This document shows positions 1 through 64,000 of a stretch of 64,000 bases of DNA, one piece after another. The translations under genes were made by a program, and so were the position numbers. The notes under the pieces are model-generated. The model worked only from the letters and a program-made list of their open reading frames with translations. It made no database searches and was not told where the DNA came from. This stretch comes from Paludibacteraceae bacterium (GTDB taxonomy: Bacteria; Bacteroidota; Bacteroidia; Bacteroidales; Paludibacteraceae): assembly GCA_024399495.1 (NCBI GenBank), contig JAKSNY010000001.1, positions 186,001 to 250,000 of the forward strand. The letters are read 5' to 3'. Position 1 is the stretch's first letter; every line of letters begins with the position of its first letter.

Positions 1-956
1 TGTCCGTCACCTGAAACTCCATGCATAGCCTGTGACTTTATTTTAGAAAAAAACAAACCATTGTGTTTGTTTATGAAGTTTTTTGTGTTTGTCATTGTCT
101 CCACACCGTTTATTGGCTCAAAAAGCCAACTTTCAAGGCTCTCACATAAAACAATCAACAAATTATATTTAGGTTGTGTGTCAATGGTATAGTTTTTATT
201 GATATATGGTTCCACTGTTTTTTTATCCAATTCTTTTGCAGAATAATCTGCTTTTGAAAGATAGTACACAATAGTTGCAGGAAAAAAACTTGTTATATCG
301 TTCATCTGCATATAGTCATCAATCGGAAGGTTCCATTTTGCAAGTTGGAATGCGTAAGAATAAGGGAGAAACAATTTATAGCCATATTTACCATATAGGT
401 GATCTTGACCAAATTCTGTTGTGCTTCCTCCATTAGATATATAAAAATCGATATGAATGCCATATTCTTTCATTTCTCTTTCCCATCTTTCATATTTGCC
501 GCCTATATTGAAGGCAATTGAAAATAACAGGCATAGAGCAAAAGGAATGAATTGTCTGGTACGATTTTTATCACCTAAAAATTTATATGCAATAACATAA
601 AGTATGGTTGTTGCAGGTGGTATAAGCATACTCCAACATAAATAGGCCTTTAATGATGACAAATATGAATTTAAATTGCCTGCCATAAAGATTGAGTCTA
701 TAGTAATCAGTAGGTTATTGGCTCTAAAGTAGAACATATTGGCAATAATCCACAAGTCAATAAATATTGAAAGGCAAAATGTCCAGATTCTGTTTTTTGT
801 AATAAAAACAAACGAACTCAAGAACATTGCGGAGGCAATACTTATCAATATTGATTGATACGGAAGTCTATTACAATAAAACGCTTCAAAACTTATATTC
901 TTTATCAGAATTGTAATAAAGAATGCAATAGCAACTGCGTAAGATTTTTGTTTCAT
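1..956 (-). CDS. LtaS-like sulfatase/phosphoglycerol transferase, 3' end outside window
   Basis: The reading frame opens at ATG 956-954 and stays open to the window edge (318 codons), so the C-terminal part is missing. The N-terminal half has about four hydrophobic membrane segments. A soluble region follows with NLLIVLCESLESW near residue 265, the usual entry to the alkaline-phosphatase-fold domain of the LtaS/MdoB family, where this glutamate helps bind the metal. About 45 residues later comes HGVSGDGQ, at the place where the family's catalytic Thr/Ser sits. Such enzymes move phosphoglycerol or phosphoethanolamine groups onto surface glycans or lipids outside the inner membrane. It lies 10 bp after rsmE on the same strand and may be its operon partner. 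The exact substrate cannot be read. Confidence 0.7.
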   Translation of the reverse strand, partial: MKQKSYAVAIAFFITILIKNISFEAFYCNRLPYQSILISIASAMFLSSFVFITKNRIWTFCLSIFIDLWIIANMFYFRANNLLITIDSIFMAGNLNSYLSSLKAYLCWSMLIPPATTILYVIAYKFLGDKNRTRQFIPFALCLLFSIAFNIGGKYERWEREMKEYGIHIDFYISNGGSTTEFGQDHLYGKYGYKLFLPYSYAFQLAKWNLPIDDYMQMNDITSFFPATIVYYLSKADYSAKELDKKTVEPYINKNYTIDTQPKYNLLIVLCESLESWLFEPINGVETMTNTKNFINKHNGLFFSKIKSQAMHGVSGDG

Positions 957-966
957 AAATGTATAA

Positions 967-1674
967 TTATAGTTGGTTTTTAACAGCGACAACTGAACAA
1001 CTATGTAATGCCGCTGTCTCAACACGTAGTCGCATATCGCCAAGGGTTACGGGAATAAAACCATTTGATACGGCTTCAGTAACCTCAATTTCACTAAAAT
1101 CCCCTTCCGGTCCAATCATTATAAGGTAGTTGCCATTAGGCTGAACCGCTTTTGCAAGCATCTCCTTTTCTCCGCTATGGCAGTGGCATATAAATTTTTG
1201 TCCGTCAAAAGAGGTTGTACGCTTCATAAACTCTTTAAAAGAGCATGGCTCATTCAGTTTTGTGAGGTATGGCTGCATTGATTGTTTCATTGCCGATACA
1301 AGAATTTTCTCAATGCGGTCAGTCTTTAGAACTTTACGTTCTGAGAATGTGCAGAATATGGGTGAGATTTCATCAATGCCAATCTCCGCCGCTTTTTCCA
1401 CAAACCATTCCAATCTATCCATATTCTTAGTGGGTGCAATGGCTATATGAAGATGGTAATTGCGGGTGCGTGGATTATCTATTTTCTCCAAACTGTTAAG
1501 CACGCAATGTTTTGGGTGTGCTACAGCGATAGTGGCGTGGTACATCGTACCTTGACCGTCCATAACAAGCACACTATCTCCTGTCTGAAGTCTCAGAACC
1601 TTTACTGCGTGGTGCGATTCATCTTCAGGCAGAGTGTTATCAGAGAGAATATTTGGGGCGTAGAACTGATACAT
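967..1674 (-). CDS. rsmE: 16S rRNA (uracil(1498)-N3)-methyltransferase RsmE
   Basis: 235 aa, normal length for RsmE, which methylates U1498 of 16S rRNA using SAM. The N-terminal part is the PUA-like RNA-binding domain (about residues 1-70). The SPOUT methyltransferase domain follows, with the SAM-binding trefoil knot signatures GPEGDFS (188-194) and LGDMRLRVETA (211-221). The start MYQFYAP is typical for Bacteroidota members. It sits downstream of the nucleosidase gene, separated by a short tandem-repeat spacer. Confidence 0.95.
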   Translation of the reverse strand: MYQFYAPNILSDNTLPEDESHHAVKVLRLQTGDSVLVMDGQGTMYHATIAVAHPKHCVLNSLEKIDNPRTRNYHLHIAIAPTKNMDRLEWFVEKAAEIGIDEISPIFCTFSERKVLKTDRIEKILVSAMKQSMQPYLTKLNEPCSFKEFMKRTTSFDGQKFICHCHSGEKEMLAKAVQPNGNYLIMIGPEGDFSEIEVTEAVSNGFIPVTLGDMRLRVETAALHSCSVVAVKNQL

Positions 1675-1677
1675 ATT

Positions 1678-1745
1678 GGTGATGCGGTGATGCGGTGATG
1701 CGGTGATGCGATATCAAATAACCGAATCACCGAATAACCAAATCA
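1678..1745. repeat. Tandem octamer array between mtn and rsmE
   Basis: Four exact copies of GGTGATGC occupy 1678-1709. Degenerate units of the complementary form (GAATCACC, GAATAACC, AAATCACC) follow up to the stop of the nucleosidase gene. The same octamer in its other orientation (GCATCACC) recurs at 61228-61243 and 63176-63183. Confidence 0.85.
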
Positions 1746-2417
1746 CCTAATAATCTCTGAAACTATCTGGAACAGACGTTGTGGCGCTGATTCCCAAAAT
1801 GCGGCGTATTGTTCAGAGTGGTATTCCACCCAGGGAGTGTCGCTTATGATTCTAATGCTTATAAACGGAACTTTGTTCTGATAGCAGGCGTGAGCTATGC
1901 TGTTTGACTCCATATCAACTGCAAGTGCCTCAGGAAACTTTCCCTTAATAACCATTAGGGCATCGTTGTTTGTAATGAATTGGTCGCCTGTGCAGATAAG
2001 TCCGTATTTTACAGTGTCATCAGATGCTCTAATCTCCTTTATACGTGCAAGTAGTGCGGAATCTGCAGGTATTAGTTTTGGAAAACCTAAATCATCTTGC
2101 GATGCAATCTCCTCGCCTATGTCAAGGTCATGGTATGCTGTATATTCGCCTATAACTATGTCTCCTTGTGCCACAGAGCGGTCAAGACCACCTGCCACAC
2201 CACTGTTAATAATGTAATCAGGGTGCTCTGCCGCTATCAATTTAGCAGTGGCAAGGGCAGAATTCACTTTTCCTATTCCGCTTTTCTGCAGTATTATTTT
2301 TTTATCACCCAATACCCCGATACAATACCCGGGCATATCCACCGTAATATCAGAAAGAGTTTGCCTCATTAGGGCAAACTCAATCTCCATAGCGACTATA
2401 ATTCCAATTATCATCAT
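1743..2417 (-). CDS. mtn: 5'-methylthioadenosine/S-adenosylhomocysteine nucleosidase
   Basis: 224 aa. The enzyme cleaves MTA and SAH to adenine and a thioribose or homocysteine sugar, recycling products of SAM-dependent reactions. By comparison with the E. coli enzyme, the general acid is E13 in the AMEIE motif, the ribose-contacting pair M169/E170 lies in VDMES, and the catalytic aspartate is D193 in RIISD. GVAGGLD (73-79) is the usual phosphorylase-fold signature. The start overlaps the stop of the upstream TonB-domain gene by 4 nt (ATGA), which implies translational coupling. ATG codons at 2417 and 2414 are both possible starts. Confidence 0.92.
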   Translation of the reverse strand: MMIIGIIVAMEIEFALMRQTLSDITVDMPGYCIGVLGDKKIILQKSGIGKVNSALATAKLIAAEHPDYIINSGVAGGLDRSVAQGDIVIGEYTAYHDLDIGEEIASQDDLGFPKLIPADSALLARIKEIRASDDTVKYGLICTGDQFITNNDALMVIKGKFPEALAVDMESNSIAHACYQNKVPFISIRIISDTPWVEYHSEQYAAFWESAPQRLFQIVSEIIR

Positions 2418-2968
2418 TTTTTTGCAGGTTTTTCAGGTTTAGGACATTTGAAAAGGATAGGTAATTGGTAGATAGATGTCACTGCCTGTCCCGATACCAT
2501 ACCAGGTACCCAATCAGGCATCATATTTACAAGTCTCAAAGCCTCTGCATCAATTGTTGGAGACAAACTGCGGACAACTTCAGGAGAGACTATCTTGCCT
2601 TCAGAAGAAATCATAAATTTTACCACAACATATCCGTTAATCTTGTTAGGCTTGTCTGCCTCAGGATAAACAAGATTTTCTGCAAAGAATGCATCCAAAG
2701 CCTCCTTGCCACCAGGATAGTGTGCTTCTTGTTTTTCTCCCTCAGACAGTTGGTGTACTTTGGTATAAATCATTACAGAATCATTAGAGATGGTAACGGA
2801 CTCAACGGTAGAAATGTCCATAGCTTGAGCTTCCGCTTTTTTTACGGTTTTGCCATTGATTAGATACTTGGCACCCGCAGGAGCGTCATTGATTGTAGCA
2901 GTCCAGTCTTCTGCAAAAGCCAACGTGGCAACTAATGCCACAACTGAGGTAAAAAATAGTTTTTTCAT
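2414..2968 (-). CDS. Secreted TonB C-terminal domain protein
   Basis: 184 aa. A signal peptide with charged MKK start and hydrophobic core ends near AFA at residues 17-19. The mature part ends with a TonB C-terminal domain (about 80-176), recognised by the PGG near the domain start, the VVVKFMISSEGKI strand pattern and the EALRLV helix. Classical TonB is anchored by a TM helix and carries a Pro-rich spacer. Here the domain directly follows a cleavable signal, so it is more likely a periplasmic TonB-like protein than the energy transducer itself. A complete promoter precedes it. Confidence 0.75.
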   Translation of the reverse strand: MKKLFFTSVVALVATLAFAEDWTATINDAPAGAKYLINGKTVKKAEAQAMDISTVESVTISNDSVMIYTKVHQLSEGEKQEAHYPGGKEALDAFFAENLVYPEADKPNKINGYVVVKFMISSEGKIVSPEVVRSLSPTIDAEALRLVNMMPDWVPGMVSGQAVTSIYQLPILFKCPKPEKPAKK

Positions 2969-3001
2969 AATATTTAGTTTATGCTGTGTTTTTATCGCTT
3001 A

Positions 3002-3033
3002 CAAAGATATAACACTTTTTTATTAAATGCAAA
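3002..3033 (-). promoter_or_regulatory. Bacteroidota promoter for the TonB-domain gene
   Basis: On the minus strand a TTTG (-33) at 3033-3030 is followed after 20 bp by TATCTTTG (-7) at 3009-3002. This matches the TTTG/TAnnTTTG consensus. It lies 34 bp upstream of the ATG at 2968. Confidence 0.75.
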
Positions 3034-3086
3034 CAAACATTAGGTAATTAGATATTTGTGAATAAATCATCAATTGTTATGCTTTT

Positions 3087-3236
3087 TTAGGAAGTTTTTC
3101 TGCAAGCATAGTGATGCCCACTTGCCCATAAATCAGGAGTACTGTATGTAAGTCTTCCGTAAAGTCCTCCGTGATTATTTATCAAGTTATCCACCACCCA
3201 CGATGTGGCACTTCCACACACAATAAAAATTTTATC
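3087..3236 (-). pseudogene. Fragment of an AAA ATPase (DUF234/ExeA-like family)
   Basis: The minus-strand frame from 3236 reads DKIFIVCGSATSWVVDNLIN, then NNHGGLYGRLT, and ends at a stop at 3087. The run of a sensor-like CGSATSW followed by NNHGGLYGR matches the middle of the Bacteroidales AAA ATPases that carry a C-terminal nuclease-like domain. There is no Walker A upstream, because the frame runs into the 3' end of the CotH gene. Nothing recognisable follows beyond LT. It is therefore a relic of about 50 codons. Confidence 0.55.
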
Positions 3237-5667
3237 TTTCAACAATTATTCTGTTTGTTGTTGTATTGTTGTTTTCGCTGACAGAGATTATGTAAATGCC
3301 TTGTGAAAGATTGCTCACATCAACGCTTCTGCCTGTTCCTTTCAAAAGTTTATTACCTGCGATATTAGAAATGATATAAGATACATCATCAGTTCCACCA
3401 GATATTGTAATAATATCAGATGCAGGATTAGGCCAAACTGTAATATTAGAATTGAATGAGTTATCATTGGTACCTACAGGTGTCGGTTCTTTCAGTATAA
3501 GACGAATATCACTATTAGATGTAAGTGTGTAGTTCAAGGTGTCTTCAAATATGTTTACAACCTTACCTTCTTCTGTGGTTATCTGCCAATGATCGATTTC
3601 ATATAACTCATGGTCAAATGATGGCTCCAACTGGATTGGTCTTTTGCCAAACAGCAGACCTTCAAAAGGAGTTGCTAGATTTATACCATATAACCCTATG
3701 TTGGCTTCCCCACCTTCAACTGAAATTTTAGTGTTGAACGTGCCTTCCACTCCAAAACGCTCTTGCAGGAATTGATACATATATTGAGGTCGGTCAAAGA
3801 GGAATGTCTTTAATGAACTAAGAGATTCCTCCCATCCGGCAATAGTGTTGTTCTTCCATTTGTCAAACTCGTATGGCATTTCATTTCTTATCAGATTTGA
3901 GAGGCTGTCAACAGATTCTGACGTATTGTTATAATCAAGCGCTGTTGATAAATAAAGTGCATATCGTTGTGTAAATTCATTTAGGAATGAGTCGTTTGTA
4001 ATAAGTCTTCTAAACAATCTGTTTGACCATTCAGGATATTTTGATTCAGGCTCAAAAGCAAGTAGTTGAGAATCAAAAGCGTATGGACTTGACGCTGGAA
4101 TTTGGTCTCCATATAAACCATAACTGAGATCAGTGTCATATAGAATCCAACGCCATTTCTCAATGCCCTTTTCAGACCAGCACCTTACATTATTATAAGG
4201 CCAATCTGAATTACTGATAAATGTTTGCAGAATAGAATAATCAATAAAATTTGACATATCAATATGACTTGTTACATACAAATAGTCAGATTCGTTTTCC
4301 AGCGACAATTTGTCTGTTAGAAATTCTTCCTGCAAATCAACGTATGATTGGATGGAACCACTTTCAGTATGGTAATGATTTTCCATCATATTCACCTCAT
4401 CCTTATCTATGCCGTAATTTTCCTGTATATAGTGTTCGTCTAATTTTTCTCTTAAATTAAAAATGCCCCAATATTCTCCATTTACAAAGACTACAATTGG
4501 CTGAAATGCCTGATAATCAATGTCCATTCCTTTTGCTAACTCTGCGGATAAGATGTCGTGCACGTAATCTCCGTTAGAAAAGACTCCTGTGTTTCTCAGT
4601 TTAACTGCTTTGAATGTGTCATTTTCTCTATCCTTAAAAAATCGATAGTTTAACTTGCCATCAGCATATTTGCTGTTTGTTTTCAGATTTAAGGTTTTTT
4701 TAGTATACTGCCTACTGCAACCGCCGGCAATTTTAATTCCTAAATCAATATTAAGTTGACTGGTGTCTGATTCTCCTAAATAGCAGAAATTTGCAGGCCT
4801 CTCCCAATCCTGATTCCAATTACGTGGAATGTCTGAGCAGTTTCCTGGTATGCCGTTAGTTCCTGTCACATAAATACCTATCTCATCATCAAACAGATTT
4901 TTAGGGTCAGTAACCAATAGTGCTACCGGTAATTCAGGCTTCCTCTCATTTATAAGATATGTTTCTGAAGCAGGAGTGCCTACAGGTGCTCCTGTTATAT
5001 AAGATATAGCCCTAAGTACAGTTGTCGTTTCAAAAGTTAAAGGCTCTGTGTATAGATTTGAAGTGCCGTTAGGTACACTTCCGTCAAGAGTGTATCTTAT
5101 TTCAGCAAGGTCATCGTCAGTGGTTATTTCAACGGTAACTGGTTCGTTATAGAATCCTGATTTTTGAGATATCACAGGTGTTGAAGTCAACACTTTTGAT
5201 GGGTCATTTGCTGTGGCAGGTGATGGTGGTGTAAAACGTACCATTGTGTTGTTGCCGTCAGTAAGTCTGCCGTATGATACATCATCTCCTAATGATGGAG
5301 TCTCTACGTTATTAACCATCTCTCCGTTGCTGTCAAATATAAATATTTTCTCTCCGTCTTTAGAAATTTTGAAATTTAGGTGCAGACCCTCACCCTTGTC
5401 ATCAGCATATATTAGCAAATAGGACTTAGGTGCTATAACAGTGCCTTCCGGCAACTGATATTTTAGTTTTGATTTTTTATCAGACATATACCACCCACCA
5501 ATATCAGCATTGGCACTATCATCATTATACAATTCTATCCAATCCGGATACTCACCTCCCACTTCATAAGTGGTGTTGGATGCCACAACCTCATTTATGT
5601 AAACTGATGCAAAAGATGGTGTTGTGCATAAAAAAACAATGGCTAACAAAAGTTTAATTTTTTTCAT
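3232..5667 (-). CDS. CotH kinase family protein with lamin-tail domain and T9SS sorting signal
   Basis: 811 aa, secreted. After a signal peptide (about 1-20) come a lamin-tail domain (21-130, INEVVASN...WIELYN), a chitobiase/hexosaminidase C-terminal-like beta domain (160-240, ITTDDDLAEIRYTLDGSVPN), and a CotH-like kinase fold (about 300-640, with IKIAGGCSRQYTKKTLNLK, FVNGEYWGIFNLREKLDEHY and WILYDTDLSYG). A type A C-terminal sorting domain ends the protein (744-811, starting VWPNPASD). The sorting domain implies export across the outer membrane by the type IX system. CotH proteins elsewhere phosphorylate secreted proteins. Activity and target here are unknown. It is last in the polysaccharide operon, 4 bp after the epimerase gene. 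Confidence 0.88.
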   Translation of the reverse strand: MKKIKLLLAIVFLCTTPSFASVYINEVVASNTTYEVGGEYPDWIELYNDDSANADIGGWYMSDKKSKLKYQLPEGTVIAPKSYLLIYADDKGEGLHLNFKISKDGEKIFIFDSNGEMVNNVETPSLGDDVSYGRLTDGNNTMVRFTPPSPATANDPSKVLTSTPVISQKSGFYNEPVTVEITTDDDLAEIRYTLDGSVPNGTSNLYTEPLTFETTTVLRAISYITGAPVGTPASETYLINERKPELPVALLVTDPKNLFDDEIGIYVTGTNGIPGNCSDIPRNWNQDWERPANFCYLGESDTSQLNIDLGIKIAGGCSRQYTKKTLNLKTNSKYADGKLNYRFFKDRENDTFKAVKLRNTGVFSNGDYVHDILSAELAKGMDIDYQAFQPIVVFVNGEYWGIFNLREKLDEHYIQENYGIDKDEVNMMENHYHTESGSIQSYVDLQEEFLTDKLSLENESDYLYVTSHIDMSNFIDYSILQTFISNSDWPYNNVRCWSEKGIEKWRWILYDTDLSYGLYGDQIPASSPYAFDSQLLAFEPESKYPEWSNRLFRRLITNDSFLNEFTQRYALYLSTALDYNNTSESVDSLSNLIRNEMPYEFDKWKNNTIAGWEESLSSLKTFLFDRPQYMYQFLQERFGVEGTFNTKISVEGGEANIGLYGINLATPFEGLLFGKRPIQLEPSFDHELYEIDHWQITTEEGKVVNIFEDTLNYTLTSNSDIRLILKEPTPVGTNDNSFNSNITVWPNPASDIITISGGTDDVSYIISNIAGNKLLKGTGRSVDVSNLSQGIYIISVSENNNTTTNRIIVER

Positions 5668-5671
5668 AAAT

Positions 5672-6631
5672 TTATTGATTTAAAAATTCATATTTTAGTG
5701 TTCTTGCTAACCCTTCTTTAAGAGTGAAAGGTGGCTTATACCCCGATGCCATAGCCTTAGAGGAGTCAAACTGTGTTACCGCACAGAATTTCTTGACCCT
5801 GACACTGCTTATGGTAAGTTTTTTTCTTGTAATCCAAGCCAATATGTCAAAGCAGTAACCTCCACACATTCCAATGAGGTATGGTATGTGAAGCGGAGAT
5901 ATATGCTTGTTCAGAGTTTGAGATACAATAGGAACAAGCTCATTCATAGATAAATCAGGTTTGTCAATATAGTTGTAAACCTCATATCCTGTTTTTTGAG
6001 TGTCAAGTAGGAAATTAATGAATGCCACCACATTACCTACGTAAGCCATAGATTTTACATTGTCCCCTTTGCCTATCATCATAAACTTACCTGAGGCTAT
6101 TTGGTTAAGCAGGTTATAGACATTGCCTCTGTTGCGTTCTCCAAAAATCACCGTTGGGCGAAGTATGCTGATGTTCATATCTGAATGGGTCTTATACCAC
6201 TCCTGAAGTACTTGCTCTGCCTGCCATTTGCTCTTGCCATAATGGTTAAACGGGTCTGCGGGGTGTTGTTCATTAGGATTAACCTTATTAAGCCCATAAA
6301 CCGCCACAGAACTTGTAAATACAAGGCGCTTAATCCCATTTGCCTCCATTGCCGCCAATGTGTTACGCATTCCATCTACGTTTACATCATAGTAAAGTGA
6401 TGTAGGTGTAACGTCATCTCTGTGCTCGGCGGCGAGTAATACAACGGTATCAGCACCTTTTAGTGCTGATGTAAGTGATGACAAATCAAGCACATTCCCT
6501 ATTGTAACTAATTCAGGATAAGTTTGGCTTGTCTGCTTGTCATAGATATATACATCTTTTTTCTCTGATAATAAAAGTTCTGTAAGTCTGGTTCCTACAA
6601 ATCCGGAACCTCCGATAACTGCAATTTTCAT
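5672..6631 (-). CDS. NAD-dependent epimerase/dehydratase (extended SDR)
   Basis: 319 aa. The nucleotide-binding motif GGSGFVG (8-14) is at the N-terminus. The catalytic SSVAVYG region is followed by HYGKSKW, which carries the YxxxK pair. This is the extended short-chain dehydrogenase fold used for nucleotide-sugar epimerases, dehydratases and reductases. Its place in a run of glycosyltransferase genes fits synthesis of a sugar precursor or of a lipid-linked sugar. The particular reaction cannot be told from sequence. Confidence 0.82.
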   Translation of the reverse strand: MKIAVIGGSGFVGTRLTELLLSEKKDVYIYDKQTSQTYPELVTIGNVLDLSSLTSALKGADTVVLLAAEHRDDVTPTSLYYDVNVDGMRNTLAAMEANGIKRLVFTSSVAVYGLNKVNPNEQHPADPFNHYGKSKWQAEQVLQEWYKTHSDMNISILRPTVIFGERNRGNVYNLLNQIASGKFMMIGKGDNVKSMAYVGNVVAFINFLLDTQKTGYEVYNYIDKPDLSMNELVPIVSQTLNKHISPLHIPYLIGMCGGYCFDILAWITRKKLTISSVRVKKFCAVTQFDSSKAMASGYKPPFTLKEGLARTLKYEFLNQ

Positions 6632-6681
6632 TGTTTTATATATTAATCTTATTTCAACTATTATTTTTGCTTTAAAACCAT

Positions 6682-7443
6682 TTATTTATTAAATTTAACT
6701 AATCCTCTTACAGCGTATAAACAAAAATATCTAACCGCTTTTATCAGTGGTAATTTCTCCTCTTTATGTAAAATATGCCAAGTCCAGCCAATGGTCTTGA
6801 ACTTGTTTGATGACAATGATTTAGCCCCCACTCTGTAAAATGCCAATGGCTTACCTGTATTGTATGCCTTATAGCCCTCCTTTAATATGCTTAACCATAG
6901 CAAATAATCTTCGTGTCCGCAATTCCTAAAATATCGTTTACCCAAAATATCGGCAGAATACATTGCAGTAAGGCAACCTATTACATTACCTCCTAAAAGA
7001 ATATTATAATCAACAGTCAATGGAGCCTTCACTAATCTGCTTGTGTTAATAGAGTCCTGCTTGGAACTTATTTTATAGTAATCGGCAAATACAAAAGCAC
7101 AATTCTTTTTCTCCATTAAATCAATTTGTGTTTGTAATTTTTCGGGCATCCATACGTCATCAGCATCAATAAAGGCGATGTATTCTCCCATAGCCTCTTC
7201 TATTCCCTTGTTTCTTGGAATGGTGGCTGTTCCGCTGTTTTCAGGTAATTTTATAAGTCTTATACGGCTGTCTTTTTTACAGTAATGGCTAACAATTTCT
7301 ATGGTGTTGTCTGGTGAACAGTCATCAATAACAATGGCTTCCCAATTCACATAAGTTTGAGCCAATACAGATTCCAAGGTTTCTGAAATGGTATCGGAAG
7401 CCTTATAGCATGGAATTATTATGGAAACTTTGCCGTTTTTCAT
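6682..7443 (-). CDS. Glycosyltransferase family 2
   Basis: 253 aa, soluble GT-A fold. It begins VSIIPCYKASDTISETLESV, and the metal-binding region is YIAFIDADDVW (about residues 90-100). FVFADY and a C-terminal region typical of bacterial polysaccharide transferases follow. Its start overlaps the stop of the radical SAM gene by 4 nt, so the two are probably co-translated. It would add one sugar to the repeat unit built by this locus. Confidence 0.88.
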   Translation of the reverse strand: MKNGKVSIIIPCYKASDTISETLESVLAQTYVNWEAIVIDDCSPDNTIEIVSHYCKKDSRIRLIKLPENSGTATIPRNKGIEEAMGEYIAFIDADDVWMPEKLQTQIDLMEKKNCAFVFADYYKISSKQDSINTSRLVKAPLTVDYNILLGGNVIGCLTAMYSADILGKRYFRNCGHEDYLLWLSILKEGYKAYNTGKPLAFYRVGAKSLSSNKFKTIGWTWHILHKEEKLPLIKAVRYFCLYAVRGLVKFNK

Positions 7444-8906
7444 TTTTTAAACAAATATTTTTTCAGGGTTCCAAATGCTTTAAGAGACCTTTTAAGGTCA
7501 TCAAAATTTGTGATTCCACGCCATAGGCGGTAGATAATGTATTTTGGTCTTAAATAATATTTTTTTCTTGCGTAATTGCAGAAATCAACCATTTCTTGTG
7601 CACTTAAATTAGGTAAATTAAGTACTGTGTTGTGTGAACCATCTTCTTTACAGTATCCTTTATGGTCAGATGTCAGATAGCCGTTGCTTTTTGCCCAGCT
7701 GTAGGTCTTGGTACCAGGATATGGGATAAGCGGGAAAAATTGTGCTGTATCAGTGTTAAGTTTCAATGCAAGTTTTAACGTTTTTTGCATTGTTTCTTTA
7801 GTCTCGCCAGGATTGCCAACCATATAGCAGGCGTGAATTAACAGCCCCGCTTTCTTTGCATTTTTAACGTATGCGTATATTTGAGGTAATTTTGTGCCTT
7901 TTTGAATATTATCCAAAATTTCTTGTGTTCCGCTTTCTATGCCTGGAATTATGAGCCTGCACCCTGCTTTTTTCATAATACGCATAGTGTCTAAATCCAA
8001 ATCAACACGGGCATTGCAAAGCCACTTAAGACGTTTGTTAAGTTTTCTCTCAATAAGCATTGTACATATTTCCACAACACGTTTTTTGTTGATTGTAAAT
8101 GTATCGTCCTCAATAACCACCTCCTTTACATCGGGGAAATTGGCGGCTATATACTCAAACTCATCTACCACATTTTGTGCTGAGCGAGCTCTGAATTTAT
8201 GACCATGCATAGTTTGAGGATATACGCAGAAATTACATTGACAAGGGCAACCTCTGCCTGTGAATATCTGAATTGATGGAAAAGTTGCGGCTGCAAAAAA
8301 GTAGTCACGCTCATTGATTCCATACTTTTTCATAAATTCAGAGGCAAAAGGGATTGAGTCCAAATCTGTAATATACTCCATATCGGGGTTACAAACTACT
8401 TCTCCTTTGCTTGATTTGAATGCCAATCCGTTTATTGTACGCCAATCACCGCCAGTGGATAATTGTTTGTATAGTTCTACCACTATTTTGTCGTATTCGT
8501 GCCTTGCAATAGCGTCAATGCAGTTTGAACTTTCAAGAATCTCATTATAACAGGCTGTAGGATGAGTGCCTACCAAAAGAGTGAAACAGTTACTGTATTG
8601 CGTTTTTAGTGTTTCTGCAAAGGCAATATCGCTATCAATACTTGGTGTGCTGGTATCTAATACAAATAGTACGTGTTCATCTTTTTCGGCGGCAATGGCA
8701 TTTAGCACTTCTTCTTCAGACATAAGCCTTGCAGGAGCGTCTATAAACTGTATTTCCGCACCATTTTTCTCTGTTAATGCTGCGGCATACATAAGCCATA
8801 GCGGATAATACAAGGCTCCGCTTTTTGTTACTGCAGGGCTGCGAGACTCTCTTGAAAATTTGCCGTATTCAACTTTAAATGAAGGATTAATAAAACAGGC
8901 TTTCAT
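7440..8906 (-). CDS. B12-binding-domain-type radical SAM enzyme
   Basis: 488 aa. The N-terminal part (1-190) resembles a cobalamin-binding Rossmann domain, with GTHPTA near 113-118. The radical SAM core follows with the 4Fe-4S cluster motif C220-x3-C224-x2-C227 in GRGCPCQCNFC. Downstream come VVIEDDTF and GIESGTQEILDNIQKGT, which are usual in this class. Such proteins perform radical methylations or other modifications of lipids, hopanoids, sugars and natural products. Its overlap with a glycosyltransferase gene suggests it acts on the glycan or its carrier lipid. The substrate is unknown. Confidence 0.85.
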   Translation of the reverse strand: MKACFINPSFKVEYGKFSRESRSPAVTKSGALYYPLWLMYAAALTEKNGAEIQFIDAPARLMSEEEVLNAIAAEKDEHVLFVLDTSTPSIDSDIAFAETLKTQYSNCFTLLVGTHPTACYNEILESSNCIDAIARHEYDKIVVELYKQLSTGGDWRTINGLAFKSSKGEVVCNPDMEYITDLDSIPFASEFMKKYGINERDYFFAAATFPSIQIFTGRGCPCQCNFCVYPQTMHGHKFRARSAQNVVDEFEYIAANFPDVKEVVIEDDTFTINKKRVVEICTMLIERKLNKRLKWLCNARVDLDLDTMRIMKKAGCRLIIPGIESGTQEILDNIQKGTKLPQIYAYVKNAKKAGLLIHACYMVGNPGETKETMQKTLKLALKLNTDTAQFFPLIPYPGTKTYSWAKSNGYLTSDHKGYCKEDGSHNTVLNLPNLSAQEMVDFCNYARKKYYLRPKYIIYRLWRGITNFDDLKRSLKAFGTLKKYLFKK

Positions 8907-8907
8907 A

Positions 8908-9657
8908 CTAATTCTTATTTAATTTTTTTAAATGATATTTTAATTGACAAAGAAATTTTAACCTATATGATATCTTAAATATAATACTGTTCTTGCTCTT
9001 CCCTACGGTCGGGGATACATTGTGTCCATGAACTCTGTATTTGTGTAAAGGAGTGTCTATGTAACTATATGTTGTTCCTATTTTCAACAACAGACATCCA
9101 ATCCAAAAATCGTGCCCGATACATGGTTTTGGGAATGGAAGTGCTTTCATAAGCGTTTCTCTTTGAAATGCCATACAACATCCTAAAAATGGAGTCTTAA
9201 GCATGTTGCACAACAGAGAATTGCTGACTGGATTTTTTGGTCTTACGTTTTTTATAATAATGTCATTGTTGCCGTCAATGGTTGAAAAATTGCACATTAC
9301 CATACCATTGGTTTTAAGTAAGGACTGCATTTTCTTTACTCTTCCATCAACCCAAATGTCATCTTGGTCAGCCAAAAATATATAATCTCCTTTTGAGTGA
9401 TTTATAGCATTCTCAAAGTTATCAGAAGCCAGCATAAATGAAGCCGCTGTTTTACCCAATAAGGATTTGTCTTTCTTATGATTGTAAACTTTTATACGGT
9501 TATCATTAAGGTTGTTGATAATGGATATAGTGTTGTCGGTTGATTCGTCGTCTGATACAATTATCTCATCGTCAGTGGCAAGCTGCTTTAGTATTGACTC
9601 AAGTTGACACTTGATGTACTTCTCTCCATTATATGTTGCTATACAAACTGAAATCAT
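8908..9657 (-). CDS. Glycosyltransferase family 2
   Basis: 249 aa. ISVCIATYNGEKYIKCQLES at the N-terminus and IFLADQDDIW (about 93-102) are the nucleotide-sugar and metal-binding signatures of GT2 enzymes. This subtype often transfers rhamnose-like or hexose residues in O-antigen assembly. The gene overlaps the upstream glycosyltransferase gene by 4 nt and ends 1 bp before the radical SAM gene. Confidence 0.87.
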   Translation of the reverse strand: MISVCIATYNGEKYIKCQLESILKQLATDDEIIVSDDESTDNTISIINNLNDNRIKVYNHKKDKSLLGKTAASFMLASDNFENAINHSKGDYIFLADQDDIWVDGRVKKMQSLLKTNGMVMCNFSTIDGNNDIIIKNVRPKNPVSNSLLCNMLKTPFLGCCMAFQRETLMKALPFPKPCIGHDFWIGCLLLKIGTTYSYIDTPLHKYRVHGHNVSPTVGKSKNSIIFKISYRLKFLCQLKYHLKKLNKN

Positions 9658-10691
9658 TGTAGATTAGTACTATCTTGTAAAAATATTTGATACTGAACCG
9701 CTACATCATTCCATGATGCTGGCAGTTCTGTTTTAGTGTATTCAATTGTTTTTTGTTGGAGCTTGTTTAATGTGTTGTCATCAGATTCTAATAACTTTTT
9801 TAAGCACTCTAATGATGAGTCAGGGGTTGTTATGCAAAAAGCCTTGCGATGGGCTTCCGTAACAAAACAACCATCAGATGATACTATTATCGCTGAATTT
9901 CCAGCGAAAGCCATAAAAGAACCTCTTCTTTCTGATAGTCCGTCAGGGTATGGTAAGAAGCCTATTTTTGTGTTTCCAATAATATTGGCGACCTCACTGT
10001 TTTCAACATTTTCAAATATTTCAATGTTTGCCTTTATAGCATCTTGTTTTATTTTCTCTGCATATTGACGACATTCAGAAAATACTTGCCCCATTATGTA
10101 TGTCTTTATATTTGGATTGCTTCTTTTCAAAGAGGCAATATCAGTAATGAATTGCTCTAATCCTTTTAATGGTCTTAAAAATCCAAAGTATCCTATATCA
10201 TATTTTCTGTCTGATGCTTTAATAAAATTTGTGGTTAATGGAATATTTGAATATATTTTGATGATGGTACTCTTCTTTTTTGTGCATTTTGAGTGATTGT
10301 AGGCGGCATTTTGTTCAAATTCATTTGTGAATATAATTTTATCTGCAAGAAGCAGAAAAATATATGCACATAATTTACCTTTCCATCCAATTTGAGAGAA
10401 CTCATGAATTGTAATGGTTACAGTTTTTTTTGTAAAAAGTTTATAATATAGACAAAGAAGATGAGGAAAGATACTTTTTACATATCCTCTTGACGGATAC
10501 TGAATGTTTAACAGGTTGTCATTTAAACCATTAATGTATTTGATGGTTTTTCTTAAAGCACGCAAAGAGGTGTTTTTAGTATAAGCAATTTTCCATTTGT
10601 GTTGTTTGGCTGTTTCTGTCTGCATAAGATTGAAACAGTAGTCGGCAACTCCGCATTGCTCAGGTGGATATGAACCAGTAATGATTATCAT
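9654..10691 (-). CDS. Glycosyltransferase, GT4-like (GT-B fold)
   Basis: 345 aa. It opens with ITGSYPPEQCGVADYC, the usual N-terminal loop of GT4-type transferases. The C-terminal Rossmann half contains DIGYFGFLRPLKGLEQF and PYPDGLSERRGSFMAFAGN, in the place of the donor-binding EX7E region. It lies between two GT2 genes with 4-nt overlaps at both ends, a tight coupling shared along this operon. Confidence 0.78.
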   Translation of the reverse strand: MIIITGSYPPEQCGVADYCFNLMQTETAKQHKWKIAYTKNTSLRALRKTIKYINGLNDNLLNIQYPSRGYVKSIFPHLLCLYYKLFTKKTVTITIHEFSQIGWKGKLCAYIFLLLADKIIFTNEFEQNAAYNHSKCTKKKSTIIKIYSNIPLTTNFIKASDRKYDIGYFGFLRPLKGLEQFITDIASLKRSNPNIKTYIMGQVFSECRQYAEKIKQDAIKANIEIFENVENSEVANIIGNTKIGFLPYPDGLSERRGSFMAFAGNSAIIVSSDGCFVTEAHRKAFCITTPDSSLECLKKLLESDDNTLNKLQQKTIEYTKTELPASWNDVAVQYQIFLQDSTNLQ

Positions 10692-11584
10692 ATATTTTTT
10701 AAAATGTTTGACCAGTATATACGTTTTTGTGAATCTCCGACAATGGAAAATATAACAATTCTAAGAATACAGTTTATCCATTGAAAAAAATTAGATAATC
10801 TGTATGAAACCATTGATGAAGTTTTACTATAATATAATTTTTTTGAAATGGATTTTAAACGTTCTCTTTCATTGGATGTTTTAATACTTTGACCCTCTAA
10901 GTGTATGATTTTGGCATCGGGAATGGATACTGATTTATAACCTGCTTTATGTATTCTGAAAGTTAATTCAGTCTCTTCATAATACATAAAGAAATCTGGG
11001 TCAAAGGCGCCAGTCTTTTCAATTACAGATTTCCTTATCATCATATCAGCACCTGTAATGTATCCAACTTCCAAAGGTTTGTGTGTAAAATTGTGAGTAT
11101 GTGAATCCTGATATTTTAGTTTAAAAATTGCATTGTTTAACATTAAATTCAAATCACATATAGGAGTAGGAAGACACCTTTGGAATGAATGAATGGGTAC
11201 CATATCGGCATCGTACAGATTTGCTCCACAAACGGCAACATCGGCATTGGAATCCAAGTAGTCAGCCAATATTTTAATTGCATTGTTTATTAACATAGTG
11301 TCAGGGTTTAACAAAAATATATATTTGCCCATTGCATTATTTATTCCTGTATTATTTGCTCTGCCAAAACCGATATTCTCTTGCAATTCAATATATTTAA
11401 AATTTTGTTGGGAGTTTCTCAGTGTTTGTTTGTCGTCTGTTTTTGAACAGTTGTCAACTACAATTACCTCATACTCTACATTTGATGTTCGTTTGTAGAT
11501 GGAATCAATTGCATCCAAAACCATTTTGGAGGTGTTATAATTTACTATTATAACGGAAACCACTATATTACTGCTTGTGACCAT
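10688..11584 (-). CDS. Glycosyltransferase family 2 (WbbL-like)
   Basis: 298 aa. VSVIIVNYNTSKMVLDAIDS and VVDNCS at the N-terminus, GFGRANNTGI, IFLLNPDTM as the DxD-like site and the later FFMYYEETELTFRIHKAGY block are characteristic of the rhamnosyltransferase-like GT2 subgroup. The start codon overlaps the 3' end of a flippase relic (11568-11717), so the ribosome reading that relic would end just inside this gene. Confidence 0.86.
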   Translation of the reverse strand: MVTSSNIVVSVIIVNYNTSKMVLDAIDSIYKRTSNVEYEVIVVDNCSKTDDKQTLRNSQQNFKYIELQENIGFGRANNTGINNAMGKYIFLLNPDTMLINNAIKILADYLDSNADVAVCGANLYDADMVPIHSFQRCLPTPICDLNLMLNNAIFKLKYQDSHTHNFTHKPLEVGYITGADMMIRKSVIEKTGAFDPDFFMYYEETELTFRIHKAGYKSVSIPDAKIIHLEGQSIKTSNERERLKSISKKLYYSKTSSMVSYRLSNFFQWINCILRIVIFSIVGDSQKRIYWSNILKNI

Positions 11585-11717
11585 TGTTTGCTGAGTCAGA
11601 TGCTTTTTTAAAAGTTATGGCAATCATTATTGACAGAATAATCTCAGATGAACATATAGAGATGGCGACACCAACATCGCCAAGTGGTCTTGACAATATT
11701 TTATTATTTAATGCCAT
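11568..11717 (-). pseudogene. C-terminal scrap of a lost Wzx-type flippase
   Basis: A 49-codon frame starts at an internal ATG and reads NKILSRPLGDVGVAIS, then SEIILSIMIAITFKKASDS. The intact flippase of the same operon (15014-16279) ends SNSLGDIGSAISI, then TAEVLLSILIMNCFFKTS, so the fragment corresponds to the last membrane helix of such a transporter. It overlaps the EpsG-like gene by 14 nt and the glycosyltransferase start by 17 nt. The rest of the gene appears to have been replaced by the polymerase gene. Confidence 0.65.
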
Positions 11718-12888
11718 GTATCATTTGGTCATATTCCCTATTCCAGAATATTTCTGCTTTTTTTAGAGCATCTTGTTTTATATCTGCATCATTTTTGTAA
11801 AATAATTCAAACACAACATGCCCAACATCTGCTTTAGATGCATTTGGGTTATTGTCAATTCTTATAAAATTCAATGTAGTTCTTACACTGATTATAAGGA
11901 GTAGAATGGCTGTAATTTGGTAAAGATATTTTGGTATGTCAGAGTTTTGTGCCGCATTAAAGGTATATACAATCAGTATGGGCAAAAAATATGACCTTAA
12001 TCTTAACAGGAAAAATCTGTATTTATAAAAAATGGCTATTGTAAGCATTGACATAAGTGCCATATATATCCATATATTATTAGTGTAGGTTGATTTGTTG
12101 ACTGAATAATATAATAACAATCCTAACAATGTATAAATAGCAAGGATTGATTGTATTGGTGTACTTGACATAGCAAAATGCATATGGATTGAGTCAGTGA
12201 TTTTTGAAGGCAATATACCAGATAAAAGGTTACTTACGTTTTCTATTGGAATTAAAATAAGCAGGAATAGTATCAGTAATGCTGTTATGAAATTTGTTTT
12301 TTTGATTTCATAATTCTTAAAAGAAATTATCAATAGCAGTAGAATACTAAAGAAACCACCTGATTTGTGTAACATAGTTGTCAGACATAAAAACAGCAAC
12401 ATTCTCCAATATTTTTCATCAATTGCACACAAAAACGCAAAAATAAACATTGATACAGCCAGTTGCTGTCTTAATTGGTAAAATATAAGGTTGTAATCAA
12501 AAACAACAAGAATGAGAAGAGCAAATACTTTATGTGCGTTTAGATGTTTGAATAACATCCAAATGCTTAAGAAATAGAAACAATTTATTATAAATGTCAT
12601 TCCCCAAAACGAGATTTTCAAGGATTTGCAGCAATACCAAAAAAATATTGTACCTGGCTCAAGATAATCATTAGAAAGATTTAAGGTGTCTAATGAATCA
12701 TAGAATGGAACAAATAGTGTAATATCAGCACCATAGTATAGTTTAATAGAAGAGATAATGAAAAATATAAAAAAAGCCAAGGAATACAGTAGGTTTTGGT
12801 ATTTGTAATTGTTAGATTTTGCACAACACAGAAATTCCAAAACAGACAATATTAATAGTGTTATTATTGATATGTTTATAAAATTCAT
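11704..12888 (-). CDS. EpsG-family/Wzy-like polysaccharide polymerase
   Basis: 394 aa integral membrane protein with about ten or more hydrophobic helices. SIKLYYGADITLFVPFY and the LIFYQLRQQLAVSMFIFAF block are the conserved parts of EpsG-type polymerases, which join lipid-linked repeat units into polymer at the outer face of the inner membrane. It is the only polymerase candidate in the operon. Its 3' end covers the 5' part of a flippase relic, and the gene is more AT-rich than its housekeeping neighbours. Both suggest it came by recombination. Confidence 0.75.
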   Translation of the reverse strand: MNFINISIITLLILSVLEFLCCAKSNNYKYQNLLYSLAFFIFFIISSIKLYYGADITLFVPFYDSLDTLNLSNDYLEPGTIFFWYCCKSLKISFWGMTFIINCFYFLSIWMLFKHLNAHKVFALLILVVFDYNLIFYQLRQQLAVSMFIFAFLCAIDEKYWRMLLFLCLTTMLHKSGGFFSILLLLIISFKNYEIKKTNFITALLILFLLILIPIENVSNLLSGILPSKITDSIHMHFAMSSTPIQSILAIYTLLGLLLYYSVNKSTYTNNIWIYMALMSMLTIAIFYKYRFFLLRLRSYFLPILIVYTFNAAQNSDIPKYLYQITAILLLIISVRTTLNFIRIDNNPNASKADVGHVVFELFYKNDADIKQDALKKAEIFWNREYDQMIHGIK

Positions 12889-12909
12889 TTTTCAGTCCGC
12901 TCTTGAAAT

Positions 12910-14202
12910 TTAAATTTTCATACACAGCCAGTTTGTTGCTGAATATGCCTGTATTTTGTATTTGCCTGAAATAATTTCTTTAGTGTCAGTAAAGGCAATT
13001 AGTGTCAGTTTGTTACAATGCAGTTTTTCAGCCCCATCTGTTAGTGATGATATTTCTCGTTTATATGTCTTAGTGTCATCAATGTTGTATGCCACTTGAA
13101 TAATTTCATTTACCACACCTTGTCTGCATACAACAAAATCAATCTCCTTGCTATGTGTGGTCGGTTTGTAATAATACACGTCTTCCGCTTGTGAACGGTG
13201 CCTTCTCAAAAGCTCAATCAATACAATAGATTCCAGCCTCCATCCAAGATTTTCCGGGATTAGAGCGTTTTCTCTATTGGCTATAAATCCGGTGTCAATT
13301 ACGTATGCTTTCTCTTTTGATATGCGTTCTCTGCTTTTAAAGGAGAATTTCTGTAGTCTGTGTACCAAAAAAGCCTGAGATAGGTATTCAACATATTTTT
13401 GAGCGGTTTTATTACTTTTAAGACCGGAAAGTTCAGACAACTTGCCATAATCTGTAATTTGACAATTGTTATTTATCAGGTGGTTTGCTATTCTGTGTAG
13501 GCTTTCGGTGTCTCGCAGTTTATAGCGCCTTACAATATCCTTTGTAATTATGGTTTCAAACAGACCTGTTACATAATTACGTTTGTTATGGGGATTGTTT
13601 ATTTTAATCAATTCAGGTAATCCTCCGTTAATCAGATAATCTGACAGTTCAGCTTCACGTGAGGCAGAATCTTTAGTGGAGATTCCATCCCTTGAGATTT
13701 TTTTGTATTCACAAATTTCACTGAATGAAAAAGGGTATAGTCTTATTTCATTATATCTGCCTGTTAGGTGCGTTGACAATTCACTGCTTAATAGTTTAGC
13801 ATTACTGCCGGTAAGTACTACATGTAGATTCTGTCTCAAAAGCCTGTTTACAAACAGATGCCATCCGTCAACATTCTGCAACTCATCAAAAAAGAAATAT
13901 TGTGTGTCAGTCCCATATATGTTAAATAAGCATTTTAGTAACATGTTCAGGTCTGATGTTTGCATGCCATATAGTCTGTCGTCATCTAAATTGACGTAGG
14001 CATATTTAATGTTATGTTCCAACAAGACTTTGTGGCAAAGTGTTGATTTGCCACAACGGCGTACTCCTACTACCACTTGAGCCAGGTTGCTATCCCACTC
14101 AAATTGATTCTCCTCAAATCTTGAAACCAAGGAGTTGTAGTTCATATTTAGAACTTCCTCTCTTTGTTCTGTAATGACTTGTAGTAGTGTTGACTCATTC
14201 AT
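12910..14202 (-). CDS. AAA ATPase with DUF4143 C-terminal domain
   Basis: 430 aa from the first ATG (14202). A longer reading would need a TTG start. Walker A is GVRRCGKS (46-53), Walker B is YFFFDELQN, and a sensor region VVLTGSNAKLLS and LTGRYNEIRLYPFSFSE follow, the standard order in this family. The C-terminal half (DUF4143) has EIDFVVCRQG, a PD-(D/E)XK-like strand seen in these proteins. The family is very common and mobile in Bacteroidota and its function is not settled. It has no evident role in glycan assembly and looks like an insertion into the operon. Two 24-bp imperfect direct repeats lie just upstream. Confidence 0.82.
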   Translation of the reverse strand: MNESTLLQVITEQREEVLNMNYNSLVSRFEENQFEWDSNLAQVVVGVRRCGKSTLCHKVLLEHNIKYAYVNLDDDRLYGMQTSDLNMLLKCLFNIYGTDTQYFFFDELQNVDGWHLFVNRLLRQNLHVVLTGSNAKLLSSELSTHLTGRYNEIRLYPFSFSEICEYKKISRDGISTKDSASREAELSDYLINGGLPELIKINNPHNKRNYVTGLFETIITKDIVRRYKLRDTESLHRIANHLINNNCQITDYGKLSELSGLKSNKTAQKYVEYLSQAFLVHRLQKFSFKSRERISKEKAYVIDTGFIANRENALIPENLGWRLESIVLIELLRRHRSQAEDVYYYKPTTHSKEIDFVVCRQGVVNEIIQVAYNIDDTKTYKREISSLTDGAEKLHCNKLTLIAFTDTKEIISGKYKIQAYSATNWLCMKI

Positions 14203-14258
14203 AAAGTTAGAAATTTGAGGCAAAGGTAAACAAATGTTTTTAATCAAACAACCATACT

Positions 14259-14313
14259 ACGCTAAAATGTAAAATTAAGGAATTACATTACGTTAAAATT
14301 CAAAATTAACGAA
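14259..14313. repeat. Two 24-bp direct repeats upstream of the ATPase gene
   Basis: Positions 14259-14282 and 14290-14313 match at 20 of 24 bases (core acgYtaaaat..aaaattaa) with a 31-bp period. They sit 57-111 bp upstream of the ATPase ATG. Period and place would fit a binding site for a dimeric regulator, possibly autoregulation. This is inference. Confidence 0.45.
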
Positions 14314-14389
14314 CTATACGGAATCTTATAAAATCCGTAATGGTAAACAGAATGGTTATTAAGAATATTATACCGATAAGAGTATTCAT
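14306..14389 (-). pseudogene. 27-codon membrane-helix ORF, probably a 5' gene scrap
   Basis: An ATG at 14389 overlaps the TGA of the acyltransferase gene (ATGA), the coupling used throughout this operon. The frame reads MNTLIGIIFLITILFTITDF and stops after 27 codons, inside the direct repeats upstream of the ATPase. A single hydrophobic helix placed where the next operon gene should begin suggests the N-terminus of a membrane protein cut off when the ATPase gene arrived. A genuine small membrane protein is the alternative. Confidence 0.45.
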
Positions 14390-15021
14390 TCCTGCAATAT
14401 TAAAGCTTTTATCACTTTTGCAGGGTTGCCTGCAATAACTATGTTCTCAGGAAAAGATTTGGTAACTATTGAACCGGCTCCAATAATGCAATTATCCCCA
14501 ATGGAAACCCCTGGCAGTATGCACACATTATCTCCTACCCACACATTTTTGCCAATATTCACCTCCCCTTTTGAATAGAGTGATCTGATGGCAGGTCTAT
14601 ATTCTGAAATTTTAGTTTCTCCGTGACAATGGTCAGTGATGAATACATTACTTGCAAACATACATCCGTCGCCAATTGTAATTTTATTAACACAGCCTAT
14701 ATGGCAATAATCCTCAAAAGAGACATTGTCACCTATAGTCAACATTGGTGAGAATGATTGTCCTAAATATTCTGAAAATAGATTGATTCTAAGAAATTTG
14801 CCACCATAAAAATTGTCGCCGATGTTTAATTCACCTTCAATAATCAGGCTTGACTTTGATTTTAGACGGACAATACCAGCATGTTTTGCGGCTAATCTTA
14901 ATTTTGCTCCATTCCATGTTTCGCACAATGCCGTTAGATACTTTGACAAACTGGCACATTTAATTTTATGTGTCAAATTATAAATGCAATATACACCCTT
15001 ATATAGAATTCCTTTATTCAT
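14386..15021 (-). CDS. Left-handed beta-helix acyltransferase (hexapeptide repeat)
   Basis: 211 aa. Hexapeptide repeats run from about residue 70 to the end (LTIGDNVSFEDYCHIG, NVWVGDNVCILPGVSIGDN, IIGAGSIVTKSFPENIVIAG). FITDHCHGE supplies the usual catalytic-type histidine. These trimers O- or N-acetylate sugars of surface polysaccharides with acetyl-CoA. It overlaps the flippase gene by 8 nt. Confidence 0.85.
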   Translation of the reverse strand: MNKGILYKGVYCIYNLTHKIKCASLSKYLTALCETWNGAKLRLAAKHAGIVRLKSKSSLIIEGELNIGDNFYGGKFLRINLFSEYLGQSFSPMLTIGDNVSFEDYCHIGCVNKITIGDGCMFASNVFITDHCHGETKISEYRPAIRSLYSKGEVNIGKNVWVGDNVCILPGVSIGDNCIIGAGSIVTKSFPENIVIAGNPAKVIKALILQE

Positions 15022-16279
15022 TGTGCTTGGATGTTTTAAAAAAGCAGTTCATAATAAGTATGGAGAGTAGTACTTCGGCAGTTGTTATTGAAATTGCGGA
15101 ACCTATATCTCCCAATGAGTTAGATAAGCATAAACACATAGCTATGTTTATTATACCTGCAATAATTACAAATAATGTCATTTTTTTTTCTTTCCCGATA
15201 TTGACCAAACCGTCAATGCCAAATAGATAAGATAATCCGCTTACGATTAGAATAGGGGTCATTAGTCTAAGGTCAAATGCTATTTCGGGAGACGGTTTGC
15301 CTACATAGAAATCAACCATATAATTAGCAAAAATCTGAATGAATACACATAATATAACCAAAAGTAATGTTATGTATTTGCCAACTGTCATTATGGTTTT
15401 TGTAGCAGAAGATTGGTTGTCGAACTTGTTCCCAAAATATGGATACAATGCTTGAACAATGGGCGTAATGCACATTTGGAACAATCTGATAAATTTATCA
15501 GCGATAGAATAGTATCCTACTATTATATAATTTCCTGTCATAAAACCCAGAATTACCACATTGGTTTCCCTATACATTGTAATTCCTACAGTTGTAAGAA
15601 ATAAGTACCATGCTTTTTTAATGTGATTCCAACATGATGTAAGTGAAGGAATAATTACTTTTATGTTGTATTTTTTTATTGCCAGCCAACTTGAGGTTAT
15701 ACCGCCTACTATGTAGCCTATTGATTGAAATAGCATAACCTTGTAAGCGTCACATGGCTGGAATACAAAAAAGAATACAAGAACTATAGGGATTATTCTA
15801 GTAATCAATGTTATTAGAGTAATGAATCCCATCTCTTCCATACCCTGGAATATCCAAGTGGGGTGGATTGACTGCCCAATAAATACTCCAATGCCAAGTA
15901 AAATAAAACTTTTGTGTTTATGCAGTTCCGGAATTGTATAAACGCATATAAGCACAATCAAAACAGAAATAGTGGCAAGTAGCAGACGACTTACACTAAT
16001 TTCATTGAATAGTGCAGATACAAAATCTTGCTTATTACGATTTGTCGCAATCTCTTTTGTAGCATAAAAATCGTATCCGTAGTTCACAAGAATCATAAAA
16101 TAACTTATGAATGTCCAAGAGAATATGTATATTCCATATTCTTCAGTGCCAATAACTCTGAGCAAGTATGGAATTAAGATAAGTGGAGACAGCAACCCTA
16201 CACCGTTAACAAGTGCCAATGATATTATATTGCCACCAATGCGTTGTGCCTCTTTATTTTCTTTTAACTTGCTTAACAT
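15014..16279 (-). CDS. Wzx-type polysaccharide flippase
   Basis: 421 aa from ATG 16279, chosen because it lies 5 bp after the proS stop and starts MLSKLKENKEAQRIGGNI. An upstream in-frame start at 16342 would lie inside proS. About 12-14 hydrophobic segments, with LSPLILIPYLLRVIG and EEYGIYIFSWTFISYF near the start, place it in the MOP superfamily that flips undecaprenyl-linked repeat units. It appears to be the functional flippase of the operon, as the other trace (11568-11717) is only a scrap. Confidence 0.85.
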   Translation of the reverse strand: MLSKLKENKEAQRIGGNIISLALVNGVGLLSPLILIPYLLRVIGTEEYGIYIFSWTFISYFMILVNYGYDFYATKEIATNRNKQDFVSALFNEISVSRLLLATISVLIVLICVYTIPELHKHKSFILLGIGVFIGQSIHPTWIFQGMEEMGFITLITLITRIIPIVLVFFFVFQPCDAYKVMLFQSIGYIVGGITSSWLAIKKYNIKVIIPSLTSCWNHIKKAWYLFLTTVGITMYRETNVVILGFMTGNYIIVGYYSIADKFIRLFQMCITPIVQALYPYFGNKFDNQSSATKTIMTVGKYITLLLVILCVFIQIFANYMVDFYVGKPSPEIAFDLRLMTPILIVSGLSYLFGIDGLVNIGKEKKMTLFVIIAGIINIAMCLCLSNSLGDIGSAISITTAEVLLSILIMNCFFKTSKHNE

Positions 16280-16284
16280 TTGTT

Positions 16285-17757
16285 TTAGTATGCTCTTGCA
16301 AATACTACTCTCTGTGCAGATGGTTTGCCTGTCACCATACATTTGCCAGGAGTCTTGTCTCCTTCAAGAGGTATGCAGCGTATGGTGGCTTTAGTCTCCT
16401 CCTTTATTTTCTCCTCAGTCTCAGTAGTGCCGTCCCAGTGGCACATAAGAAATCCGCCTTTCTCTATCTCCACCTTAAATTCATCGTAGGTATCCACGTT
16501 TCTTGTAACAGACGCTCTGTAGTCAAATGCTTTCTTGAATATGTTTTTCTGAATATCAGCAAGCAACTCTTTAATGTATGCCCCGAGGTTGTCAATAGAG
16601 CGTGTCTCTTTCTCCATAGTATCACGACGTGATACCTCTATGGTGCCGTTCTCAATATCTCTTGCACCTATGGCAAGCCTTACAGGAACACCTTTCAGCT
16701 CATATTCCGCAAACTTAAAGCCCGGACGCTTGTTATCAGAGTTGTCATATTTATAGGATATGCCAAGTGCTTTTAGTTTAGCGGTGATTTCCGCTACTTT
16801 GGCATCTATGGTGGCAAGTTGCTCCTCGTTTTTGTAGATGGGAACTATAACCACTTGATATGGAGCAAGGTTTGGTGGCAATACAAGTCCGTTGTCATCA
16901 GAGTGAGTCATTATAAGTGCACCCATCAGACGGGTTGATACTCCCCACGATGTTGCCCATACAAGTTCCTGCTGGTTCTCTTTGTTGAGGAATGTAACGT
17001 CAAACGCTTTGGCAAAGTTCTGACCAAGGAAATGTGAGGTTCCTGCCTGTAGAGCCTTGCCGTCTTGCATAAGTGCCTCAATGCAGTAGGTCTCCAATGC
17101 CCCTGCAAAACGCTCATTGGCAGATTTTACGCCACGTATTACAGGTACTGCCATAAAGTTCTCTGCAAAATCTGCATAAACGCCAAGCATCTTTTTAGCC
17201 TCTGCTTCAGCCTCTTCACGTGTGGCATGTGCTGTATGACCCTCTTGCCACAGAAACTCCGCTGTACGTAGGAACAGACGTGTACGCATTTCCCAGCGTA
17301 CTACATTTGCCCACTGATTGCAAAGTATAGGAAGGTCTCTATATGAGTGAATCCAATTCTTGTATGTACTCCATATAATGGTTTCGGATGTAGGGCGTAC
17401 TATGAGTTCCTCCTCAAGGCGTGCCTCAGGGTCAACAACAACACCGCTGCCGTCAGGATTTGTCTTTAATCTATAGTGTGTTACAACGGCACACTCTTTA
17501 GCAAACCCCTCTACATGGTCTGCCTCTTTGCTTAAAAAGGATTTAGGTATAAACAACGGGAAATAGGCGTTTACATGCCCGGTCTCCTTAAACATACGGT
17601 CCAGCTCATGCTGCATTTTTTCCCAAATAGCATAACCGTATGGTTTAATGACCATACAACCTCTGACAGCAGACTGCTCCGCAAGGTCTGCCTTTACCAC
17701 TAAATCATTGTACCACTGTGAATAATTCTCACTGCGTGGTGTAAGTTCTTTTGCCAT
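16285..17757 (-). CDS. proS: Prolyl-tRNA synthetase, archaeal/eukaryotic type
   Basis: 490 aa. Class II motifs are clear: RPTSETIIW (motif 2 approach), [24 protein letters not shown] (quoted here in part) and the late [16 protein letters not shown]. The protein ends VFARAY; a C-terminal Tyr is the hallmark of the ProS type 3 form. It lacks the editing insertion of the long bacterial enzyme. It charges tRNA-Pro. The flippase gene follows after 5 bp, so the polysaccharide operon may be read partly from the proS promoter. Confidence 0.96.
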
Positions 17758-17782
17758 AAGCTTTATATAAGTATATAGAGTG

Positions 17783-17790
17783 CAAAGTTA
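17783..17790 (-). promoter_or_regulatory. -7 element for proS
   Basis: TAACTTTG on the minus strand, 25 bp upstream of the proS ATG, fits TAnnTTTG. No good TTTG lies 19-20 bp further up, so the promoter call rests on the -7 box alone. Confidence 0.5.
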
Positions 17791-17825
17791 TGAAAAAATC
17801 GGTAAAAACCACTGATTATTGTGGG

Positions 17826-18791
17826 TTATTTTGGAGATATTTGAATAAATATGAACGGAGTAATAGTTTTACCTATTTTGGGGCAGGTGTTTATAACAAG
17901 GTTTAAAAATTTAGCGACTGACCTCTTTATTAAGGATTTTTGTTTTGTGTTGTAGAATCCGTTATGACTGATAATATATAATGGCTTGACAATATGCCTG
18001 TATTGGTCTATGGTCAGTATTCTTTCTACAAAATTACCTGTTTCAGGATTGCATGTGTTGTACTTGTCAATTGTTGGTGTGGTGGATTTTCCAAGTATCA
18101 CAGCGTCAATGTCTTGATATATTAGTCCACGTGTTTGTCCTGCATATTCTAAGGCTTGTGGCTTTTGAATATCGGGAAATTTATTTTGTATATAATCAAG
18201 CCTTTGGGCAAAATAATTGCGTTCACATTTTTTCATTATTTTGTGTAATCTATGGCTCTTAAACGGGTTGTCAGCCACCGAAGCCGTAGTGAACACCATT
18301 TGCATATCAGGTTTTATTTGGCGTAGGGTGTTGAAAAAATCATCTAAGTCATAAATGTGTTCAATAACATCTGTAGAAACAAGGCTTGTAGGGTGTATAT
18401 TACTGGTCTTACACCAGCTTTTTAGTGTGGAGGTGTCTCCTTTTAGCACTATGTCGGCACTGTAACCGACTCTCTTAAAAATATGCTCTGCCGCATTAAC
18501 CGATAGTGGATTAATATCAATGTAAATTACTGTCCCGATACCTAAAAGTTTGGCATAAATGCTAAGAAGTCCACATCCTCCGCCATAGTCAACGCATATA
18601 ATATCTTGTAGCGGTGTGTCATTATCAAGAAGACTGAAACATTTGGCATAAATGTTGGCATAGTAATGTAAGTTTTGCAGTAATGTGTCAAAGTATTGCG
18701 TATGGTAAATGCCTAACGGCAAATCCTTGAATTCTGTTTTGCTGATTAGATTGCACAAACGTTCAGAAGTGTCGATATAGATGTTTTTCAT
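17826..18791 (-). CDS. Class I SAM-dependent methyltransferase
   Basis: 321 aa. Motif I is ICVDYGGGCGLLSIYAKLL (about 67-85), followed by VIYIDINPLS (motif II, acidic residue for the ribose hydroxyls) and VSTDVIEHIYDLDDFF (motif IV region). The rest is not diagnostic. It overlaps the flippase gene by 4 nt (ATGA), so it belongs to the second polysaccharide block. A sugar or lipid-carrier methylation is plausible but unproven. Confidence 0.78.
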   Translation of the reverse strand: MKNIYIDTSERLCNLISKTEFKDLPLGIYHTQYFDTLLQNLHYYANIYAKCFSLLDNDTPLQDIICVDYGGGCGLLSIYAKLLGIGTVIYIDINPLSVNAAEHIFKRVGYSADIVLKGDTSTLKSWCKTSNIHPTSLVSTDVIEHIYDLDDFFNTLRQIKPDMQMVFTTASVADNPFKSHRLHKIMKKCERNYFAQRLDYIQNKFPDIQKPQALEYAGQTRGLIYQDIDAVILGKSTTPTIDKYNTCNPETGNFVERILTIDQYRHIVKPLYIISHNGFYNTKQKSLIKRSVAKFLNLVINTCPKIGKTITPFIFIQISPK

Positions 18792-20068
18792 GACTGTTTT
18801 AATTGTCTGTCATACATTTTTACAAGATGGTATATCCAAAAACCTTCAGCAACCCAAACTAAGGCGTATGCTTGGAAAAGCAGCGTAATCACAGTGTGGA
18901 AATTATTGGTCTGCATACCTATAAAAATAGCCGACAAACTGCACAAAAGGTTCACAATTTCAAACAGTAGTGTGGTTTTTTGCTTTTGGAATATATCGGG
19001 TATAAAATTCAGTGTAGATGTAACAAGCATCGATGCCAGAAACACAAGCATCACTTGTATAAGTTCTCCTGTGTATCGCCATTCTTCGCCAAGAAGCACC
19101 GATGTGAGCCATGGAAGCGTAAAGTAGAGAACAGTAAATGATGGTATTGTAACTGCCAATATATAGATAATATATTTTCTGATGGTGGCCGCTATGGGTA
19201 TGCCATCATTAACCATCTTTGATATTTTTTGAAATAAAACAGAATACATGGATTGTGTGCACATAGTTACGGGTTTTTGTGACAGTGTTACTGCCATTCC
19301 GTAAAAGCCAATCTGCTCTATTGAGAAATATGGGGATAGAATAAGGGCTGGTAAAACCCCTATTGTGTAGTGTAGCAGCATTCGCGGCATAGCGTATTTT
19401 GGAAAGTTGGAATAGACGGACGCCTCGTGTCTGATGGCTCCCCAATCAAATGTAAACAAATCCTTTATGCTATTCTTTAAGTGGATGAATACATTGACAA
19501 CAAGCGTTATAAGTGGTGCAATAGTCATAGACCATATCATACCGCCGCTTGTAAGTCCGGCAAACCCGAATCCGCTTTTCATACCTGCGTTTACAGAACT
19601 AAGCCCTATTTGGTAACCGCTTATAGCCTTAAAGTTTTTCTCTCTGCCATACCAATGCTGCATAAGTATCCATAGGGCTGAAAACAGCACATAAAACGGG
19701 AGTAGAAAATACCACTCTCCAAGTTTCTCTGAGTTATACCATTGAACAAACAGATCCTTTAATGCAATGGATATTGCACATATCACAGAAACCAAAATAA
19801 TGGTTATGAGAGAGACTTGAAAGCATGCTACAGCCCTTTCCTTGCTTTTTGGCAGCATTACTGCATTATAGTATTCGGCACCTGCAATTATAATCCAGAT
19901 ACCACCCAGGCTTAGAAAAATTGTAAGCACGCCAAAATCATCGGGTGAGTATATTCTTGTAAGGAGCGGGTATATGGCAAGCGATATAATTTGTGCTATC
20001 GCATTGCCGCTTAACACCGTTGTGGTGTTTCTTACGACATCCTTGCCAAACAGTTGTTTTATATACAT
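18788..20068 (-). CDS. Second Wzx-type oligosaccharide flippase
   Basis: 426 aa from ATG 20068. An upstream ATG at 20098 lies inside the predicted -7 box, hence ahead of the transcription start, so 20068 is preferred. The first helices (LSGNAIAQIISLAIYPLLTR, IYSPDDFGVLTIFLSLGGIW) and about 12 membrane segments place it in the MOP flippase superfamily, in the subgroup often found with O-antigen and succinoglycan loci. It is only distantly like the flippase at 15014, so the window carries flippases for two different glycans or one mosaic locus. Confidence 0.85.
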   Translation of the reverse strand: MYIKQLFGKDVVRNTTTVLSGNAIAQIISLAIYPLLTRIYSPDDFGVLTIFLSLGGIWIIIAGAEYYNAVMLPKSKERAVACFQVSLITIILVSVICAISIALKDLFVQWYNSEKLGEWYFLLPFYVLFSALWILMQHWYGREKNFKAISGYQIGLSSVNAGMKSGFGFAGLTSGGMIWSMTIAPLITLVVNVFIHLKNSIKDLFTFDWGAIRHEASVYSNFPKYAMPRMLLHYTIGVLPALILSPYFSIEQIGFYGMAVTLSQKPVTMCTQSMYSVLFQKISKMVNDGIPIAATIRKYIIYILAVTIPSFTVLYFTLPWLTSVLLGEEWRYTGELIQVMLVFLASMLVTSTLNFIPDIFQKQKTTLLFEIVNLLCSLSAIFIGMQTNNFHTVITLLFQAYALVWVAEGFWIYHLVKMYDRQLKQS

Positions 20069-20091
20069 TTGATAATCCTTACAGCCAATGT

Positions 20092-20127
20092 TTTGCAAAT
20101 ATAATCATAATTAACTAAATTTGCACT
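20092..20127. promoter_or_regulatory. Interlocked divergent promoters, acyltransferase (+) and flippase (-)
   Basis: Plus strand: TTTG at 20092-20095, 20 bp, TAAATTTG at 20116-20123, nine bases before the ATG at 20132, so the mRNA is nearly leaderless. Minus strand: TATATTTG at 20103-20096, directly abutting the plus -33 box. The minus -33 position (20127-20124) reads AGTG, a poor match. The geometry is the same as at 34293-34328 and 40840-40875. Confidence 0.65.
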
Positions 20128-20131
20128 TTGT

Positions 20132-20680
20132 ATGAGTGTAAAATTTATTATAGCACGATTCTTTGCCTGTATATTTTTCCCTAAATTCAAGAATAGGGAG
20201 TATATAAACGGCTCGTTGGCAAAATTCATACTTTGGCAGAAGATTTTGCGTATAAATGGTTCTGTGCCATGGCCTGTACACTTTACATCTAAAGTCATAG
20301 AGCCGTCAAACATTGACAACGATGGCGGAATGAGGGCTCCGGGCTATGCTATGGGGTGCTACATAGATGCAAGGGACGGTATTGTTATAGAAGAGGGTGT
20401 GCTTATAGGACCTAAAGTGTCTCTTATTACTGTAAATCACAAGGCTACAGACTACTCAGAGTATGTATCAAAGGGTAAGATAATTTTAAGAAAACATTGT
20501 TGGATTGCCACAGGTGCAACTGTGTTATCAGGGGTGGAACTTGGAGAACATACCATAGTGTCTGCAGGTAGTGTCGTAACGCGCTCATTCCCCGATGGTA
20601 ATTGCTTGATTGGCGGTAATCCTGCCGTTATAATAAAGAAATTAAAACCATATACAGGTATTCCACAGAGGCATATATGA
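20132..20680 (+). CDS. Left-handed beta-helix acyltransferase (hexapeptide repeat)
   Basis: 182 aa. Beta-helix repeats are seen in YIDARDGIVIEEGVLIGPKV, then WIATGATVLSGVELGEHTIV and SAGSVVTRSFPDGNCLIGGN. The catalytic histidine region is VNHKATDYSEY. The N-terminal 50 residues include a hydrophobic stretch (FIIARFFACIFF). It probably acetylates a sugar of the surface glycan. It overlaps the following gene by 4 nt. Confidence 0.82.
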   Translation: MSVKFIIARFFACIFFPKFKNREYINGSLAKFILWQKILRINGSVPWPVHFTSKVIEPSNIDNDGGMRAPGYAMGCYIDARDGIVIEEGVLIGPKVSLITVNHKATDYSEYVSKGKIILRKHCWIATGATVLSGVELGEHTIVSAGSVVTRSFPDGNCLIGGNPAVIIKKLKPYTGIPQRHI

Positions 20681-21633
20681 TTGACAACAGAGATAAATAC
20701 AGACAGGTATGTGGACAGGATGGTTCTATTCCGCTGTTTTTGCAGGCTTGGTGGATGGATGCCGCTTGTGGTAGTGATTGGAATGCACTTTTATCTTATG
20801 ACAACAATGGTAAATTACGTGGCGTTTTTGTTTATCACTACGTAAAAAAGGTTGGCAGATTGTTGATAGTTCCTGCAACTCTTACTCAATATAGTGGCAC
20901 ATGGTTGTTTTATCCTGAAGGGCTGACTCTCGAAGCTCGTTATAGTTTTGAAAATGATACTTACAACGATTTAATTAGTCAGATAGATTCTTTGAACCCG
21001 GATTTTTTTGAACTTAACTTCCACTATTCGCAGAATTATTGGCAACCGTTTTATTGGGGCGGATATTCCCAAACCACCCGATATACATACAGAATAGGGG
21101 ATATCTCCAACATAGATGCCGTGTATGAAGGTATGTCGCACCGTAAGCGCCAAAAATCTTTAGCCAAGGCTGACGGCAAATTTGAGTTGAGATTTGACCT
21201 TGAAGCAGATGTATTTTATGATATATACGCATCTTGGTTGAGGTCAGAAAAACAAAAAATATTCTATACCAAAGAGGTGTTCCTTAGTATATATAAGGCT
21301 TCATTAAAAAGAGGGCAGGGTCAGATTTTCTCGCTTTATGATAAAGACGGCAAACTTGCCACAGCATTGTTTGTTGTATGGGATAGCAAGTCGGCATACA
21401 ATCTTGTGATTTACATTGATGATGAATTCCGTAGCAGCGGAGCCTCAACTCTGATTGTGTGCGAGGCTATAAAATATCTCTCTGATAAAACTGAATGCTA
21501 TGATTTTGAGGGTAGTATGATACAAGGAGTGGCTCTGAAAAACCAATCGTATGGAGCTGTTTTAACCCCTTTCTCGCAGATTTCAAAAATCAACAACCCC
21601 CTACTTAAACTGTGGTATTGGGCAAAACATTAG
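20677..21633 (+). CDS. FemAB/BioF2-like GNAT-fold transferase
   Basis: 318 aa. The layout fits the double-GNAT FemAB/BioF2 family: an N-terminal SIPLFLQAWWMDAACG, a central SHRKRQKSLAKA basic helix, a second GNAT half (SLYDKDGKLATALFVVWDSK) and the C-terminal CYDFEGSMIQGVALKNQSYG with the conserved F-E-G-S run. Relatives move amino acids from tRNA or acyl groups from CoA to peptidoglycan or sugars. Encoded with an acyltransferase, it most likely decorates an amino sugar. Its stop overlaps the convergent divIC stop by 4 nt. Confidence 0.72.
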   Translation: MIDNRDKYRQVCGQDGSIPLFLQAWWMDAACGSDWNALLSYDNNGKLRGVFVYHYVKKVGRLLIVPATLTQYSGTWLFYPEGLTLEARYSFENDTYNDLISQIDSLNPDFFELNFHYSQNYWQPFYWGGYSQTTRYTYRIGDISNIDAVYEGMSHRKRQKSLAKADGKFELRFDLEADVFYDIYASWLRSEKQKIFYTKEVFLSIYKASLKRGQGQIFSLYDKDGKLATALFVVWDSKSAYNLVIYIDDEFRSSGASTLIVCEAIKYLSDKTECYDFEGSMIQGVALKNQSYGAVLTPFSQISKINNPLLKLWYWAKH

Positions 21634-21917
21634 TCCTTGTCCCTTATTACGTAAACGTCTTCATCGGGGTTCTTCATAAGATACTGCTCACGGGCAAAAC
21701 GCTCCAGATTCTCATTTTCAAGGGTAAGTTCCTTAAGACGCTCGTTAATCTTCTCTGTTTCAGATTTGTAGTATTCAATCTCCTTCTCCAGTTCCTCTAT
21801 CTCATGCTTGTATTTGGCACGCTGCCGTACATTGTGTTTCTCTCCAAGGAACATAAAGAACAAAAAGACCGCAATGGTTAATGTGTATTTGTTGAATATT
21901 TTACGTAATATGTTCAT
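21630..21917 (-). CDS. DivIC/FtsB-family septum formation initiator
   Basis: 95 aa from ATG 21917 (the upstream start at 21935 would overlap dnaX). One TM helix (about 9-26, YTLTIAVFLFFMFLG) is followed by a coiled coil (about 30-75: EIEELEKEIEYYKSETEKIN) and the LERFAREQYLMKNPDEDVYV tail that defines the family. It bridges FtsL and FtsQ in the divisome, with the coil in the periplasm. Located 10 bp after the dnaX tau end. Confidence 0.87.
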   Translation of the reverse strand: MNILRKIFNKYTLTIAVFLFFMFLGEKHNVRQRAKYKHEIEELEKEIEYYKSETEKINERLKELTLENENLERFAREQYLMKNPDEDVYVIRDKD

Positions 21918-21927
21918 ATACAATAAA

Positions 21928-22520
21928 TTATGCAAAATCCAAATTAAGTTTGCGACATAGGTCTCTCAATTTGTCGTTTTTCTGTGCCATAGCCTTTGCC
22001 TTGCCTGCTGGAGAGAGGTCCATATTTCCCGCTTTTGACTCATCTATTTCCAACTTAATGTGGACGGAATCATTCTTTAAGTTGTCTTGTAAGTATTTGG
22101 TAAGCGTTGGCAGAATGTCAGTCATCTCTTCCGCCGCTATTTTCCCCGATATCTCCACCTTTACCATGTTTTCTGCTCTAACCCACAACGGAGGTTTGCG
22201 GAAAATGTAGTGAAGGCTGGATTTCTGCTTTATATATGCCGGGAACCTTATCCATAACTGAGCCAAATAATCCTCATTCACCTCCTCATTGCGCTGAACG
22301 TTATTTGCAGTTTGTTCTGTTTTTGCAGATTGGGCAGTGGTTGAAAGAGCGGCGTTTAGTGATAGGTCTATCTTTCCGTTATATCTGATTGCTGCAGGTT
22401 TTTTAGTGGCTGTTTCTTTAGCCTCAACTACAGCGGTTTTGATAGGGAGCGAGAATTTTGGAGTCTCTTCAATGCTTGAAAAGAATGGTAATATCTTGCG
22501 TCTATTCCTTATCCTGATTT
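21928..22520 (-). CDS. dnaX: DnaX tau C-terminal segment, in the +1 frame after the A10 run
   Basis: Immediately past the A10 run the +1 frame is open for about 195 codons (IRIRNRRKILPFFSS...) to a stop at 21928. The first part is a variable Pro/Ala/Thr/Lys-rich linker. The last 115 or so residues (EDYLAQLWIRFPAYIKQK; KVEISGKIAAEEM; ending RKLNLDFA) form the globular C-terminal domain found in Bacteroidota DnaX, expected to bind the polymerase alpha subunit. There is no good independent start near its beginning. Joined to 23620 with one A skipped, the product would be 563 aa, a normal tau length. Confidence 0.75.
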
Positions 22521-23620
22521 TTTTTTTGCTCCGGAAGTTGGCACATCCGAATTAACATCAACTCTACTGTAAGACGCTTGTTTTTACTTTGCTTATAGCC
22601 TAAATCACAGTCGTTTACAACCTCTAATGCTTCAAATAAAAACTCTTGAGTGCATTTCCCTGCTTGCTCAGTATATGATTTTTTTACAGAGTCTCCCACC
22701 TCAAGCAGTTGAACCGTAACGCTATCCTTGCATACCAATACATTGCGTAGATGCTCCATCAGCCCTAAAACGTAGTTATGTGCGTCAAATCCGGCAGAGA
22801 GAATCTCGTCAAACATCATAAGTGCCCCGCTTATATCTTTATTCAGGAATAAATCTACACTTTTAAAGTAGTAGTTGTAATCCAGTATATTAAGGTCATC
22901 TATGACATCCTTATATGTTATCTTGTTTCCGCAAAAGCTTACCACACGGTCAAAAATGGATAGGGCGTCACGCATGCCTCCGTCCGCTTTCACCGCAATA
23001 ACGTTAAGTGCCTCATCTTCCGCTTCTATTCCCTCTTTTTCCGCAATGCTTTTAAGATGATTTACGGTATCGTTAACACTCATACGGTTAAAGTCATACA
23101 CCTGGCATCTGGATATTATGGTAGGCAGAATCTTGTTCTTCTCTGTGGTGGCAAGTATAAAGATGGCATACGCAGGGGGCTCTTCAAGTGTTTTAAGAAA
23201 TGCGTTAAAGGCACTTTGAGAAAGCATGTGCACCTCATCTATTATATACACGCTGTATTTGCCTACTTGTGGCGGTATGCGTACTTGCTCTATAAGCCCA
23301 CGGATATCATCAACACTATTGTTTGATGCCGCATCAAGTTCATGGATATTCATTGAGCGTTTCTCCTGAAAAGCCTTACAGGATTCACACTCGCCACAGG
23401 CATCACCATCGGCTGTGGGGTTCAGACAATTTATGTTTTTTGCAAATATACGGGCAGTGGTGGTCTTGCCCACGCCTCTTGGCCCGCAAAACAGGTATGC
23501 ATGTGATATTTGACCTGTCTTTATGGCATTACGCAGAGTGGTTACAAGCGATTTCTGACCAACCACAGTGTCAAATGTGGCAGGTCTGTACTTTAATGCC
23601 GATACTACAAAATTGTCCAT
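22502..23620 (-). CDS. dnaX: DNA polymerase III subunit gamma (DnaX, zero-frame product)
   Basis: 372 aa clamp-loader ATPase. Walker A is GPRGVGKT (46-53), the zinc module uses C65, C75, C78 and C81, and Walker B is DEVH (128-131). The SRCQ sensor region and the collar domain follow. It loads the sliding clamp at replication forks. The zero frame ends eight codons after the start of a ten-A run (QKKNQDKE then TAG), which gives a gamma-length protein without the polymerase-binding domain. See the slippery-site entry. Confidence 0.93.
   Translation of the reverse strand: MDNFVVSALKYRPATFDTVVGQKSLVTTLRNAIKTGQISHAYLFCGPRGVGKTTTARIFAKNINCLNPTADGDACGECESCKAFQEKRSMNIHELDAASNNSVDDIRGLIEQVRIPPQVGKYSVYIIDEVHMLSQSAFNAFLKTLEEPPAYAIFILATTEKNKILPTIISRCQVYDFNRMSVNDTVNHLKSIAEKEGIEAEDEALNVIAVKADGGMRDALSIFDRVVSFCGNKITYKDVIDDLNILDYNYYFKSVDLFLNKDISGALMMFDEILSAGFDAHNYVLGLMEHLRNVLVCKDSVTVQLLEVGDSVKKSYTEQAGKCTQEFLFEALEVVNDCDLGYKQSKNKRLTVELMLIRMCQLPEQKKNQDKE
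22518..22527 (-). promoter_or_regulatory. A10 slippery run in dnaX
   Basis: Ten consecutive A on the coding (minus) strand, read CAA AAA AAA AAT in frame 0. Loss of one A or gain of two moves reading into the tau segment. A -1 shift would stop within three codons (TCA GGA TAA). CCGGAG just upstream could act as an internal Shine-Dalgarno-like stimulator. A homopolymer miscount in the assembly is the competing explanation. Confidence 0.6.
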
Positions 23621-23628
23621 AACGCCTA

Positions 23629-23636
23629 CAAAGGTA
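23629..23636 (-). promoter_or_regulatory. -7 element for dnaX
   Basis: TACCTTTG on the minus strand, 8 bp upstream of the dnaX ATG, with ATTG (one mismatch to TTTG) 20 bp further up, inside the end of pepD. The transcript would be almost leaderless. Confidence 0.55.
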
Positions 23637-23650
23637 TTAAAAATATTGTT

Positions 23651-25075
23651 TTACTGCAATGCTTGACATAGGGTTTTTGTGAATAACCAGCATTTTTTTA
23701 CTGTCTCAATATAGAGAGTCTCTGCAGGGGAGTGGATTCCTAAAATTTTGGGACCTATTGAAATCATATCCATATCAGGGTATGATTTGGAGAATAGTCC
23801 ACACTCCAGCCCTGCATGTATTGTCTTTACTTTAGGCTCACTGCCAAAGAGTTCCTTATAGGTCTTTACTGCTGTATTAAGCAATGCAGAGTTCTCTTTT
23901 GGCTCCCATCCTGGGTATCCGCTTGAGTGGGTGATTACAGCACCGTATTTTGCACCTATTTCAGATATTTTATTTGAGATGGCATCACGTTTCCCTAAAT
24001 TGGCTGAACGTTGGCTGGTGCCTATAAGAATTTTTCCGTAATCATCACGGATAAAGGCAAGATTTGTGGATACATCCACCATAATAGGCTTCTTCTTACG
24101 GAACTCTATAGGGCCATGCGGAACTTCACATAACAGATTCACAATCTTTTCTGTAAGGCACTTTGTATAGGCATCTTCCGTTACTTCAACAGACTTTAAT
24201 GTCATTATCATGTCCGGCTCGTATGCCTTCCATCGGGTCTCAAGTTCTGATTCATATATATTCCATGCTACACGCACGCTCTCCTTATCTTCCCATGGAA
24301 CCACTATAGTGGCTTCCGCCTCGCGAGGAATGGCATTACGCAGTCCGCCACCCTTTATCTTTGCTATTCTGTAGTCTATGTTAAGATTCTGTAGAAATTC
24401 CGCTAATAACTTATTTGCGTTGGCACGAGGCTTGTCAATGTCCTCTCCACTGTGCCCACCGGCAAAACCGCTGAATTTCAAATGGATGCCAAATGGAGTA
24501 AAGTCAGGTTTATCCCTCTCTATTTCTAACCATAGAGATGTGTCTATGCCTCCTGCACAGCCTATTATAATCTCTTCATCATCTTCAGAGTCAAGGTTTA
24601 TCATTGTATCTGAATGAAGCATGTTTGGTTTTAACCCGATGGCTCCCGTCAAGCCTGTCTCCTCCTCCACTGTGAACAGTGCCTCTAACGGACAGGTTAC
24701 ATCAGGGTCTGTAAACAATGCCATGGCAATAGCCAAACCTATGCCGTCATCACCGCCTAATGTGGTGCCTTTAGCCTTGACGGTATCACCCTCTATAATA
24801 ACCTCAATGGGGTCTTTGCGGAAATCGTGTATGGTGTCAGAGTTCTTCTCACACACCATATCCAAATGCCCTTGCAATACTATGCTTTTGCCAATGCCGT
24901 CTTTACGCATTATCAGGTTGCCAACAGCATCAACTTTGTACTCAAAACCATGCTCTTTTGCAAAGCCTATTATATGGTTTCTTATGCCGGCTTCGTTGCC
25001 CGAACCACGTGGTACACTGCATATTTCGGCAAAATAACGCCAAACCTCCTTTGGCTCCAAATCAGTTATTATCAT
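23651..25075 (-). CDS. pepD: Aminoacyl-histidine dipeptidase (Xaa-His dipeptidase)
   Basis: 474 aa cytosolic M20-family metallopeptidase that splits dipeptides such as carnosine. Metal-site motifs are present in order: LQGHLDMVCE (H, then D), LGGDDGIGLAIA (bridging Asp), VEEETGLTGA (general base Glu pair) and, near the C-terminus, IHAGLECG. The FAGGHSGEDI segment belongs to the lid/dimer domain. A promoter overlaps the terminator of the preceding lipoprotein gene. Confidence 0.92.
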   Translation of the reverse strand: MIITDLEPKEVWRYFAEICSVPRGSGNEAGIRNHIIGFAKEHGFEYKVDAVGNLIMRKDGIGKSIVLQGHLDMVCEKNSDTIHDFRKDPIEVIIEGDTVKAKGTTLGGDDGIGLAIAMALFTDPDVTCPLEALFTVEEETGLTGAIGLKPNMLHSDTMINLDSEDDEEIIIGCAGGIDTSLWLEIERDKPDFTPFGIHLKFSGFAGGHSGEDIDKPRANANKLLAEFLQNLNIDYRIAKIKGGGLRNAIPREAEATIVVPWEDKESVRVAWNIYESELETRWKAYEPDMIMTLKSVEVTEDAYTKCLTEKIVNLLCEVPHGPIEFRKKKPIMVDVSTNLAFIRDDYGKILIGTSQRSANLGKRDAISNKISEIGAKYGAVITHSSGYPGWEPKENSALLNTAVKTYKELFGSEPKVKTIHAGLECGLFSKSYPDMDMISIGPKILGIHSPAETLYIETVKKCWLFTKTLCQALQ

Positions 25076-25093
25076 AGCAGAAAAATTGTTTCA

Positions 25094-25124
25094 CAAAAGT
25101 ACATAAAAAAACGGAAACCGCAAA
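25094..25124 (-). promoter_or_regulatory. Promoter for pepD
   Basis: Minus strand TTTG at 25124-25121, 19 bp, TACTTTTG at 25101-25094, 18 bp upstream of the ATG. The -33 box sits in the loop region of the upstream terminator hairpin, so the two signals share DNA. Confidence 0.7.
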
Positions 25125-25141
25125 TGGTCTCCGTTTTTTTT
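25104..25141 (-). terminator. Intrinsic terminator after the lipoprotein operon
   Basis: ACGGAAACC (25111-25119) can pair with GGTCTCCGT (25126-25134) with one mismatch, flanked by runs of A and T on both sides, giving a hairpin with a U-tract on the minus strand just after the stop at 25158. The flanking A/T runs could also make it work in the other direction. Confidence 0.7.
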
Positions 25142-25157
25142 AGATAATGTCAGAGAA

Positions 25158-25577
25158 TTATTTTTTAGTTAATTCAAAAGCATAGTAGTCTTCACCTATC
25201 TCTCCATTGTTATATTTCAATTTCTTTCCATCAACAACTATCATAAAGGATGTTTCGCCATCGTTGTCTTTGCAAGATAATATGGCACCGCCATTCTCAT
25301 AAGTGAATTTACCATCAGAGAATTTCTCATAGTTTGGATCTTTCTTACTTTCTCCCCAGAACAAATCGTATGTTTGTGATTTAGTTGTCCCCTCTTTTGT
25401 GGTAACAGTGGTAAGAATCATTGTCAGATAGTCGTCATCACTATCCTTTCCACCGTATGTTACCTCTGTTGTTACATCACCTGTAACAGGGTCTGTTTTT
25501 GGCTCATCTTTTTTACAAGATGCAAGAACTGCAACCATAGCCATAATTGTCAGTACTTTAAAAAATACATTTTTCAT
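25158..25577 (-). CDS. Small lipoprotein of unknown function
   Basis: 139 aa. A lipoprotein signal peptide ends in the lipobox LASC with Cys21, followed by KKDEPKTD. The mature part is about 115 residues, acidic, with strand-like stretches (YLTMILTTVTTKEGTTKSQT; ILSCKDNDGETSFMIVVDGK). No family recognised. It is third in a run of three envelope genes (26942 to 25158) with spacers of 34-35 bp, closed by a terminator. Confidence 0.7.
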   Translation of the reverse strand: MKNVFFKVLTIMAMVAVLASCKKDEPKTDPVTGDVTTEVTYGGKDSDDDYLTMILTTVTTKEGTTKSQTYDLFWGESKKDPNYEKFSDGKFTYENGGAILSCKDNDGETSFMIVVDGKKLKYNNGEIGEDYYAFELTKK

Positions 25578-25611
25578 AATTGTGTTTATTTAAAAATTTA
25601 ATATTAGTAAC

Positions 25612-26052
25612 TTATTTCAAACGACTTTTTTTGCTTGCAGACTTAGCATCAGTTTGAGATTGTTTTGAAGCGTCTTTCTTCTCTTTTAAAGTTTGTGGTT
25701 TAGCCTCTTCCTGTACTTCTTGTACAGCCTCAACTGTCTCAGCTTTAACCTCTTCTACAGCTTCAACAACCTCTTGTTTTACCTCTTCAGCTTTAGCCTC
25801 AACTTTTTTCTTAGCAGGAGCGGCTTGCTTTTTTACTACTGTTTTAGTCTCCTCTTTAACCTCCTCTACAATCTCCTCTACTATTACGGAGTCTGTAGCG
25901 GCTAAAGTGTCAACCTCCACTGCAATTGAGTCAATAACCTCTACTGCCAAAGTGTCTTGTGCCTCTGTCTCCTCTTCTGTACTGTTGTTTGCACAAGATA
26001 CAAGAGCGACACCTGAAATGGCTGCAAGAGCCAAAATAAATACTTTCTTCAT
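25612..26052 (-). CDS. Glu/Lys/Val/Ala-rich low-complexity lipoprotein
   Basis: 146 aa. Lipobox LVSC at about 17-20, then an acidic region (STEEETEAQDTLAVEVIDS), then a highly charged segment built from VKEETK/VEEVKAE-like repeats (about 60-125) with long helix propensity, and a basic C-terminal tail (SKKSRLK). Composition is like periplasmic spacer or TolA-like rods. No enzyme domain. The middle gene of three in an envelope operon. Confidence 0.68.
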   Translation of the reverse strand: MKKVFILALAAISGVALVSCANNSTEEETEAQDTLAVEVIDSIAVEVDTLAATDSVIVEEIVEEVKEETKTVVKKQAAPAKKKVEAKAEEVKQEVVEAVEEVKAETVEAVQEVQEEAKPQTLKEKKDASKQSQTDAKSASKKSRLK

Positions 26053-26087
26053 GATTAATGATTGTTTATTGATTAAAATTTAGTGTG

Positions 26088-26942
26088 TTACTTCTTTACA
26101 GGGAATGTATAACTTAACGTCAGTTGTAACTGGTTGTTATAGTTAGCATACTCGGATTTTGCAGCACCAAAATTCTGCTCGTGCAGAACATTGTTTCTTG
26201 ATAGACCAAAATCATATACGGCTGAGAAATTGAAATTTTTGTATCCAACCCCGAATCCTACACCCCAAGAGCAGTTAAATCTGTCATATTTAAGGTACTC
26301 GTCCTCTTCTTCTATGGTTTTACCCCCTATAGTTGTTTTGGTTTTTCCTGAAAAATAGTCTACTTCGTCTGTCCTATTGCCCACAGTGGCTTTACCTTTA
26401 AAAGATAAGCCTATGTCAAATTTAGGACCAGTCATAACCCATATATGCCAATCTTGAGGAAGATTAAATGTGTAAGACAGACGGATTGGAAGATTAAGAG
26501 CGTGATAATAAGTGTGAGCCTTTATATCGTTATCCTTTAAGTCTTTCCTCTCATCTTTAGTGTCATAAATACCACCTGCTGTTGAAAGAAATTGATAGTC
26601 AAGGGCAAATCTTAAGCCAAGACCCATTCTATCGCTGAAACGCCAGTCAAATGTAGGACCTACATGGAATCCGTGCATTTGAGGTAGTCTGCCTGTAGAG
26701 GTTGATTTTTTGTCTTTGCGGACTTCCTTATCGTTCTCATAATACTTGACTGTTTCGTCAATGACTTTGGCGTGCTGATATTCCTCTTCAACTATCTTTT
26801 GATTTCCGTTGTAAGTGGTTGTAGTGGTTTTACTACGGTAGTGAGAGAAATCATAACCTGCTTCAACACCAATGTTAAATTTTCCGGCATACAGGCTTAC
26901 TGAAGCCATTGCCAGAGTGATAATTAAAATGCTTTTTTTCAT
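26088..26942 (-). CDS. Outer-membrane beta-barrel protein (OmpW/PorT-like fold)
   Basis: 284 aa. Signal peptide to about residue 19 (SLYAG), then alternating strands: FNIGVEAGYDFSHY, MGLGLRFALDYQFLSTAGG, LPIRLSYTFNLPQDWHIWVM, CSWGVGFGVGYKNFNFSAVY. It ends LQLTLSYTFPVKK, with a C-terminal aromatic near the end as expected for barrel insertion. Long polar loops are rich in Lys, Glu and Thr. Function unknown; probably the first gene of an operon with two lipoproteins. Confidence 0.75.
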   Translation of the reverse strand: MKKSILIITLAMASVSLYAGKFNIGVEAGYDFSHYRSKTTTTTYNGNQKIVEEEYQHAKVIDETVKYYENDKEVRKDKKSTSTGRLPQMHGFHVGPTFDWRFSDRMGLGLRFALDYQFLSTAGGIYDTKDERKDLKDNDIKAHTYYHALNLPIRLSYTFNLPQDWHIWVMTGPKFDIGLSFKGKATVGNRTDEVDYFSGKTKTTIGGKTIEEEDEYLKYDRFNCSWGVGFGVGYKNFNFSAVYDFGLSRNNVLHEQNFGAAKSEYANYNNQLQLTLSYTFPVKK

Positions 26943-26984
26943 AATTATAATTGTTTTTAATAAAAATTTTTCTCAATTCCGCCG

Positions 26985-27019
26985 CAAAGGTAAGAAATAT
27001 ATTCCAAAATATTCACAAA
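26985..27019 (-). promoter_or_regulatory. Promoter for the beta-barrel gene
   Basis: Minus strand TACCTTTG at 26992-26985, 42 bp upstream of the ATG. The nearest TTTG (27019-27016) is 23 bp away, longer than usual. It is divergent from, but does not overlap, the pnp promoter. Confidence 0.5.
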
Positions 27020-27031
27020 AAGCAAGTTTTT

Positions 27032-27063
27032 TTTGTTTTTGCGACGGACTTTCACTACCTTTG
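27032..27063 (+). promoter_or_regulatory. Promoter for pnp
   Basis: TTTG at 27032-27035, 20 bp, TACCTTTG at 27056-27063. The ATG follows 35 bp later. Confidence 0.75.
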
Positions 27064-27098
27064 CACCGATTTTAACGTTTTAATAATTTAGTACTGTT

Positions 27099-29255
27099 AT
27101 GAATGTAGTAACAAAGACCATCACACTGAGTGATGGAAGGACAATTACCCTTGAGACAGGAAAGCTTGCAAAGCAGGCTGATGGTGCCGTAATGGTGACA
27201 ATGGGTAAGACAATGTTGCTGGCAACTGTTTGCTCAGCACAAGATGCGGTTCCAGGTACAGATTTTATGCCTCTTACCGTAGAGTATAAAGAGAAATTCG
27301 CCTCTAACGGGCGTTTCCCAGGTGGTTTTACACGCAGAGAGGGTAAGGCTTCAGATGCAGAGATACTTACCGCACGTTTGGTGGATAGGGCATTGCGTCC
27401 TCTGTTCCCTGATAACTATCACGCAGAGACATTTGTTAATGTAACACTTTACAGTGCTGACGGTGTGGATATGCCTGATGCACTTGCAGGGCTTGCCGCA
27501 TCTGCCGCACTTACAGCCAGTGATGTTCCGTTTAACGGACCTATCTCAGAGGTAAGGGTAGCTAGAATTAATGGTGAGTTTGTAGTTAATCCTACTTTCA
27601 AGGATTTGGAGAGTGCAGACCTTGACATTATGGTTGCCGCCACGCTTGACAATATAATGATGGTTGAGGGTGAGATGAAAGAGGTATCTGAAGATGACCT
27701 TCTTAATGCAATGAAAGTTGCTCACGAGGCTATCAAGCCTATGTGTCAGGCTCAGTTGGAACTTATGAATGAGTATGGCAAGAGCGTTAAGCGTGAGTAT
27801 TGCCACGAGGTTAATGATGAGGATTTACGTAAGGATTTGCATGATAAAACGTATGCTAAGACATACGCGCTTGCCAAATCATGCAATACAGACAAACACT
27901 CACGTGAGGCTAACTTCAAGGCTGTTTGTGAAGAGTATAAGGCTCAGTTCACAGAGGAGGAACTTGAAGAGAAGGCACCGCTTATAGACCGTTACTATCA
28001 CGATATAGAGCGTGAGGCTATGCGTCGTGCCGTACTTGATGAGGGTATGCGTCTTGACGGTCGTAAGACTACCGATATCCGCCCTATTTGGTGCGAGGTT
28101 GGCTACTTGCCTGGTCCTCACGGCTCTTCAATATTTACACGTGGTGAGACTCAATCATTGAGTACTGTTACATTGGGTACCAAACTTGATGAGAAGATTA
28201 TAGACGAGTCTCTTGTACAAGGAACAGACCGTTTCTTGCTACACTATAATTTCCCTCCATTCGCTACAGGCGAGGCTAAGGCTCAGCGTGGTGTAGGGCG
28301 TAGGGAGATTGGTCACGGAAACTTGGCTTGCCGTGCGTTAAAGAATATGATACCTGAGGATTATCCATACGTTATACGTGTTGTGTCTGATATATTGGAG
28401 TCTAACGGTTCATCATCTATGGCAACTGTTTGTGCAGGCACTCTTGCCCTTATGGATGCAGGTGTCCCTATCAAGCGTCCGGTATCAGGTATAGCAATGG
28501 GTCTTATCTCTGAGAATAAGGGTAAGAATTATGCTGTGCTTTCAGATATATTGGGTGATGAAGACCACCTTGGAGATATGGACTTTAAGGTTACAGGTAC
28601 AGAGAAGGGTATCACCGCCACACAGATGGATATAAAGGTTGACGGACTTTCATACGAGATTCTTGAGAATGCACTTAAGCAGGCTCACGATGGCAGAATG
28701 TACATCCTTGGTAAAATTAAGGAGACACTTGCAGAACCACGTGCGGACCTTAAACCACATGCACCTCGTCTTGAGACTATTTGGATTCCTAAAGATATGA
28801 TAGGTGCCATTATAGGTCCTGGAGGTAAGATTATACAAGCAATGCAGGCTGAAACAGGTGCTACAATCTCAATTACTGAAGATGATGATAAGGGTATAGT
28901 TGAGATTTCTGCCGTTAACAAGGATTCAATAGATGCAGCCGTGAATAAGATAAAAGGTATAATTGCAGTACCTGAGATTGGTGAGGTTTATGAATCAACC
29001 GTCAAGTCCATCATGCCTTACGGAGCATTTGTTGAGATTCTTCCAGGCAAGGAAGGCTTGCTTCATATTTCTGAAATAAGCTGGAGCAGACTGGAAGATA
29101 TGGAGCACTCAGGACTTAAAGAAGGTGACAAGATTACCGTAAAACTACTTGATATAGACAAGAAAAGCGGTAAGTTCAAGCTATCCCATAAGGTTCTTAC
29201 AGAGCGTCCTCCACGTCCTGCAAAAGAGGAAAAACCTGCTGAAAATGCGGAGTAA
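27099..29255 (+). CDS. pnp: Polyribonucleotide nucleotidyltransferase (PNPase)
   Basis: 718 aa. Phosphorolytic 3'-5' RNA exonuclease of the RNA-decay machinery. Domains in order: first RNase PH-like (starting about 5, [16 protein letters not shown] near 60), alpha-helical linker, second RNase PH-like with the catalytic region ([36 protein letters not shown]), KH domain (about 560-620, with GPGG) and S1 domain (about 630-695, [17 protein letters not shown]). Length and order are normal. A histidine kinase gene begins on the next base after its stop. Confidence 0.97.
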
Positions 29256-30419
29256 ATGGAGATTGCTGTTTGCATTTTAATATTTGCATTAGTTGCAGCA
29301 CTGATAAGCTGCTACATGGTTGTATGCCGTTATAGAAAATCTATAGCGGCATTGCAATCTAATTTGGATGCCATTCAGTCAGACCTTAAAATGGAGCGTG
29401 AAAAGATGCTTGCCCATCTTAAACTGTCCAAGAGAGGCTTTGCAAACTATTCCCCACAGCGTAAGGAGATATTGTCAAACGAACTGTTTATTCAGTATAT
29501 AAACGCCATATCAAATAAAAGGTGCAGTTATTCAGAATCTGTGTTTGATATACCTGAATTCGGTGAAATCCTTGATTTCCTTGATGACCGTCAATGTCGT
29601 GCAGAAAAGAAATTGGAGACCAAAGCCATACAAATAGAAAAGAACGGCAGAATCCTTGTGGCAAGTTGTATAATATTCCATGACAAGAGTTTTGAAATAA
29701 CAATAGATGATATAACTCAAAAAGAGGAGCAGGCATCACTTAAAAGGCAACTTACGCAGAATATATCTCATGAGTTAAAGACTCCTGTGGCAAGTATTCA
29801 AGGGTATATGGAGACACTTATCTGCAACCCTGATATAGAACAGGAGAAGAGAAATTTTTATATAAAGCGTTGCTATACGCAAGCCCAAAGACTTACTAAT
29901 CTACTTCAAGATATATCCACTATCAGCAAATTAGATGAGGCACCTGAAATGTATGTAGGTGAGGACGTGGATATATCTGTAATAATAGACAATGTCATCA
30001 AAGACTTGTCGTTGGTTATTGAGGAACATCACTTTACAGTAAAGAAGGAGACTCCTGACACTCTTATGATAAAAGGAAATACAACTCTTATATATTCAAT
30101 TTTCCGCAATCTTATGGATAATGCTTTGGCGTATGCAGGAGAAAATGCAACTGTAAATATACATTGTTATCGTCAGGATAAAGAATTTTATTACTTTTCA
30201 TTTTCTGATAATGGAACAGGTGTGGATGATGAACATTTAAACCGCCTGTTTGACCGCTTTTACAGAGTGGATAAGGGGCGTTCACGTAAGGCTGGCGGAA
30301 CGGGATTGGGTCTCTCCATAGTAAAAAATGCCGTATCGTTCCACAATGGCAGAATCTCAGCCAAGAACCGTGAAGGTGGTGGCTTGGAATTTCTTTTTAC
30401 AATAAAAAAATATTTTTAA
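29256..30419 (+). CDS. Membrane-anchored sensor histidine kinase (PhoR-like)
   Basis: 387 aa. A single N-terminal TM helix (about 3-25), then a coiled linker and a short sensory region. The H-box is NISHELKTPVAS with the phosphoacceptor H172. Then N-box NLMDNALAYA, G1 FSDNGTGV, F-box FDRFYRVDKG and G2 GGTGLGLSIV, all intact. There is no extracellular sensor domain and no response regulator next to it. It starts with zero gap after pnp, so it is probably co-transcribed. A regulator must be encoded elsewhere. Confidence 0.9.
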   Translation: MEIAVCILIFALVAALISCYMVVCRYRKSIAALQSNLDAIQSDLKMEREKMLAHLKLSKRGFANYSPQRKEILSNELFIQYINAISNKRCSYSESVFDIPEFGEILDFLDDRQCRAEKKLETKAIQIEKNGRILVASCIIFHDKSFEITIDDITQKEEQASLKRQLTQNISHELKTPVASIQGYMETLICNPDIEQEKRNFYIKRCYTQAQRLTNLLQDISTISKLDEAPEMYVGEDVDISVIIDNVIKDLSLVIEEHHFTVKKETPDTLMIKGNTTLIYSIFRNLMDNALAYAGENATVNIHCYRQDKEFYYFSFSDNGTGVDDEHLNRLFDRFYRVDKGRSRKAGGTGLGLSIVKNAVSFHNGRISAKNREGGGLEFLFTIKKYF

Positions 30420-30437
30420 TTCAGGGCGGAATCTCTA

Positions 30438-32342
30438 TTATTTTGGGCGGTTGCCTAAAACCTCTGATATTTGCTTGCGTTGCATATTTGCATTTTGCAA
30501 ATCTACGAGCAGTTGGTCCACCAATGTGTTATCACCTGATGCGGTGGCATCTTTGATTTCTTGTTTTAACTTGGTGCATTTGTCTTTTATTAAGGCAAAG
30601 CGGTATTCAAACATTACCGTCTGCACTTGCTGAGACAGTCGTTCTGTCTTTTCATCATCACTTTCTTCTGTGTTGTATAAGCAGCTGCGTTCATATCTGT
30701 CTTCTGCAAGGGAGAATGTGTAGTTCTGAATTTCTATATCGGGGTGGTTAAGGAAATGAGACTTTAAATTACCGTCAACAGATAACGATTCCTCTAAAAT
30801 CTGAATGTGTATGGGGTATAACAGTGATGCCCCGTCTGCTTCAAGACTGCCATATATATAGTCAAGAACAGAAATCTGCACAATCTGCCCGTTAGAATTT
30901 ATGTTTATAAGGTCATGACCATACCTTATTATATAGCGAATCAGTTGCCTTTCCTCCTTAAAGCAGAATGGTCTGCCTGTGGCGGTGTCAACGGCTTGTT
31001 TTACCGCTTCCATGCTTGGTGCCGGTTGCTCTGACTGTCTGTTTTTACGTCGTTTTTCCACTTCCTGAACCAAGACCTCTTCTCTCATATTGAATTTTAC
31101 GGCACACTCCTTAATATATATGGCTCTCTGAATACTGTCCGCTATAACCGCTATGCTGTCAACTATATCTCCTATAAGAGTGGCACGTTTTATAGGGTCA
31201 TTGCCTGCTTCACTTAACAGCAGAGTTGTCTTAAATGATATGAAGTCTGTCTTGTGGCTGTCAATGTAGGCACTAAAGGCAGTGGAGTCCATGCCACGTG
31301 CAAAAGAATCGGGGTCTTCTCCATCGGGTAACAATACAACCTTAACGTTCATACCCTCATCCAGTAGCATATCAATACCTCTGATAGAAGCCTTTATTCC
31401 AGCGGCGTCACCATCATAAAGAACAATAATATTAGAAGTAAAGCGGTGTATAAGCCTTATTTGCCCCGTTGTAAGAGATGTACCCGATGATGCAACCACA
31501 TTCTCAACTCCCGATTGATGCATAGAAATAACATCTGTGTAACCCTCAACCAAATAACATACATCTGCACGCTGAATGGCGTTCTTTGCAAAATATAGTC
31601 CGTAAAGCTCATTGCTCTTATGGTAAATCTCTGATTCAGGGGAGTTTACGTATTTGCCTGTATTCTCTGTCTTTTTAAGTACCCTGCCGCCAAATGCCAC
31701 AATCTGCCCCGATACGGTATGTACAGGAAACATAACCCTGCCACGGAAACGGTCTGTAAGTCCGCCTTTTTGGTTCTCTGTGCATAAGCCTGTATCTATG
31801 ATGGTCTTTTTACTGAAACCTGCCTTAATGGCAGGGACGCTAACGGCTTCAAAACGGTCAGGACAATAACCTAATTGGAATTTCTTTATGGTGTCATCCC
31901 TAAATCCACGTTCACGGAAGTAAGCCATTCCTATGGTCTGCCCCTCTTCTGTATTGTTCAGTGTATCAGTAAAATACTTTAGAGCAAAAGAGTTAAGTGC
32001 AAACATGTTCTCGCGTTCAGTGCGTTTGTCAAGTTCCTCCTTGCTCATCTCTTTCTCCACTATCTCTATCCCATATTTCTTGGCAAGATAACGCAAAGCG
32101 TCCGCATAAGAGAGGCTTTCATGCTCCATTATAAAGTTAACTGGACTGCCTCCCTTGCCACATCCAAAACAGTGACAGATGTTTTTTGCAGGGCTTACTG
32201 TAAACGAGGGTGTCTTCTCATTGTGAAACGGGCAAAGCCCTATCAGGTTCACTCCACGACGGCGTAGTGACACAAAATCCCCAACCACCTCCTCTATACG
32301 GGCGGCATCAAGAATTTTCTGTACTGTAGCGTGGTCAATCAT
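30438..32342 (-). CDS. dnaG: DNA primase
   Basis: 634 aa. CHC2 zinc finger with C37, H40, C58 and C61. The catalytic core includes FGGRVLKKT and the TOPRIM motifs VEGYTDVIS and LYDGDAAG. A C-terminal helicase-interacting region ends KQISEVLG. It makes RNA primers at the fork. It ends 18 bp from the convergent histidine kinase stop. Upstream is a period-7 tandem array. Confidence 0.95.
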   Translation of the reverse strand: MIDHATVQKILDAARIEEVVGDFVSLRRRGVNLIGLCPFHNEKTPSFTVSPAKNICHCFGCGKGGSPVNFIMEHESLSYADALRYLAKKYGIEIVEKEMSKEELDKRTERENMFALNSFALKYFTDTLNNTEEGQTIGMAYFRERGFRDDTIKKFQLGYCPDRFEAVSVPAIKAGFSKKTIIDTGLCTENQKGGLTDRFRGRVMFPVHTVSGQIVAFGGRVLKKTENTGKYVNSPESEIYHKSNELYGLYFAKNAIQRADVCYLVEGYTDVISMHQSGVENVVASSGTSLTTGQIRLIHRFTSNIIVLYDGDAAGIKASIRGIDMLLDEGMNVKVVLLPDGEDPDSFARGMDSTAFSAYIDSHKTDFISFKTTLLLSEAGNDPIKRATLIGDIVDSIAVIADSIQRAIYIKECAVKFNMREEVLVQEVEKRRKNRQSEQPAPSMEAVKQAVDTATGRPFCFKEERQLIRYIIRYGHDLININSNGQIVQISVLDYIYGSLEADGASLLYPIHIQILEESLSVDGNLKSHFLNHPDIEIQNYTFSLAEDRYERSCLYNTEESDDEKTERLSQQVQTVMFEYRFALIKDKCTKLKQEIKDATASGDNTLVDQLLVDLQNANMQRKQISEVLGNRPK

Positions 32343-32348
32343 TATAAT

Positions 32349-32410
32349 TGAAAATTGAAAATTGAAAGTTGAAAATTGAAAGTTGTGGAGTTTAGGAGTT
32401 TAGGAGTTTT
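32349..32410. repeat. Two short tandem arrays between fmt and dnaG
   Basis: Five copies of a 7-mer TGAAARt (32349-32383) are followed by three copies of the octamer GGAGTTTA or a variant (32387-32410). The octamer array covers the fmt stop and its last codons. Its complement, ACTCCTAA, forms the array at 35895-35934. Confidence 0.85.
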
Positions 32411-33336
32411 GTACCATTTAGGAATTCTTGTGTTGTCAGAACTTTTTTTCCGGCAGGCTGTATTTTTAATAGGTGTAGCCAACCATCTGCACATGCTATC
32501 TTAAGGGTTTTCTTGCCATCTGTATTCACAGATCCTGGATTCACCTCTATATTGCATATCTCTGGTTTTGTTTCATAAACCTTTATTCTTAGGTCCTCAC
32601 CTTTTTGTGTTTGCAGGTTTGTATAGGCTGCAGGATAGGGAGACAATCCTCTTACAAAGTTGTGGACTTGTACGGCTGACTTGTCCCACTGAATGAGACA
32701 ATCCTCCTTGAATATCTTAGGGGCTGGTTTTAACTGCTGATTTTCATCTTGAGCGTATGTAGTGACGTTCCCGTTTGCAATTTTATCCACTGTCTTTAGC
32801 ACAGTTTCCGCCCCTATTTGCATAAGACGGTCATATAGTGTGCCTATGTTGTCATCGGGGTTAATTGGTGTACGCTCCTGCATTATAATATTTCCTGTAT
32901 CTATGTTATGATTAAGGAAAAATGTGGTTACGCCTGTTTCTGTTTCACCATTTATTATAGCCCAATTTATAGGAGCGGCACCCCTATACTGAGGTAGCAG
33001 TGATGCGTGAAGATTAAATGTGCCTTTCGGTGGCATGTTCCACACCACTTCAGGCAACATTCTAAACGCTACAACTATTTGTAAATCTGCGTTATAACTT
33101 TTTAATTTGTCAAGAAACTCCTGCTCTTTAAGTTTTTCTGGTTGCAGAATAGGAATCCCCGCCTCCAACGCGTATTGCTTGACTGCTGAATATTGTAGTT
33201 TCATTCCACGCTGTGCAGGCTTATCGGGCATAGTTACAACGGCTACAACATTGTAGCCGTTCTCAACCAAAGCCTTTAATGGAGCAACCGCAAACTCTGG
33301 TGTGCCCATATAGATTATTCGCAATAAATTGCTCAT
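32392..33336 (-). CDS. fmt: Methionyl-tRNA formyltransferase
   Basis: 314 aa from ATG 33336 (MSNLLRIIYMGTPEFAV). A longer in-frame start at 33387 lies in a repeat array and is unlikely. The formyl-transfer motif NLHASLLPQYRGAAPINWAI holds the Asn/His pair of the catalytic site. The C-terminal OB-like domain begins near 205. It formylates initiator Met-tRNA. The last residues (KLLNS) are encoded by a tandem octamer array that continues past the stop. Confidence 0.95.
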   Translation of the reverse strand: MSNLLRIIYMGTPEFAVAPLKALVENGYNVVAVVTMPDKPAQRGMKLQYSAVKQYALEAGIPILQPEKLKEQEFLDKLKSYNADLQIVVAFRMLPEVVWNMPPKGTFNLHASLLPQYRGAAPINWAIINGETETGVTTFFLNHNIDTGNIIMQERTPINPDDNIGTLYDRLMQIGAETVLKTVDKIANGNVTTYAQDENQQLKPAPKIFKEDCLIQWDKSAVQVHNFVRGLSPYPAAYTNLQTQKGEDLRIKVYETKPEICNIEVNPGSVNTDGKKTLKIACADGWLHLLKIQPAGKKVLTTQEFLNGTKLLNS

Positions 33337-33340
33337 AATG

Positions 33341-33394
33341 ATAATGTATGATGTATAATGTATAAATGTATGAAAAACATACATCATACATTAT
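33341..33394. repeat. Inverted repeat upstream of fmt
   Basis: A 15-bp perfect inverted repeat (33341-33355 with 33380-33394) encloses a second hairpin, ATGTATG (33366-33372) with CATACAT (33378-33384) around AAAAA. The left arm belongs to the atgtatgatgtata element seen again at 61187-61206 and 63151-63172. Confidence 0.75.
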
Positions 33395-33402
33395 ACATTA
33401 TA

Positions 33403-33449
33403 TAATGATATACTTGAATTATTGATTCAATAATTCAAGTATATCATTA
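33403..33449. repeat. 47-nt perfect palindrome over the ompH-like stop codon
   Basis: Arms 33403-33425 and 33427-33449 are exact reverse complements of 23 nt around a single central base. The palindrome spans the stop codon and last ten codons of the OmpH-like gene, so the arm is partly coding. An RNA hairpin of this length would cap the 3' end of the mRNA. No U-run follows on the minus strand. Confidence 0.9.
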
Positions 33450-34063
33450 GTTATATCATATCCTGGATTCCCGTAAAGGATATTATCACTCCCTGTGTTG
33501 GTGAAAATAAAATGATAACCTTTGTCTTGATTGTAAACCTCAACTACAGAGTCTATTTTAGATAAGATAGTCTGCATCATCAACGCCTGTTTGTTCACCA
33601 ATTCCTGAGACAACCTTGCATCTTCAGCCTCTAATTCCTGCTGTTTGCGTGCAATACGCTCATACTCAGATTGTGCCCTCTCTTGAGATAAGAATGCATT
33701 GTTCTGATATTTGTTTTGGAAATCAGCGGCATCTGCCTGTAAAGCGTTTGCTTTTTGGTTGATTTTAGCCCTTGCACTTTCCTGCTCCCGTATTAAATCA
33801 TCTTTCATCTGATTGTACAAGTTGTAGTTAGTAAGAATGGAATCCATTGTTACATACGCAATAGGCAGTTGAGTGCCATCTGTTACCACTGGGGCGGTTG
33901 CCTGGCTGCCACCCTTTGAATTAAAGAATAAGACATAAAGAACAATAACTGCAATAACTAATAGGGCTATCACTGCTGTGGCAGCCCATTTGCAACATTT
34001 ACAGCATTTGCATGTGCAACTCTCCTTAATTTCTGTCTCTTGAATTAAATTTTCTGTTTCCAT
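33419..34063 (-). CDS. OmpH/Skp-family protein with TM anchor and Cys-rich N-terminus
   Basis: 214 aa. The N-terminal 26 residues contain six Cys (16, 18, 20, 21, 23, 24 in SCTCKCCKCCKW), followed at once by a TM helix (27-48, ATAVIALLVIAVIVLYVLFF). The rest has the OmpH pattern: IAYVTMDSILTNYNLY, a long coiled coil (about 95-165, EYERIARKQQELEAEDARLS) and a final GYHFIFTNTGSDNILYG. Skp-type proteins hold unfolded outer-membrane proteins in the periplasm. Here the chaperone would be tethered to the inner membrane, with the Cys cluster on the cytoplasmic side. Confidence 0.8.
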   Translation of the reverse strand: METENLIQETEIKESCTCKCCKCCKWAATAVIALLVIAVIVLYVLFFNSKGGSQATAPVVTDGTQLPIAYVTMDSILTNYNLYNQMKDDLIREQESARAKINQKANALQADAADFQNKYQNNAFLSQERAQSEYERIARKQQELEAEDARLSQELVNKQALMMQTILSKIDSVVEVYNQDKGYHFIFTNTGSDNILYGNPGYDITNDILELLNQ

Positions 34064-34066
34064 AAT

Positions 34067-34252
34067 CTATTGTTTTTTGCGTGCCGCCCTATCTTGAGAA
34101 CGAGCACAAGTTATTCCTTTTTTTCTTAGTGCGGCATTCCCTTCAACGTGACTGTTAGGAAATTTGCCGTTTTTTGTAAAGAAAACTCTAAATCCCATTA
34201 TTAGTACGGCGGGCAGTAGCAGAGCCAAACATATAAGGAATAGTTTAAGCAT
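34067..34252 (-). CDS. Small membrane protein, unknown function
   Basis: 61 aa. One hydrophobic helix (3-24, KLFLICLALLLPAVLIMGF) and a basic C-terminal half (ITCARSQDRAARKKQ) with a single Cys. It lies 3 bp ahead of the OmpH-like gene and is probably its operon partner. Short one-helix proteins of this shape recur in Bacteroidales, but no function is known to me. Confidence 0.68.
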   Translation of the reverse strand: MLKLFLICLALLLPAVLIMGFRVFFTKNGKFPNSHVEGNAALRKKGITCARSQDRAARKKQ

Positions 34253-34292
34253 AATTTTCCAATACTAATAAATAGAACCTACCTGAATTCAG

Positions 34293-34328
34293 TTTGCGAA
34301 GTTACAAAAAATTCACTAAATTTGCAAA
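34293..34328. promoter_or_regulatory. Interlocked divergent promoters, mlaE (+) and small membrane protein (-)
   Basis: Plus: TTTG 34293-34296, 20 bp, TAAATTTG 34317-34324. Minus: TTTG 34328-34325, 20 bp, TAACTTCG 34304-34297 (one mismatch to TAnnTTTG). Each -33 box touches the other promoter's -7 box, so one stretch of 36 bp holds both. Confidence 0.68.
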
Positions 34329-34348
34329 TTCAAACAATTTGTGATAGT

Positions 34349-35086
34349 ATGAACTTTTTTGAACATGTAGGCCGCTATTCACGTCTTATGGCTGGTGTAT
34401 TTACCAAACCTCAGAGGTGGAGCATGCTGTTTAAACAGTATTTGGCGGAAATAGAGAAGCAGGGTATTCAGTCATTGGGTATCACTATAATAATATCAAT
34501 ATTTATAGGCTCTGCCATTACAATGCAGATGGTGTTGAATACAGAAAACCCGATGCTACCTAAATACGTCACGGGTCTTACAACGCGTGAGACATTGCTG
34601 CTGGAGTTCTCATCCACTATTCTCTGTCTTATCCTTGCAGGTAAGGTGGGCTCCAATATAGCGTCAGAGATAGGTACAATGCGTATTACAGAGCAGATAG
34701 ACGCACTAAAGATTATGGGTGTGAATGCAGAGAACTATTTGATTCTGCCAAAGATAATGGGTTTTGTGACAATAGTGCCGGTGCTTGTTATTTTCAGTAT
34801 GTTCTTTGGCTTGGTGGGTGGTTACCTTATAGCCACTACGGGCGTAATATCCCCTGCACAGTATGTGATGGGAATACAGTATGCGTTTAATCCGTACTAT
34901 GTTACATACTCTGTAGTCAAGTCATTATTTTTTGCCTTTATAATATCTTCTGTATCATCTTATTATGGCTATTATGCATACGGTGGTGCATTAGACGTGG
35001 GTAAAGCAAGTACAAACGCTGTTGTTAACAGCAGTATCATAATTCTTTTGTTCAATGTAATTTTAACAGATCTTTTACTTGTATGA
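34349..35086 (+). CDS. mlaE: MlaE/YrbE-family ABC transporter permease
   Basis: 245 aa from ATG 34349, which lies downstream of the predicted transcription start. The earlier TTG at 34322 falls in the -7 box. Conserved MlaE features are GITIIISIFIGSAITMQMVL, a GKVGSNIASEIGTMRITEQI block (about 97-116) with the EQIDAL coupling helix, and five or so TM helices. With MlaF it moves phospholipids between the two membranes to keep outer-membrane asymmetry. No MCE/MlaD gene follows here. Confidence 0.9.
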   Translation: MNFFEHVGRYSRLMAGVFTKPQRWSMLFKQYLAEIEKQGIQSLGITIIISIFIGSAITMQMVLNTENPMLPKYVTGLTTRETLLLEFSSTILCLILAGKVGSNIASEIGTMRITEQIDALKIMGVNAENYLILPKIMGFVTIVPVLVIFSMFFGLVGGYLIATTGVISPAQYVMGIQYAFNPYYVTYSVVKSLFFAFIISSVSSYYGYYAYGGALDVGKASTNAVVNSSIIILLFNVILTDLLLV

Positions 35087-35844
35087 TAGAGGTAAAGAAC
35101 GTAACCAAATCTTTTGGTGATTTAACGGTACTGCATAATATATCAGCAGTTTTTGAAGCGGGTAAGACAAACCTTATTATTGGTCAGTCAGGTTCAGGTA
35201 AGACCGTACTGATGAAGAGTGTTATAGGCATACATCGGGTAGAGGAGGGTCAAATCCTCTATGATGGCAGAGATATTGCCGCTATGACTAAAAAAGAGGT
35301 GTTTAGATTACGCAGAGAGGTGGGAATGCTTTTCCAAGGTTCAGCACTTTTTGACTCTATGACTGTAGAGGAGAATGTTCGTTTCCCACTTGAAATGTTT
35401 TCCGATAAGAGCCGCGATGAGTGGAATGAGAGGGTTGAGTTCTGCCTTAACAGGGTGGAGTTGGGGCGTGCCGCCAAACTATATCCGTCAGAGATAAGCG
35501 GTGGTATGCAGAAACGTGCCGCTATTGCAAGAGCTATAGTGTTGCAGCCTAAATACCTTTTCTGTGATGAGCCAAACTCTGGTCTTGACCCCAAAACATC
35601 ACTTACCATAGATAAACTTATACATGAGATAACAACGGAGTTTGGCATAACCACTATAGTCAATACCCACGATATGAACTCCGTTATGGAGATTGGAGAT
35701 AAAGTCATATTCATTCATAAAGGATACAAAAGTTGGGAAGGAGACAAGGACTCCATATTTGAATCGGGTAATCAGGATTTGGAAGACCTTGTGTTTGCAT
35801 CAAACCTCTACAAGAAAGTTAAGAAATACCATAACCTAAAATAA
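35083..35844 (+). CDS. mlaF: MlaF-type ABC transporter ATPase
   Basis: 253 aa. Walker A is GQSGSGKT (39-46 or so), the signature is ISGGMQKRAAIARAI, Walker B is YLFCDEPNSGLDP and the H-loop is NTHDM. The GGMQKR signature with Met is typical of the lipid-transport (Mla) branch. It overlaps mlaE by 4 nt. After it come hairpins and a tandem octamer array before the next gene. Confidence 0.92.
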   Translation: MIEVKNVTKSFGDLTVLHNISAVFEAGKTNLIIGQSGSGKTVLMKSVIGIHRVEEGQILYDGRDIAAMTKKEVFRLRREVGMLFQGSALFDSMTVEENVRFPLEMFSDKSRDEWNERVEFCLNRVELGRAAKLYPSEISGGMQKRAAIARAIVLQPKYLFCDEPNSGLDPKTSLTIDKLIHEITTEFGITTIVNTHDMNSVMEIGDKVIFIHKGYKSWEGDKDSIFESGNQDLEDLVFASNLYKKVKKYHNLK

Positions 35845-35862
35845 AAGTAAAGGAGTTTGGTC

Positions 35863-35934
35863 GCCACTTCGTGGCTAAGTTAAGGAGTGAAAAGACTCCT
35901 AAACTCCTGAACTCCTAAACTCCTAAACTCCTAA
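35863..35934. repeat. Hairpins and ACTCCTAA array after mlaF
   Basis: GCCAC TTC GTGGC hairpin at 35863-35875 followed by TAAG, an AGGAGT/ACTCCT hairpin (35884-35900), then five copies of ACTCCTAA (one with a G) at 35895-35934. The first hairpin and its TAAG tail recur at 61156-61173. Confidence 0.8.
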
Positions 35935-35940
35935 ACTAAT

Positions 35941-36219
35941 ATGTCGTTTCTATTTAAAATACGCAAACCACGTCAGTATAATGTGAAGTACCGCTATTAT
36001 GATGAGCATAAGGAGCGGCTTCAGCAGTCTGAGGCAAGGGTGCGTAAGAAATTGGGAATGGATGTTGATGATTCCGCTTCTACAGGAGCCTTACACAGGG
36101 GGGTGTTCCGTAATACAATAGATTCCACCAAAGATGAGAAAAACCGTTTGGTAAGGTTTGGTGTGATATTAGGTCTGCTTCTTATTTTTGGCTACACTTT
36201 TCTACACTATGCCGGCTAA
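35941..36219 (+). CDS. Small membrane protein ahead of mutL, unknown function
   Basis: 92 aa. A basic N-terminal half (FKIRKPRQYNVKYRYYDEHK) predicted to be cytoplasmic and helical, and one C-terminal TM helix (about 70-90, VRFGVILGLLLIFGYTFLHY). Its 3' end overlaps the mutL start by 11 nt, so it is likely co-translated with mutL. No family name known to me. Confidence 0.75.
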   Translation: MSFLFKIRKPRQYNVKYRYYDEHKERLQQSEARVRKKLGMDVDDSASTGALHRGVFRNTIDSTKDEKNRLVRFGVILGLLLIFGYTFLHYAG

Positions 36220-38032
36220 TACAGATATAATACATACGCTCTCGTCCGCTGTTATAAACCAGATAGCGGCAGGTGAGGTTGTACAGCGTCCTTCGTCTGT
36301 TGTAAAAGAGTTGATGGAGAACTCAATAGATGCCGGTGCAACTAAGATAGATGTTGTGGTTGCAGATGCAGGCAGAACACTTATTCAGGTTATAGATAAC
36401 GGTAAGGGAATGAGTGCCACGGATTCTGTAAAGGCATTTGAGCGTCATGCCACTTCCAAAATTTCCGATGCTTCTGATTTATATGCACTTACCACGATGG
36501 GGTTCAGAGGAGAGGCTCTTGCATCAATAGCGGCGGTAAGCAGGGTGGAACTCAAGACACGCAGAGAAGAAGATGAATTGTGCAGTAAGGTTGATATTGA
36601 GGGCGGAGAATTGGTGAGTCAAGAGTTGACATCGGGTCAGAAAGGAACTCAAATACTTGTAAAGGATTTGTTCTATAACATTCCTGTAAGGCGTAAGTTC
36701 CTTAAAAAGAACGAGACGGAGCTTAGAAACATACTTAATGTCTTTCAGCAGATTGCATTGGTGTATCCAAGCCTTGAACTGAGTTTGTCGCATAACGGAA
36801 CTGTACTGTTTGACCTGCATAAAGATAATTTCCGTCAGCGTATAGCCTCAATATGTGGTGCCAAGACATCAAAAGAGTTGCTATCCATAAACGTGGACAC
36901 TACGCTGGCACGTATAAGTGGTTTTATTTCAACTCCAGAGTCTGCTGTAAAAAAACAACCGTCACAATACTTTTTTGTAAACGGCAGATATATTCAGCAT
37001 CCGTATTTTGCAAAGGCCATAGCATTGGGATTTGACAGATTGTTGCCAACAGATAGCAAGCCGCAATTCTTTATCTACTTTGATATAGAACCCGATAAGA
37101 TAGATGTCAATATTCATCCCACCAAAACAGAGGTTAAGTTTGAAGATGAACAGGCATTGTTCCCTATATTGGTATCGGCGGTAAAAGAGGCACTTGCATC
37201 ATCATGCTCCATGCCTACCCTTATGTTTGACCAAGAGGATAGGATAGAGATACCGTTGGCGGCAACTGATTTAGGCAAGATAGAGACCCCTAAAACAGGG
37301 TTTAACCCATCTTACAATCCTTTTAGCGGCACACATACACCAAAACCTAAGACAGACGGATGGCAGAACCTATACGATACGGTAAAGGGTGTCAAGACAA
37401 TGGGAGAGCCTGACGAAAATGAATATGGGTTAAAGGATGATATTAAGAGTGATGATTTGGGGCTTGATGTAAAACCTAAGTTCAGTGGTTTTGTATATGG
37501 AGGGAAATACATTATATGTAATTCAGAATATGGAGTCTTATTTGTAAATATATACAGAGCATCACAGCGTGTATGGTATGACCGTCTGTCAGATATGATG
37601 GTGAAGGGAACCGGAGCAGGTCAGATGCTTATGTTCCCGGAACTGTTGGAATTGACTCCGTCAGAAAATATTGCATTCAGGCAAGTGCGTAATTCATTTG
37701 AGGCTGTAGGTTACAGTTTTGAGGATTTTGGCGTATCAACGTATAAGGTTAACGCAATTCCGTCTATGATAAAGGACGGTGAATCCATTGCTATTATAAA
37801 GGATATAATATCAGACCCCGATGTTGATGTTAATGGCATCTCTTCGGTTCTGAGAGAAAGGTTACTTATAAACTTGTCAAACAAGAGTGCCGTAAGAGAG
37901 GTTACAAGCACAGATATGGCTGAGAGTCTGGTTGAATCTTTATTTAATACAACATCGCCTATGTATGCACCTGACGGATTACCTATATACTTTACCGTAG
38001 ATTCCAATGAAATAAAAAGACGCATAGGATAA
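36209..38032 (+). CDS. mutL: DNA mismatch repair protein MutL
   Basis: 607 aa from ATG 36209 (MPANTDIIHTLSSAVINQIA). GHKL ATPase motifs: NQIAAGEVVQRPSSVVKELM with the catalytic Glu, DAGATKI, DNGKGM, and TMGFRGEALASIAAVS. The transducer domain includes NGRYI and DVNIHPTKTEVKF. The C-terminal dimerisation domain starts near 415. I did not find the DQHAxxERxxYE nuclease-type motif of endonuclease MutLs; the matching stretch reads NIYRASQRVWYDRL, so the usual metal-site residues appear altered. Confidence 0.95.
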   Translation: MPANTDIIHTLSSAVINQIAAGEVVQRPSSVVKELMENSIDAGATKIDVVVADAGRTLIQVIDNGKGMSATDSVKAFERHATSKISDASDLYALTTMGFRGEALASIAAVSRVELKTRREEDELCSKVDIEGGELVSQELTSGQKGTQILVKDLFYNIPVRRKFLKKNETELRNILNVFQQIALVYPSLELSLSHNGTVLFDLHKDNFRQRIASICGAKTSKELLSINVDTTLARISGFISTPESAVKKQPSQYFFVNGRYIQHPYFAKAIALGFDRLLPTDSKPQFFIYFDIEPDKIDVNIHPTKTEVKFEDEQALFPILVSAVKEALASSCSMPTLMFDQEDRIEIPLAATDLGKIETPKTGFNPSYNPFSGTHTPKPKTDGWQNLYDTVKGVKTMGEPDENEYGLKDDIKSDDLGLDVKPKFSGFVYGGKYIICNSEYGVLFVNIYRASQRVWYDRLSDMMVKGTGAGQMLMFPELLELTPSENIAFRQVRNSFEAVGYSFEDFGVSTYKVNAIPSMIKDGESIAIIKDIISDPDVDVNGISSVLRERLLINLSNKSAVREVTSTDMAESLVESLFNTTSPMYAPDGLPIYFTVDSNEIKRRIG

Positions 38033-39192
38033 TGAAAAGACAACTTTTTATATTTGTGGTTTTGCTTTTGGCGGAAGGATTGTATGCCGCTGATACAGTA
38101 TATGTGGTAAAAAAGGATACTGTGTTTCTGGTTGAGAAACAAAAAAAACAGTCTGATGGCAAAATAAAGCCTAAATTCCTGTATAATGTGGATTTCCTGT
38201 TCTTTTTTGATAACAAGGAGCATTCACGCTCACAATATGTGAATTCACAGACACTATGTGGCACAAGACTGTCGCCTGAGATAGGTGTAGGTATCTCTGA
38301 TTCAGTGGTGGGAGACCATCGCCTTATGGCAGGCTGCTCATATATACAGCCCATAGGCACAGATTTTAAGAGGGCACAGATTCTGCCTACAGTATATTAT
38401 CAGTTCAAGAAATGGGGGTTGGGGATTCATGTGGGAATGCTGCCTTTTACCAAGATGATAGAGGAGTTCCCTGATTACCTTATGTATGACTCCATTTCAT
38501 ATTTCCACCCCAATATACAAGGAGCGTTGTTTAATTACAGAGATAAACGGGGATTTGTGGAATTTATGTGCGATTGGCGTGGAATGTGGTCAAAAGATAC
38601 ACGAGAGGCATTCCGCGTAACCCTTAACGGACGGTATGAGCATAAATGGTTCTTTGTGGGAGGCAGAGCCATGATGAACCATTTGGCATGCTACGCTCCT
38701 GATACCATAAAGAGAAACGATGGCGTATGCGATGATTTGCTTGGCAGTGCGTATATCGGGTTTGATTTAGGCAAGGTCACTCCATTGGACTCTTTTGTGA
38801 TTAGGGCTAATTATATTATAAGTCTGCAACAGGATAGAGAAGCCGGTTTCAGAAAACTTCCGCAAGGTGGACTTCTTGAGATATTCCTAAGGTGGAGAAT
38901 GATAGGATTCCGCAATGTGACATATTATGGCAGTCCTCTTATGCCAATGTATCAGCAGTACCACTCGCTGCTTAACCAGGGGGACCCGTTATATCAGGCT
39001 AAGTTCTATAACCGTACAGACGTGTTCCTATATATATATAATAGCAGTTTTGTAAACTGTTTTGCTTCTGCCAATTTCCACGTGGCGGATGGAGTGCTCA
39101 CCACATCACAACAGATTGTTGCACAATTCTCTTTAGACGGGATTTGGGATTATAAGCACAAACGTAAGTTAAGGACTGTACTGGGCAAATAA
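38032..39192 (+). CDS. Putative outer-membrane barrel or periplasmic protein of unknown function
   Basis: 386 aa. Signal peptide to about AADTV (residue 20). The mature protein alternates aromatic and polar residues in strand-like runs (YNVDFLFFFDNKEHSRSQ, LGIHVGMLPFTKM, WFFVGGRAMMNHLACY, GLLEIFLRWRMIGFRNVTYY), consistent with a beta-barrel or beta-sandwich. Its ATG shares a base with the mutL stop. The coupling to mutL is probably of convenience. No family recognised. Confidence 0.65.
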   Translation: MKRQLFIFVVLLLAEGLYAADTVYVVKKDTVFLVEKQKKQSDGKIKPKFLYNVDFLFFFDNKEHSRSQYVNSQTLCGTRLSPEIGVGISDSVVGDHRLMAGCSYIQPIGTDFKRAQILPTVYYQFKKWGLGIHVGMLPFTKMIEEFPDYLMYDSISYFHPNIQGALFNYRDKRGFVEFMCDWRGMWSKDTREAFRVTLNGRYEHKWFFVGGRAMMNHLACYAPDTIKRNDGVCDDLLGSAYIGFDLGKVTPLDSFVIRANYIISLQQDREAGFRKLPQGGLLEIFLRWRMIGFRNVTYYGSPLMPMYQQYHSLLNQGDPLYQAKFYNRTDVFLYIYNSSFVNCFASANFHVADGVLTTSQQIVAQFSLDGIWDYKHKRKLRTVLGK

Positions 39193-39360
39193 AAAAACCG
39201 TGCCGCCAATTATGATCCAAACTTGAAAAAAGTAGGATTTGGGGTCCACGCTATCTTTGTAATCCGCCCAATCCTGAAAGGATAGCGGCACGCCATTGAA
39301 ACACATGGATTACCCAGTTAAAGAATTAAATTGTAAAGTTGCCCAAATGAGCGGCACGGT
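39191..39360 (-). ncRNA. Candidate structured RNA with 10-bp closing helix and U-tract
   Basis: Ends pair perfectly over 10 bp (39197-39206 with 39351-39360). Inside it ATTTGGG pairs with CCCAAAT (39237-39243/39342-39348), CGCTATC with GATAGCG (39249-39255/39281-39287, extendable by three pairs), and GTAATCC with GGATTAC (39259-39265/39307-39313). The last crosses the previous helix as a pseudoknot. On the minus strand the closing helix is followed by U7 (39197-39191), as at an intrinsic terminator. A TAATTTG close to the -7 consensus covers the stop of the upstream protease gene (39371-39365). A second CGTGCCGC (minus, 39292-39285) could compete for the terminator arm. A 6S-like RNA, a 3'-UTR element or a small RNA are all possible. 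Confidence 0.5.
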
Positions 39361-39368
39361 ATGTCAAA

Positions 39369-40817
39369 TTACGGTCTGTATTCCAAGTAACCTTTTGATT
39401 GAGGCTTGTCCTTGAAATGTTCTACAAATATAAACAATCCTTTTGACAAAAAGTCATTTTTACTCTTAAAATTTTTAATAAAATGTCCGTCAGTGCCGTA
39501 AACATCAACACTTTCGGGAACTGTATCAAGTGATTCCTCTATAATTTCCTCATCTGTGGGAATGTCTGTAGTGTAAGCCTTGACACATAGATTGACAGTT
39601 CTGAAATCTTCAATCGGGGCATCAGTACCAATCTCTATTGTTTGACGGTCATCGCCGTTCACTTGTATATATTGAGAGCCTACAGGAATAAATGTAGGGT
39701 CATTGTAGCCATCACTTTTGCTTTCAAGTGGAACTGTGTTGGAGTAATAATCCACCGCTACAATAAATGTATTGTCAACAATAACGGGATTGTCTAACTT
39801 AACGGAATAGAAACCTGTGTATGGACACTGTATCGTTTTAGTGAAGGATACCTCGGAACCAACCATTACCGTAAAGGTGATTTCAGGGGAATCTTCAGTT
39901 ACGTAAGCCCCAACGTATGTAAGTTTCTCTTTGCTCTTAGGTGTGAAATAAGATAGAGTTGACATTTTATCCACCCCACTCCATATTCTGGTACCATGCA
40001 TTCCGCTTCTATTATAATAGTATGCGTTAGAGACTTCTGATTTCTCCACTCTGGTAGTAAAAGCAGTACAACCGCTCATTATTAAAGAGTCATCGTATGA
40101 AATTTTAAGCACACCATTGTCAAACATAAATGAACCCCAGTTGAATTTTGCAAGAAACACCCTTTCATCATCGTCCCACCCTATAAGTGAAACGGCATGA
40201 TTTGCGGCTTCCTCTCCAGTGTATTTATATACGTTACCTGAAAGATATTTGTTGTCATAGAACATAGAAGCACCCACCGCACCATAATCCATAATGCACT
40301 GCTTTATGGCAACCATATCACCCGATGGCAGGAAATACGCTCCAAGTGTGTATGCAGGGAAATCATCAGGGGTGAAATCGGGGCAGACCTCATCGTATGC
40401 ATCGTAAGGGAATGACTCCTCGTAAGCCGGACTCTGAAGGTTTGCCATAATGGATGTTGCTATATTAAAATTGCCACCATCTTGTTTGGTTAAAAGGAAT
40501 CCGTAGTGGCAGTTGGACATAAGCTGTGGGGATAGATACCCGTCGGAGTGCCCTGATTTATTGTAAAGAGCCTCCACCGCATCACATGTGGCAAATGCCC
40601 AACAAGTTCCTGAAATCACCTGATTACGGGATTCGGTAATATACCCAAAATCACGAGAATCGTATTTGGACGGGAGTTCATCGGCTGTTTTGAGATGCGA
40701 GACACTATAGTTATGGAAATCTACAGGAGAAGGAATGTATCCTCCTGCCATTTGTGCGTGTGATGACATCGGGGCTAATAAAAAAGCGATGGTCAGAATA
40801 GTGTAAATGTTCTTCAT
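39369..40817 (-). CDS. Secreted C1 (papain-like) cysteine protease
   Basis: 482 aa. Signal peptide to about residue 21 (SSHAQ). Catalytic residues by pattern: oxyanion Gln Q66, nucleophile C72 in SGTCWAFA, H207 in ANHAVSLIGWD and N226 in FNWGS. After the protease domain (about 48-245) comes a beta-rich region (260-420). The C-terminal tail with SVDVYGTDGHFIKNF resembles a degenerate T9SS sorting domain but lacks the PNP signature. It would act outside the cell or in the periplasm. It has its own promoter, interlocked with that of the phosphodiesterase gene. Confidence 0.85.
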   Translation of the reverse strand: MKNIYTILTIAFLLAPMSSHAQMAGGYIPSPVDFHNYSVSHLKTADELPSKYDSRDFGYITESRNQVISGTCWAFATCDAVEALYNKSGHSDGYLSPQLMSNCHYGFLLTKQDGGNFNIATSIMANLQSPAYEESFPYDAYDEVCPDFTPDDFPAYTLGAYFLPSGDMVAIKQCIMDYGAVGASMFYDNKYLSGNVYKYTGEEAANHAVSLIGWDDDERVFLAKFNWGSFMFDNGVLKISYDDSLIMSGCTAFTTRVEKSEVSNAYYYNRSGMHGTRIWSGVDKMSTLSYFTPKSKEKLTYVGAYVTEDSPEITFTVMVGSEVSFTKTIQCPYTGFYSVKLDNPVIVDNTFIVAVDYYSNTVPLESKSDGYNDPTFIPVGSQYIQVNGDDRQTIEIGTDAPIEDFRTVNLCVKAYTTDIPTDEEIIEESLDTVPESVDVYGTDGHFIKNFKSKNDFLSKGLFIFVEHFKDKPQSKGYLEYRP

Positions 40818-40839
40818 TTCTTATGAGATTTGACTTCAA

Positions 40840-40875
40840 TTTGCAAAAGTATAAAATAATGTGTATTTTTGCAAG
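40840..40875. promoter_or_regulatory. Interlocked divergent promoters, PgpH-type gene (+) and protease (-)
   Basis: Plus: TTTG 40840-40843, 20 bp, TATTTTTG 40864-40871. Minus: CTTG (one mismatch) 40875-40872, 20 bp, TACTTTTG 40851-40844. Each -33 box directly abuts the -7 box of the opposite promoter, a 36-bp symmetric unit. Confidence 0.72.
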
Positions 40876-40896
40876 GATATATAAATTTTTATAATT

Positions 40897-42972
40897 ATGG
40901 CGGCAAAAAAAGAAAGTATAAATATTGTAAACAGAGTGCTTTTGTTTATTGCCTCAGTTGTAATAATAATGCTCAGTTATCCCAAAGACGCTCAGTTCCA
41001 ATATCAATATGAGCTTGGAAAGCCTTGGCAGTATGATTTGCTGACCGCAGATTTTGATTTCCCGATATACAAGGACAAGGCTCAGTTAAGGGCGGAAAGG
41101 GAAGATGTGCTTAATAATAAGGTGTATTATTTTTACGATAACAATGATATCTGCACAGACGCTCTTAAAAAAATGAGGACATACGTGGAACAACTTATTG
41201 AGGGGGAGACAGAAGCCCAATACATATCTTACTTGAAGCGTGAGATGGAGTATATGTATAAATCGGGTATAATGGAGGATTCTCAATACGATGTTGTACA
41301 TGAAAGCGGAAGTGACCATATAGTTGTATTGGGAGATAACAATATGGGAAAACTTCGTGGCAGAAATGATGTCTATTCCTTATCAAAGGCTAAAAAACAT
41401 ATAAGGAATAATATGCCTGAGCACTTGAAACATGAGATATTTGATAAGATAAATCTGGATGCATTCTTATCCGCTAATCTGGTTTTTGACGAGGATATTA
41501 CAGACAAGGCGTTAAGTGAAGAGTATAAGAGCATATCAGCAACACAAGGTATGGTTCAGCGTGGTGAGAGAATTATAGATAGAGGAGAGATTGTTACAGA
41601 ACAAAAATTTCTGATTCTTAATTCTTTGAAGCAGGAAACTCTTTCTAATATGACAATCACAAGTAACCAAAAAATTATGTCATTAATGGGCATAATGTTG
41701 ATAATAGCCATCTTTTTGGGGTTGTTTTATCTATACTCCTACATATTTAGAAAGCACTTTTTCCAAACCACTCAATATTGTATTCTTACTTTGATGCTTA
41801 TAACGGTTTATGCCGTTATGACATCTTTGATAGTGCAGTTTGCTGAACACGAATTGGTCTATTTAATACCTTATGCCTTAATCCCGATGGTGATAAGCAC
41901 ATTCTATGACACACGAACCGCTTTGTTCACACATTGGACCACTGTACTAATATGTGTGCTGTTTGTGGCTAAGCCATTGGAGTTTGTAATGTTGCAGATA
42001 CCCGCCGGAATGATTTCCATCTATATGTCAAAGGATCTTGAAGACCGTTCACAGTTTATGAGAACCGCACTTGCCGTGGTGGCTACATATTGCTTTATCT
42101 ATTTTAGTTTCAACTTGCTTTTGAATGTTGAGTTTGTTAGCGGAGCCAATATGTGGATGTTTCTGTGGTTTGTCATCAACGGAATAATGCTTCTGTTTGC
42201 CTATCCGCTTGTATTCTTTGTGGAGAAAACATTTAAATTCACGTCCAATGTCACACTGTTGGAACTGTCTAATACCAACACACCATTGTTGCGACAGCTA
42301 TCGGAAGAGGCTCCCGGCACGTTTCAACACTCGTCGCAGGTCAGCAATCTTGCCGCCGACGTTACATCGCATCTTGGAGGTAACACTCTTATGGCAAGAA
42401 CAGGTGCTTTGTATCACGATATCGGGAAATTGAGACACCCTGCCTTTTATACAGAAAATCAATATAATGGAGTGAACCCTCATGTGAGGCTCAAGCCAGA
42501 GGAGAGTGCCACAGTGATAATAAGTCATGTGAGGAACGGTGTTGAGATAGCCAAGCAAAACAAATTGCCACAGTGCCTGATAGACATAATTATGACTCAC
42601 CACGCCACAGGTAAGGCAAAGTTCTTTTATAACACTTGGATAAATGAGAATCCTGGAAAACAGATTGACGAGAGCAAGTTCACATACGATGGTCCAAATC
42701 CGTTCACAAAGGAGCAGGGTATTATTATGATATGTGATGCAGTGGAGGCTGCATCACGCAGTTTGTCCGAATACACAGACGATAGCATTGGGTCATTAGT
42801 GGATAAAATAATTGACGGAATACTCCAAGATCATTTTTTAGACAATACCCCGATAAAGATGAATCAGATGGAGATTATTAAATCGGTGCTAAAAGAGCGG
42901 CTTAGAAACATATACCACACAAGAGTCGCTTATCCTGATATCAATTTTAAGGGTAAAAGCAATTTTTTTTGA
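40897..42972 (+). CDS. 7TMR-HDED/HD-domain phosphodiesterase (PgpH type)
   Basis: 691 aa membrane protein. One N-terminal TM (about 12-27), an extracellular 7TM-HD domain (30-265), about seven TM helices (265-470) and a cytosolic HD domain with H507-D508 in LYHDIGKL, FQHSSQVSNLA upstream and MTHHATG downstream. PgpH enzymes hydrolyse cyclic di-AMP. The motif set supports the same here. Substrate not proven. It starts 26 bp after its -7 box. Confidence 0.87.
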   Translation: MAAKKESINIVNRVLLFIASVVIIMLSYPKDAQFQYQYELGKPWQYDLLTADFDFPIYKDKAQLRAEREDVLNNKVYYFYDNNDICTDALKKMRTYVEQLIEGETEAQYISYLKREMEYMYKSGIMEDSQYDVVHESGSDHIVVLGDNNMGKLRGRNDVYSLSKAKKHIRNNMPEHLKHEIFDKINLDAFLSANLVFDEDITDKALSEEYKSISATQGMVQRGERIIDRGEIVTEQKFLILNSLKQETLSNMTITSNQKIMSLMGIMLIIAIFLGLFYLYSYIFRKHFFQTTQYCILTLMLITVYAVMTSLIVQFAEHELVYLIPYALIPMVISTFYDTRTALFTHWTTVLICVLFVAKPLEFVMLQIPAGMISIYMSKDLEDRSQFMRTALAVVATYCFIYFSFNLLLNVEFVSGANMWMFLWFVINGIMLLFAYPLVFFVEKTFKFTSNVTLLELSNTNTPLLRQLSEEAPGTFQHSSQVSNLAADVTSHLGGNTLMARTGALYHDIGKLRHPAFYTENQYNGVNPHVRLKPEESATVIISHVRNGVEIAKQNKLPQCLIDIIMTHHATGKAKFFYNTWINENPGKQIDESKFTYDGPNPFTKEQGIIMICDAVEAASRSLSEYTDDSIGSLVDKIIDGILQDHFLDNTPIKMNQMEIIKSVLKERLRNIYHTRVAYPDINFKGKSNFF

Positions 42973-42990
42973 AAAAAAACACTAATTTAT

Positions 42991-43021
42991 TTTGGTAGGT
43001 AAAAAACTTTGCGTACCTTTG
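42991..43021 (+). promoter_or_regulatory. Promoter for the rpsL operon
   Basis: TTTG 42991-42994, 19 bp, TACCTTTG 43014-43021, 67 bp before the rpsL ATG. A near-perfect match and the only clear promoter seen ahead of the 18-kb translation block. Confidence 0.8.
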
Positions 43022-43088
43022 CAACCCCTAAAAATATTTTTAGGTGTAAAGGGTATTTAATCAATAAATTACAAAATAATAACAAACA

Positions 43089-43478
43089 ATGCCTACTATT
43101 CAACAATTAGTAAGAAAAGGGAGAACGGTGCTGACAGATAAGAGCAAAGCCCCTGCTTTGGATTCTTGTCCTCAACGTCGTGGCGTTTGTGTACGTGTTT
43201 ATACAACAACCCCTAAAAAGCCGAATTCCGCTTTACGTAAAGTGGCTCGTGTGCGTTTGACCAACCAAAAAGAGGTTAACTCTTACATACCTGGAGAGGG
43301 TCATAACTTGCAGGAGCACTCAATAGTAATGATTCGTGGTGGACGTGTTAAGGACCTTCCAGGTGTACGTTACCATATTATACGTGGTACACTTGATACA
43401 GCTGGTGTAAACGGCCGTCTGCAACGTCGTTCAAAATACGGTGCAAAGCGTCCTAAAGCAGGAGCGGCTAAGAAGTAA
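43089..43478 (+). CDS. rpsL: 30S ribosomal protein S12
   Basis: 129 aa. Contains the decoding-site [13 protein letters not shown] segment, with the streptomycin-sensitivity lysine in TTPKKPNSA, and [14 protein letters not shown]. It forms part of the 30S decoding centre. First gene of the str-type group rpsL-rpsG-fusA. Confidence 0.98.
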
Positions 43479-43618
43479 TAAGAGAGAGAATAACAATTAA
43501 CAGTTTTTAATACTGTTTTGTTTTTGGGAAAGCATAGGTTGAGTAAATTGGTTCAGGCGGAACCTTTTGAAGACAATATCAGGCAACCAGAATTCAAAAC
43601 GGATAATTTATTTAAAAG
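43479..43618 (+). promoter_or_regulatory. Spacer with hairpins between rpsL and rpsG
   Basis: 140-bp spacer, long for this operon. Two hairpins: AACAGT/ACTGTT (43499-43504/43512-43517) and GGTTC/GAACC (43550-43554/43560-43564). In E. coli, S7 represses translation from the rpsL-rpsG spacer. A similar role here is a guess. Confidence 0.35.
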
Positions 43619-44095
43619 ATGAGAAAAGCGAAACCAAAGAAAAGGATCGTACTACCTGATCCTATTTTCGGCGAGGTTATGGTTACAAAGTTTGTAAACC
43701 ATCTGATGTATGACGGTAAGAAATCAACCGCATTCACTATTTTCTACGAGGCTCTTGACAACGTCAAGACCAAAATGCCGAATGAGACAAAAAGCGCACT
43801 CGAAATTTGGAAAAAAGCATTGGAGAACATCACCCCACAAGTAGAGGTGAAGTCACGCCGTATAGGTGGTGCCACATTCCAAGTGCCTACAGAAATACGC
43901 CCAGAGAGAAAAGAATCAATTTCTATGAAGAATATGATTATATTCTCTCGCAAAAGAGGTGGTAAGACGATGGCTGATAAACTTGCCGCAGAGATAGTTG
44001 ACGCATTTAATATGCAAGGTGCCGCATTTAAACGTAAAGAGGATATGCACCGTATGGCTGAGGCTAACCGTGCATTTGCCCATTTCCGTTTTTAA
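43619..44095 (+). CDS. rpsG: 30S ribosomal protein S7
   Basis: 158 aa. Starts [20 protein letters not shown], with [15 protein letters not shown] and [20 protein letters not shown] blocks. It nucleates folding of the 16S 3' major domain (head) and touches the E site. Followed 12 bp later by fusA. Confidence 0.98.
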
Positions 44096-44107
44096 TTAGA
44101 ATTTAAG

Positions 44108-46225
44108 ATGGCTAAGAAAGACTTACATTTCACAAGAAATATTGGTATTATGGCCCACATTGATGCGGGCAAAACCACTACATCAGAGCGAATCCTATTC
44201 TACACAGGACTTACACATAAAATAGGAGAGGTTCATGATGGAGCCGCTACTATGGATTGGATGGAGCAGGAGCAGGAGCGTGGTATAACAATCACGTCCG
44301 CTGCCACCACCACATTCTGGAAATATAACGATGATCAATATAAGATAAACCTGATTGACACCCCGGGACACGTTGACTTTACCGTAGAGGTAGAGCGTTC
44401 ATTGCGTATCCTTGACGGTGCAGTTGCCGCATTCTGTGCAGTAGGTGGTGTAGAGCCACAGTCTGAGACAGTATGGCGTCAGGCAGACAAGTACAACGTT
44501 CCTCGTATTGGCTATGTTAACAAGATGGACCGTTCAGGTGCAGATTTCTTTGACGTAGTACGTCAGGTGCATGATGTTCTTGGTGCAAATCCTTGTCCTA
44601 TACAGATTCCTATAGGAGCAGAGGAGACATTCAAAGGTGTTGTTGACCTTGTAAAGATGAAAGCCATTGTTTGGCACGATGAGACAATGGGAGCTGAATA
44701 TGAGGTTGCCGAGATACCTGCAGAACTTCAGGCAGAGGCTGAGGAGTGGAGAGCAAAAATGCTTGAATCCGTAGCCGAGTTTGATGATGAACTTATGGAG
44801 AAATATTTTGATGACCCTTCAAAGATTACAGAGGAGGAAATCAAGAGAGCCATCCGTAAGGGAACACTTGCAATGAAGATATATCCGATGATATGTGGTT
44901 CTTCATTCAAGAATAAAGGTGTGCAGACAATGCTTGATGCCGTTTGTGCATACCTTCCTTCACCACTTGATACAGATGAGGTAGTAGGACACGATGTCCG
45001 TGACGCTGAGGTTAAGATAACACGTAAACCATCAGAAGAAGAGCCTACCTGTGCATTAGCATTCAAGATTGCAACAGACCCGTATGTAGGTCGTCTATGC
45101 TTCTTCCGTGTTTATTCAGGAAAGATAGACGCAGGTTCATACGTATTCAATACCCGTTCAGGTAAGAAAGAGCGTATCTCACGTATATTCCAAATGCACT
45201 CTAACAAGCAGAATCCAGTTGACTTTATCGCCGCCGGTGATATAGGTGCAGGCGTAGGATTCAAGGATATACGTACCGGTGATACACTTTGCGATGAGGA
45301 ACACCCAATGACTCTTGAGTCTATTGACTTCCCAGACCCTGTTATAGGTATCGCAGTTGAGCCTAAGACACAGAAAGACCTTGACAAGCTCAGCAACGGT
45401 CTTGCAAAACTTGCAGAGGAAGACCCTACATTTACTGTTAGGACAGATGAGCAGACCGGACAAACAATAATAAGCGGTATGGGTGAGCTTCACCTTGAGA
45501 TTATTATAGACCGTCTTCGTCGTGAGTTCAAGGTTGAATGCAACCAAGGTCGTCCACAAGTATCATATAAGGAGGCTATCAAGAACACAGTTGATTTGCG
45601 TGAGGTTTACAAGAAGCAATCAGGTGGTCGTGGTAAGTTTGCCGATATGATTCTTAAAGTGGGTCCGGCTGATGAGGGCTTTGAAGGTGACCTTCAGTTT
45701 ATAGATGAGGTTAAAGGAGGTAATATTCCTAAGGAGTTTATTCCTGCAATCCAAAAAGGATTCTTGGCTGCTATGCGTAACGGTGTGCTTGCCGGTTACC
45801 CTGTAGATAAGATGAAGGTTGTAGTTGTAGATGGCTCTTATCACCCTGTTGACTCAGACCAAATATCATTTGAAATTTGTGCTCAGATAGCGTTCAAGAA
45901 TGCTTGTGCTAAAGCAAAACCTGTGCTTCTTGAGCCTATTATGAAAATTGAGGTTGTAACACCTGAAGAAAATATGGGTGATGTTATAGGTGACCTTAAC
46001 AAACGTCGTGGACAGGTTGAAGGCATGGAGACAAGCCGTACAGGTGCACGAATTGTAAAGGCTAAAGTGCCACTTGCAGAGATGTTCGGTTATGTAACAG
46101 CATTGCGTACCATTACATCGGGTAGGGCAACATCATCAATGGAGTTCTCTCACTATGCAGAGGTTTCAACCTCTATTGCTAAAGCAGTTCTTGAAGAGGT
46201 TAAGGGACATACAGAATTATTGTAA
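44108..46225 (+). CDS. fusA: Elongation factor G
   Basis: 705 aa translocase GTPase. G1 is AHIDAGKTT, the switch region has [13 protein letters not shown]3 is DTPGHVDF and G4 is NKMD. Domain IV begins near 480 with QVSYKEAI, and the protein ends with domain V ([20 protein letters not shown]). Drives tRNA-mRNA translocation. All GTPase residues are present. Confidence 0.98.
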
Positions 46226-46232
46226 AACAACA

Positions 46233-46262
46233 GGCGGTTTAGCAAATGATTCTTAAACCGCC
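46233..46262 (+). promoter_or_regulatory. Hairpin between fusA and rpsJ
   Basis: GGCGGTTTA (46233-46241) and TAAACCGCC (46254-46262) pair perfectly over 9 bp with a 12-nt loop. A run of A follows, not T, so it is not a standard terminator. It may act as a processing or attenuation site between str and S10 genes. Confidence 0.6.
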
Positions 46263-46280
46263 GTCAAATAAAAAATTAAA

Positions 46281-46586
46281 ATGAACCAAAAAATTAGAAT
46301 CAAATTGAAATCTTACGACTATAACTTGGTTGACAAGTCAGCCGAGAAAATCGTAAAAACGGTAAAGGCCACCGGAGCAGTAGTCAGCGGACCAATTCCA
46401 CTACCTACTCACAAGCGTCTGTTCACAGTAAACCGTTCCACTTTTGTTAACAAAAAGTCTCGTGAGCAATTCCAACTGTTCTCATACAAACGTCTTATAG
46501 ACATTTACAGCTCTACAGCAAAGACAGTTGACGCCCTAATGAAACTTGAGTTACCAAGTGGTGTAGGAGTTGAAATAAAAGTCTAA
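46281..46586 (+). CDS. rpsJ: 30S ribosomal protein S10
   Basis: 101 aa. [20 protein letters not shown] at the start, then [20 protein letters not shown], and the C-terminal [16 protein letters not shown]. Head protein of the 30S subunit, and NusE in transcription antitermination. First gene of the S10 block. Confidence 0.98.
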
Positions 46587-46608
46587 TAATTTAATAATAC
46601 ACTAAGAA

Positions 46609-47226
46609 ATGCCAGGATTAATAGGAAAAAAAATCGGAATGACTTCCGTTTTCAGTGCTGATGGAAAAAATGTTCCATGCACTGTTATCGAAGCTGGTCC
46701 TTGTGTTGTTACCCAAGTCAAGACTGCTGAAAAGGATGGTTATGAAGCTATCCAATTGGGTTTTGAAGACAAGAAAGAGAAAAATGTCACAAAACCTGAG
46801 GCTGGTTTGTTCAAGAAAATAGGTGCAACACCAAAGTACCACTTGGTTGAGTTCAAAGGCTTTGATTCATCAGTCAAGGCGAGTGATGTTATTACCGTTG
46901 ATTTGTTCTCAGACACAACATGGGTTGATGTTATAGGAACTTCAAAAGGTAAAGGTTTCCAAGGCGTTGTTAAGCGTCACGGATTTGGCGGTGTTGGTCA
47001 GATAACACACGGTCAGCATAACCGTCAGCGTAAACCGGGATCTATAGGTGCATGCTCTTACCCTGCAAAAGTATTCAAAGGAATGCGTATGGGTGGTCAG
47101 ATGGGCGATGCCAGAGTTACGGTTCAAAACTTAGAGATTTTAAAGATTATTCCGGAGAATAACCTTCTTCTTATAAAAGGTTCGGTTCCCGGTGCTAAAG
47201 GTTCAATTGTAATTGTAAACAAGTAA
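46609..47226 (+). CDS. rplC: 50S ribosomal protein L3
   Basis: 205 aa. [20 protein letters not shown] at the N-terminus and the [20 protein letters not shown] extension that reaches toward the peptidyl-transferase centre. Stop and rplD start share one base (TAATG). Confidence 0.98.
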
Positions 47227-47855
47227 TGGAACTCAGTATATTAAACATACAGGGAAAAGAGACCGGTAGAAAGATTTCATTAGATGAATCTATCTTCGGC
47301 ATTGAGCCAAACGACCATGCTATTTACCTTGATGTAAAGCAGTATTTGGCCAACAAACGCCAGGGAACAGCTAAATCTAAGGAGAGAAGCGAGGTTTCCG
47401 GCAGTACTCGCAAATTGGGTCGTCAGAAAGGTGGCGGCGGAGCACGTCCTGGTGATATTAACTCACCAGTCCGCGTAGGCGGTGGTCGCGTGTTTGGTCC
47501 GACTCCACGTGACTATAGTTTCAAATTGAATAAGAAACTCAAACAACTAGCACGTAAATCCGCTTTGTCGTACAAGGTTAAAGAAAACGCACTTGTTGTA
47601 GTTGAGGATTTCTCATTTGAAGCTCCTAAGACAAAAGAGTATATAGCAATGTTAAATGCTATCAAGGCTAACGACAAGAAATCGCTTTTGGTTCTTGCTG
47701 AGCCTAATAATAATGTATTTTTATCAGCACGTAATCTTGAAAAGGCTGATGTAACTCTGTCCACAGAGCTCAATACTTACAAGATTTTAGATGCCAAATG
47801 TCTGATTGTTACAGAGAAGGCACTTGAGGGCATTGCTGCAACTTTTAACGCATAA
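47226..47855 (+). CDS. rplD: 50S ribosomal protein L4
   Basis: 209 aa. [20 protein letters not shown] belongs to the loop lining the exit tunnel; the conserved [15 protein letters not shown] follows. Starts on the last base of the L3 stop codon. Its own stop forms part of a strong Shine-Dalgarno sequence for rplW. Confidence 0.98.
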
Positions 47856-47861
47856 GGAGGT
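47854..47861 (+). promoter_or_regulatory. Strong Shine-Dalgarno for rplW
   Basis: AAGGAGGT ends 6 nt before the ATG at 47868, a perfect anti-SD match made of the end of rplD and its spacer. Most genes in this window have AT-rich leaders with no such site, as is usual in Bacteroidota. Confidence 0.75.
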
Positions 47862-47867
47862 AATACA

Positions 47868-48158
47868 ATGGGAATTATAATCAAACCTATAGTTACAGAA
47901 AAGGCTACAAGCATTACAGATAAGCTTGGCAAATATGCTTTTAAGGTTGTAAAAGACGCCGATAAAGAGCAAATCAAGGCTGCTGTAGAGAAAACATACA
48001 ATGTTAAGGTTGTAAGTGTTAATACAGCGGTTGTAAAAGGTAAAGTGAAAAGTCGTTACACAAAAACAGGTCTTATAAAAGGTTCAACATCTGACTATAA
48101 GAAAGCGGTGGTAACACTTAAACAGGGAGATACAATAGATTTTTATAGCAATATTTAA
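47868..48158 (+). CDS. rplW: 50S ribosomal protein L23
   Basis: 96 aa. IIIKPIVTEKATSITDK and the YAFKVVKDADKEQIKAAVEK helix, then VVSVNTAVVKGK. Sits at the tunnel exit and docks trigger factor and SRP. It has a perfect Shine-Dalgarno upstream. Confidence 0.98.
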   Translation: MGIIIKPIVTEKATSITDKLGKYAFKVVKDADKEQIKAAVEKTYNVKVVSVNTAVVKGKVKSRYTKTGLIKGSTSDYKKAVVTLKQGDTIDFYSNI

Positions 48159-48167
48159 TAGTTAGAA

Positions 48168-48992
48168 ATGGCTGTACGTAAATTCAACCCCACAACACCG
48201 GGGCAGAGACACAAAGTTATTGGAGCCTTCGAGACAATTACCGCACAGGTTCCAGAAAAGTCTCTTGTAATTGGAAAATCTCAAACCGGAGGTCGTAACA
48301 ACACTGGTAAGATGACCATGCGCTACATTGGTGGCGGACACAAGAGAAAGTATAGAGTAATTGACTTCAAACGTAACAAGGATGGAATTCCTGCAACAGT
48401 AAAGACAATTGAGTACGATCCTAACCGTTCCGCTCGTATTGCACTTTTGTTCTATGCAGATGGCGAAAAACGTTACATTCTTGCTCCTAACGGTTTGGAG
48501 GTAGGTCAGGTGCTTCTTTCAGGAGAGAATGCCGCACCTGAAATTGGTAATGCACTTCCTTTGCAGAATATCCCTCTGGGTACTGTAATTCACAACATAG
48601 AGTTACGTCCCGGTCAGGGGGCCACTTTGGTTCGTTCTGCAGGAACGTTCGCACAACTTGCTTCACGTGAGGGTAAGTACGCAATCATTAAATTGCCTTC
48701 AGGCGAGATGCGTATGGTACTTTGTGAGTGTAAGGCTACAGTAGGTGTAGTTGGTAATTCAGACCACGCTCTTGAGCAATCAGGTAAGGCTGGACGTTCA
48801 CGCTGGTTGGGTCGCCGTCCACATAACCGTGGTGTCGTAATGAACCCAGTTGATCACCCGATGGGTGGTGGTGAAGGTCGTGCTTCAGGTGGTCACCCAA
48901 GATCACGCAAGGGCTTGCTTGCTAAGGGTTATAAGACACGTACACCAAAGAAGGCCTCAAATAAATATATAATCGAGAGAAGAACTAAGTAG
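48168..48992 (+). CDS. rplB: 50S ribosomal protein L2
   Basis: 274 aa. Oligonucleotide-binding fold with [20 protein letters not shown]; the [20 protein letters not shown] motif holds the conserved His near the peptidyl-transferase centre. Required for subunit association. Confidence 0.98.
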
Positions 48993-49016
48993 TAACCTGA
49001 ATTAACAAGAAAAATT

Positions 49017-49280
49017 ATGAGTCGTTCATTAAAAAAAGGTCCATATATAGAGGTGAAACTTGAGAAAAGAATCATCGCTATGAATGAGGCTAATAAAAAA
49101 TCCGCAATTAAAACGTGGTCCAGGGCTTCTATGATCTCTCCGGATTTTGTAGGCCATACAATTAACGTACATAACGGAAATAAATTCATACCTGTGTATA
49201 TCACAGAAAATATGGTTGGTCACAAGTTGGGAGAGTTTGCTCCAACCCGTACCTTTAGAGGCCATAGTGGTAATAGATAA
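49017..49280 (+). CDS. rpsS: 30S ribosomal protein S19
   Basis: 87 aa. [19 protein letters not shown] and the C-terminal [18 protein letters not shown]. Head protein that partners S13. Confidence 0.98.
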
Positions 49281-49296
49281 TAAAAAATTATAAGAT

Positions 49297-49701
49297 ATGG
49301 GTGTTAGAAAAAGAAACTCGGCAAATAGCAGTAAGGAGGCTAAAAAGGCTCTTTACTATGCGAAGCTCAACGATGTTCCGACATCTCCACGTAAAATGCG
49401 TCTGCTTGCAGATATGATACGTGGCGTTGAGGTACAAAAAGCCCTAGGTATGTTGAAATTCTCCAAGAAGGAAGCCTCTGCAAAAATGGAGAAACTGCTT
49501 CTTTCAGCAATTAACAATTGGGAGCAGAAGACAAACCAGAAGGCTGAAGATGGTAATTTGGTAGTAAGTGCCGTTTATGTTGACGGTGGCAGAACCTTAA
49601 AGAGACTGCGTCCGGCTCCACAAGGTCGTGGATACAGAATCCGTAAGCGTTCCAATCATATAACCATTTGTGTTGACAGTATTAATAATAATGATAAATA
49701 A
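49297..49701 (+). CDS. rplV: 50S ribosomal protein L22
   Basis: 134 aa. [20 protein letters not shown] and the hairpin region [20 protein letters not shown] that reaches the exit tunnel. Ends in an Asn/Asp-rich tail. Confidence 0.98.
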
Positions 49702-49709
49702 TTGTTGGT

Positions 49710-50456
49710 ATGGGACAGAAAGTTAATCCGATAAGCAATCGTCTTGGAATCATCAAAGGCTGGGACTCCAATTGGATAGGAGACAAAAAAAGAAGCAAAA
49801 ACTATGGTGATACCATTTTAGAAGACTACAAATTGAGAAAATATTTGGATACACGTCTTGCTAAAGCCAGCATCTCACGTATCATTATTGAGCGTACTCT
49901 AAAACTTGTTACAATAACCGTTTGCACAGCCAAGCCAGGTATGATCATAGGCAAGGGTGGCGAAGAGGTTGACAAGCTTAAAGAGGAATTGAAGAAAATT
50001 ACGGACAAGGAGATTCAAATCAATATCTTTGAGGTAAAAAAACCAGAACTTGACGCTGTTATAGTGGCAAGCACAATAGCCCGTCAGGTTGAAGGTAAAA
50101 TTGCTTACCGTAGGGCAGTTAAAACCGCCATTGCTTCTACAATGCGTGTTGGTGCCGAAGGTATTAAGGTACAGGTTGCAGGTCGTCTGAATGGTGCTGA
50201 AATGGCTCGTTCAGAGATGTACAAAGAGGGCCGTACACCCCTGCATACATTCCGTGCCGATATCGACTATGCACACTGCGAGGCTTTGACCAAGGTGGGT
50301 ATCATTGGTATTAAGGTTTGGATTTGCCGTGGTGAAATCTACGGTAAGAAGGATTTGACACCTCAATTCGCATCTTCAAAAGACAATGCCCGTATGCAGG
50401 GTGGTTCAAGAGGAGATGGCAAAGGTAAGGGTGGATTCCGTAGAAAGAAAAAATAA
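49710..50456 (+). CDS. rpsC: 30S ribosomal protein S3
   Basis: 248 aa. KH domain with the GXXG loop in [19 protein letters not shown], then the C-terminal domain with [21 protein letters not shown] Gly/Lys-rich tail ([14 protein letters not shown]) ends it. Lines the mRNA entry channel. Confidence 0.98.
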
Positions 50457-50486
50457 TATTGTCTAATCAAGTTTATTCTAAGAATT

Positions 50487-50921
50487 ATGTTACAACCTAA
50501 GAAAACTAAGTTCCGCAGACAGCAAAAATGTCCTTCAAAAGGCGTTGCCCAGCGTGGTAATCAACTTGCCTTCGGTTCTTTCGGAATAAAAGCATTGCAG
50601 ACTAAATGGATAACAGGTCGTCAGATAGAGGCTGCCCGTGTTGCCATTACACGTTATATGCAACGTCAAGGTCAGGTTTGGGTACGTATATTCCCAGACA
50701 AGGCCATAACAAGAAAACCTGCTGACACCCGTCAAGGTAAAGGTAAAGGTAATCCAGAAGGATTTGTAGCACCTGTAACTCCAGGCAGAATGTTGTTTGA
50801 GGTTGGCGGTGTTCCATTTGAGATGGCCAAAGAGGCTCTTCGCCTTGGTGCACAAAAATTGCCTATTACAACTAAGTTTGTAATAAGCAATAGTTATGAT
50901 TTTGAAAACGATAAAGATTAA
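50487..50921 (+). CDS. rplP: 50S ribosomal protein L16
   Basis: 144 aa. [20 protein letters not shown] start, then [20 protein letters not shown] and [20 protein letters not shown]. The conserved arginine loop lies near the A-site tRNA elbow. Confidence 0.98.
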
Positions 50922-50935
50922 TCATCAGAAGTAGT

Positions 50936-51136
50936 ATGAAAACAAAGGAAATCAAAGAATTGTCTGACAAGGAGCTTGTCGAGAGAATTGCGGCAGAAAA
51001 GGCAAATCTGTCAAAGATGAAATTGAATCACGCTATTTCACCACTTGATAATCCGTGTCAAATTCGTGAAGGCAGAAAAACAGTGGCACGTCTTATGACA
51101 GAGGCTACCAAAAGGGAAATAAACAATAAAAAATAA
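50936..51136 (+). CDS. rpmC: 50S ribosomal protein L29
   Basis: 66 aa, all-helical. [20 protein letters not shown] and the [20 protein letters not shown] second helix. Near the tunnel exit beside L23. Confidence 0.97.
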
Positions 51137-51143
51137 GAGCCGT

Positions 51144-51395
51144 ATGAGAAATTTAAGAAAAGAAAGACAAGGCGTTGTGTCTAGCGATAAGATGGATAAG
51201 ACCGTTACTGTTTCCATTGAGTGGAAAGAGAAACATCCTATCTATGGCAAATTCGTAGGCAAGACTAAGAAATATCATGCCCACGATGAAAAGAATGAGT
51301 GTCATATCGGTGATACTGTGAGAATTATGGAAACTCGTCCTTTGAGTAAATCAAAAAGATGGAGAGTAGTTGAAATAGTTGAAAAAGCTAAATAA
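51144..51395 (+). CDS. rpsQ: 30S ribosomal protein S17
   Basis: 83 aa OB fold. [20 protein letters not shown] and the [20 protein letters not shown] region are diagnostic. Primary 16S binder in the 5' domain. Confidence 0.98.
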
Positions 51396-51397
51396 TT

Positions 51398-51763
51398 ATG
51401 ATACAGCAAGAATCAAGATTAACAGTAGCCGATAACAGTGGAGCTAAAGAAGTTCTCTGTATCCGTGTGCTTGGCGGTACTGGCAAAAGGTACGCCACAG
51501 TAGGAGATATAATTGTAGTAGCAGTTAAATCCGTAATCCCTTCAAGTGATATGAAGAAGGGTGCTGTTTCAAAGGCTGTGATTGTACGTACAAAGAAGGA
51601 GTTGAGAAGAGCCGATGGCTCTTACATCCGTTTTGACGACAATGCTTGCGTCCTTTTAACAGGTGCGGGTGAAATGAGAGGCAGTCGTATATTTGGTCCA
51701 GTTGCCCGTGAGTTACGTGCATCTAACATGAAGATTGTTTCATTGGCACCTGAAGTGCTTTAA
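51398..51763 (+). CDS. rplN: 50S ribosomal protein L14
   Basis: 121 aa. [40 protein letters not shown] and [20 protein letters not shown]. Forms an intersubunit bridge and binds the ribosome silencing factor. The gene after it starts 20 bp after the stop. Confidence 0.98.
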
Positions 51764-51782
51764 TTTAGTAAATTATTTAAAA

Positions 51783-52097
51783 ATGAGCAAATTACACATA
51801 AAGAAGGGTGATACCGTTTACATCAACGCTGGTGATGATAAAGGTAAGACCGGTCGTGTTCTATCTGTAGATGTCGATAAGAAACGTGCTATAGTAGAAG
51901 GCGCCAATATGGTATCAAAGCATACCAAACCCAATGCAAAAAGTCCACAAGGTGGCATCGTGAAAAAAGAGGCTCCTATCCAAATCTCTAACCTTAACCT
52001 TTTGGCTAAGGACGGCAAACCAACTCGTATAGGTCGTAAAGAGGTGGATGGCAAGTTAGTACGTTACTCTAAAAGAACAGGGGAGGAATTTAAATAA
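51783..52097 (+). CDS. rplX: 50S ribosomal protein L24
   Basis: 104 aa from ATG 51783 ([20 protein letters not shown]). A longer reading from 51735 would start inside rplN and is rejected. KOW motif in [20 protein letters not shown]. Early assembly protein near the tunnel exit. Stop and rplE start share one base. Confidence 0.97.
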
Positions 52098-52639
52098 TGA
52101 ATACCGCTAGTTATAAATCAGACTATAAGGAGCGTATAGCACCTGCATTGAAGAAGCAGTTCGGTTATAAATCCGCTATGCAGATTCCTGTTTTGGAGAA
52201 GATTGTCCTCAACCAAGGTTTGGGTGACGCAGTGGCAGACAAGAAGATTATTGAGGTGGCAGTTAATGAAATGACTGCAATTTCTGGTCAGAAGGCCATA
52301 GCCACATACTCTAAAAAAGACATTTCTAACTTTAAGTTACGTAAAAAAATGCCTATTGGCGTTTGTGTCACACTACGTAGAGACAGAATGTATGAGTTCC
52401 TTGAGAAACTTGTGCGTGTCGCTCTTCCTCGTATCCGTGACTTTAAAGGTATCAACAGTAAGCTTGACGGAAGAGGAAACTACACTCTTGGTATTCAGGA
52501 GCAGATTATTTTTCCGGAAATCAATATTGATACAGTTACAAAACTATCAGGTATGAACATTACTTTTGTAACTTCTGCCAAGACAGATGAAGAAGCCTTT
52601 GCACTTCTTAAAGAATTTGGTTTACCATTTAAAAAATAA
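52097..52639 (+). CDS. rplE: 50S ribosomal protein L5
   Basis: 180 aa. [37 protein letters not shown], and the C-terminal [20 protein letters not shown]. Binds 5S rRNA with L18. Confidence 0.98.
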
Positions 52640-52645
52640 GAGATT

Positions 52646-52915
52646 ATGGCAAAAGAGTCAATGAAAGCCCGTGAGGTTAAGAGAGCCAAGATGGTTGAGA
52701 AATATGCCGCTAAAAGAGCACAATACAAGGCGGAAGGTAACTATGAGGCATTGCAAAGCATACCACGTAACGCGTCTCCAGTAAGATTGCATAACCGTTG
52801 TAAGCTTACAGGTCGTCCGAAAGGTTACATCCGTATGTTCGGCATTTCCCGTATCCAGTTCCGTGAGATGGCTTCAAAAGGTCTTATCCCAGGTGTTAAG
52901 AAGGCAAGTTGGTAA
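52646..52915 (+). CDS. rpsN: 30S ribosomal protein S14, zinc-free form
   Basis: 89 aa. KCxxC zinc residues are absent. The conserved block is [20 protein letters not shown] and [20 protein letters not shown]. The length matches the zinc-independent bacterial type with an N-terminal extension. Confidence 0.97.
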
Positions 52916-52947
52916 AAACTTGAATAAGTGTTAAGTAATAAATATTG

Positions 52948-52962
52948 TCCGGGCAGTCCGGA
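52948..52962 (+). promoter_or_regulatory. Small hairpin between rpsN and rpsH
   Basis: TCCGG/CCGGA pair with a GCAGT loop in a 68-bp AT-rich spacer, longer than neighbouring spacers. It may mark an RNA processing or protein-binding site. Weak evidence. Confidence 0.3.
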
Positions 52963-52983
52963 TTAATTTAAAATTTAAAAAAA

Positions 52984-53373
52984 ATGACAGATCCTATTGC
53001 AGATTATTTGACGCGATTGCGTAATGCAATCAGTGCAGGCCACAGAGTGGTTGAGGTGCCGGCGTCTAATCTAAAGAAAGAACTTACAAGAATCTTGTTT
53101 GAGCAAGGGTTCATTCTGAACTACAAGTTTGAGCAGGACGGTCCTCAAGGTACAATTAAGATAGCCTTGAAGTATGTAAACAAAGTGAACGCAATTAAGG
53201 CTTTGGGGCGTATTTCCACCCCAGGTTTGCGTAAGTACTCAAGTCATAAAGACCTTCCACGTGTCTTGAATGGTTTGGGTATTGCTATTATTTCCACCTC
53301 TAAAGGTGTAATGACCGATAAGGAGGCCCGCGAACAAAATGTTGGCGGTGAAGTTTTGTGTTACGTTTATTAA
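52984..53373 (+). CDS. rpsH: 30S ribosomal protein S8
   Basis: 129 aa. [20 protein letters not shown] and the C-terminal [20 protein letters not shown]. Binds the central domain of 16S rRNA. Confidence 0.98.
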
Positions 53374-53374
53374 T

Positions 53375-53379
53375 GGAGG
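53375..53379 (+). promoter_or_regulatory. Shine-Dalgarno-like site for rplF
   Basis: GGAGG (within TGGAGGGGA) lies 9 nt before the ATG at 53389. With the rplW site, one of the two strong purine-rich sites seen in the ribosomal block. Confidence 0.55.
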
Positions 53380-53388
53380 GGAAATATT

Positions 53389-53943
53389 ATGTCTAGAATT
53401 GGAAAATTACCTATTGATATGCCTAAGGGCGTTACTGTTACAGTAAACGGTAACGAAATTACGGTTAAAGGTCCTAAAGGAGAGTTGAAACAGACATTTG
53501 ATCCTGCTATCTCAATTGAGGTTAAAGAGAATCAAATTGTTGTCAGCCGTCCTAATGATGAGAAAGAGAATCGTGCAAAACATGGTTTATACCGTGCTTT
53601 GGTTCACAATATGGTTGTTGGTGTGTCTGAAGGTTACAAAAAGACTCTTGAACTTGTAGGTGTGGGTTTCCGTGCCGCAAACAATGGTCAGGTTTTGGAA
53701 CTGTCACTTGGTTACACTCACAATATATTTGTAAAATTGGCTCCTGAAATAAAGGTGGAGACAAAGAGTGAGAGAAATATGAATCCGCTTGTAATGCTTG
53801 AGTCTTGCGACAAGCAGCTTCTTGGTCAGGTTTGTGCCAAGTTGCGTTCATTCCGTAAACCTGAACCGTATAAGGGTAAGGGCGTTAAGTTTGAGGGTGA
53901 GCAGATTCGTAGAAAGGCCGGAAAATCGGCAGGTGCTAAATAA
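53389..53943 (+). CDS. rplF: 50S ribosomal protein L6
   Basis: 184 aa. MSRIGKLPIDMPKGVTVTVN, LELVGVGFRAANNGQVLELS and the C-terminal PEPYKGKGVKFEGEQIRRKA. Two tandem related domains, near the sarcin-ricin loop. Confidence 0.98.
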   Translation: MSRIGKLPIDMPKGVTVTVNGNEITVKGPKGELKQTFDPAISIEVKENQIVVSRPNDEKENRAKHGLYRALVHNMVVGVSEGYKKTLELVGVGFRAANNGQVLELSLGYTHNIFVKLAPEIKVETKSERNMNPLVMLESCDKQLLGQVCAKLRSFRKPEPYKGKGVKFEGEQIRRKAGKSAGAK

Positions 53944-53959
53944 TTAAAATGATAATGCT

Positions 53960-54316
53960 ATGATAGATAAAACAGCTAGAAGATTGAAGATTAAAGCAGG
54001 TGTTCGCAGCAAAGTCAAAGGCACCTCTTCAAGACCTCGTTTATCAGTTTTTAGAAGCAATAGTCAGATATATGCCCAACTGATAGATGATACTGCTAAA
54101 GAAGGTAATGGTACAACTATTGTATCAGAATCATCTGAGTCAATAAAAGATAAGATGACCAAGACTGAGAAATCAGCCAAGGTTGGTGAATCAATTGCAA
54201 AGAAGGCTATTGCAGCCGGTATTGATACTGTAGTGTTTGACCGTAATGGTTACATTTACCACGGTAGAGTAAAAGAGTTGGCTGAAGCCGCTCGTAAAGC
54301 AGGACTTAAATTTTAA
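53960..54316 (+). CDS. rplR: 50S ribosomal protein L18
   Basis: 118 aa. [20 protein letters not shown] and [20 protein letters not shown], ending AARKAGLKF. 5S rRNA binder. Confidence 0.98.
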
Positions 54317-54321
54317 GCGTT

Positions 54322-54843
54322 ATGGCAGAAAAGAATAATTCAGTAAGATTGGCAAACGACAGTGAGCTAAAAGATAGATTGGTAGCAATCAATCGTGTTA
54401 CTAAGGTAACTAAGGGTGGTAGAACCTTTACTTTTGCAGCCATTGTTGTAGTAGGCAATGAAGATGGAGTAATTGGCTATGGCCTAGGTAAAGCAGGTGA
54501 GGTTACAACTGCCATACAAAAGGGAGTTGATGCCGCTAAGAAGAACTTGGTAAAGGTTCCTGTTCTTAAAGGTACAATTCCTCATGAGCAAGTCGCTAAA
54601 TTCAGAGGCGCTGAGGTTTTCTTGAAACCAGCTACAACCGGTACTGGAGTAAAGGCAGGTGGTGCTATGCGTGCCGTGCTTGAAAGCGTAGGTATTACAG
54701 ACGTGCTTGCTAAATCTAAGGGTTCATCTAACCCACATAACCTTGTTAAGGCAACTATACTTGCCCTTTCAGAGATGAGAGATGCTTATACAGTAGCCAA
54801 GAACAGAGGTGTTTCAATGGAAAAAGTGTTCACCGGTAAATAA
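54322..54843 (+). CDS. rpsE: 30S ribosomal protein S5
   Basis: 173 aa. Double-stranded RNA-binding fold ([20 protein letters not shown]) and the [20 protein letters not shown] block. At the mRNA entry; affects decoding accuracy. Confidence 0.98.
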
Positions 54844-54851
54844 TTTGAATT

Positions 54852-55028
54852 ATGGCAACTATTAAGATTAAACAAGTTAAGAGTAGAATCAGAATACCAA
54901 AAGTTCAGAAACAGACATTGGATTCACTTGGATTGAAGAAAATGAATGCTGTGGTAGAGCACGAGGCAACTCCACAAATTCTTGGTATGGTAGCCAAGGT
55001 TAATCACTTGGTAGAGATAGTGAAGTAA
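54852..55028 (+). CDS. rpmD: 50S ribosomal protein L30
   Basis: 58 aa, read directly from the sequence (MATIKIKQVKSRIRIPKVQK ... VNHLVEIVK, TAA at 55026-55028). It contains the LDSLGLKKMNAVVEHEATPQ block of L30 in the place expected between rpsE and rplO. Usual length for bacterial L30. Confidence 0.97.
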   Translation: MATIKIKQVKSRIRIPKVQKQTLDSLGLKKMNAVVEHEATPQILGMVAKVNHLVEIVK

Positions 55029-55060
55029 CTCTTTATTTTAACAATTAAAATTTTAAGACA

Positions 55061-55507
55061 ATGGATTTAAGTAATTTAAAACCTGCAGAAGGTTCTGTTA
55101 AGACGCGTAAAAGAGTTGGTCGTGGTGCCGGTTCTGGATTGGGCGGAACTTCTACAAGAGGTCATAAAGGTGCAAAGTCACGTTCAGGATATAAAAGAAA
55201 GATAGGCTTTGAAGGCGGTCAGATGCCTATGCAACGTCGTCTTCCTAAATTCGGTTTCAAGAATTTCAACAAGGTTGAGTACAAGGCAGTAAACCTTTCA
55301 ACTCTTCAAGCGTTGGCTGATGCCGGTAAACTTGAGAAAATTGGTGTAGAGGAGTTGATTGCAGCAGGATTCGCTTCTTCAAAATGCCCTGTAAAGATAC
55401 TTGCTAAGGGTGAGTTGACTGCTAAGTTGGAAGTTTCTGCCAATGCGTTCTCTGCCGCTGCTAAAGAGGCCATAGAGAAAGCCGGAGGTAGTGTAGTAAT
55501 TTTATAA
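55061..55507 (+). CDS. rplO: 50S ribosomal protein L15
   Basis: 148 aa. Gly/Arg-rich N-terminus ([20 protein letters not shown]) and [20 protein letters not shown]. Threads into 23S rRNA during late assembly. Confidence 0.98.
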
Positions 55508-55517
55508 ATTTCTTATT

Positions 55518-56849
55518 ATGAGGAAGTTCATAGAAACAATAAAAAACATATACAAGATAGAGGAACTAAGGCAACGTCTGCTTATAACATTCCTATTTGT
55601 ATTGGTATATCGTTTTGGCTCGTTTATTGCGTTGCCAGGTATAGATACTACCCAACTTGCAAATTTGAGTGCTCAGACAGAAGGTGGTCTTATGATGCTT
55701 CTTGATATGTTTTCCGGAGGCGCATTTTCTAATGCATCTATTTTTGCGTTAGGTATTATGCCTTACATCTCGGCATCAATTGTTGTTCAATTGCTTGGTA
55801 TGGCGTTCCCATACTTTAAGAAATTGCAGCAAGAGGGTGAGAGCGGACACCGTAAAATCAATCAAATTACACGTTATCTTACTGTTGTGATTCTGATTAT
55901 CCAAGGTCCCGCATATCTGTTGAACCTAAAGATGCAGGTTGGTCAGGTAGTTCCTCAAGGAGCGTTCTTTATGGTGACATCAACAATAATCCTTGCCGCA
56001 GGCAGTATGTTTGTATTGTGGTTAGGTGAGAGAATTACTGAACGTGGTGTTGGTAATGGTATCTCATTCATAATTCTTGTTGGTATCATAGCAAGACTTC
56101 CAAGGGCACTTGTTGGAGAATTCTCATCAAGGCTTAATGAAGCGGCTGGCGGTCTTGTAATGTTTATTGCTGAAATTGTGTTCTTGTTTATTGTAATAGC
56201 ATTGAGTATTCTGCTTGTACAAGGTGTACGCAGAGTGCCTGTTCAATATGCAAAACGTGTAATAGGCAACAAGCAATACGGCGGTGTGCGTCAGTTCATA
56301 CCTTTAAAGGTGAATGCTGCAAATGTAATGCCTATCATTTTTGCTCAAGCAATTATGTTTATTCCTGCATCTTTGATAGGTTTTCTTGCAAAAGACGGTG
56401 ATGTGAGTTCATTTGCATTGGCATTTTTGAATAATGGTGGATTTTGGTACAATTTTGTATTCTTCCTGCTGATTATTCTATTCACCTACTTCTATACTGC
56501 GGTTATTATAAATCCTACCCAGATGTCTGAGGAGATGAAACGTAATAACGGTTTTATTCCTGGTATCAAACCTGGAAAAAAGACTGCGGAGTATTTGGAT
56601 ACCATTATGTCACGTATCACATTGCCTGGTTCAATATTCCTTGGCATTGTAGCGATACTTCCTGCGTTTGCAGGTCTGTTTGGTGTAAGTTCTGCATTTG
56701 CTCAATTCTTTGGCGGTACATCACTTCTTATTATGGTTGGTGTGGTGCTTGATACATTGCAGCAGATAGAGACTTATCTGGTAAATCGTCATTATGACGG
56801 TTTTAGCTCTAACGGCACCAGAATTAAAGGTAGAGGCGCTATCTATTAA
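55518..56849 (+). CDS. secY: Protein translocase subunit SecY
   Basis: 443 aa, ten TM helices. FGSFIALPGIDTTQLANLSA (plug region follows), GIMPYISASIVVQLLGMAFP, GERITERGVGNGISFIILVG. The cytosolic loop with the ribosome/SecA-contacting RRVPVQYAKR is intact. Main channel for export and membrane insertion. Confidence 0.98.
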   Translation: MRKFIETIKNIYKIEELRQRLLITFLFVLVYRFGSFIALPGIDTTQLANLSAQTEGGLMMLLDMFSGGAFSNASIFALGIMPYISASIVVQLLGMAFPYFKKLQQEGESGHRKINQITRYLTVVILIIQGPAYLLNLKMQVGQVVPQGAFFMVTSTIILAAGSMFVLWLGERITERGVGNGISFIILVGIIARLPRALVGEFSSRLNEAAGGLVMFIAEIVFLFIVIALSILLVQGVRRVPVQYAKRVIGNKQYGGVRQFIPLKVNAANVMPIIFAQAIMFIPASLIGFLAKDGDVSSFALAFLNNGGFWYNFVFFLLIILFTYFYTAVIINPTQMSEEMKRNNGFIPGIKPGKKTAEYLDTIMSRITLPGSIFLGIVAILPAFAGLFGVSSAFAQFFGGTSLLIMVGVVLDTLQQIETYLVNRHYDGFSSNGTRIKGRGAIY

Positions 56850-56861
56850 AAGATTGAAAGA

Positions 56862-57638
56862 ATGATATTTCTCAAGACACCTGAAGAGATTGCCACGCTA
56901 AAAAAGGCTAATCAGTTGGTTGGGAAAACTTTGGCAGAAGTTGGTAAAGCCATTAAGCCTGGCATTACAACTATTGAACTTGATAAGATTGCTGAAGATT
57001 TTATCCGCTCTAACGGAGCGACCCCTGGATTTTTGGGGTATGGTGGATTCCCTAATACGCTATGCATCTCTGTAAATGAGAATGTGGTACATGGGATACC
57101 GTCTTCATACGTACTGAAAGAGGGTGATATTGTTTCAGTGGATTGTGGAACTATAGTGGATGGCTTTTACGGAGATTCTGCATTCACATTTTGTGTGGGT
57201 GAGGTTGATGAGAAGGTTAAGCGTCTGCTAAAAACCACAAGAGAAGCACTATATTTGGGTATAGAGCAGGCGGTTGACGGCAATCGAGTGGGAGATATAG
57301 GGCATGCTGTACAGCGTTACTGCGAGTCTCACGGCTATTCTGTAGTAAGAGATTTGGTAGGACATGGTGTGGGCAAGGATATGCATGAGGCTCCTGAGGT
57401 TCCTAACTTTGGCAAGAAAGGTCAGGGAGTGATGCTTAAGGAGGGTATGGTCATTGCCATTGAACCCATGATAAATATGGGCAACAAGGCGGTGGTATTT
57501 GAGAAAGACGGTTGGACAGTGAGAACCATTGACCGCAAGCCATCGGCACATTTTGAGCATACGGTGGCTATTCATAAGGGCAAGGCTGAGATTTTATCAT
57601 CTTTTGATTTTGTAGATGAGGTTTTGAAAAACAAATAA
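56862..57638 (+). CDS. map: Methionine aminopeptidase, type I
   Basis: 258 aa. Metal ligands by pattern: Asp in [15 protein letters not shown], the second Asp in the same block, His in [12 protein letters not shown], Glu in AIEPM and Glu in HFEHTVA. Removes the initiator Met from new proteins. Co-directional between secY and infA, the usual Bacteroidota order. Confidence 0.97.
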
Positions 57639-57642
57639 TATT

Positions 57643-57861
57643 ATGGCAAAACAAGCGGCAATAGAGCAAGACGGCACAATAGTGGAAGCGTTGTCAAACG
57701 CTATGTTTAGAGTGCAACTTGAGAACGGGCATGAACTTATCGCTCATATATCGGGTAAGATGAGAATGCACTATATCAGAATTTTACCTGGGGATAAGGT
57801 TCGTGTTGAGATGACGCCGTATGATTTGTCAAAGGGTAGAATAGCATTTAGATACAAATAA
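57643..57861 (+). CDS. infA: Translation initiation factor IF-1
   Basis: 72 aa OB fold. [20 protein letters not shown] and the C-terminal [18 protein letters not shown]. Binds the 30S A site during initiation. Starts 4 bp after map. Confidence 0.98.
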
Positions 57862-57880
57862 CAAATAAAAATATATAACA

Positions 57881-57997
57881 ATGAAAGTAAGAGCGTCTGT
57901 AAAAAAACGTAATGACGATTGCAAAATCGTTCGTAGAAAGGGTCGTTTGTATGTAATAAACAAAAAAGATCCTAAAATGAAACAACGTCAAGGTTAA
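57881..57997 (+). CDS. rpmJ: 50S ribosomal protein L36
   Basis: 38 aa, read directly ([20 protein letters not shown] ... KMKQRQG, TAA at 57995-57997). It keeps one Cys of the usual CCCH zinc site (in NDDCKI), so it is the zinc-free type common in the phylum. Sits between infA and rpsM as expected. Confidence 0.96.
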
Positions 57998-58021
57998 TAA
58001 CTTAATTTTATATAATAGTTT

Positions 58022-58402
58022 ATGGCTATAAGAATCGCTGGAGTAGATTTGCCTCAGAACAAGAGAGGTGAAATAGGTTTAACCTATATCTACGGAATTG
58101 GAAGGAGCGGAGCCAATAAGATATTGGCAGCCGCCGGAGTCGACAAAGACATCAAGGTACAAGATTGGACAGATGACCAAGCCGCTAAAATCCGTGACAT
58201 TATTGCCACGCAGTTTAAGGTTGAAGGTGATTTGCGTTCAGAAGTTCAATTGAACATCAAGCGTCTGATGGATATAGGTTGCTACCGTGGTATCCGTCAT
58301 CGTTTAGGTTTGCCTGTACGTGGTCAGAGTACAAAAAACAACGCACGTACCCGCAAAGGTAAGAAGAAAACAGTTGCCAATAAGAAAAAGGCGACTAAGT
58401 AA
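58022..58402 (+). CDS. rpsM: 30S ribosomal protein S13
   Basis: 126 aa. [34 protein letters not shown] and the basic tail [20 protein letters not shown]. Head protein contacting P-site tRNA. Confidence 0.98.
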
Positions 58403-58433
58403 TTAATTTGTCGAACTCAAAAAATTTAAAGAT

Positions 58434-58823
58434 ATGGCAAAAAAGAGTGCCGCTACCAAGAAAAGAGTAGTGAAAATTGAAGGAACTGGGCAAGCCCATG
58501 TTTATTCTTCGTTCAACAACATCATCGTTACCATAGCGAACCAGGACGGAGAGGTTATCTCATGGTCTTCAGCTGGTAAGATGGGGTTCCGTGGTTCTAA
58601 GAAAAACACCCCTTACGCTGCACAGATGGCAGCACAGGATTGTGCAAAAGTAGCGTTTGATTTGGGTCTTAGAAAAGTGAAAGCGTACGTAAAAGGTCCG
58701 GGAAACGGACGTGAATCCGCAATCCGTACAATTCACGGTGCAGGTATCGAGGTTACAGAAATCATTGATGTAACACCGTTGCCACATAACGGATGTCGTC
58801 CTCCTAAGAGACGTAGAGTTTAA
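58434..58823 (+). CDS. rpsK: 30S ribosomal protein S11
   Basis: 129 aa. [20 protein letters not shown] and [17 protein letters not shown]. Platform protein at the E-site mRNA exit. Confidence 0.98.
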
Positions 58824-58856
58824 TAATTTATGTTGAATGCTTAAATTTGAAATAAA

Positions 58857-59462
58857 ATGGCAAGATATACCGGTCCAAAAACTAAAATAGCCCGTAAATT
58901 CGGTGAGGCTATATATGGTGCTGATAAAGTTTTAACAAAGAAAAACTATCCTCCAGGACAGCACGGAAATAATCGTAAGCGTAAAACTTCAGAATATGGC
59001 ACACAGTTGAAAGAGAAACAAAAAGCCAAATACACATACGGAGTACTGGAGAGACAGTTCTCAAACTTGTTTGATAAGGCTCAACGTGCTAAAGGTATTA
59101 CAGGTGAGATTCTGCTTCAACTGCTTGAGTCAAGATTGGATAATGTAGTGTATCGTTTGGGCATTGCCCCTACACGTGATGCTGCCCGTCAGTTAGTAAG
59201 CCACAAGCACATTGTTGTTAACGGCGAAGTAGTTAACATACCATCATATCAAGTAAAACAAGGTGATATTGTTGGTGTAAGAGAAAAATCAAAATCACTT
59301 GAGGTAATTAATGACTGTTTGGCTGGATTCAATCATAGCAAATATCCTTGGATAGAGTTTGATGAGTCTGCAAAAGCCGGCAAATTTCTTCATTTGCCTG
59401 ACAGGGCTGATATCCCTGAAAATATTAAAGAACAGTTAATAGTTGAACTTTACTCTAAATAA
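58857..59462 (+). CDS. rpsD: 30S ribosomal protein S4
   Basis: 201 aa. [20 protein letters not shown], no zinc-cysteine set at the N-terminus, then the S4 RNA-binding domain with [20 protein letters not shown] and [20 protein letters not shown]. Primary 16S binder. Confidence 0.98.
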
Positions 59463-59471
59463 TGTAGAATT

Positions 59472-60467
59472 ATGGCTATATTACCATTTCAAAAACCAGA
59501 TCAAGTCATTATGTTGGAAGCAGATGCTTTCCATGGTAAATTTGAGTTCCGTCCTTTGGAGCCGGGATTTGGTATTACTATTGGAAATGCATTGAGAAGA
59601 ATCCTGCTTTCTTCATTAGAAGGCTTTGCAATCACATCTATCAAGATAAACGGCGTGCAGCATGAATTTGCTACAATACCGGGTGTGATGGAAGATGTTA
59701 CCAATATTATCCTTAACCTTAAGAAGGTGCGTTTGAAACAAATAGTTGAGAATGCGGATAGTGATAAGGTTGCTATTGACATAGCCGATACTACAGTATT
59801 CAAGGCGGGTGACATTAGCAAAAAACTAACCAATTTTGAGGTTCTTAATCCTGACCTTGTAATTTGTACAATGGATAAGACAGCCTCTTTCCATATTGAA
59901 ATGACAATCAATAAAGGACGTGGTTGGGTTCCTGCTGATGAAAATCGTGAAATGTTCAACAGTGAGATAGGGATAATTCCTATTGACTCTATCTACACTC
60001 CTATAGTGAATGTAAAATATACTGTTGATAATTTCCGTGTTGAGCAAAAAACTGACTATGAGAAATTGACCATTGAGATTGACACCGATGGTTCTGTTCA
60101 TCCAAAAGAAGCCCTAAAAGAGGCTGCCAAGATTCTTATATATCACTTTATGTTATTCTCTGATGAGAAGATAACAATTGACCTTGACCAGCACGATGGT
60201 GGAGAGGCGTTTGATGAGGATGCTCTCCACATGCGTCAGTTGCTAAAAACCAAATTAGTTGATTTGGATTTGTCTGTCAGAGCGTTGAATTGTTTGAAGG
60301 CTGCTGACGTAGAGACATTGGCTGAACTTGTTTCTTACAACAGAAATGATTTGCTGAAATTCCGTAATTTTGGTAAAAAATCACTTGTAGAGTTGGATGA
60401 GAAATTGGAGAGCCTGAACTTGTCATTCGGTATGGATATTTCTAAATATAAACTTGATAAAGAGTAA
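59472..60467 (+). CDS. rpoA: RNA polymerase alpha subunit
   Basis: 331 aa. N-terminal dimerisation domain ([20 protein letters not shown]) and C-terminal DNA-binding domain ([20 protein letters not shown], then [19 protein letters not shown]). Located between rpsD and rplQ. Confidence 0.98.
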
Positions 60468-60472
60468 TTACA

Positions 60473-60994
60473 ATGAGACACAATAAGAATTTTAATCATT
60501 TGGGAAGACAGGCATCGCACCGCAATGCAATGCTTGCTAACATGGCAGTGTCGCTTATTAAGCATAAAAGAATCAACACAACACTTGCCAAGGCTAAAGA
60601 GTTGCGTAAGTTTGTAGAACCGCTTATTACAAAGAGCAAGGACGATACAACCGCTTCAAGACGTGTGGTATTCAGTGTGCTTCAAAATAAGGAGGCTGTA
60701 ACCTTACTTTTTGGTGAGATATCAAGCCGTATTGCCAACCGTCCTGGTGGATACACCCGTATTCTTAAAACAGGTTTCCGTCTTGGTGATGCCGCACAGA
60801 TGTGCCTGATAGAGTTAGTTGATTACAATGAGGGTATGCTAAAGGATAATGCTCCTAAGAAGAAGGCAAAAACCCGTCGTTCAACAAAGAAGGCTGCCGC
60901 ACAAGATGTAGAGGCTGCTCCTGTTAAGGAGAAGGCACCTGCTACAGAGGCACCTGCTGAAACTCCTGCAAAAGAGGAGAAGGCTGCTGAATAA
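60473..60994 (+). CDS. rplQ: 50S ribosomal protein L17 with extended C-terminal tail
   Basis: 173 aa. The L17 core ends near residue 125 ([17 protein letters not shown]). A low-complexity Lys/Ala/Glu/Pro-rich tail of about 45 residues follows ([20 protein letters not shown] and onward). Core starts [20 protein letters not shown]. Last gene of the translation block. Confidence 0.97.
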
Positions 60995-61034
60995 TATTTA
61001 AATTTGCAGCTGTTAAAAAAAATGACAAGACATA

Positions 61035-61169
61035 TAAGCCGTAAACGGCTTACATATAGGTGTTGGTAAAAATTACCCTCCCGATGAAAATCGGGGGGGG
61101 AATTTGCTTATTATCAAGAACTTACGGCATAGCCGTAAGTTAGGGTCAAGGGGATGCCACTGACGTGGC
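61035..61169 (+). terminator. Cluster of four hairpins after rplQ
   Basis: TAAGCCGT/ACGGCTTA (61035-61052); CCCTCCCGAT/ATCGGGGGGG with a GAAA tetraloop (61076-61099); AACTTACGGC/GCCGTAAGTT with a 3-nt loop (61119-61141); GCCAC/GTGGC (61156-61169). None is followed by a strong T-run, so termination is inferred from position at the end of the operon. The rest of 60995-61286 holds the octamer and atgtatgatg elements and no gene until 61287. Confidence 0.5.
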
Positions 61170-61250
61170 TAAGGGACATGGGTTGATGTATGATGTGTGA
61201 TGTATGAAATCGATTCACCGATTAACCGCATCACCGCATCACCGAAAAAG

Positions 61251-61517
61251 AACGAAATTAACTAACATAATTATTAACTTTCAACTATGAAAAAGAATTA
61301 TTCCGCTCCTAAGATGGAGCAAGTGAGAATGGAGGCAGAGATGCCCGTAATGGCTGGCTCTGTGACTCCTGGCGGCAAGAGTGTAGGAGCCACGCTAACC
61401 AGTATTGCAAACTGGTAACTGGAGTTATTAACAATTAAAAAAGTAAGAAAGCAAATGAAGAAATTCACTTATCTGGCTGCCACGCTGTTGGTAATGGCGG
61501 GAGCCGTATCGTGCAAG
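61251..61517 (+). repeat. Direct repeat, copy 1 (leader, peptide gene, signal peptide)
   Basis: 267 bp identical to 63201-63467 except C61498/T63448. It holds the AT-rich leader, the whole 43-aa peptide gene, the spacer and the first 21 codons of the lipoprotein gene. The offset is exactly 1950 bp. Confidence 0.95.
61287..61418 (+). CDS. 43-aa peptide, MKKxYxxP type, copy 1
   Basis: Reads MKKNYSAPKMEQVRMEAEMP at the N-terminus, then VMAGSVTPGGKSVGATLTSI and ANW. It is a short amphipathic start, an acidic/Met-rich middle and a Gly-rich, uncharged C-terminus, with no signal peptide. Short proteins beginning K-K-x-Y-x-x-P-x-x-E are scattered through Bacteroidota, often ahead of surface lipoprotein genes; no function is known to me. 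It lies 36 bp upstream of the lipoprotein gene on the same strand, and its copy at 63237 is identical. Confidence 0.75.
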   Translation: MKKNYSAPKMEQVRMEAEMPVMAGSVTPGGKSVGATLTSIANW

Positions 61518-62951
61518 AAGAATGCAGAAGTTAAAGAGCCGGCACCGCAACCTACAGGCGTAATGCGTCACGTCACAGTGTCTGCGGCAGGTCAGGGAAC
61601 AGCCAAGACCAGCGTAATATCAGGCGGAACACTCATTTGGTCAAATGATGACCATCTGAGCATAGTGCCTACAGCAGGCGGATTTGATGCCGTGGCACTT
61701 GATATAAAAGATGGTGCAGGCACATCATCAGGTACATTTGAAGGGGATATAGACTCCGGCATAAAGGATGACACACAACTCTACGGCTGGGCAGGCGGTA
61801 ATTGGGCGTACGACAGCGGTGCATTCACCGTCAATATGCCAACCACACAGACATACGCAGGTGACGGACTTGCAGAGAACGCATATCCGTCGATAGGTAC
61901 AGGTTCAATAGAGAGTGGAATATCACTTAGCAATCCTTTCGGCGTGCTGTGCCTTATAGTTAAGGGAGAGACCACAGACGCAGTAAAGAGCATAACCTTG
62001 ACATCTGCCGCAAACAACCTTGCAGGTGAGTTTACCGTAAATCCTAACAACTCTGCTGTAACAGAAGGTTCATCAAAATCAATAACACTTAACTGCACAA
62101 CAGCCGTTGCATTGGCAACAGACGGCGTAAACTTCCGCATAGTGGTTCCAGCCGCAAGCTATACAGATAAAGACCTTACGGTAATAGTTACAAAATCAGA
62201 CGACACATCATTTAATGTTACATTGGGTGCCACAACAGTTGCGGCAGGCAGCACCACAAAAGTGGAAGTTAAGGAGGCACCGGCAATCCGCCCTGCCTGC
62301 CAAAGTGCATTGAATGCTGATGCCAATTGGGTTAAAATAGGTGATCAATACTGGCTCAAGGAAAACACAAAGTGCATAGAGTATGACACAGAGTCTGAGG
62401 CGTATGCAGCTGGTATTAAAACTATAAAAACTATATCCACATCATCAAGTGGTATATATACCCCATACTACACAGACCCTACAACAACAACCATACCTGA
62501 TTATTTGGATGATCAGTCAGACAAATTGGGCTTGCTATACAACTGGGCGGCGGCTGTTGGTTTAGCTGACGGTAAGTCACAGACAACGCCATTCACTGAC
62601 AATCGCCAGGGTATATGCCCTAACGGCTCTCATATACCGTCAGAAGCGGAATGGAACATTCTTAGAGATAATTTGGGTGGACAATCTGAGGCAGGCAAGA
62701 AGATGAAGACATCCGCAGGCTGGCAGTCAGGCATAGGTGAGGGAGACAACGGTTTTGCGGCTCTACCGGCAGGCTACGCAAGTGGAAGCAGTGCGAGCAG
62801 TGTTGGTGGAAGCGCCTACTATTGGTTGTCAGACGCCCGCAATGGTACTAATGCCTACATCCGCGGTCTCAATTACACAAGTGACACCCTGAAAGAATCC
62901 AACTCCAATAAGATCACCGCATATAGCGTACGTTGCTTAAGGAACAACTAA
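61455..62951 (+). CDS. Fimbrillin-like/FISUMP-domain lipoprotein
   Basis: 498 aa. Lipobox VSC with Cys21 after a hydrophobic signal (YLAATLLVMAGAVSC). Residues about 36-280 match the fimbrillin-like layout: KTSVISGGTLIWSNDDHLSI, LYGWAGGNW, and a second beta domain ending GSTTKVEVKE. The C-terminal 215 residues are a FISUMP domain (Fibrobacter succinogenes major paralogous domain): WVKIGDQYWLKENTKCIEYD, LLYNWAAAVGLADGK, GICPNGSHIPSEAEWNILRD, ending ITAYSVRCLRNN. Probably lipid-anchored and surface exposed. A fimbria tip or adhesin role is inference. Confidence 0.85.
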   Translation: MKKFTYLAATLLVMAGAVSCKKNAEVKEPAPQPTGVMRHVTVSAAGQGTAKTSVISGGTLIWSNDDHLSIVPTAGGFDAVALDIKDGAGTSSGTFEGDIDSGIKDDTQLYGWAGGNWAYDSGAFTVNMPTTQTYAGDGLAENAYPSIGTGSIESGISLSNPFGVLCLIVKGETTDAVKSITLTSAANNLAGEFTVNPNNSAVTEGSSKSITLNCTTAVALATDGVNFRIVVPAASYTDKDLTVIVTKSDDTSFNVTLGATTVAAGSTTKVEVKEAPAIRPACQSALNADANWVKIGDQYWLKENTKCIEYDTESEAYAAGIKTIKTISTSSSGIYTPYYTDPTTTTIPDYLDDQSDKLGLLYNWAAAVGLADGKSQTTPFTDNRQGICPNGSHIPSEAEWNILRDNLGGQSEAGKKMKTSAGWQSGIGEGDNGFAALPAGYASGSSASSVGGSAYYWLSDARNGTNAYIRGLNYTSDTLKESNSNKITAYSVRCLRNN

Positions 62952-62964
62952 GTCATTTCCCTGT

Positions 62965-63144
62965 CATGCTGAAAGTGCTTGCCAACGAGAGCAGAACCAA
63001 GTTTACTTGGGTTATGCCGAGTGCCGCTAGCACTTCACGAGCGAAGCGAGTAATGAAACGAAGCATCTACTAAACATTATGAGATGTTTAGTTTCACGCA
63101 TTACCTAACGGTCAGTAAATAGTCTGAGCGTAGCGAAGAATCTC
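62965..63144. repeat. Palindromic intergenic repeat element between the two cassettes
   Basis: The block contains AAGTGCT/AGCACTT (62973-62979/63029-63035), AACCAAGT/ACTTGGGTT (62995-63002/63005-63013, one bulge) and CTAAACAT/ATGTTTAG (63070-63077/63084-63091). ATGCT/AGCAT bracket the first two. GAGCGAAGCGAG and CTGAGCGTAGCGAAGAATCT resemble the widespread non-coding repeat of the form TCATGCTGAGCG...CGAAGCATCT. No ORF. The remaining 63145-63200 carries the atgtatgatg and GCATCACC units. Confidence 0.7.
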
Positions 63145-63200
63145 TATTTGATGTATGATGTATAATGTATGATTCGCATCACCGAATCACCGATATAGAA

Positions 63201-63467
63201 AACGAAATTAACTAACATAATTATTAACTTTCAACTATGAAAAAGAATTATTCCGCTCCTAAGATGGAGCAAGTGAGAATGGAGGCAGAGATGCCCGTAA
63301 TGGCTGGCTCTGTGACTCCTGGCGGCAAGAGTGTAGGAGCCACGCTAACCAGTATTGCAAACTGGTAACTGGAGTTATTAACAATTAAAAAAGTAAGAAA
63401 GCAAATGAAGAAATTCACTTATCTGGCTGCCACGCTGTTGGTAATGGTGGGAGCCGTATCGTGCAAG
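63201..63467 (+). repeat. Direct repeat, copy 2
   Basis: Copy of 61251-61517 with one difference (T63448), which changes Ala to Val in the signal peptide of the second lipoprotein. Upstream the two copies share only the looser octamer and atgtatgatg elements. Confidence 0.95.
63237..63368 (+). CDS. 43-aa peptide, MKKxYxxP type, copy 2
   Basis: Identical in DNA and protein to the gene at 61287-61418. It again lies 36 bp before a lipoprotein gene. Exact conservation next to a much more diverged lipoprotein indicates recent duplication or gene conversion of the 5' cassette. Confidence 0.75.
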   Translation: MKKNYSAPKMEQVRMEAEMPVMAGSVTPGGKSVGATLTSIANW

Positions 63468-64000
63468 GATAATTCAAGTGTGAGAGAACCGGAATACATG
63501 CAATCAACCGGCGAAATGCGTTCCGCAACAATAGCGGATGAGGGACGCCCTGCCTGTCAGAGTGCGTTGGACGATGACAGCAACTGGGTGAAGATAGGCG
63601 GACTGTACTGGTTGAAGGAAAACACCAAGTGCGTAGAGTATGACACAGAGTCTGAGGCATACAATGCTGATTGGCTTGCAGTGCCGAACACAATACCTAC
63701 ATCAGAGTGGGTGACAGGTACCCCATATTACACTGCCATTCCTGTTTCCCAAAAACCTTCCTATATGAGTGAAGGGCAGTTTAGCAAGTTGGGCATGCTG
63801 TACAACTGGGCTGCCGCTATGGGTTATAAGGACGAGTTCGATGCAAAAGAGGCATACAGCGGAACCCGCCAGGGCATCTGCCCCAACGGATCCCACATTC
63901 CGACAGTAGAGGAGTGGAATGTCCTTGCAGACGCTTTGGGCGGCAAGGAGGTTGCCGGTAAAAAGGTAAAGACCAAATCAGGCTGGAGTGGTAAGGGCAA
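63405..64000 (+). CDS. FISUMP-domain lipoprotein, 3' end outside window
   Basis: Frame open to the window edge, 198 codons seen. The signal peptide and lipobox are the same as in the first copy (MKKFTYLAATLLVMVGAVSC). A short linker of about 30 residues then leads straight to the FISUMP domain (WVKIGGLYWLKENTKCVEYD; LGMLYNWAAAMGYKDEF; GICPNGSHIPTVEEWNVLAD). The fimbrillin-like part of the first paralogue is missing. FISUMP regions of the two are similar but clearly diverged. Confidence 0.83.
   Translation, partial: MKKFTYLAATLLVMVGAVSCKDNSSVREPEYMQSTGEMRSATIADEGRPACQSALDDDSNWVKIGGLYWLKENTKCVEYDTESEAYNADWLAVPNTIPTSEWVTGTPYYTAIPVSQKPSYMSEGQFSKLGMLYNWAAAMGYKDEFDAKEAYSGTRQGICPNGSHIPTVEEWNVLADALGGKEVAGKKVKTKSGWSGKG

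Follow-up and report, generated by a model that had tools for sequence, protein, structure and literature searches.

In the excerpted text of the Treponema denticola study (PMC4891356), the TvpA DGR is described as one core of template repeat (TR) and reverse transcriptase (RT) that acts on two to seven targets, some of them remote. Most of these targets have lipoprotein signals, and left-over targets occur in strains without the core. A survey of human gut metagenomes, in the excerpts used here, reports DGR targets with Mfa2 and Fib_succ_major domains and tabulates nine proteins with the latter (PMC4159848). Roux et al. 2021 suggest, in the portion of their paper on which we draw, that C-terminal C-Lec regions may become joined to various N-terminal domains through intragenic recombination (PMC8144416). 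Our searches of the open-licence literature returned no paper joining FISUMP with Bacteroid- names, none linking a DGR to a small peptide, and none on the topic of peptidase-containing transporters.

The window analyzed here is a 64,000-nucleotide stretch of contig C1 in a 2.08-Mb MAG of a gut Bacteroidales bacterium. It contains a 267-bp cassette twice (61251-61517 and 63201-63467). Direct alignment of the copies gave a sole mismatch, C at 61498 and T at 63448, and their identity breaks off sharply, with zero further matching bases at either flank. The genome search scored the repeat at E = 4.5e-137 and 7.1e-136, far beyond chance. A repeat scan of the whole window found two direct-repeat families. 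One is the cassette repeat itself (292 nt, 97%), and the other (62289-62404 and 63546-63661; 116 nt, 81%) corresponds to the beginning of the FISUMP domain of the two lipoproteins that follow. Each cassette, on the forward strand, begins with a leader (61251..61286 and the identical 63201..63236) that has the motif ACGAAATTAACTAACATAATTATTAAC and one TTTCAACT 8-mer ahead of the ATG. A 43-aa peptide gene comes next (61287..61418 and 63237..63368, also identical), followed by a lipoprotein gene that opens with a signal sequence. These lipoprotein genes are W1 (498 aa, 61455..62951) and W2 (513 aa, 63405..64000 and onward to C1:250946, which is 946 bases past the window; the contig terminus is C1:252163). 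The signal sequence of W1 has a lipobox-like AVSC at residues 17-20. Beyond the cassette the two proteins diverge: although the W1/W2 cassette pair includes an exact run of 247 bp, its overall identity is only 59.5%. W1 has an N-terminal domain without a curated family match (approximate limits 61518..62300), one FISUMP domain (Fib_succ_major, PF09603/TIGR02145; profile match at 62331..62942) and a variable-repeat-like tip (62823..62927, the last 42 to 7 codons) marked by NNY codons and a codon-position shift. W2 has two FISUMP domains, of which the first starts at 63588. The sequence-only reading had described a near-perfect repeat of leader, peptide gene and lipoprotein start with unlike bodies behind it, and all of this is borne out. 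The repeat is probably a recent recombination tract, from gene conversion or duplication, within a dispersed family that recombines.

Both window genes score above the curated cut-offs of the two FISUMP models (W1, 95.2 bits in Pfam and 98.9 in NCBIfam; the in-window fragment of W2, 56.5 and 54.1), and these models attach no diversification mechanism to the family. AlphaFold2 gave a mean pLDDT of 38 for W1 and 37 for its FISUMP domain, and a C-type-lectin fold is a candidate only. Among solved structures, sequence searches found no credible relative of the window-protein family, and viral relatives of the FISUMP domain came down to one locus.

The two window copies belong to a much larger set. 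Further copies had been raised as a possibility, and the genome search brought the number of peptide genes from two to at least 21. A complete lipoprotein ORF follows 20 of the 21, the remaining one being cut by a contig end. FISUMP domains were matched 38 times across the 2.08 Mb, 35 of them above cut-off. The core of the leader motif has 14 exact and two one-mismatch matches genome-wide, and 13 of these 16 precede peptide genes; of the 21 peptide genes, no fewer than 13 have a leader motif of their own (one mismatch at most). Family lipoproteins without a peptide gene directly upstream also exist (for example C6:38372 and C2:7055-8572). Judged by its sequences, the family looks like a means of producing many different cell-surface binding proteins. 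Its unit would be a display operon: a leader in most copies, a gene for a peptide of ~40 aa, and then one or more lipoproteins, each built from a platform domain at the N-terminus and a FISUMP-type domain at the C-terminus.

Exact tracts of at least 100 bp occur in 13 of 190 cassette pairs and tracts of at least 200 bp in six, with the longest reaching 1,033 bp. In 18 pairs the tract measures at least 60 bp, and for these none of 1000 shuffles was equally long. Note that this test detects only clustering of matches and would also pass a conserved domain beside an unlike one; we therefore place weight on the exact nucleotide identity of the tracts. They occur anywhere from the leader through the C-terminal domain and are not confined to the 5' unit. 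Because such exact tracts are common to copies with unrelated flanks, we conclude that the family recombines. On the N-domain tree the tip class must have changed five times or more, with all five changes forced by starred branches. Tandem copies in a relative (G001) are also mosaic.

Behind one cassette on contig C6 lies a complete DGR, consisting of a lipoprotein, a template repeat and a reverse transcriptase. The RT gene (C6:54160-55368, 402 aa) matches RVT_1 (3e-14) and the PHROG reverse transcriptase family (3.8e-87), and tblastn matched 93 phage records, among them five of Bordetella phages and Bacteroides phage F2. We take a GxxxSQ stretch, read by eye, to be the motif of this RT. The TR lies at C6:53963-54071, and about one third of it is A. 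In a genome-wide search, seven variable repeats (VRs) matched it, with 118 of 164 mismatches at a TR A. Mismatches at A made up at least 75% in four of the seven VRs and 70, 68 and 55% in the other three; the values below 75% suggest that some VRs are old or decayed. All VRs sit at the 3' ends of their target genes. Five of the seven are in lipoproteins of peptide cassettes, and in two of these the target is the operon's second lipoprotein. Two VR proteins have weak, sub-threshold FISUMP/Lcl_C matches. A 182-aa ORF ahead of the TR, a candidate for the accessory gene (Avd or other) of the DGR, has a sub-threshold match to MutS_I (E = 0.002, 18.8 versus 20.6 bits) and no match in NCBIfam or PHROGs; similar-looking ORFs were seen by eye at the same place in loci L200-L203. 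Rewriting of 3' ends by the DGR, which was absent from the sequence-only reading, appears to be the strongest diversifying mechanism that we found.

W1 and W2 have no match in the TR search, even at E values up to 1, and are thus not counted as targets of the C6 DGR; what they have is a footprint. In the tip of W1 the fraction of NNY codons is 0.74, versus 0.48 upstream, and differences within the family move to codon positions 1 and 2. Window-type tips overall give 0.75 versus 0.50. The ratio of position-1/2 to position-3 differences in the best segment was 1.21 for 12 genes and 1.31 for seven genes, against medians of 0.74 and 0.65, and none of 2000 shuffles was as high; five VR genes, used as a positive control, gave 3.89. 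The footprint is not general, given that NNY in the G001 tips was 0.66 and 0.46 versus 0.54 and 0.53 upstream. No second TR was found genome-wide, where all 18 matches, query included, were at listed FISUMP matches, or in the fetched loci. One candidate, C2:1719-1864, was rejected: it is a FISUMP-like end that lies outside any intact gene, and not an A-rich template. A DGR-like footprint without a TR match suggests that W1 and W2 were most likely targeted in the past by a related DGR, or else are served by a TR that is missing from the assembly. Even without a DGR, such a footprint could come from diversifying selection that acts on a binding surface.

Across its 21 genome copies, the peptide has a conserved head of ~25 aa and a variable tail. 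The pooled dN/dS of the head is 0.18, and we therefore regard the peptide as a protein under purifying selection. The family has no match in Pfam or NCBIfam, and the plasmid search returned none. For an exported or modified peptide of the double-glycine type, the search for a cognate C39 transporter beside the peptide genes was negative: C39 domains are on C10 and C22, with one below cut-off on C26, and the peptide genes are on other contigs. The 43-aa ORF might instead be a cis-acting leader peptide, an attenuator or translational coupler, and not a functional protein. It ends 22-38 nt before the lipoprotein start in the aligned cassette copies, and most copies have the leader motif, as such a device would predict. 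We nevertheless consider this improbable, given the constraint on the head, the absence of any Rfam match for the leader as an RNA element up to E = 0.5, and the position of the same peptide type in other members of the family, where it is encoded immediately 3' of large secreted-type proteins and in the same orientation (L135, L138, L139 and L144). The role of the peptide is probably tied to the adjacent surface protein. It represents an unnamed small-protein family whose genes neighbor those of surface-type proteins in at least two genera, and it could give a handle on the manufacture or display of these neighbors.

The best reading of the family as a whole is a recombining multi-locus system of display operons, with a DGR supplying tips at some loci and the window genes as likely past targets of a related DGR or targets of a missing TR. 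We give this explanation, including the recombination tract in the window, a probability of about 0.78. Its most serious competitor is an ordinary paralogue family shaped by tandem duplication and occasional 5' gene conversion, in which the window genes undergo no programmed diversification and the DGR is incidental. The missing TR match of W1 and W2 fits that account, as do the differences of window-type tips at third positions as well (0.44/0.40/0.335) and the tandem peptide-lipoprotein copies of G001, which lack a clear footprint and an RT match at the 1e-15 cut. We consider it unlikely all the same, because the N-domain of W1 has a 362-bp exact tract in common with C6:29117, where the same cassette and N-domain precede a TR-matched VR tip, and because the excess of position-1/2 differences is highest over the final ~35-40 codons, a stretch with the NNY enrichment typical of known VRs. 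The sequence-only reading had proposed that one common expression unit might serve a library of surface proteins. Of this proposal, a family of many surface-lipoprotein copies that have the same 5' unit and recombined 3' parts is supported; a single expression site with silent donors is not. Classical antigenic variation, in which silent cassettes recombine into a single expression site at their shared 5' unit, would account for the many copies with a common 5' unit and unlike 3' parts, and for lipoproteins without their own peptide gene (C6:38372, C2:7055-8572). It is very improbable here, since from sequence alone most loci look self-sufficient (own leader motif in at least 13 of 21, complete lipoprotein ORF after 20) and exchange extends well beyond the 5' unit. 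Least credible of all is a repeat or chimeric join made by the assembler. The MAG does break at cassettes, with contig ends in or within 250 bases of them (starts of C2, C7 and C9; ends of C4, C9 and C18), but a false join cannot yield a tract common to copies whose flanks differ on both sides, W1 and W2 lie 1.95 kb apart on a single 252-kb contig, and relatives have the same peptide and lipoprotein pattern.

Within this recombining display system, the RT would misread A positions when copying the A-rich TR, and the product would be written into the VRs. Homologous recombination would spread platforms and swap tips among loci. Together, the two processes would give one cell many surface proteins with differing binding tips. 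A more specific, two-tier version is possible but tentative: the DGR would write new tips at a few loci, recombination would bank and redistribute them among the FISUMP and lipoprotein paralogues, all of which would keep a constant leader and peptide head in front, the genome would be an archive of earlier DGR products (the window genes included) available for recombination with other platforms, and the peptide would be a dedicated partner of the displayed proteins. Should the window-type tips have originated as DGR products, FISUMP paralogue expansions in gut Bacteroidales may partly record past DGR activity.

The arrangement is like that of T. denticola in that a single core of TR and RT serves several dispersed lipoprotein targets. 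It differs in that the T. denticola targets are predicted to be of the FGE-sulfatase type and the accessory gene there is HRDC-type, and the upstream peptide gene and the exchange of tips and platforms by identical tracts are features of our genome that the excerpted account leaves unmentioned (PMC4891356). As with the gut metagenome targets, a DGR here acts on predicted lipoproteins whose C-terminal domain is of the Fib_succ_major type; the peptide cassette and the recombining paralogue family are not described in the excerpts of that survey (PMC4159848). Compared with the domain fusions suggested in the quoted portion of Roux et al. 2021 (PMC8144416), what we observe are recent identical tracts within one genome and changes between DGR and non-DGR tips. 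With such tracts and at least five tip-class changes in a single genome, the recombination proposed there becomes directly testable. DGR-diversified FISUMP lipoproteins are thus known already, and what this genome adds is the peptide, the mosaic structure of the family and a footprint without a template.

The 267-bp repeat pair in the window differs, as the sequence-only reading had it, at one position (61498 C / 63448 T), and identity stops at both ends, the adjacent base being already unlike on each side. Each repeat contains a 36-nt leader, a 43-aa open reading frame identical in both copies, and the 5' end of a lipoprotein gene (W1, 61455..62951; W2, from 63405). We call a leader (present in most copies), a peptide gene of about 40 codons and the lipoprotein that follows a cassette. 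The genome contains all of W2 (513 aa, C1:249405-250946), which extends 946 bases past the window (C1:186001-250000). Exact tracts of at least 100 bp occur in 13, and of at least 200 bp in 6, of the 190 pairs formed by 20 cassettes, and the overall identity of the pairs with tracts of at least 100 bp is 52 to 90%. The longest example (C6:2981 and C6:15718) runs for 1,033 bp from peptide codon 10 to the start of the Fib_succ_major (FISUMP) domain, with both flanks unrelated. Others span 680 bp, up to about where the C-terminal domain begins (C6:51803 and C25:64587), 362 bp within the N-domain (W1 and C6:29117), and 247 bp at the 5' end (W1 and W2). The shared 5' unit of the window marks no special boundary; it is one tract among several placed differently in different cassette pairs. 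A tract of at least 60 bp occurs in 18 pairs, and in these none of 1000 column shuffles equalled the tract length; the test detects match clustering only, and juxtaposition of a conserved and an unlike domain would pass it as well. The case for recombination therefore rests on exact nucleotide identity next to diverged flanks.

A similar tract suggests exchange between species. Cassettes of two relatives (G010:C153 and G002:C33) have about 300 bp in common, starting in the peptide tail and reaching into the lipoprotein; the stretch is interrupted by a single 3-base gap and two or three substitutions, its longest exact run is 175 bp, and the bodies diverge after it (L215:379-1949 and L217:3991-5564, reverse-complement coordinates). 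The rpoA genes of these genomes are 79% identical. Misbinning could produce the same similarity, and the G010 copy does lie on a 6.3-kb contig of a metagenome-assembled genome. In another species of the genus, two tandem peptide-lipoprotein units have similar front ends and unlike tips (L136, on G001:C37).

The lipoprotein tips, or C-terminal ends, would on the basis of the literature have a C-type-lectin fold. They fall into two classes, a type ending SVRA that is associated with diversity-generating retroelements (DGRs) and a FISUMP type ending SVRC. On a tree of the N-terminal domain, or platform (residues 21-275 of 24 lipoproteins, leaving out W2, which lacks that domain), the tip class switches at least five times, and all five switches are forced by well-supported branches. 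Clustering of the tip label is only weak: of 500 shuffles, 38 scored as low for one class and 42 for the other, which fits movement of tips or platforms, with the tree neutral as to which of the two moved.

The only reverse transcriptase (RT) gene recovered by a PF00078 search of the genome (C6:54160-55368) lies behind a peptide cassette, on a contig other than the window's. The order is peptide gene (C6:51803), lipoprotein gene with a variable repeat (VR; 51951-53333), 182-aa ORF, template repeat (TR), RT and AAA-ATPase-like gene, and the small ORF, TR and RT make up a complete DGR core (C6:53451-55365; L054:13451-15365). The TR (C6:53963-54071) matches seven VRs in the inspected loci, all at gene ends; a genome-wide search recovered six, missing C2:77304, and gave two extra matches (E 0.13 and 0.46). 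Mismatches at A positions of the TR number 14 of 18 at C6:53220, 17 of 19 at C6:30603, 16 of 19 at C25:66025, 18 of 24 at C25:97808, 19 of 28 at C2:71613, 16 of 23 at C2:75823 and 18 of 33 at C2:77304, or 118 of 164 overall. Five of the seven VRs are carried by peptide-cassette lipoproteins, two of which are the second lipoprotein of their operon, and the other two lie in secreted-type proteins without the peptide (C2:75707-76414 and C2:77185-77904). Three more genes with SVRAI-like ends had no TR match (C6:41653, C6:43236 and C7:1189). Directly behind the C6:29117 cassette is a broken second RT copy (C6:30797-31576; L053:10797-11576) with neither a small ORF nor a separate template beside it.

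The genome-wide TR search matched neither W1 nor W2, and a window-type tip used as query found no separate template in the genome. The window tips nevertheless resemble VRs in how their differences are distributed. In a set of 12 FISUMP-type genes to which W1 and W2 belong, differences near the C-terminal end fall less on third codon positions and more on first and second ones, with a ratio of 1.21 in the best 35-codon window against a median of 0.74. A seven-gene subset gave 1.31 against 0.65, with a second window at columns 300-335 reaching 1.01, and five VR genes, our positive control, gave 3.89 against 0.76; in all three sets, 0 of 2000 shuffles were as high. In the W1 and W2 tips, 0.74 of codons end in C or T versus 0.48 and 0.53 upstream, compared with 0.75 versus 0.50 for the 12-gene mean and 0.79 versus 0.49 for known VRs. 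This pattern matches the residue expected of A-to-N mutation at AAY codons. We read it as a footprint and not as proof, because diversifying selection could contribute and because the G001 tandem pair, with the same mosaic, gives 0.66 and 0.46 versus 0.54 and 0.53 upstream.

The further copies that the sequence-only reading anticipated are present: a profile search found 21 peptide genes in the genome, as did a single-sequence search; one of them is truncated where its contig begins and another is interrupted by an internal TAG. The opening codons of one more stand at the end of C4. Because contig ends fall in or within 250 bases of cassettes (starts of C2, C7 and C9; ends of C4, C9 and C18), this count is a lower bound for the 2.08-Mb genome, which is in 26 contigs and estimated to be 82.5% complete. 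PF09603, the FISUMP domain, has 38 matches, 35 above cut-off. Among 18 intact peptides from distinct loci, with the identical window pair represented once, the head is at or near the consensus MKK-YSAPx(L/M)EQVRMEAEMPVM(AG/QT)S, the tails differ, and all terminate at W or within three residues past it. The head dN/dS is 0.18, pooled over non-independent pairs of 19 full-head copies, so the gene is protein-coding. It belongs to no Pfam or NCBIfam family, the best matches over 31 alignment members being at chance level. Matches at E 0.01 or better occur in 21 of 300 genomes of the family, from 5 of 33 genera, with E-values calculated per genome and about three chance matches expected at this limit.

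A cis-acting leader peptide would account for the position ahead of the lipoprotein, and relatives do have the peptide just upstream of lipoproteins with FISUMP-like ends (L136 twice, L142 and L143). In other relatives it lies just downstream of a large secreted-type protein with a sorting-domain-like end (L135, L137, L138, L139, L141 and L144; all ends judged by eye), and this occurrence on either side of its neighbor argues against such a role. As for export by a C39-type transporter, the C39 domains in the genome sit on contigs without peptide genes. One of these contigs, C22, has a small double-glycine-like peptide ORF, unlike the cassette peptide, beside a C39 peptidase transporter (L131:9649-9936).

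The leader pattern ACGARWTTAACWAAMATA has 22 genome matches with at most two mismatches (14 exact and 2 with one mismatch), compared with 7 for the reversed pattern. Of the 16 best matches, 13 precede a peptide gene, two lie at contig ends (C4 and C9) and one is at C21:55491 (L063), before an unrelated gene without the peptide. A looser form precedes three more cassettes (C6:2981, C3:60203 and C25:95372), and the motif is absent from some (e.g., C6:15718, C6:41493 and C18:17493). One to three TTTCAACT-like 8-mers, not constantly spaced, often lie between motif and ATG (61251-61286, 63201-63236 and other leaders).

Insertion of cassette arrays probably took place both at rplQ and in the interval separating pyrH from frr. 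A scan of the roughly 1.5 kb downstream of rplQ in 13 relatives of the genus found no cassette (rplQ was unmatched in two of 15). The nearest relative, G010, has a 631-aa gene 155 bases after rplQ; in the window's genome this gene is on C9 and immediately follows another cassette (C9:242-2925, then 3275). The end of C9 has what we take to be pyrH followed by a cassette leader, and the presumed frr lies behind two cassettes on C18; the two genes are seen side by side in 8 of the 13 relatives. The window array probably extends further, on contigs left unjoined by the assembly. Contig C1 ends at C1:252163, past an opposite-strand gene matching TIGR01784, the Rpn family recombination-promoting nuclease/putative transposase (84.9 bits; cut-off 52.1). 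Genes of this family adjoin cassettes (L051:8284-9135 and L067:6400-7413), and AAA-ATPase-like/PDDEXK genes adjoin others (e.g., C6:31609).

Relatives of the RT (1e-15 or better) occur in 26 of 300 family genomes and 13 of 33 genera, but among 16 genomes of the genus only in the window's genome and G011. The four nearest RT loci (L200-L203) show, by eye, the same order of target-like gene with an SVR-type end, similar-looking small ORF and RT. A motif scan upstream of the target in 15 RT loci of other genomes gave no convincing peptide gene. The DGR core is thus more widely shared, and we saw it joined to the peptide cassette nowhere else. Cassette lipoproteins with SVRA-type ends occur in G002 and G010, neither of which has an RT match. 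Several ORFs upstream of a DGR-type RT in G069 (L207; C7:42001-52000, reverse strand) share the text LLNSASCLLP and RNNSNGELYNVGANGNYWSG, a pattern resembling a row of several template or variable repeats. A viral contig (L237) has three FISUMP-like domains in two ORFs, with VRLVR-type tails.

In searches of open-licence literature we found no account of the peptide, of recent tracts joining DGR and non-DGR tips, or of a footprint without a template; to that extent these three appear to be new. The same sources already describe Fib_succ_major lipoproteins as DGR targets (PMC4159848) and a single DGR with several remote lipoprotein targets (PMC4891356), and have proposed recombination as a builder of DGR targets (PMC8144416).
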